This document shows positions 1-21,399 of a DNA stretch of 21,399 nucleotides, one piece after another (position 1 is the first letter of the stretch; every line of letters starts with the position of its first letter). The notes under the pieces are model-generated. The model saw nothing but the letters and a program-made list of their open reading frames with translations, was not told where the DNA came from and did not search any database. The position numbers and the translations under genes were made by a program. The DNA is from a virus: the IMG/VR virus record IMGVR_UViG_3300044295_000326, positions 1 through 21,399 of that record. One strand, given 5' to 3'.

Positions 1-1720
1 TCCCGATTGGAAAGCGAAACTGGCCAGAGATCGAACTGAAGTCGTCGGGGAAGGTGTAATCTTCCGTGCCGGCCGTAATCGACATCGACTCGTTCGGATG
101 CAGGAACGACCAGCCGTAAGACGGCTTGATGACGCCTTCCGCAACTTGAATCCCCGGCGGGAAGTAGAACCGCAGGAGCCCGCGACTCAGCACGAGATCA
201 ACGCGACCAATCTCACTTGTCGTGAGCGCCGTGATGTCCCACTTGCTGAAGAGCTGAGCCGAGATGTTCCGACGAAACCAATCTCGATGACCGACCGGCG
301 GCTCATAGGTCGACCAATCAGGCGAGGCCGCGATCTTCGCACGATCGGACGAGATCGAAGCCGCGAGCCGCTCCATGAATGTTGCACGAGCGGCATCAAC
401 CTGATCCGTGCCTTCCGCCGCGACCATCATGCAGGCCGCGAGGATCGTCTCCGCGTGCTCTGTGCCGCCATACGGATACGGAGATCCCGAAGAGAGCCGG
501 GCTGGATTGCGGACGTAGGTGTAACCAAGAACGTAGGCGTTATCTGGAGTCGGGCTTATCAGCAGCTCGTAGAGCTGAACCGCAGACCCGCTCTGAGTCT
601 TCGCTCGAATCGCGAACTCCAACGGAATCGCAGGAACGTCACCAGCCGCCAGCCGAGCGACGATCGTCGACTCGGGAATCTGAGCCATCAACGCGCCGCC
701 AGCATTCGCCGCGAAACGCAGAGGACCGACAACCTCACGGAAGTCGGACGGCAAGTCGTAGTCATAGTCACCAGAAGCAGTCGTGATCGACGCGACCGGA
801 CTCAAGAACGACCAGCGATGTTGCTTAGGAGCCTCATTCTCTCCCATCTGCTGAGGAGCAGGGAAGTAGAACTGCTGCAGCGCTCGGTCGAGCACGAGAT
901 CAACTTGAGCGAGTTCGGCAGCGCTCAAGCCTGATACGTTCCACTGCTGAAACAGGCGAGCGGAAATGGCTCGACGAAACCAGTCGCGGTGGCCAACCGC
1001 AGGCTCCACGACTGGGAACATCGTCTTCTGAAACTGATCCTTGATCCGCTGATCGAACGCGATTGAAGCCGCGAGACGACCTTGAAAGTCTTGCTGCCGA
1101 ACCCCATCAGACTGAGGCTTCAGCAGCATCTCCGAGTACGCCAAGCAACTCGCCACGATCGTCTGAGCGTGCGCCGCACCACCGAGCACGAACGACGAAT
1201 CAGACGTCGGAACATTGGGGCTCACCGGGTAGTGATACTGAACCGTGAGCGTCGCATTGGGAGTCGGATAGAAGATCGCTTCCCAGCGAGTCGACTGGAG
1301 CGAGTCAGCCGCCGCCGCCTTCGGACGAATCGCCACAAATCGCGGAGTCGCATTCGAAGCCGCTTCACTTGAGCGAGTCGCGACGATCTCTTCATAGGCC
1401 ACCAACTCCAGCGGCGTTGTCGTGCCGGAGCCAGAAAGCACCACGAAGCGATCGACGATCCCCTCGAATGAATCCGGCAAGTCGTAGTTCGACGTGCCGG
1501 ACGCGAGAGTCAACGAAGACGTCGGTTTGAGGAAGCTCCACTCGTAAACCGCGTTCTGTGAAGTAGGCCGGTAGAACCTTGCAAGGCCATCATTGACGAT
1601 CAGCTCGATCTGTCGCTTCTGGTCTGCGTCCCACTCAGTCGACGCGAGCGTGTAGCCCAAGTCGAGGGCAACTCGCTTCTGAAGATCGAGGTACGTGAGC
1701 GAGAGGTTCGGCTCGGCCAT
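1..1720 (-). CDS. Head-tail adaptor-like structural protein, at least three tandem units (3' end outside window)
   Basis: This reading frame stays open from an ATG at 1720 to the left edge (573 codons, no stop), so the C-terminus is missing. Its product looks like the small head-tail connector or adaptor proteins of tailed phages, which sit under the portal ring. Family-like signs are an N-terminal helical part (DQKRQIELIVNDGLARFY), a WSFL-P motif, a YDLPDSF motif, a YPTPNATLTVQYHY strand and a GGAAHAQTI helix. The unit occurs three times: about residues 10-238, 242-472 and 476 to the edge. VGHRDWFRR recurs at 242 and 476, and DYDLP/DYTFP and WSFL recur in each copy. The period is about 233 residues, near what I recall as the length of single-copy relatives. 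It starts 6 bases after the previous gene's stop, with AAGGGA upstream. The adaptor role is inferred from motifs and position; the repetition is seen directly. Confidence 0.75.
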   Translation of the reverse strand, partial: MAEPNLSLTYLDLQKRVALDLGYTLASTEWDADQKRQIELIVNDGLARFYRPTSQNAVYEWSFLKPTSSLTLASGTSNYDLPDSFEGIVDRFVVLSGSGTTTPLELVAYEEIVATRSSEAASNATPRFVAIRPKAAAADSLQSTRWEAIFYPTPNATLTVQYHYPVSPNVPTSDSSFVLGGAAHAQTIVASCLAYSEMLLKPQSDGVRQQDFQGRLAASIAFDQRIKDQFQKTMFPVVEPAVGHRDWFRRAISARLFQQWNVSGLSAAELAQVDLVLDRALQQFYFPAPQQMGENEAPKQHRWSFLSPVASITTASGDYDYDLPSDFREVVGPLRFAANAGGALMAQIPESTIVARLAAGDVPAIPLEFAIRAKTQSGSAVQLYELLISPTPDNAYVLGYTYVRNPARLSSGSPYPYGGTEHAETILAACMMVAAEGTDQVDAARATFMERLAASISSDRAKIAASPDWSTYEPPVGHRDWFRRNISAQLFSKWDITALTTSEIGRVDLVLSRGLLRFYFPPGIQVAEGVIKPSYGWSFLHPNESMSITAGTEDYTFPDDFSSISGQFRFPIG

Positions 1721-1726
1721 GAATCA

Positions 1727-2512
1727 CTATCCCTTCGGGGGCATGAACTGAAGGATGTCGCCCAGCGGAGCCGCAGAGACCAACTTCACGTCACTCTCAG
1801 CGAACAGCCTCGCGCGACCACCAGAAGCCAGACGAATCGAAAGCCGACCATCATCAGTCTGTCGCACGAACTTGCCGTCAACTGGCGAGCCGCCATCGAG
1901 CATCACTGAAACCGGAGTCTCTGGCGCGACATCCTTCCACCCGAAGCCGACCGGAGTCGACAACGCGACCGGCTCGGACGCGACGGCACCTGAACCAGAA
2001 TCAGCAGCCGCATTAAACGGAGCATCAAGCTCAACTGCTTCCAATGGATCGAACTCAGCCACGATCGGAGCTTCGCTGAGCGGCACAACATCCGGTCGCT
2101 TCTGCTCCGAAACGATCTCCAGCATGTGGTCAGGGAAGACCATCTCCATTTCGGATGAGTCCTCAGCCCACACAACCGCGAGCGAATCGAGCGGCGGAGC
2201 CTTGAGACCTTGAAACGTCCCGCGAACAATGGTCGAACCACGTCGCACAACAACCCACGTCCCAACCGGAACATTCTTGAGTTTCGACTCGATGACCTTC
2301 TTGCCGGGCAGTCCATCAATCCCGACGACCATGATAAGCAACACGAGAGGTTCAATCGACCCCGAGTGAATCGCTCGATGGAAGGTTGCTTGCACCTTCT
2401 CATATCGAGCGCACACATCGCTCGGAATCGCATCCTTCTGATCCAGCTCCATGATCCTGCGAACGAACTCTTCGTCTGCCGTCGCCCACACAACAGGTCT
2501 TGCACTCGCCAT
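1727..2512 (-). CDS. Unknown virion-region protein with two SH3-like small barrels
   Basis: 261 residues, not assigned to a family. Residues 1-60 look helical. Residues about 82-134 (PVGTWVVVRRG ... MVFPDHMLEIV) and 196-246 (TPVSVMLDGG ... RLFAESDVKLV) resemble each other: each is an alternating-strand barrel of about 50 residues of the SH3/KOW type, ending in an acidic-aliphatic strand. They are joined by an Ala/Pro/Glu-rich linker (135-195). I chose the ATG at 2512 because GAGGG lies 5 bases upstream. A longer frame begins with TTG at 2602, but that would run through the terminator at 2578-2621. The gene sits just upstream of the adaptor gene and 6 bases from it, so a head or neck role is plausible but inferred. 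The domain call rests on pattern only. Confidence 0.65.
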   Translation of the reverse strand: MASARPVVWATADEEFVRRIMELDQKDAIPSDVCARYEKVQATFHRAIHSGSIEPLVLLIMVVGIDGLPGKKVIESKLKNVPVGTWVVVRRGSTIVRGTFQGLKAPPLDSLAVVWAEDSSEMEMVFPDHMLEIVSEQKRPDVVPLSEAPIVAEFDPLEAVELDAPFNAAADSGSGAVASEPVALSTPVGFGWKDVAPETPVSVMLDGGSPVDGKFVRQTDDGRLSIRLASGGRARLFAESDVKLVSAAPLGDILQFMPPKG

Positions 2513-2577
2513 GTTACCCTCGATGTAAGAAGTCTCGCCCAACTCTCGCCGCTCGACTTGATCGGAAATGAGTATCA

Positions 2578-2621
2578 ACAAAGCGAAAAGGCCGATCGCC
2601 AAATAAATGACGACCGGCCTT
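2578..2621 (-). terminator. Rho-independent terminator after the 2650-3399 gene
   Basis: On the minus strand AAGGCCGGTCG (2621-2611) pairs with CGATCGGCCTT (2598-2588): 11 base pairs including one G-U, with a 12-base loop. It is followed by TTTTCGCTTTG. It lies 29 bases past the stop codon of the preceding gene and 66 bases before the next start, which fits an intrinsic terminator. Confidence 0.75.
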
Positions 2622-2649
2622 CCGAGGCGAGGCAGCGAAGCCTGTGCGA

Positions 2650-3399
2650 CTACTGAGTTAAATTCTGGACGGCCAAGGCGTACCAGTCGATATCAAGAGT
2701 TGGCGACGTAGTGCCAGCCGAAACGCAAGCGAACGTTGGAATGCAGAATCCGTCATGAATATTTGTGGTCAGAGTGTCGAGTCGAACTCCATTCACCCAC
2801 ACGCTAGCCTTGGATGCGTTCTCAATCAGAATGCCGAGCTTGATCCAAGTGCTATCGACCATCGCTCCGAGCGACGCCGTGCTTGCAGTCGTGCTGCTGC
2901 TCTTTCGAGAAGTACACGTCAAAGTCAACGTGCCAAGCATGTTGAATCCGATGTACTGAGTCGAAGTCGTCAATGCTCCCGAACTCAAGATCGCAGTGTT
3001 CCATGGCGCTAGGCCAACAAACAACTTCCCTGGAGTCCCTGAACCAGTCGTGCGAACGCGAGCTTCGAAACAAACTCGACCAGATGACGGCACGGAATGC
3101 CGAGCACCAGTCGATGCTTGCTGCATTTGAACGCTCGTCAAACCTTGATTGTTAGTCGTCGATGCCGAGGCGGCGCGGGCTACACCAAGATTCTCGTCAA
3201 GCATCGCGAATGTTCCGGTAGTCGCCTGAGTCAGCGTAGACCGACCCGTCAGCGTCACTGCCGGACTCGTGAAGTGATCGAATTCAGCAGTGCCGTAATT
3301 CGGACGAACCAACATATCTCGCAGGTCGATACCTCGCCACAGTTGCTCACTCAAGCCAACCGTGTCGAGTTCCCCTGCATATCCAACGCGATCCAACAT
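2650..3399 (-). CDS. Putative capsid-associated beta-sandwich (concanavalin-like) protein
   Basis: 249 residues, unusually rich in Ser, Thr and Ala and poor in charge. The N-terminus (MLDRVGYAGELDTVGLSEQLWRG) looks like an anchoring segment. Residues about 45-245 form alternating strands typical of a LamG or concanavalin-like fold: an FEARVRTTG strand, a WIKLGILIENASKASVWVNG pair and a final DIDWYALAVQ strand. Such folds are common in phage decoration, head-fibre and tail-fibre proteins that touch surface glycans. It directly follows the major capsid gene but is separated from it by two hairpins, so it is probably made at a different level. AGGAG lies 8 bases before the ATG, inside a perfect hairpin (3404-3421). 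The structural role is inferred from position and composition; no named family is recognised. Confidence 0.7.
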   Translation of the reverse strand: MLDRVGYAGELDTVGLSEQLWRGIDLRDMLVRPNYGTAEFDHFTSPAVTLTGRSTLTQATTGTFAMLDENLGVARAASASTTNNQGLTSVQMQQASTGARHSVPSSGRVCFEARVRTTGSGTPGKLFVGLAPWNTAILSSGALTTSTQYIGFNMLGTLTLTCTSRKSSSTTASTASLGAMVDSTWIKLGILIENASKASVWVNGVRLDTLTTNIHDGFCIPTFACVSAGTTSPTLDIDWYALAVQNLTQ

Positions 3400-3403
3400 A
3401 GTA

Positions 3404-3421
3404 AAAGTCTCCTGAGACTTT
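3404..3421 (-). promoter_or_regulatory. Hairpin masking the ribosome binding site of the 2650-3399 gene
   Basis: On the minus strand AAAGTCTC and GAGACTTT form a perfect 8-bp stem around a 2-base AG. The Shine-Dalgarno sequence AGGAG is made from the loop plus the start of the right arm. In RNA this arrangement could lower initiation at the ATG at 3399. Alternatively it is an RNase III or processing site. The pairing is seen in sequence; the function is inferred. Confidence 0.5.
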
Positions 3422-3426
3422 GATCT

Positions 3427-3459
3427 TCAAAAGACCGCCGCTGCGCCAACAGACGGCGG
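3427..3459 (-). terminator. Intrinsic terminator downstream of the major capsid gene
   Basis: The minus strand reads CCGCCG-T-CTG, loop TTGGCG, CAG-CGGCGG, then TCTTTTGA. That is a 9-bp GC-rich stem with one bulged base followed by a T-rich tract, 53 bases after the capsid stop codon. It follows a second hairpin (3471-3493), so termination may be partial or the pair may stabilise the 3' end of the capsid message. Confidence 0.65.
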
Positions 3460-3470
3460 AAACAAGAGTC

Positions 3471-3493
3471 AGGCCGCTCTACAAGAACGGCCT
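3471..3493 (-). other. Short GC hairpin after the capsid stop
   Basis: AGGCCG and CGGCCT form a perfect 6-bp stem with an 11-base loop, 19 bases past the capsid stop and just before the terminator-like hairpin at 3427-3459. There is no T tract of its own, so it is more likely an RNA-stabilising or pausing element than a terminator. Confidence 0.4.
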
Positions 3494-3511
3494 CACGTCA
3501 GTTCTTAACTG

Positions 3512-4558
3512 TTAGGCTAAGTAGCCAACGAACGAGCGACGGCGGTTCTTGCACTTCATGTTGCCAATCGAGTCGGCATGAACGATGCGAACCGTGTGCT
3601 GATTCGGAACTTGCTGAGCCGGGTAGCGATTGAGTTCCTTACCCTTGAGGAAGAAGAACTCGAAGCAACTCCAGTCAATGCCGTAGAGCGGATTCTGACT
3701 GTCGTAAGCAGCGTCAGAGGTCTGCGACAACGCCGGAACCCAGTCGACCGGAACGCCTCGGAACACAGCAGTCGGAATACCGCTGAGATCCTTGAGGTTG
3801 TCGTTGCGACTGTCATTGAACTGGAACAACGGTTCGAGCACGCTCCATGTGGTGTAGAACACCCATTGCGAGTTCGACGCATCGAGCTGCTGGAACGAGT
3901 GAGCCGGACGGAACTGGCACCACTCCACAGCCTTGATCCACTTCGCGATGAGATCGTCGCGACTGATCTTGCTGAACGAGAAGGTGTAGTTCTTCCAGTT
4001 CGCGTAGGACGACGTGAGGATGTTTGCCGCACCAGCCGCGAAGCCGCTCGGATCACCTCCATTGAAGCCTTCCGTCGCATTCTTCTGAAGCCAGAACGGA
4101 ATGCCGGACAATGGACGAGGATCTTGAGTCGACGACAATGGAGACGTCCACAACGCCGTTTCCATCAGATCGTACCAGCCCATCATCATGTCATGCTCGC
4201 GAACGAGCAGTTGTTCGACGATGGTTTCCAATTCGCTCTGGAAGAGCGGCTCATTCACGTCGTAGATGAAGTTGTTCGTGCTGGCCGCCCACTTCTGTGA
4301 GGCTTCGATGGTCAAATTGCGAACCGAAGTCGAATCCACACCATAGAGACCCGTGAAGCGTGCATTACCAGTCGCGTTGACCTGCACCTTCCACGTCTGC
4401 TCGACACCACCCTCAGACGGAGTGGTCTTCTTGCCCATGAACCGCTCGACGAAGAAGTTGCGCTGGCGAGTGTAGGAAATATCAACCCACTTCTTACGAG
4501 CATACCTCTTCAAAGTGAGGTTCGTCAGATCGTCAATGTCATCTGGCTGCAAAGCCAT
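3512..4558 (-). CDS. Putative major capsid protein
   Basis: 348 residues, the expected size for a phage coat protein. It lies directly after the scaffold gene (18-base gap) in the order portal, small protein, scaffold, capsid. The sequence has the even, moderately hydrophobic composition of a coat protein. It begins with a helical N-arm (DDIDDLTNLTLKRYARKKW), continues with a long Gly/Asn-rich middle (E-loop-like TWKVQVNATGNARFTGLYG) and ends in beta-rich segments such as GVPVDWVPAL and LYGIDWSCFEFFFLKG. AGGAG lies 8 bases before the ATG. I do not recognise a named coat family, and the HK97 fold is assumed rather than shown. Two hairpins follow the gene, consistent with a highly expressed transcript that ends or is processed here. 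Confidence 0.8.
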   Translation of the reverse strand: MALQPDDIDDLTNLTLKRYARKKWVDISYTRQRNFFVERFMGKKTTPSEGGVEQTWKVQVNATGNARFTGLYGVDSTSVRNLTIEASQKWAASTNNFIYDVNEPLFQSELETIVEQLLVREHDMMMGWYDLMETALWTSPLSSTQDPRPLSGIPFWLQKNATEGFNGGDPSGFAAGAANILTSSYANWKNYTFSFSKISRDDLIAKWIKAVEWCQFRPAHSFQQLDASNSQWVFYTTWSVLEPLFQFNDSRNDNLKDLSGIPTAVFRGVPVDWVPALSQTSDAAYDSQNPLYGIDWSCFEFFFLKGKELNRYPAQQVPNQHTVRIVHADSIGNMKCKNRRRSFVGYLA

Positions 4559-4576
4559 GTTGCGCTCCTATTGCGG

Positions 4577-5788
4577 CTAGTATCCGCGATTAGCAAGTTG
4601 CCTTGAGTTGTAGAGTTCAACCAACTCTGGATCTTGCCCCGGAGGGCCACTCCATGTGCCGCCATTACCACGGCCCGGCTGATTACTACTTCCCATGCGA
4701 CTGCGTGATTGATTTACAACCCGCTGAGCGGCGGACTTCTTCTCCGCTGCTTTCACGGCTCCAAATAACTCGAAGTGAGCCTGCTTGACCAACTCGGGAG
4801 TTAATGGGACTCCCTTCGACCCGCGATACCAGTCGACCCGCTGCTGCAACGCCAAAGCATTTGCATTCTGCTTCTTCATTGCGTCAGTCCACTGTGACGG
4901 GTGAGTCGACAAGAAGTCGGGCTCATTCCCATACACGTCGGGCTGAGCAAGCTGGTCGATCATCACATTCAGAGCTTGAACATCACGCTGCTGAAGCTGA
5001 GCCTGATGTTGCACAGCAAACTGCTGCTGCTGCTGAATGAGCTGATTGGCTCGCAAGGCCATCTCGGCTGCCGCATCAGACCGCTGACCGATCGCCTCAA
5101 ACAACTTGAGGTCTTTCTCGTCATAGTCACCGGACTGTTTCATCCGAGCTAACTCGGATCTCCAATCCACCTGCGGAGCCTGCTGAGCTTGGTCTTGAGG
5201 CACCTGCGATTGCTGAGCCTGCTGCGGGTATGGTTGAGGAATCTGTTGCTGACCCTCTCGCAGTCGAGGATCAAACGATTGCCGTCTGGCAAGATCACTC
5301 AAAGTCATCCGCAAGGCTTCTTCATCAAGCCGATCGACAACTGCCTTCGAGAGCCCGTAACTGGTAGCAAGGCGGACTAGGTCATCGCTGTGCTTTGACG
5401 GGACAAAATTAGCAGTCGCTTCACCGCTTGTATCGGACTCACCTGAAGGCTCGGTATCAATACCAGAGTCGTCGAGAGTGTCGGATTCGTTTTCGCCAGC
5501 CGCTTGAGATTGCTGAGCCGCTGGCTGCTGTTGCTGCTGAGGGGCCGGTTGCTGTTGCTGCTGTTGCTGCTGAGTGGCTGCTACTTGAGGCTCGCGAACC
5601 GGCGGATCCTTGCCGATTGGAGTATCAAGATTCACGCCCTCGTTCGGCCTAACGGTGATCGAGCCGTTCGACTCCATCTTCTCCAGCAAGTCCTTGAACT
5701 TGTCATGGTTCGAAGAGATCACATTGACCGCTGTTCCACCACTGCCAACTGCCCCTTCAGGAGCCTGATATCGAACGCCCCACTTCAT
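4577..5788 (-). CDS. Capsid scaffolding protein, Gln-rich
   Basis: 403 residues with the usual features of a phage scaffold: low complexity, very Gln-rich, acidic in the middle (residues about 95-130) and basic at the C-terminus, where scaffolds usually contact the coat protein. Runs of up to eight Gln occur at about residues 73-92 and more Gln/Pro tracts at about 180-215. A long helical stretch (about 215-290) is likely to form a coiled coil. The gene lies immediately before the capsid gene and its ATG overlaps the previous stop by 4 bases (ATGA), indicating translational coupling. The Gln tracts are built from mixed CAG and CAA codons and may vary in length between relatives. The function is inferred from position and composition, which is how scaffolds are normally recognised. 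Confidence 0.75.
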   Translation of the reverse strand: MKWGVRYQAPEGAVGSGGTAVNVISSNHDKFKDLLEKMESNGSITVRPNEGVNLDTPIGKDPPVREPQVAATQQQQQQQQPAPQQQQQPAAQQSQAAGENESDTLDDSGIDTEPSGESDTSGEATANFVPSKHSDDLVRLATSYGLSKAVVDRLDEEALRMTLSDLARRQSFDPRLREGQQQIPQPYPQQAQQSQVPQDQAQQAPQVDWRSELARMKQSGDYDEKDLKLFEAIGQRSDAAAEMALRANQLIQQQQQFAVQHQAQLQQRDVQALNVMIDQLAQPDVYGNEPDFLSTHPSQWTDAMKKQNANALALQQRVDWYRGSKGVPLTPELVKQAHFELFGAVKAAEKKSAAQRVVNQSRSRMGSSNQPGRGNGGTWSGPPGQDPELVELYNSRQLANRGY

Positions 5789-6300
5789 GTCGCACCCCTT
5801 GAGATAATGTTTCGCAACTCAGGATCGTGAACCGCCTGCTTCGCCACAGTGCGGATCTTCGCTCGATCCTCTTTCGTCAGACCCGGCTTCTTGGTCCTCG
5901 CCCGCAACTCCTCGTTTCGAGTGAGCTGCCCGCCGGTCCCTGACCCTGCCGAACTTGCATCAACCAGCCCGCGAGCCTTGAGATACTTCTCTCGATCACG
6001 CGGACTCGATGTAACAACCACTCCATCGGGACGAACCTCGACGCCCGAGATCCCCTGAGCCTTGATCCAATCTGCGTGCTCGCGAGCTGAGTTGGCCGGC
6101 ACGCTCGCTGACAAACTCTCGTGACCAGTTCCCCAATACGGAGCATGTCCGCCAGGAGCGCGACGAGACTCGAAGATGCCGCTCAGCTTCTCGCGATGCA
6201 GGTCCGCGCGGGACTCACGCCACTTGCGAAGCTCGGCATTCGTAAGTCGCTTGCCGTCGACTATGACGTGAGAGGGTTCATTGTCCTTGTCCGTAGCCAC
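5785..6300 (-). CDS. Small charged protein between portal and scaffold, unknown function
   Basis: 171 residues from a GTG at 6300. I prefer this start because a strong AAGGAGG lies 8 bases upstream of it. A longer ATG frame begins at 6333 with no comparable ribosome site. The start overlaps the end of the portal gene by 23 bases and the stop overlaps the scaffold start by 4. The protein is hydrophilic, with HVIVDGKRLTNAELRKWRESRADLH at the start, a short beta segment (ISGVEVRPDGVVVTSS) and a basic helical tail (KKPGLTKEDRAKIRTVAKQA). No known family is recognised. Its location suggests a head-assembly accessory role such as a second scaffold or portal-binding factor, but nothing in the sequence proves this. 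Confidence 0.7.
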   Translation of the reverse strand: MATDKDNEPSHVIVDGKRLTNAELRKWRESRADLHREKLSGIFESRRAPGGHAPYWGTGHESLSASVPANSAREHADWIKAQGISGVEVRPDGVVVTSSPRDREKYLKARGLVDASSAGSGTGGQLTRNEELRARTKKPGLTKEDRAKIRTVAKQAVHDPELRNIISRGAT

Positions 6301-8173
6301 CTTGCTGACCTCCTTGCTGCTGATTCGCCCCATTCAACAAGCTCTGAATCGCCTGAGTCCGCTGAGCATCAGGCGTGCTGCCACCTGAGACGCTATGCCG
6401 GACGTACTCGCGAGTCGTCGAAGACGGACCCGGTTGCTGCTGACCGCCGCCCATGCCAGGCATTCCGGGCATACCGCCGCCAACCATGCTTCCAACGGGA
6501 ACCGCGAACTTCACGATGTCTTCGAGCTGCGGAAGATCCATCAGCCCAGCCATCAATGAGATCAACTCCATCACGTCGAACATGCCGCCAGCCGCTTGGA
6601 TTGCAGGCAGCAACGGAGTGACGACCTGGCCGACGAGCCCCATGATGTCCTGAGCCTTCTGCTGCGGACTTCGATAGACCATCGAGTAAGGCTCGACATG
6701 GAATTTGTATTGCAGCAGGTCGCCTTCGCGTTCCTCGGGAGTCCACTTCACTGGGATCGGAATCGAGACTCCGGGGATCGTGATCTGCGAACTGATCTCT
6801 TTGACTTGATCCGTCCAAAGAAGCTGGCCGAGATCCTGAACGCAGTTCGAAACGAAGCTCACGACTTGAATGCGACGCTTGTCTTGAATGCCACCAAGCG
6901 ACTGCTGAATGAGTTCGTCTTGCTTGGCCGTCTTCGACTGAGGACCAAGCCCAGCCATCGCATCGAGGTTGCCAGCTTGCCGCGAGAACGCCCCGTCGAG
7001 CATCTGCCCGAACGCGAGGTTGCCCTGATCGGGACCGGGCGTATTCATGAACTTAACGGAGTCTGGATTGTTCGATCGAACCGTCTCTCCATCCTTCGCA
7101 TTAACGATCGACTTCGCGTCAGTCTCGTTCTGATAGACCGTGATGTTCTTCTGGCTGTTAGCTTGCCGAATCGCCTTCCGACGCAGCGAGTTGATCGCGT
7201 CGTGCATCGGCAGAAGATCCATGCCGGGAGCTTTCGGCATCACATTGTCAGGCACATCATCGAACGCGAGCACTCGGAACGGACCGCCCTCGGGACCATT
7301 CCAATCATCAACGAAGAGGAACTCTCCGCCTTCGATCATCATGCCCCACTTGTTCTCGCGAGGCAGCCAAACGTCAGCGACGCGAACCATATCCTCGACG
7401 TCTTCGGACTCTTCGGGATTTGATCCCAAGTCGGACGCCTTCTCCATGCCGCTCATCGCCTGAAACAGGCTCGAATGCCAGCGAGTCGTCGACTTCAGCT
7501 TCTCACCCATCTCGGGCGAGATTCGATCGTCATTGAGTAAGTCGTCGCGAGGAATCAGGTACTCATGCCATGCGTAGCGAATCTGGTCCCAAGACCGAGC
7601 ACTCATGTCGAAACCGAAGTCGTCGAGACTGATTCGCTCCATGAACGGCTTGCCGGGATCGACCAAAATCGTCGATGACATCTGCTGCTGATGCAGGCGA
7701 TACATCGCCCACTCGTCGGGCTCCGAGAACATGCCCGGCTCTTGAGGCATTTCGGGATTCTCAATCTCAATGGGACGCGCCGACGCACGGTAAATCTTCG
7801 CGATGCCAATCGAGAAGAACGCATCGAGCACGATCTTCCTGAGCGTGTCCGAGAAGTCGATCTCCGTCAGCAAGTCGTCAATCGCAACTTGGAACTTCTT
7901 AGCGAACGGCTTCAAGCTCGGGTCGAATGTAGAAATCGTGACACGCGGATTCTGAGCCGCAAGAGTTACTACATACGCTTGAGCCGTGAGCGAGATCAAG
8001 TTCTCGATCGTCTTGTTCTTCGTATCGCCTTCGACCGATCCCCAGCCGGGACCGCAGTAAGCCTTAATGAGCTTCTGTCGCCACTGACGAAACGGGCCGA
8101 GATCCCGATGAGCCTTCGTCATCGACTTCCACAGCCGACCGCGAGATGCAGGATTCGTTACATCAATAGCCAT
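6278..8173 (-). CDS. Portal protein
   Basis: 631 residues, the usual size for portals of this kind. The product forms the ring at one capsid vertex through which DNA is pumped and to which the tail is attached. It directly follows TerL; the stop and start share one base (TAATG). Portal-like features are an N-terminal wing (residues 1-200), a region with many Asp, Gly and Trp residues (VADVWLPRENKWGMM ... LFVDDWNGPEGGPFRVLAFDDVP), and a helical segment (INSLRRKAIRQANSQK) followed by SRQAGNLDAMAGLGPQSKTAKQDELIQQS. That motif is common where portal stem helices insert. The C-terminal 80 residues are Gly/Gln/Met-rich and probably disordered. I recognise it from pattern and position. Confidence 0.85.
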   Translation of the reverse strand: MAIDVTNPASRGRLWKSMTKAHRDLGPFRQWRQKLIKAYCGPGWGSVEGDTKNKTIENLISLTAQAYVVTLAAQNPRVTISTFDPSLKPFAKKFQVAIDDLLTEIDFSDTLRKIVLDAFFSIGIAKIYRASARPIEIENPEMPQEPGMFSEPDEWAMYRLHQQQMSSTILVDPGKPFMERISLDDFGFDMSARSWDQIRYAWHEYLIPRDDLLNDDRISPEMGEKLKSTTRWHSSLFQAMSGMEKASDLGSNPEESEDVEDMVRVADVWLPRENKWGMMIEGGEFLFVDDWNGPEGGPFRVLAFDDVPDNVMPKAPGMDLLPMHDAINSLRRKAIRQANSQKNITVYQNETDAKSIVNAKDGETVRSNNPDSVKFMNTPGPDQGNLAFGQMLDGAFSRQAGNLDAMAGLGPQSKTAKQDELIQQSLGGIQDKRRIQVVSFVSNCVQDLGQLLWTDQVKEISSQITIPGVSIPIPVKWTPEEREGDLLQYKFHVEPYSMVYRSPQQKAQDIMGLVGQVVTPLLPAIQAAGGMFDVMELISLMAGLMDLPQLEDIVKFAVPVGSMVGGGMPGMPGMGGGQQQPGPSSTTREYVRHSVSGGSTPDAQRTQAIQSLLNGANQQQGGQQGGYGQGQ

Positions 8174-10062
8174 TAGTCGAACACCATCGGATCGTCGGTA
8201 GAAGATCGTTCGCGAGACTCATCCCGCTGCTTGAATCGCCATGCCATGCAACCAACCGGCATGTCGTCATCCGGAGACGACTCCTTTTGATCGTTATCAA
8301 CAGGGCGGCGACACACTCCAAACCAACCCATTGCACCAGCAATCGCACGATCGCCGTGCGACATACCCTTCTCGGACTCAGCCGCAGAGTTGCCAGACGC
8401 GGCATGTTTCAAATGGCCACCGTCCCACTCGTATTCGAGCAATGAATCGGCCACATTCGCCGATCGCAACGTGGCTTCACCGCTGTCGATGGCCGAGTGC
8501 AACGCTTGCAGGATCGCCGCACCACCGTCGCCGTTTCGATATCCGACCTTCTTGGTTGGTTTCTTCGCGAACGTCTCTGATACCTCGCGGTGATAGACGT
8601 TCGAGTAATCGAGCTTCAGAAACTCGTCGATGTAGAGCTTGCCAACAGGGCCATTGACCTCGGGCACCAGGAACGCATCGTTGAACCACTTCGAGATCGC
8701 CACCGAGAGAATCGCGAGCTTGTCCGGCTTCGTTACTCGGCTCGCAAACTCAGCGACTTGCTCCTTCGTCTTGCGATTCCAAACGCTGATGCACGACTCC
8801 GACGTGAGTTCGCCGCCGGTGCCAGCCGAGATGTCGACGCCCACTGCGTACTCACCGTGAGGCGGCTTGTTGTTGACAAGTTCCACCCAGAAGTTCATCT
8901 GGCCTCGCGGCTGCCGAATCGTCGTGATCGTGAAGTCTTCGGGATCGGCGGAGATGTCGCAGCTCCACAACGGTTCGCGGCAAGACGCTTCTTTCACCCT
9001 CGAGATGACAACCGGGTCAGCAAAGCGAATCGACGAGCCGAGAAAGTCGATGTCGCACTCTTGAGCCACTTCGATCGGGCTCTGCGCTCGCAGGACTTGC
9101 TTGTCGTACCATTCCGATCGCGGCTTCTCGGCGGGGTTCTTCCACTGCAAAGAAACCTTGTCGTAGTCCGCCTGCCAGTCATACGAGGCCGGCAGTGGGA
9201 CGCGAACACCGTTCTTGAGCTTGTAGAGCCCTTGCCGCTTCGTTGGATGGTCGCTCCAGTGCATCCAGATTTTCCGCTGATGCGGATTGCGGATCTTGTT
9301 GTAGAACGCTTCGCCAATCCCAAAGCGGCCGTTGGGGGTCGAGTTGAAGATCCGGCAGTCCGTCACCGCCTGAGTCGACGTGAAGATCGCTCCAGCGTTC
9401 GGCATCTTTGAGGTCTCGTCGAGCAAGATCGCCGTCCGACGATCGCCAGAGCCCAATGACTCAACCGTCGCTTCGCCGTCGAACGAGCTTCCATTCTCAA
9501 GGTTCGAACAGTGGAAGTTGTTCCGCTTCATCTTCGGCTGAAGAAAGCCGGGGAGTCGCTGCCACCAGAAGTCGAGCTTTGAGAACAGCGTCTTCTCACT
9601 CGGACCATCAACGAGTTCTTCCTTCCATGACGTGAGTAGGAACTGTTGCAGGTTCTTGAAGTGCCAAGCGTGCTCCATGACGAGCAGGCAGATCCACGAA
9701 GCGCCCATGTCACGAGACTTCGGCAACGCCACATCTTCATGACCGAGCAATCTCTCAAGCTCCAAGATCGTCTTGTCTTGGTACTCGTAAGTCAGGAACG
9801 GAACGAGCGGGTTCGAGAGCCTCGGATTGAGCGTGTACCCGAACGTGTTAATGTAGAAGAGAATGTCGCGAGAGCACGCAATCCAGACTTCCTCAGCAAT
9901 GGCGTCGCTCGACGTGACGGCATTCAGCAGGATCTCGCGAAACCGCAAGTTGCCTGAAACATCCTTCGGGACGAGATGGCGATAGAACCAGTCAGTCGGG
10001 CCGGTCGGAACTTGCTCTGCGTGCGAAGTCTCCAGCGCCTCTTCGAGAGTTCGCAGATTCAT
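8173..10062 (-). CDS. terL: Terminase large subunit (ATPase and nuclease)
   Basis: 629 residues. This is the DNA-packaging motor: an N-terminal ATPase pulls DNA into the capsid and a C-terminal RNase H-like nuclease cuts it. The deviant Walker A site is KSRDMGASW (residues 115-123), the Walker B site is AILLDE (211-216) and a coupling motif is FNSTPNG (239-245). The nuclease has acidic residues at D410 (GVDISAG), E468 (VPEVNG) and D571 (SHGDRAIA), the expected metal-binding triad. The ATG overlaps the stop of the upstream gene by 4 bases and the portal follows immediately. The last 45 residues are charged and probably flexible. All main catalytic motifs are present, so it should be active. 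Confidence 0.95.
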   Translation of the reverse strand: MNLRTLEEALETSHAEQVPTGPTDWFYRHLVPKDVSGNLRFREILLNAVTSSDAIAEEVWIACSRDILFYINTFGYTLNPRLSNPLVPFLTYEYQDKTILELERLLGHEDVALPKSRDMGASWICLLVMEHAWHFKNLQQFLLTSWKEELVDGPSEKTLFSKLDFWWQRLPGFLQPKMKRNNFHCSNLENGSSFDGEATVESLGSGDRRTAILLDETSKMPNAGAIFTSTQAVTDCRIFNSTPNGRFGIGEAFYNKIRNPHQRKIWMHWSDHPTKRQGLYKLKNGVRVPLPASYDWQADYDKVSLQWKNPAEKPRSEWYDKQVLRAQSPIEVAQECDIDFLGSSIRFADPVVISRVKEASCREPLWSCDISADPEDFTITTIRQPRGQMNFWVELVNNKPPHGEYAVGVDISAGTGGELTSESCISVWNRKTKEQVAEFASRVTKPDKLAILSVAISKWFNDAFLVPEVNGPVGKLYIDEFLKLDYSNVYHREVSETFAKKPTKKVGYRNGDGGAAILQALHSAIDSGEATLRSANVADSLLEYEWDGGHLKHAASGNSAAESEKGMSHGDRAIAGAMGWFGVCRRPVDNDQKESSPDDDMPVGCMAWRFKQRDESRERSSTDDPMVFD

Positions 10063-11225
10063 CCCGCGCCCCCCGTCCGCATGATCGCAAAGCCGCGAGA
10101 CGAGAGAGCCTTGAAGAACTCCTCGCGAGACGAATCGCCAAGCAGGCCGTCGACTTGAGCCGCGATCGACGCTTCAAACGAGTTTCGCACGATGTCGAGG
10201 AACTCGAATGATCGGCGACGATCATCAGCCTGCCGCTTGGTGATCTCGACTTGCTCCTTCTCTCGTCGTTCGTGAAGGCGGTTGGCGATCTCGAAGAACT
10301 TCGCCGGAGTCTGCTCAGAGAGATTCCAAACGTACCACGCGCCACCGCTCGGGCAGTCCTTTCGCTTCAGCTTCTTGCGACCGAGATTCGCCCACGCCCA
10401 ATCAATCGCCGCCGACAAGTCCATCGGCGTCGCGTCTTCGATATCGAAGTCGTCTTCATCTTCCTCGGGCTCTGCTTCAGGTTCCGGCTCGATGACCGGC
10501 TCGGCAGCCGGCTCGGGTTCAGATGCAGGAACATCAAGAACGATGTCGGCTTCTGGCTCAGAATCAGGCACAACTGGAACTTCTGGATCCGGCTCGATAA
10601 CCGGCTCGGGCTCAACGGCCAACTCAAGCCCCGCCAACGGATCGACGAACACCGCAGGCTTCGGTTGATAGCCGGGAATGTTCTCCTTGCTTGCAATCGT
10701 GAAAGGAACATTCGGGTCAAGGTGAGCGTCGAGATCACCTTGAAAGATAGAGATTTCTTCAGAGTCGAACGGCCAATTGAATGGCAAGTCGGGCCGCATC
10801 GGCTTCAAACAGTCAGGCAGCACTGGCGGAGGACCGACGAACTCGTACCGCTCTAGCTTTGATACGTTGAAGACGCCGTTCTTGTAGCAGTAATACGGCG
10901 GATAGAAATGCAGGGCGATGAAGTACGCAGCAGCGCGATGGCGATGCGCGTAGTCTTGATCCTCAGAGATTCGATACTTCTCGGCGATCTTCTCAATCCC
11001 GTGATAGTTCTGACATATCTCCCAGACCATTCGGCAGAATTCATTGAATCGCTGCTCAAACTTCAGCCTTTGAATAAAACGCCAATCAGCGAATTCGGTA
11101 GCAGGGCTCCACCTCTTGTAGTTGTAACCGACTTTCCACGCGGAATTCTCCATGCTACCGAGAGCAAGTCGCTCGATTCGCTTCTTGTCTTCAGCTTCTC
11201 GGTTGATCCTTGAACTCGACGTCAT
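10059..11225 (-). CDS. Possible terminase small subunit, with Glu/Pro-rich linker
   Basis: 388 residues from an ATG at 11225, chosen because GGGGAG lies 4 bases upstream. A longer open frame continues into the control region and the recombinase gene on the other strand and is unlikely to be used. Three parts are visible: a basic N-terminal half with many aromatic residues (residues 1-165), an acidic linker of repeated EPEP, EPVIEPDPE and EPEAEP motifs (about 195-265), and a basic helical C-terminus (about 270-388) containing RKKLKRKDCPSGG and HERREKEQVEITKRQADDRR. Position just before TerL with an ATGA overlap suggests the small terminase or another DNA-recognition packaging protein. No family domain is recognised, so this is inference. 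It is large for a TerS. Confidence 0.55.
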   Translation of the reverse strand: MTSSSRINREAEDKKRIERLALGSMENSAWKVGYNYKRWSPATEFADWRFIQRLKFEQRFNEFCRMVWEICQNYHGIEKIAEKYRISEDQDYAHRHRAAAYFIALHFYPPYYCYKNGVFNVSKLERYEFVGPPPVLPDCLKPMRPDLPFNWPFDSEEISIFQGDLDAHLDPNVPFTIASKENIPGYQPKPAVFVDPLAGLELAVEPEPVIEPDPEVPVVPDSEPEADIVLDVPASEPEPAAEPVIEPEPEAEPEEDEDDFDIEDATPMDLSAAIDWAWANLGRKKLKRKDCPSGGAWYVWNLSEQTPAKFFEIANRLHERREKEQVEITKRQADDRRRSFEFLDIVRNSFEASIAAQVDGLLGDSSREEFFKALSSRGFAIMRTGGAG

Positions 11226-11357
11226 ACACTCCCCTCGCGAGCCCGGCTGATCCCCGGTTGGCGCTGCGTAGTTTCGGTCTCCGCTTGCCTCGCTCGTGCC
11301 GGGAGTGGCCTCGTGCCACCCCGGCTCTCTATTCGAGACCGAAAACGAGACCGAACC
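11226..11357. promoter_or_regulatory. Divergent control region with GAGACCGAA repeats and a hairpin
   Basis: This 132-base gap separates the leftward packaging operon from the rightward recombinase gene. It holds TTTCGGTCTC at 11272-11281, its exact inverse GAGACCGAAA at 11335-11344, and another copy GAGACCGAA at 11347-11355, 12 bases (about one helical turn) further on and ending just before the recombinase ATG. Between them is a strong hairpin (11298-11325): GCCGGG-A-GTGGC, loop CTCGT, GCCAC-CCCGGC. This suits an operator bound by a repressor or by the recombinase itself, or a recombination site. No clear -35/-10 boxes are visible on either strand. Confidence 0.55.
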
Positions 11358-12089
11358 ATGCAAGGCGTCATCTACGCACGCTTCTCGCCGCGCCGCGCCG
11401 GAAGAACAGTCCAAGACCAAGACGGCAATGCCCTCTTCAAAGCCGAAGACGGGCAGACCATCGAATGCCAAATTGAAACCTGCCGTGAATACTGCCGGTT
11501 GCGAGGCATCGAAGTCGTCGATGTGATCGAAGATCGCTTCGAATCAGCTCGCAGTACGCCCCTCGGCGAGCGTGAAAACGGAAGGCGATTGCTTTCACTG
11601 CCCCGCAGCACGACAGAGATCGTCGCCGCCAAGCTGGATCGTCTCTTCCGCGACAGTGCGGACGGCATCGTTCTGATGCGTCAGTGGCAAGATGCTCGCA
11701 AGAACGTCCACTTCGCAGATCAAGGCGGCAACTCCATCAACATGGGCACGCCGATCGGCAGGATGATGGTGCGGACGCTCCTGAGCATGGCCGAGTTCGA
11801 AGCCGACATGATCGCCGATCGAACCAGCACGATGATGCAGCATCGCCAAAGCATGGGCCAACGCATGACGCGAAAGGACTGTGTCCCATACGGCAAGATG
11901 GTCGACCCTGAAAACGCCGCGAACCTTGTCGACAACCCCGACGAAATCGAGGTCATTAACAAGGTTCGCGAGTTGAGAGAAGAGGGACTAGGGCTGCGAG
12001 CCATCTGCCGCGCGATGGAGCAAGCCGGGAGAAAGATCAGGGATGGAGAGTGGCATCCCGAGAAGGTGAAGGGAATGCTGGCTGGTTAG
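11358..12089 (+). CDS. Serine recombinase (resolvase/invertase-type), short C-terminus
   Basis: 243 residues. The catalytic N-domain has VIYARFS with Arg8 and the nucleophile Ser10, the KLDRLFRDS motif (92-100) and the AEFEADMIADRT helix (145-156). The tail has KDCVPYGKMVD followed by a recombinase/helix-turn-helix-like segment (ELREEGLGLRAICRAMEQAGRKI). It is much shorter than large serine integrases and lacks their zinc ribbon and coiled coil. An insert (about residues 11-35) lies just after the active-site Ser. It is the only convincing plus-strand gene in the left 20 kb and is convergent with the next gene, 3 bases away. The ATG has no good ribosome site because the GAGACCGAA operator sits there. 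A GTG at 11313 with GGGAG upstream would add 15 residues. It could act as integrase, resolvase or invertase. Confidence 0.85.
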   Translation: MQGVIYARFSPRRAGRTVQDQDGNALFKAEDGQTIECQIETCREYCRLRGIEVVDVIEDRFESARSTPLGERENGRRLLSLPRSTTEIVAAKLDRLFRDSADGIVLMRQWQDARKNVHFADQGGNSINMGTPIGRMMVRTLLSMAEFEADMIADRTSTMMQHRQSMGQRMTRKDCVPYGKMVDPENAANLVDNPDEIEVINKVRELREEGLGLRAICRAMEQAGRKIRDGEWHPEKVKGMLAG

Positions 12090-12092
12090 TCC

Positions 12093-12371
12093 TCACTCAA
12101 ACAAAAGCCTTTGGATCAAAACTGCCGCAGCGTCATTCGCTCTCGTCCGCCTCGCGAACACTCGCCTCGGAACAACAGTCGGCGGCATCCAAAACACATT
12201 CACTTGCCAATCACTAGCCAGCATTCCGTGATCGCAGCAAGGGCAGTGAACCAGCGGCGGCTCGTCCTCTTCAAGAGTCATATCCGCCCCTCTGATGCAA
12301 ACGGGATCGTCAATAAGCTCCATCTCATTGACGATCGCGTAGCAGGCTGGGCACTTAACATGATTGCTCAT
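12093..12371 (-). CDS. Small zinc-binding-type protein, unknown
   Basis: 92 residues with two cysteine pairs, KCPAC near the start and HCPCCDHGM in the middle, spaced like a zinc ribbon. The tail is basic (RRVFARRTRAN). The ATG overlaps the upstream stop by one base (TGATG), so it is the last member of a coupled pair with the 146-residue gene. It is convergent with the recombinase. Such small Cys-pair proteins are common in phage early regions and often bind nucleic acid or host proteins; the function here is unknown. Confidence 0.65.
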   Translation of the reverse strand: MSNHVKCPACYAIVNEMELIDDPVCIRGADMTLEEDEPPLVHCPCCDHGMLASDWQVNVFWMPPTVVPRRVFARRTRANDAAAVLIQRLLFE

Positions 12372-12811
12372 CACGCCGACTCGTCAGGATGACCAACTCT
12401 CGAATACAGAAACGCCAACCGCTTCGCCTGCTTTGCAAGCCGATAAGCGTCGATGCGAACATGAGACAGGTTGAGCAAGTCGTCGGAGCCAGTCACTTGA
12501 GGCTGATACTCCGAAATGCCGCACTCAGCCTGCTCCGAAGCCTTCGCTCTCACTTCCGAAGTCACCAGATTCGAAAGCGACTTGAGAACATCATCCAACG
12601 CTCGCATCGACTGAGCGACGTAGACGTGAAGAGCGTCAATCTCCTGACGCATCCGATCGTCTTCCGGCGTGTCGTCTTGAGCGAGTGGGTAGTCGCCTGC
12701 GTCCAACACCTTCTTGTCGCCAACGTCAACGATCGAGTGCGCGTCTGCGAACTCACACAACATGCTGGCCATCACGGAGACTCCCATGAAGACCTCTCGA
12801 CTCTGATTCAT
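12371..12811 (-). CDS. Hypothetical phage protein, 146 residues
   Basis: An acidic, mostly helical protein with no family I recognise. A C-terminal helix is rich in Ala, Lys and Arg (YRLAKQAKRLAFLYSRV). It is translationally coupled to the following Cys-pair gene (TGATG). Its ATG is preceded by AAGGGGGA and by a mini-ORF of ten codons that ends 3 bases before the start, suggesting regulated or coupled translation. Confidence 0.65.
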   Translation of the reverse strand: MNQSREVFMGVSVMASMLCEFADAHSIVDVGDKKVLDAGDYPLAQDDTPEDDRMRQEIDALHVYVAQSMRALDDVLKSLSNLVTSEVRAKASEQAECGISEYQPQVTGSDDLLNLSHVRIDAYRLAKQAKRLAFLYSRVGHPDESA

Positions 12812-12814
12812 AAC

Positions 12815-12847
12815 CTAAGTCCCCCTTAAACTGTTGGTTTCACCCAT
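12815..12847 (-). CDS. Leader mini-ORF MGETNSLRGT
   Basis: Ten codons plus TAG, ending 3 bases before the ATG of the 146-residue gene. Its start lies in GTTTTGATGGGTGA, a motif that recurs at other gene starts in this window (18931, 20627, 20950). The mini-ORF spans the downstream gene's own ribosome site (AAGGGGGA), so ribosomes ending here could restart on the next ATG. Translation is not proven. Confidence 0.35.
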   Translation of the reverse strand: MGETNSLRGT

Positions 12848-12862
12848 CAAAACAATGAAGTG

Positions 12863-13138
12863 CTACTTTACCGGCACTGGAGCGTTCCCCTGACGCTGGG
12901 TCTCCAATTCGATCGCCCTCAAAATCGCGTCCCGAGCTTCCTTGAGATCCTGAATCGCATCACCCTTGCCTCGAATGCCGGAGCACAACAGCTTCTTGAT
13001 AGCGTGCTGCCTCGCCGGGCACGTCACCTTGAAGGCTTCCAGAACCGAGTAGACGTCGACTGTCGTGAATTCGTTGATGTTCTCGACCGATGCGATGCGA
13101 CGATGATACTTGTTACCTGAATGAAGTTCTTGACTCAC
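12863..13138 (-). CDS. Conserved-looking small phage protein, unknown
   Basis: 91 residues from a GTG that overlaps the thyX stop (GTGA). The core (VDVYSVLEAFKVTCPARQHA then IKKLLCSGIRGKGD) looks like a small conserved phage protein I have seen without an assigned role, with two cysteines and a helical C-terminus (DLKEARDAILRAIELETQRQ). Coupling to thyX suggests co-expression with nucleotide metabolism but gives no specific function. Confidence 0.7.
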   Translation of the reverse strand: MSQELHSGNKYHRRIASVENINEFTTVDVYSVLEAFKVTCPARQHAIKKLLCSGIRGKGDAIQDLKEARDAILRAIELETQRQGNAPVPVK

Positions 13139-13872
13139 GGTCCTACCCTTCCGTTTTCACAAAACGCCTTGTAAGTCAGAGGCCACCCCGCCTCTAAACA
13201 CTTCTCGCAAGTACGCGCCGCGAGTTCAATCTCCCACAGCGGATAGCTCACCTGCTTCGCTTCCGGCTCGTGAGTACGAAGCGAGAGGAACGACATGAGC
13301 GAGCGAGGATTGCACGTCACCCAGCAGCCTGAGTAGATGCCGACCGGCAAGCAATCGCGAGCAAGGCCGGGGTCGATGTCCATCGCGAGATTGGCCTCGT
13401 AGGTGATGTAGGAAACTCGATATGACTGCTGGAGATTGTCAACGAGCGTGTCGAACACATCATCGCTTTCGCACCGCAGGAACTTCGGTCTCCCCGGCTT
13501 CCACCCATCGACCTTCATCATCGGTCGCTCACGATCAGGAATATAGAACACCGGGTCGAGCTGCTTGTAACGCCCGCTCTCCTCGTTGTAACTAAACCCG
13601 ATTCGATGCCGATGCCACTCGCGCCAGACGAAGATCGGGGCTCGCACGAAGAACGTCATCGCCGAGTGCTCGAACGGAGTCCCGTGTCGGTGCTTCATGA
13701 GGTAATTGATGAGACCGAAGTTGCCTTCCGCGTTCTCGTCTGTCGCGAATTGAAGGGCATCCGTGCCGGTCGTCGACACCTTCGCGGCTGCCACAACCAT
13801 GTGGTCGCCACCCATTGACTGGATCAACTCCACGTCGATGTCGGACTTGAATTGAATCTCACTCGCTGCCAC
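13135..13872 (-). CDS. thyX: Flavin-dependent thymidylate synthase ThyX
   Basis: 245 residues. ThyX makes dTMP from dUMP using methylene-tetrahydrofolate and FAD/NADPH. Conserved features are HGTPFEHSAMTFFVRAPIF (63-81), the flavin/dUMP signature RHR (88-90) followed by FSYNEESGRY (93-102), and the C-terminal NPRSLMSFLSLR segment with a WEIELAAR helix. The usual spacing is RHR-x7-S; here eight residues separate RHR from Ser99, a one-residue difference. The start is GTG at 13872 with AAAGGAG 8 bases upstream. It lies 62 bases downstream of a structured RNA element (13935-14083) and a tRNA-like cluster and overlaps the next gene. Phage ThyX raises dTMP supply for replication. Confidence 0.95.
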   Translation of the reverse strand: MAASEIQFKSDIDVELIQSMGGDHMVVAAAKVSTTGTDALQFATDENAEGNFGLINYLMKHRHGTPFEHSAMTFFVRAPIFVWREWHRHRIGFSYNEESGRYKQLDPVFYIPDRERPMMKVDGWKPGRPKFLRCESDDVFDTLVDNLQQSYRVSYITYEANLAMDIDPGLARDCLPVGIYSGCWVTCNPRSLMSFLSLRTHEPEAKQVSYPLWEIELAARTCEKCLEAGWPLTYKAFCENGRVGP

Positions 13873-13934
13873 TGCTCGCTCCTTTGATGGATGAAAGAAA
13901 AACTACTCGCCACTCTAAGTTCGTGTGTTGATAA

Positions 13935-14083
13935 TCAAACGCAGGCCGGTCGCTACTTCGGCTCTACCTAGCTATGTTTCACCAGTATTTTCTACGGCCA
14001 CTGGCTGCCATCATTTTAGGTGGCAATGGCTTAGGCATCCGCCACCCTGACTGCGTGTCTGCTTTCCACGCCGCTGCGTTTGA
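13935..14083 (-). ncRNA. Candidate structured RNA closed by a 10-bp stem
   Basis: On the minus strand TCAAACGCAG (14083-14074) and CTGCGTTTGA (13944-13935) are exact complements, closing a 149-nt domain. Inside are, in order, GCGTG/CACGC (14053-14071), GGTGGC/GCCACC (14019-14046), CCAGT/ACTGG (13982-14004) and GCTA/TAGC (13952-13972), all nested without conflict: a multi-branched fold. No long open reading frame fills it. It lies 62 bases upstream of thyX and 7 bases downstream of the last tRNA-like element. It could be a riboswitch-like leader, a processing element or an independent small RNA. I cannot match it to a known class. The strand is assumed from the flanking genes. Confidence 0.55.
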
Positions 14084-14090
14084 ATGTCCG

Positions 14091-14192
14091 TGGGCAGCAG
14101 TGAGATTCGCACTCACGCCTCTGAGGTAGTCAGCCTCAGCAAACTGGTCTCAACCGAGGACGACTCGCCTCGGGCCTCATTCTCCACCGCCC
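14091..14192 (-). tRNA. tRNA-like element 4, apparent Val (GAC) anticodon, enlarged D region
   Basis: 102 nt. The acceptor GGGCGGT pairs with GCTGCCC (G-U pairs included; an eighth pair G-T is possible), discriminator A. The T-arm is GTGAG-TGCGAAT-CTCAC with the loop G at position 55 instead of T. The anticodon arm is TGAGG-CTGACTA-CCTCA with U33 and anticodon GAC, but a pyrimidine at 37. Between acceptor and anticodon arm are 45-46 nt instead of about 19, holding a perfect 6-bp hairpin CCGAGG/CCTCGG (14154-14173). No CCA is encoded. It may be an unusual, a degraded or a mimic tRNA. Confidence 0.5.
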
Positions 14193-14199
14193 ATAAGAA

Positions 14200-14283
14200 T
14201 AGGCACGACAGGAATCGAACCTGCCTGCATCACGCTTCGCGATGAGTATTACACTCGCGTGACTCTCGCCTTGAGGCGTGCCC
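14200..14283 (-). tRNA. tRNA-like element 3, anticodon unclear
   Basis: 84 nt. The acceptor GGGCACG pairs fully with CGTGCCT (one G-U), discriminator A. The T-arm GCAGG-TTCGATT-CCTGT is classical. TCACG and CGTGA form a 5-bp anticodon-stem candidate at the right distance from the T-arm, but the enclosed loop is 23 nt and contains its own hairpin GAGT-GTAAT-ACTC. The D region is only 14 nt (CTC-AAGGC-GAG). A hairpin at 14284-14315 directly precedes it. No standard seven-base anticodon loop is visible. Confidence 0.45.
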
Positions 14284-14315
14284 CGCAGTGAACCGCTAGC
14301 TAGGCGGCACCTGCG
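14284..14315 (-). other. Hairpin between tRNA-like elements 2 and 3
   Basis: On the minus strand CGCA-G-GTG-CCGC, loop CTAGCTA, GCGG-TT-CAC-TGCG gives 11 pairs with two small bulges. It ends exactly one base before the 5' end of element 3 (14283). It may be a processing signal, or part of an enlarged element 3. Confidence 0.4.
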
Positions 14316-14328
14316 TTTCTTCTGAAAA

Positions 14329-14472
14329 TCACCGCAGATGGATTTGAACCATCGGCATCTCAGGTCGATCATTGCATACTCGCCGCAAGGCTTTGTGCTC
14401 CCGATTGTCTGAGTTGTACTAGCCTGCCCCGCCACTATCGGTTTCGCTCCGTCTCGTGGTCAGCATGCGGTG
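14329..14472 (-). tRNA. tRNA-like element 2, 144 nt, anticodon unresolved
   Basis: The perfect 7-bp acceptor CACCGCA/TGCGGTG with discriminator A and the classical T-arm GATGG-TTCAAAT-CCATC are clear. It starts 4 bases after element 1. CTCAG and CTGAG are complementary, the second placed 5 bases before the T-stem as an anticodon stem should be, but they enclose about 45 nt. The region between acceptor and that stem is about 52 nt instead of 19. A competing stem GCAGGCT/AGCC-T-TGC exists. No anticodon can be assigned. Oversized, inserted or decayed tRNA are the main options. Confidence 0.4.
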
Positions 14473-14476
14473 AAAA

Positions 14477-14603
14477 TGAAGCCGGTGGGGATCGAACCCA
14501 CGACCTGGCGCAGCCACAACGATTTGCAGTCGTCTGCTTGCGCGAAACTTTCAACTACTCGTTTTCGCACTCATCACTGCTCTACCAACTGAGCTACGGC
14601 CCC
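14477..14603 (-). tRNA. tRNA-like element 1, Cys (GCA) anticodon loop, oversized core
   Basis: 127 nt. The acceptor GGGGCCG pairs with CGGCTTC (two G-U), discriminator A. A canonical D-arm GCTC-AGTTGGTA-GAGC follows TA, and the T-arm is GTGGG-TTCGATC-CCCAC. The anticodon arm GACGA-CTGCAAA-TCGTT is textbook for tRNA-Cys (anticodon at 14525-14527). The core holds about 54 extra bases. One hairpin, GCGAAA/TTTCGC (14542-14568), lies between the D and anticodon arms. Complementary pieces flank the anticodon arm (GCGCA and TGCGC), extending its stem to about 13 pairs with bulges. The usual AGGTC variable loop is present. No CCA is encoded. It begins 8 bases after a stop codon. Confidence 0.6.
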
Positions 14604-14611
14604 CAAAGCAT

Positions 14612-14977
14612 CTACTTACCATTCAACAGCGGCTTGCGAATCACCTGCCGCATTGTCTTCACACTCCGCATTCGCCCGTATCTCTTGGCTCCTGTCGCCA
14701 TCGCATAGTGGCAGTCCGGGCAAATTCGCTCCCCGTAATACGAATTGAACTTGCACTCTTCCAAACTCTTCTCCTTGCTCACAGCACACGACATGCAAAC
14801 TCGAATGACTGGGGCAGGGCGATTCTCGACCCTCTTACGACTGATCTTGCTGTCGCCCGCGCCGCCCGTCTTGAGATCGCGAGGAAGCTCCGTCTCAAGT
14901 TGCGAGAACCTGATTCGGCTCCAGTCCGCCTCTTCCCACTTCTGCACCACACTGAATCGCTCGCCGTCAAGAATCAT
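14612..14977 (-). CDS. Small Cys-pair (zinc-finger-like) protein
   Basis: 121 residues. A likely treble-clef or zinc-ribbon site is formed by CMSCAVSKEKSLEEC and ICPDCHYAM (residues about 61-91). A basic C-terminus follows (KRYGRMRSVKTMRQVIRKPL), suggesting nucleic-acid contact. GAGG lies about 9 bases before the ATG. It is the gene immediately upstream of the tRNA-like cluster on the same strand and may share its transcript. No named family. Confidence 0.65.
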   Translation of the reverse strand: MILDGERFSVVQKWEEADWSRIRFSQLETELPRDLKTGGAGDSKISRKRVENRPAPVIRVCMSCAVSKEKSLEECKFNSYYGERICPDCHYAMATGAKRYGRMRSVKTMRQVIRKPLLNGK

Positions 14978-15010
14978 CGCTCGCCTCGTCCGTGTTTTGA
15001 AGGATGAAAG

Positions 15011-15280
15011 TTAGAATTCAGGAGCAACCCAGTGGATGCTCTTCTTGAAGTGTTCCATCGCCTCAGACACAACATCCGGCGGAACGTGAGTTGGAGTGAA
15101 GTCCTTGTGTCCGTTCGACCGCCAGACCTTCTCAAACCAGATCCGATGCCGCCTGCTAGGTCGAGACATCTGAGCGATATCTGTGAGCTTCACTCGCATA
15201 TCCTCAAGACAAATGAAGGTGTACCGGGTCTTCTCGGTATCAGAAGTCTCTCGAATCAAATCGAATCGCTTGTACATCAT
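15011..15280 (-). CDS. Hypothetical basic phage protein, 89 residues
   Basis: A short protein with alternating strands at the start (YKRFDLIRETS, TRYTFICLEDMRVKL), a basic SRPSRRHRIWFEKVW segment and a C-terminal helix (VVSEAMEHFKKSIHWV). The start overlaps the MazG-like gene stop (ATGA); the second codon is also ATG, so the exact start is uncertain by one residue. GGGGGA lies about 9 bases upstream. No function recognised. Confidence 0.6.
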   Translation of the reverse strand: MMYKRFDLIRETSDTEKTRYTFICLEDMRVKLTDIAQMSRPSRRHRIWFEKVWRSNGHKDFTPTHVPPDVVSEAMEHFKKSIHWVAPEF

Positions 15281-16158
15281 ACAACTTTTCCCCCGTGCTT
15301 GTGTTCGCGAGTGTGATTGAAAGCCATCTTCGCCTCGATCGCCTCGCCGACGCGAAGTTTGTAGGCACCGGCCATGTCGTGAATTCGGATGACGGTATCA
15401 GCCAACTCGGCTTCCAGTCCCGTGAACTCCGGGATCTTGTCGTCCGGCGGATTGCCGTGACGAATCGCCTCAAGAGCCTCACTGAGTTCGGAGTGAATCA
15501 GAGCGATGAGGGATGATTGGATGACTGACTTCGTGAAGTTCTGAAACTTCGAGTCGACGTGGCGCCCCGCGACTTTCCATAAGTCGCCTCGCTCTTGCCA
15601 CCAGCCTTTTCCCTGAGCCCATTCATGAACTTCAAGACTGCGACGATTGAACTGAGCAACGTAGCTGCCGTCTTCGAGTCGGTTGAGCTTCTCGTGAAGT
15701 CGGTCGCGCTCCTGAGTGAGTTCTCGAATCTGCTCTCGCAACCCAGACGCCTGCGACGCGAACTGCTCGGCGGCGTGAAGTGCTTCGCGAGTGCTTGCAA
15801 GTTCCTGCTCCTGCTCGGCGAGGCGTTCTGCTCGGGCTAGATGATTCTCACTGAGAGCCTCGAAGTAATTGCAAATCCGACTTACGAGAGTGTGATCTGC
15901 CCACGCTTCGGCCTCTGCTTTCTGGATTCCAGACGACTTCCGAAAGACACTACACACCCTGCCTGTGAAACCCCAAAACTTATTTCTCTCAAGCTGTAAT
16001 TCGTGAGCCGCAGCCTGTGCCGCATTCCGCTCCTGCATGAGTTCCGCGACACGCTCGCCCTGAGCGACAACCTCTTCAGCCAACTCGGCCTCGCGCCTGC
16101 TGGCTCCGAACATGAAACGTGAGATGTCGGCCATGAACCGACAGAAACGATTCCCCAT
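15277..16158 (-). CDS. Coiled-coil protein with C-terminal MazG-like pyrophosphohydrolase domain
   Basis: 293 residues from the ATG at 16158, chosen for AGGAG 8 bases upstream; a longer frame reaches 16188. Residues about 25-170 are heptad-rich, Glu/Ala/Gln-dominated helices (AELAEEVVAQGERVAELMQER; LREQIRELTQERDRLHEKLNRLE). The C-terminus carries the all-alpha NTP pyrophosphohydrolase motif: E224-LSE227, then E251-LAD254, matching ExxE-x(12-28)-ExxD, with a HSELSEALEAI helix. MazG-like enzymes hydrolyse NTPs or dNTPs to monophosphates, and phages use them to alter host nucleotide or alarmone pools. The long coiled coil before the domain is unusual. The AGGAG lies inside a 25-bp sequence repeated at 16630-16654. 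Confidence 0.75.
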   Translation of the reverse strand: MGNRFCRFMADISRFMFGASRREAELAEEVVAQGERVAELMQERNAAQAAAHELQLERNKFWGFTGRVCSVFRKSSGIQKAEAEAWADHTLVSRICNYFEALSENHLARAERLAEQEQELASTREALHAAEQFASQASGLREQIRELTQERDRLHEKLNRLEDGSYVAQFNRRSLEVHEWAQGKGWWQERGDLWKVAGRHVDSKFQNFTKSVIQSSLIALIHSELSEALEAIRHGNPPDDKIPEFTGLEAELADTVIRIHDMAGAYKLRVGEAIEAKMAFNHTREHKHGGKVV

Positions 16159-16183
16159 TACTTTGACTCCTGAAAAGAACGTG
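16159..16183. repeat. 25-bp direct repeat, copy 1
   Basis: Identical to 16630-16654 over 25 bases. This copy lies in the gap between the 124-residue gene and the MazG-like gene and carries the AGGAG ribosome site for the latter. The two copies bracket the 124-residue gene. Confidence 0.85.
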
Positions 16184-16184
16184 C

Positions 16185-16559
16185 TCAAGAAAAGCAGCTC
16201 GCGATTGCTGATCGCTGCGTCTTGAATTTGAAGTTGAAATTGATTGAAAAGTTCGAATCGTCATACACATAAAACAGCGGAGTTCGCTCCTCGCGAATGA
16301 CGCGAGCAAACAGTAGCAACTCAATATCTTCCGGCCCGTACTCCACGAACCGATGGCTGACTTTCACGCTGTACCTGTTGACGACGAGCCCATTCGGTAA
16401 CACAAACCGACCAGTCGGCTTGTCAATTTCCATGTGCTGATTCGCCTGAATCCTGAAGTCCTGACGAACCACGCTCGGGTAGCCAAGCAGTGGGGTAACA
16501 ACGCTGGCTCTTTTGAGTAGCTCCAAGTTGTTGGGATGAGTTACTATGACTTTTGGCAT
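16185..16559 (-). CDS. Hypothetical phage protein in a repeat-flanked cassette
   Basis: 124 residues from the ATG at 16559 (GGAAG 5 bases upstream). An in-frame ATG at 16571 has AGGA only one base away and is less likely. The protein is beta-rich (IDKPTGRFVLPNGLVVNRYSVKVSHRFVEYG) with an aliphatic helix (EDIELLLFARVIREE) and an aromatic tail (YDDSNFSINFNFKFK). No family recognised. The gene is flanked by perfect 25-bp direct repeats, which suggests insertion as a single-gene cassette. Confidence 0.65.
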   Translation of the reverse strand: MPKVIVTHPNNLELLKRASVVTPLLGYPSVVRQDFRIQANQHMEIDKPTGRFVLPNGLVVNRYSVKVSHRFVEYGPEDIELLLFARVIREERTPLFYVYDDSNFSINFNFKFKTQRSAIASCFS

Positions 16560-16628
16560 TACTGCTTCCATTCCTATTGATTTTCGCGATTACCACCGAG
16601 ACCACTCGCGATCTGCCTCGGTTTCTTG

Positions 16629-17108
16629 CTACTTTGACTCCTGAAAAGAACGTGATGACAACACTCTCATGACTCCAGGTATCTCCCAATCTCTGAGGTA
16701 CTTGGCCCTTTCCCCAGCCTTCGTGAGCCTCGAACTCCGCGAGAAGGCGTGAGTGTGAAGACGAGGGGATGGAAGAATCGCAACAGGTCTCCCTTGAAAC
16801 GGGTAGGAATTGATTCCGCGAGGCGAGCGAAGCGACAATCCGATCTTCTCAACGAAGCCTGCGGGGCGTTCGATGTAGTGATTCGCCCAATCAAGATACA
16901 TGTCTGACGGCGAATTGAAGTGAATCCCGGCAACCCTTGGCTCTTCAACCCCTCGCTCGGCCATCAGTCGCTTGAGATTATCCGCCGCTGATTGGGCAAC
17001 AGAATTCCCAGAAGCCATGTCAACTCCAACGCGAGAAGGCTGCTCGCCCCACGATCCGGGGACGTGAAAGCCACTGCTCAGGCCGAGTTCGGTGTCATTT
17101 CTGTTCAT
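16629..17108 (-). CDS. Hypothetical phage protein, 159 residues
   Basis: The start at 17108 has AGGAG 8 bases upstream. A polar N-terminus is followed by a helical MASGNSVAQSAADNLKRLMAERG segment and HFNSPSDMYLDWANHYIERP. The C-terminus is basic and Ser/Arg-rich (HAFSRSSRLTKAGERAKYLRDW). The final residues lie within the 25-bp direct repeat. No family recognised. Confidence 0.65.
   Translation of the reverse strand: MNRNDTELGLSSGFHVPGSWGEQPSRVGVDMASGNSVAQSAADNLKRLMAERGVEEPRVAGIHFNSPSDMYLDWANHYIERPAGFVEKIGLSLRSPRGINSYPFQGRPVAILPSPRLHTHAFSRSSRLTKAGERAKYLRDWEIPGVMRVLSSRSFQESK
16630..16654. repeat. 25-bp direct repeat, copy 2
   Basis: Identical to 16159-16183. Here, on the minus strand, it encodes the last residues of the 159-residue gene (SRSFQESK and its TAG stop), so the repeat is coding in one copy and a ribosome-site leader in the other. 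Confidence 0.85.
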
Positions 17109-17136
17109 TCACACTACTCCTGTTATGAGTCTCGAA

Positions 17137-17757
17137 CTACTTAGTTGCCAGACAGTCAATTTTCGGAACGCAGTCCGAGTTGTATTTGTCATACGCGAAT
17201 TCACATGAAGTGCGAATGTCGCATCCGCCACAGCACGTCTCGCCGGGGACTCCAAGCGACTCCAGCAGACGCAGGTTCTCACTCCACTCTGCGGCATCAG
17301 CACGGGCTCTTGAAAGCTGCTCCTCACATTCCGCGACGCGACTTTTCAAATTGTTGATCCAAGCGACAGCATTCCTCTTGGCGCGGTCGACTGTTTGCTC
17401 ACGACTTACCGAGTAAGTGTTGTCGTACATTAACTCGCCGTCGTGAGTGCAATTTGGCCAGCCAAGTTTCTCGCACTGCTTCTCGACGATCTTCCCACCT
17501 TCGTAGGTGTAAACCGTCATCGACGCCTCGAAAGTGTCTGGCTGCTGAATGAGTTCCAGAAGCCTTTCCGGGCTCTCCTCGAACTCCTTCATATACCTCT
17601 TCAGGGCGGCATTGCTCGTGTCACGCTTAGTGATTCGACCATCTCTCTCAATCGCGATGATCTTGGAAATGTACGGCGAGCCAATCCAAATTTGGCCTTC
17701 AACAACTTGGACAATGTGCCCAATGCGATAGTGATCCTTAACCGCTTTCCAGCCCAT
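17137..17757 (-). CDS. Hypothetical phage protein with C-terminal cysteine cluster
   Basis: 206 residues from the ATG at 17757 with GAGG 8 bases upstream. The N-terminus (WKAVKDHYRIGHIVQVVEGQIWIGSPYISKIIAI) resembles a conserved phage domain of unknown role that I recall from other phages. A helical middle with a heptad-like stretch (LKSRVAECEEQLSRARADAAEWSENL) leads to a Cys-rich tail: CCGGCDIRTSC, then single Cys at NSDCVPKIDC, a likely metal site. Nothing identifies a reaction. Confidence 0.7.
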   Translation of the reverse strand: MGWKAVKDHYRIGHIVQVVEGQIWIGSPYISKIIAIERDGRITKRDTSNAALKRYMKEFEESPERLLELIQQPDTFEASMTVYTYEGGKIVEKQCEKLGWPNCTHDGELMYDNTYSVSREQTVDRAKRNAVAWINNLKSRVAECEEQLSRARADAAEWSENLRLLESLGVPGETCCGGCDIRTSCEFAYDKYNSDCVPKIDCLATK

Positions 17758-17775
17758 AACAATCACCTCGAAAAT

Positions 17776-18015
17776 CTACTCATCAAGTATCAAAACGCCG
17801 CCATTCACATCAAGCGTCCTCTCAAGACGCTCCAGCTTGATCTTCTCCGCCTCAGCCTTGATGGCAGCCGGGCTCGGCGGATTCGCCTTCAACTCCAGAA
17901 AACAGTCCCCACACATCGGGCCGCGAAGACCGTGAAGGGCACCGATCGCCACGCACCCAATCGCACCACATGAAACACACTTCCTGCCCGGCAGCCTCAC
18001 AATCCTTTTCGACAT
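17776..18015 (-). CDS. Small zinc-ribbon-like protein
   Basis: 79 residues starting MSKRIVRL at 18015; the ATG shares a base with the upstream stop (TGATG). CVSCGAIGC near the start and MCGDCFLEL form two Cys pairs about 22 residues apart. A Lys/Glu-rich helix (AAIKAEAEKIKLERLERTL) follows. This looks like a small phage zinc-ribbon protein, possibly nucleic-acid binding. Function unknown. Confidence 0.65.
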   Translation of the reverse strand: MSKRIVRLPGRKCVSCGAIGCVAIGALHGLRGPMCGDCFLELKANPPSPAAIKAEAEKIKLERLERTLDVNGGVLILDE

Positions 18016-18404
18016 CAGTTCTCGCTCCCGTCGCAACAAGCCCGCTTCGCCACCATCCGACCGACGTGAACGTGACGGCCAGCAAGCTCACTCGAACTCT
18101 TCTCGCCATGCCGGCGGCACATCTCCTCACACCGCTCGCAAACCAAATACTCGCCCGGCGGTGACTCGAAGAACTCCACTCGATTGTCCCGATGCCCGTG
18201 ATTCGCTCCGTTCCCACACCAGAAATCAACGTGGTCGTGAGACCAATCGCCACCCCTCAAAAACGTCACCCCAAACCGGACGCGATGCAGCAGCACGCCC
18301 CGACTGCTCTTCGCGAATGGAACCGACCGAACCCATGCCACCGCGCGTTTTGAATAGTCAGAAAGAACGCGGAGACGAGGCGAACGAAGCAGGGGGATCT
18401 TCAT
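18015..18404 (-). CDS. Basic His/Cys-rich small protein, unknown
   Basis: 129 residues from the ATG at 18404, whose ATGA overlaps the upstream stop. A GTG at 18416 would add four. It is very basic (RSPRLRVLSDYSKRAVAWVRSV) with a His/Cys-containing C-half (CERCEEMCRRHG, HVHVGRMVAKRACC) that could bind zinc. Both ends overlap neighbours, so it belongs to a coupled set of three small genes. Confidence 0.55.
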   Translation of the reverse strand: MKIPLLRSPRLRVLSDYSKRAVAWVRSVPFAKSSRGVLLHRVRFGVTFLRGGDWSHDHVDFWCGNGANHGHRDNRVEFFESPPGEYLVCERCEEMCRRHGEKSSSELAGRHVHVGRMVAKRACCDGSEN

Positions 18405-18931
18405 GCTGTCATCCACTCATTCTCACCCTGAACCACAACAAAGCAAAACGGCCAATCAAGACCAATCTCAAGAACTCCATTGACGTCGTGAATCCCCATG
18501 AAGCCGCTGGCGTGAACCGCCCTGATCAGGCCCTCGGCTTTGTTGAATAGCGGATGAGGACGGAACTTCGGCTTTACTCGAAGACCGACTCGCCAATCAG
18601 GGTTCGCAACGGCAGTAGGCTCAGTGGCCGGAGCGACAGACTCAGCGCGGGACTCAGCAGTAGAACCCGACACTTCTTGATGATGCCGCGAACTCGAACT
18701 CAGGCGCGTGACCAACGCATCGGCCAGCTCGTCGGCAATGTTCACTGCATAACTCGCAATCGCACTCCCGCTCATATCAGCATTGCTGGAAAGAACCCCC
18801 TGCATCGCCATCGCCGCAAACAACTCCCGCTTCGTGAGGCCCAGCTCGAAACAAACATTCGGCTCAGCCTCTGGAATGTGAAACGCCGCATCAGTACCAA
18901 GATCAATGCCATTGCGTTTTATTTCAGCCAT
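18401..18931 (-). CDS. Hypothetical phage protein, 176 residues
   Basis: The start at 18931 is preceded by GAGGTGTTTTG. The segment LTKRELFAAMAMQGVLSS with a following helix rich in Ala/Asp (AIASYAVNIADELADALVTRL) resembles a short domain common in phage early proteins of unknown function. A Ser/Glu/Ala-rich linker leads to a C-terminal part (VGLRVKPKFRPH ... VLEIGLDWPFCFVVVQGENEW) that looks like a small beta fold. It is coupled to the next gene by a 4-base overlap. Confidence 0.65.
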   Translation of the reverse strand: MAEIKRNGIDLGTDAAFHIPEAEPNVCFELGLTKRELFAAMAMQGVLSSNADMSGSAIASYAVNIADELADALVTRLSSSSRHHQEVSGSTAESRAESVAPATEPTAVANPDWRVGLRVKPKFRPHPLFNKAEGLIRAVHASGFMGIHDVNGVLEIGLDWPFCFVVVQGENEWMTA

Positions 18932-18960
18932 CAAAACACCTCGCCAAACTCAAGTCGTGA

Positions 18961-19014
18961 AAAGGGACGCGAAAGAACCACAAAGCTCGCGAAAGGTCGC
19001 CAAAGGTCGCCAAG
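18961..19014. promoter_or_regulatory. Helically phased A-tracts (probable bent DNA) in an intergenic gap
   Basis: On the plus strand AAAG recurs at 18961, 18972, 18982, 18992 and 19002, with AAG at 19012: five or six A-tracts with a period of about 10 bases. Two of the units are identical (GGTCGCCAAA / GGTCGCCAAG). Phased short A-tracts curve DNA, often near promoters. The curvature is inferred from spacing and the tracts are short (three A). Confidence 0.5.
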
Positions 19015-19016
19015 CA

Positions 19017-19424
19017 TCACACGCCAACTTCAGAATCAGCCTGAATCAACATCGCCTCAGACGAGAGACGTGAACCGAGATCAACAGTGATGGGCTTCTC
19101 GTCAACCAACTCGCCACTCGGCTGAACTGGCTCCAGAACAGGCTCACTCACTGCCTCGTCGCGAATCACCGGCTCATCAACAGCGCTGCACACAAGGCCG
19201 GAAGCGGAGGTTGAAACGGGAGCAGGGACGGGCTCCAACTCATCACGCAATCGCGAAGTTCCACGCAATCCAACACCGTGCATCAGACGCTCATAAGCAC
19301 GAGCAAACGTCTCGATGTTATTCACATCGCAGAACTTGATGTGCTCCAAGATCCGAACAGCAGCCGCTCGCTCCAAATCAGACAGGGACGCACTTGAAGA
19401 AGAATTTGAAACAGAAACGCTCAT
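19017..19424 (-). CDS. Hypothetical acidic protein, first gene of the leftward operon
   Basis: 135 residues. A Ser-rich start (MSVSVSNSSSSASLSDLERAA) is followed by a helix (VRILEHIKFCDVNNIETFARAYERLMHG). The remainder is Pro/Glu/Val-rich and probably disordered (EPVPAPVSTS, VIRDEAVSEPVLEPVQ). GGAGAG lies about 7 bases before the ATG. As the first gene after the control region it may be an early product; no function recognised. Confidence 0.6.
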   Translation of the reverse strand: MSVSVSNSSSSASLSDLERAAAVRILEHIKFCDVNNIETFARAYERLMHGVGLRGTSRLRDELEPVPAPVSTSASGLVCSAVDEPVIRDEAVSEPVLEPVQPSGELVDEKPITVDLGSRLSSEAMLIQADSEVGV

Positions 19425-19551
19425 AACACTCTCTCCATGAAGGGAAGGAACTGGAAACAGGCTGGAAATAGCCAGAAAATGCTCGCGAAAGGCGGGTCAG
19501 GAGCCAGCGAGGGCCAGCGATTCACCAGCGATGTGCTCGTGATGCGGCGGG

Positions 19552-19578
19552 TTTTAAGGGGTGAAAATTAGATGTCAA
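19552..19578 (-). promoter_or_regulatory. Candidate leftward promoter
   Basis: On the minus strand TTGACA (19578-19573) is a perfect -35 box, followed after 15 bases by TTAAAA (19557-19552), a weak -10 box with spacing shorter than ideal. It lies about 130 bases before the first leftward gene (ATG at 19424) and next to the paired GAGGAAAA units and an inverted repeat. No other -35 of this quality was seen here. Confidence 0.4.
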
Positions 19579-19819
19579 ACGAGGAAAACGAGGAAAATCG
19601 AAAATTGATACAAGATCGCTTCATCTAATTGGGGTAGGAGTCCCACGCGACCCCCGGGGGTGTGGTTCAAGCCTGGACGGATCGCCATCTGTTTCCGCCG
19701 CCTCGGTCTTCGGATCATCATTCCCGGCCTCATCCCGTCGTCCTGCCGCTCTCGGTGCTCATCATCTGGCTGCCATGCCTCGACGATGGCCGACCTCGCA
19801 GGCGATTGATGCGGCGGCG

Positions 19820-19845
19820 TGTCAGTGAGGGACCCCTTACTGACA
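19820..19845. other. Perfect 11-bp hairpin
   Basis: TGTCAGTGAGG and CCTTACTGACA form an 11-bp stem (one G-T) with a GACC loop. There is no T tract on either side, so it is not a simple terminator; a protein-binding site or origin structure is more likely. Confidence 0.5.
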
Positions 19846-19998
19846 GGCAGGAAGGCGGGTGAAGACATGCAAGGGAAGGCCGAGCTAACTTTTCAACCTG
19901 CCGAAAGGCGGTTTTGGGGTTTCAGTACGGGATCAGACCGAGAGCTTCACGCGGGCGGGCGATCACGCGCGAAATTAAAACGGACAAAGATGTCTGAT

Positions 19999-20038
19999 TG
20001 TTGCGAAATGCAACACTCGGCTGTTGCAAAATGCAGCA
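19999..20038. repeat. Twin hairpin repeat TGTTGC-n5-GCAACA
   Basis: Two units, 23 bases apart: TGTTGC-GAAAT-GCAACA (19999-20015, perfect) and TGTTGC-AAAAT-GCAGCA (20022-20038, one G-T). Tandem dyads at two-turn spacing resemble operators or replication iterons. Confidence 0.55.
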
Positions 20039-20046
20039 CTCCGCCT

Positions 20047-20095
20047 CGGTCCTCGGTCCTCGGTCTCACGTGTCGGTCCTCGGTCCTCGGTCTCA
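20047..20095. repeat. Tandem heptamer array CGGTCCT/CGGTCTC
   Basis: A 22-base unit (CGGTCCT, CGGTCCT, CGGTCTCA) occurs twice exactly, at 20047-20068 and 20074-20095, separated by CGTGT. Each unit ends in TCGGTCTC, the inverse of the GAGACCGA motif in the recombinase control region. Confidence 0.7.
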
Positions 20096-20152
20096 TCTTC
20101 TTCCTGCCTCGCGCGTGATTGAAGCGGAGAGGCGGCATCGGTCGTTGCTCCT

Positions 20153-20185
20153 TCGATCCTCGGCTTCCCTCGATCCTCGGCTTCC
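20153..20185. repeat. 16-bp tandem repeat TCGATCCTCGGCTTCC
   Basis: Two exact copies at 20153-20168 and 20170-20185, one base apart. They share CCTCGG with the heptamer array just upstream and with TCGGTCCTCGGCTTCGG at 20243-20259. Confidence 0.65.
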
Positions 20186-20250
20186 TGCATGGCCATCATC
20201 ATCGAGCATCGAGCGGCGTGCGTCGGTGCGTCGTGCGTCGCGTCGGTCCT

Positions 20251-20270
20251 CGGCTTCGGTCTCGAAGCCG
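20251..20270. other. 8-bp perfect hairpin containing TCGGTCTC
   Basis: CGGCTTCG-GTCT-CGAAGCCG. The left arm plus loop include TCGGTCTC (20256-20263), the motif shared with the heptamer array and the recombinase control region. Confidence 0.5.
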
Positions 20271-20441
20271 TCAAGGCTGCTGATGATGCGAGGCAGGCGG
20301 GCCGCGAACCGTGCGCGCTGTTAGTGATAGGAGCGAGGTGGGAGGTTGGTGGGATGCGGAAGGGGGGGTGATGCGAGGAGTGATGTGAGTGGCGATGTTA
20401 AATTAGTGCTTTCTTATAGTGCGAGGCGAAAGTAGTCAAAA

Positions 20442-20468
20442 TGACGTCACTTTTGAAAAGTGTCGTCA
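20442..20468. promoter_or_regulatory. 27-bp near-perfect palindrome, operator candidate
   Basis: TGACG(T)CACTTTT-G-AAAAGTG(T)CGTCA: 12 of 13 positions pair around a central G. GTCAAAA repeats flank it at 20435-20441 and 20465-20471. This is typical of a dimeric repressor site upstream of the rightward genes. On the minus strand it is followed by TTTTGAC, so a terminator reading is also possible. Confidence 0.55.
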
Positions 20469-20670
20469 AAACAAACTTCCAAAAAAGATGGAAAAGGTAA
20501 GTGGTTGTGGTGATTGTGGTTGCGTCGAATCAAATTGAGTTTGCGAGGTGTTTTGAATGTGTCGGGCGGAATCTAGTGTGGCAAGTCGTTTTTTTTGGCC
20601 GTATATGGGGACAGGTCGGTGTTTTGATGGCTGAAAACAAGGGTTTGCGGGTGCTGAAACCAACGGAAAG

Positions 20671-20686
20671 GCGAGGTGCTGTGATG
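20671..20686 (+). repeat. 16-bp ribosome-site/start repeat, copy 1
   Basis: GCGAGGTGCTGTGATG, containing the Shine-Dalgarno GAGG and the ATG of the 77-residue gene. It is identical to 20974-20989. Confidence 0.75.
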
Positions 20687-20917
20687 CGGATTGGAACCAC
20701 AAAGAGCGGTGAGCTGGTCGAAATTGTTGAGTGCGTCGATGGGTATTCGCGGTCGATCGCTGTGGGCGGGGAGTTGTGCTCTTATCAGTTTTACGGGCCA
20801 ACGATCGAGGGCGTGGCGCGGAAGGTCGTGGAAAGAGGCCGCGAGTGGCTTGAGCCGTGGGAGAAGGTCGGGCGGCGGGTTGTCGATGTGATGCGACGGA
20901 CGGCTGCGGCGAAGTGA
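20684..20917 (+). CDS. Hypothetical rightward early protein, 77 residues
   Basis: MRIGTTKSGELVEIVECVDG begins a short protein with a C-terminal basic helix (VARKVVERGREWLEPWEKVGRRVVDVMRR). I chose the ATG at 20684 because GAGG lies 7 bases upstream. An in-frame ATG at 20627, in the recurring GTTTTGATGG motif, would add 19 residues but has a weaker ribosome site. The 16 bases up to and including this ATG recur exactly before the next gene. The coding frame shows the same GAG/GCG/CGG-rich codon use as other genes. No family recognised. Confidence 0.6.
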   Translation: MRIGTTKSGELVEIVECVDGYSRSIAVGGELCSYQFYGPTIEGVARKVVERGREWLEPWEKVGRRVVDVMRRTAAAK

Positions 20918-20949
20918 GAGCGAGGGCGAGTTGTGGCGTTGGTGTTTTG

Positions 20950-20997
20950 ATGGGTGACAACAACAAGAACGAAGCGAGGTGCTGTGATGAATGTTGA
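20950..20997 (+). CDS. Overlapping leader mini-ORF MGDNNKNEARCCDEC
   Basis: Fifteen codons and TGA starting in GGTGTTTTGATGGGTGA. It runs through the ribosome site and overlaps the first 11 bases of the next gene in another frame, an arrangement typical of translational coupling or a regulatory leader peptide. Three of its 15 residues are Cys. Translation is unproven. Confidence 0.35.
   Translation: MGDNNKNEARCCDEC
20974..20989 (+). repeat. 16-bp ribosome-site/start repeat, copy 2
   Basis: Identical to 20671-20686, including the ATG of the gene at 20987. Confidence 0.75.
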
Positions 20998-21399
20998 AAC
21001 GATGGGGCGAGCGTTACGACGAGCGATCGAGGCGAGGAAGAGCTACCGCGAGGCGGGCTCCTTCGAGTTCCGTGGCGAGGCCCACAACGTCGGACGGGTT
21101 GAACTGGTGGTCGTGTTTCACGCTGACCGCTGGTTTGAGATTCAAGAGGCGGCGGCGACGCTAGAGAAGCTCGGAATCTATCGCGCTGAGCTGACCGTGA
21201 GGGCGAGGCGATGGAACGATGGCCGAGGAATGGTCGGAGGCGAAGTGATTGCCTCGGCGAGACTGGCGAGCCGCGAGCAAGTGCAGGCATGGGGTCGAAA
21301 GCTCGCAGAGCGAGCACAGCGGAAACTTGCGAGACGCAAGCAGCGAGACAATGAGGTGCAATGGTTACAAGATGGGGTTTGCGAGATGCGAATCGGCCC
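20987..21399 (+). CDS. Hypothetical basic phage protein (3' end outside window)
   Basis: 137 complete codons to the right edge with no stop. It begins MNVETMGRALRRAIEARKSY and continues with strands (FEFRGEAHNVGRVELVVVFH, AELTVRARRWNDGRG) and a basic helix (QAWGRKLAERAQRKLARRKQRD). GAGG is 7 bases upstream in the repeated 16-bp element. The reverse-strand frame here is an Arg/Ser/Pro-rich shadow. It is probably an early gene coordinated with the 77-residue gene through their shared leader. No family recognised. Confidence 0.65.
   Translation, partial: MNVETMGRALRRAIEARKSYREAGSFEFRGEAHNVGRVELVVVFHADRWFEIQEAAATLEKLGIYRAELTVRARRWNDGRGMVGGEVIASARLASREQVQAWGRKLAERAQRKLARRKQRDNEVQWLQDGVCEMRIG

Follow-up and report, generated by a model that had tools for sequence, protein, structure and literature searches.

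A viral cluster of four tRNA-ended elements with enlarged cores, and a class of enlarged phage tRNA-like genes beside a Ro60-like gene

The tRNA-like cluster and its surroundings

The DNA studied here, referred to as the window, is the whole of a 21.4-kb viral contig from IMG/VR (record IMGVR_UViG_3300044295_000326; 21,399 nt). Genes for TerL, a portal protein and ThyX are found on its minus strand, and a gene for a serine-type recombinase is found on the plus strand. Comparison with the overlapping contig L055 revealed that positions 159-304 and 861-1006 are diverged copies of one 150-nt stretch, with approximately 68% identity. Four minus-strand elements that resemble tRNA genes, designated E1 to E4, are clustered between the ThyX gene and an open reading frame (ORF) of 121 amino acids. 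The features of this region are listed below with scores from the Rfam tRNA family (RF00005) and from a full-length model, R1. Class A is a name defined in this analysis for a group of enlarged elements whose members were first chosen by motif.

13135 to 13872, minus strand: ThyX thymidylate synthase gene, downstream of the cluster (PHROG 85, E 3.8e-52)
14091 to 14192, minus strand: E1, 102-nt tRNA-like element (loose scan; R1 10.4 bits; folding z-score -2.8)
14200 to 14283, minus strand: E2, 84-nt tRNA-like element (strict scan; R1 12.5 bits; folding z-score -2.9)
14329 to 14472, minus strand: E3, 144-nt tRNA-like element (strict scan; R1 16.4 bits)
14477 to 14603, minus strand: E4, 127-nt enlarged tRNA-like gene with a standard D arm, T arm and 7-bp acceptor (RF00005 42.6 bits; R1 56.3 bits)
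14522 to 14574, minus strand: candidate 53-nt insert of E4, after tRNA position 29 (parse p 0.0055)
14524 to 14530, minus strand: ACUGCAA of E4, identical in its letters to the class A motif ACWGCRA (from sequence and class A alignments A1 and A3)
14532 to 14548, minus strand: hairpin GUUU-CGCGCAAGC-AGAC of E4, a possible counterpart of the class A module hairpin (motif p values given below)
14612 to 14977, minus strand: ORF of 121 amino acids, directly upstream of the cluster (no family; no relatives found)

A sequence-only reading of this DNA had described four adjacent elements of 127 (E4), 144 (E3), 84 (E2) and 102 nt (E1) separated by gaps of 4, 45 and 7 nt, and these coordinates, lengths and strand assignments are correct. 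At the 3' end of each element, a T arm precedes the 3' half of the acceptor stem, after which comes an A; the 5' strand of the acceptor is located 84-144 nt upstream. The 7-bp acceptor stem and T arm that had been attributed to all four elements are present, with one unpaired base separating the T stem from the acceptor in E1, and the base after the acceptor is A in every case, in agreement with the proposed discriminator. A strict scan that demands a T arm and a 7-bp acceptor finds three matches in the window (E4, E3 and E2), all inside the cluster, as compared to 0.15 matches (0.13 T-arm loci) per window in Markov-1 shuffles. A looser scan of both whole strands returns four matches, which are exactly E1 to E4. 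ARAGORN calls no tRNA genes in the window.

All four cores are enlarged, as had been reported, but E4 is less distorted than was thought and carries a standard D arm. The covariance-model search that the same reading had suggested as a check divides the cluster, in that the Rfam tRNA model accepts E4 but not E1, E2 or E3. The idea of one distortion common to all four elements did not hold up, since only the insert of E4 resembles a known class, and it does so weakly. When model R1 is run over 0.9 kb, its scores for E3, E2 and E1 correspond to rough E-values of 1e-4, 0.0014 and 0.006, respectively.

The three elements that fall below the Rfam threshold differ in their details. E3 has a perfect acceptor (CACCGCA/UGCGGUG) and the T arm GAUGG-UUCAAAU-CCAUC. 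A predicted CUCAG/CUGAG stem closes a 45-nt loop in this element, and an extra hairpin is located in its D region. E2 has the acceptor GGGCACG/CGUGCCU and the T arm GCAGG-UUCGAUU-CCUGU; a CGCGA/UCGCG stem may close a loop of 12 nt in this element, with a variable region of 13 nt. E1 is the weakest of the four elements; its acceptor (GGGCGGU/GCUGCCC) includes two wobbles and its T loop (UGCGAAU) is less usual. No convincing example of a continuous 5-bp anticodon stem with a 7-nt loop and U33 in the standard context was found in E1-E3, where several anticodon-arm parses are equally poor and no strict class A motif is present. A motif common to E3 and the element L014a (p 0.0125), or to L014a and L033 (p 0.005), was discarded because it is not significant over 36 comparisons. 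The folding energies of E3 and E4 (MFE z-scores of -1.0 and -0.55) are unremarkable, so folding energy alone is no proof for these two elements. It can be said of E1-E3 that they are tRNA-ended, enlarged, unlikely to be due to chance and of a kind that is common in viruses.

E4 and its candidate insert

The acceptor of E4 (GGGGCCG/CGGCUUC) contains two G-U pairs and its T arm is GUGGG-UUCGAUC-CCCAC. Drawing a standard anticodon arm requires either the deletion of 43-53 nt or an insert placed at 26/27. Removal of the 53-nt candidate insert creates the stem GUGCG/UGCGC and the loop UUGUGGC with the anticodon GUG (His), and the p value listed for this parse was calculated against shuffled cores at class-A positions. 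A competing parse places a 43-nt insert at 26/27 and gives the loop CUGCAAA (GCA, Cys), with 16 nt in the variable region. The loop of this second parse, with its apparent anticodon GCA, overlaps ACUGCAA, a sequence that related elements conserve at a place other than the anticodon.

The combination of hairpin and motif in E4 has a p value of 0.008 with the strict motif and 0.145 with a loose motif. An insert-only model, R2, which comprises the hairpin, ACWGCRA and the 3' side of the anticodon arm, gives E4 a score of 4.6 bits, with a rough E-value of 1.1 over 0.9 kb. No TROVE (PF05731) gene is found in the window or in its ThyX relatives, and neither a TROVE nor a DUF7788 gene is found in the window or in L055, an overlapping contig from the same virus; both contigs are fragments. 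Judged from its sequence, E4 is a weak candidate for a class-A-like element; with this R2 score and no Ro60-like gene in what is known of the viral genome, it is not assignable to class A as it stands. Its treatment as a proven plain class A member was rejected on the same two grounds. Readings of E4 as a group I intron, a tmRNA or a hammerhead were also dropped, as Rfam provides no support for them. Rfam intron families have no match in the window region at E-values up to 10, the YrlA covariance model (RF02553) matches none of the window elements, and tmRNA searches give no ARAGORN call and Rfam matches that are below threshold and at chance level.

Enlarged tRNA-like genes in other viruses

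Searches with TerL and MCP for homologues of the cluster led only to L028 and L055, overlapping contigs of the same virus with matches of at least 99.95% identity. BLASTN with the cluster gave generic tRNA matches only, a 24-nt pattern from the E4 insert had no match in the collection searched, and relatives of the adjoining 121-amino-acid ORF were absent from the collections searched. The ThyX gene served as a handle for finding relatives of the window and led to 26 loci, among which L003, L014 and L015 have the gene next to ThyX in common with the window. In L014, an ordinary tRNA-Met is directly followed by a 115-nt enlarged element of the Leu type, and a 131-nt element is located 0.9 kb further on. 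The ThyX-bearing contigs G003, G011 and G001 also contain tRNA-like elements with odd anticodon arms. Enlarged tRNA-like genes recur among these ThyX relatives, though no homologue of the cluster itself was found. The ThyX gene in L027 (6962-8461) is broken by approximately 780 nt at a point matching position 13590 of the window, possibly by an intein or intron.

IMG/VR was also surveyed with a pattern consisting of a standard D arm and a T arm 50-80 nt later, with no demand for an acceptor stem. At least 120 stretches match. Among the first 80 of these matches, 56 have 6-7 of 7 acceptor positions paired, and 55 have an acceptor and a T stem together. Enlarged tRNA-like genes are widespread in viral contigs. 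One such element in an isolate phage carries the annotation tRNA-Undet. Discriminator C is found in 20% of enlarged elements versus 4% of the ordinary phage tRNAs at the same loci.

Several kinds of enlarged element can be recognized. An abundant separate class (L203-L322 in IMG/VR) has a tRNA-Leu shell with hypervariable cores of 52-82 nt between the D and T arms. This class has at least 121 listed members; an acceptor of 6-7 bp is present in 109 of 121, and it reads AGTCAGG in 55 of those. No common neighbour gene was seen for the Leu-shell elements, as the largest gene cluster among those listed covers 3 of 55 loci. Another class of inserts at 28/29 ends in GGUUAYU or similar (L066, L077, L087 and L121), and a DUF7788 gene is absent from all six records grouped with it. 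One class with inserts at 33/34 also exists. Apparent nested tRNAs occur in L068 (4972-5121), where a tRNA-Phe resides within a tRNA-Arg, and in L083 (6110-6258), where a tRNA-Asn resides within a tRNA-Trp; both are inserted at position 33/34 of the outer tRNA.

Class A elements and their putative Ro60-like partner

Class A elements consist of a complete tRNA, a 40-54-nt hairpin module and ACWGCRA, with the added part usually inserted into the anticodon stem at 28/29 or 29/30. The order within the module is an A-rich stretch, the hairpin and then ACAGCAA or ACUGCAA. In 17 full-length elements, 95.8% of cells are paired and 134 cells have double changes, versus 36 in shuffles. The covariation score for the same elements is 0.83 versus 0.19 in shuffles, and the signal is lost when partners are slid by one column. 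The acceptor had been filtered for pairing, whereas the module hairpin and the pairs of 27-28 with 42-43 had not, and these unselected parts covary, with double changes in seven of seven hairpin pairs.

The phages concerned contain further tandem members that model R1 uncovers; L125 has three, several are found in L065, L103 and L142, and some of these members have quite different D arms. The isolate phages with class A elements are the Synechococcus phages BUCT-ZZ01, where the elements lie around 111,200-111,450 of ON615601, and B23. A class A element is also present in a bacterial contig from Roseburia hominis An869 (L192, 1-7377), which may represent a cellular operon or a mobile element. 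Its neighbours are an AAA ATPase/nuclease-like pair on one side and Ro60-like, HTH and metallophosphatase genes on the other.

Among 25 class A records, 22 encode a DUF7788 protein. When records of 30 kb or longer are compared, the protein is encoded in 14 of 14 with class A elements and in 2 of 16 others (p 8e-7). The fetched class A loci include 24 with DUF2828, and in 20 of these it is on the same strand at a distance of 29-687 nt. A gene combining DUF2828 and DUF7788 is found at the site in BUCT-ZZ01, B23 and Enterococcus phage vB_EfaM_A2, and the DxSGS MIDAS residues of the protein are invariant. A sequence search of the PDB with this Ro60-like protein found nothing, and the fold search was decisive. 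An AlphaFold model of the L125 protein (pLDDT 81) matches TROVE/Ro60 in Foldseek (E 6.7e-8), with VIA Z values of 15.1 to TROVE, 13.8 to the Ro60 of phage phiLo, 13.1 to the Ro autoantigen 1yvr and 12.1 to Deinococcus Rsr. The class A partner is thus predicted to adopt a HEAT-like plus vWA Ro60/TROVE fold. Ro-like proteins are already known near phage tRNA genes (PMC7824862). RtcB was considered as a partner of class A and rejected, as it is present in 1 of 25 class A records.

Proposed function and alternatives

The sequence-only reading had suggested that the elements are tRNAs with insertions or mimics. Such genes prove to be numerous in other viruses, and the class A insert covaries and is linked to a Ro60-like gene, but E1-E3 could not be assigned to a class. 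All four elements of the cluster retain their acceptor and T arms, and their cores are enlarged. We assign a probability of roughly 50% to the reading that the cluster is a phage tRNA-type transcription unit making four tRNA-ended structured RNAs, and not ordinary decoding tRNAs, with a Ro-type arm model for E4. The ends of these RNAs would be matured in the manner of tRNAs by RNase P, RNase Z and CCA addition, and the added core domains would be their working parts. Stretched tRNAs look like working RNA parts rather than broken tRNAs, because enlarged tRNAs are common in viruses and their best-defined group lies beside a Ro60-like gene.

The likeliest model for E4 is a complete tRNA body with an extra hairpin arm projecting from the anticodon stem. 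The arm would serve as a protein-binding handle, and the tRNA body could be a mimic or a tether. Class A elements would likewise act as Y-RNA-like RNPs together with the Ro60/TROVE-fold protein. For E1-E3 we infer a mechanism, and for this phage the identity of any partner protein, by analogy.

The most serious rival, though an unlikely one, is that these genes are genuine phage tRNAs with introns of approximately 25-55 nt at 28/29, 29/30 or 33/34, which are removed by cutting and ligation or by self-splicing to yield decoding tRNAs. Deleting one contiguous insert recreates a canonical loop (U33, purine at 37) on a perfect anticodon stem of 5 bp in 35 of 92 elements, versus a mean of 0.11 in shuffles, and the restored anticodons are varied (Asn, Thr, Ile, Lys, Arg, Gly, Cys and Gln). 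Insert junctions are found mainly at the three discrete positions named above, one and the same class A module is seen both at 28/29 and at 33/34, and near-identical inserts are present in two different tRNAs of one phage (L194). RNA repair ligases are also known from phages (PMC7824862). The points in favour of splicing are the perfect anticodon arms, the constancy of position and the cases at 33/34. However, Rfam intron families do not match E4, which falls short of the perfect class in its score and can be parsed in a competing way, and RtcB is unlinked to class A. The enrichment of discriminator C is odd for a set of charged tRNAs, and a Ro60 partner accounts for the insert without splicing. 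The Ro60 link and the resemblance to Y RNAs speak for an unspliced arm, which is favoured over splicing for class A; a new mini-intron keeps some likelihood since insert removal so often restores a perfect anticodon arm. A combined version, which is quite unlikely, has a mobile 40-55-nt module at 28/29, 29/30 and 33/34 of many tRNAs being removed with the help of the phage's Ro60-like protein. On this view E4 would be a divergent form, and the remaining elements of the window would belong to related classes.

Decay of phage tRNAs that gain insertions under relaxed selection is a decidedly improbable origin for the cluster. E1-E3 do lack recognizable D or anticodon arms, and E4 alone passes Rfam, as might be the case for pseudogenes. 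Yet acceptor and T-arm pairing, which random insertion or drift would erode, is kept in all four elements, so the earlier argument against random decay stands as far as can be judged. The acceptor pairing among the listed survey and Leu-type matches and the strong covariation in class A also argue against pseudogenes. Very improbable is a role as decoys for tRNA-targeting defences, wherein altered anticodon arms absorb or resist host anticodon nucleases; protein tethering is what the conserved insert of class A and its linked Ro60-like gene suggest instead.

Software counts of phage tRNA genes usually drop or mislabel the enlarged ones. The survey shows that viruses commonly carry such genes, with one coherent class in physical linkage to a Ro60-fold protein. 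If right, this joins odd phage tRNAs, the tRNA-mimicking Y RNAs of bacteria and phage Ro60 proteins of unknown role. The long-standing question of what role Ro60-Y RNA particles have in bacteria and phages could then be tested in phages that can be cultured, for instance Synechococcus phage BUCT-ZZ01.

Comparison with known systems

The window elements resemble canonical phage tRNA genes in that they have an acceptor and T arm and are clustered and co-directional, often beside ordinary tRNAs. They differ in their lengths of 84-144 nt, in the lack of an ARAGORN call and in cores that are enlarged or cannot be assigned. In bacteria and phages, group I introns also interrupt tRNA genes in the region of the anticodon. 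These introns are far longer, with about 200 nt or more, than the 25-55-nt inserts described here (43-53 nt in the window), which occupy other positions (28/29, 29/30 and 33/34). Some archaeal tRNA genes are circularly permuted or contain introns (reviewed in PMC3978253), and the enlarged elements are similar to them in having parts that are rearranged or interrupted. In contrast to the archaeal genes, inspection of the enlarged elements found no bulge-helix-bulge motif, and they are located in phages and bacterial contigs. No description of tRNA-shell Y RNAs or of mini-introns in phage tRNAs was found in the literature, although the core Y RNA papers were outside the scope of this search and novelty is not certain.

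In Listeria phage CKA15, unannotated RNAs are abundant near the tRNA genes and the gene for a Ro-related protein, and the authors of that study proposed that these are Y RNAs (PMC12282133). As in class A loci, a Ro60-like gene comes after a tRNA region and has the same orientation. No clear class A element is present in the related phage LP-083-2, where the best R2 match scores 17.6 bits (rough E-value 0.026). An unannotated stretch of LP-083-2 near the tRNA and Ro60-like genes (L200, 6462-7013) has a sub-threshold match to ROOL RNA of 87 bits (gathering score 99), and such an RNA could be among the abundant RNAs of CKA15.

A close parallel is the bacterial Y RNA YrlA (RF02553), the partner of the Ro60 orthologue Rsr. 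Like class A, it has a tRNA-like body with D and T arms that is joined to a Ro-binding stem. Unlike YrlA, an element of class A has its acceptor ends free, as in a tRNA, and its module is closed by a hairpin; Rfam does not recognize such elements as YrlA. A circularly permuted tRNA-like element adjoins the Ro60-like gene of Enterococcus phage vB_EfaM_A2 (L196, 4700-5380), and it is flanked by more copies of the module GGUUUU...CAUAAAGAA..UACAGCAA. The 3' half of the tRNA precedes the 5' half in this permuted element, which has a sub-threshold match to YrlA of 45 bits (gathering score 69) and has the class A blocks CGUAUAAAAU... / ACGUAUAAAAU and UAACAGCGA. On the strength of this one permuted example and the common sequence blocks, class A looks like a circularly permuted YrlA, with its ends moved to the acceptor and its Ro stem closed by a loop.
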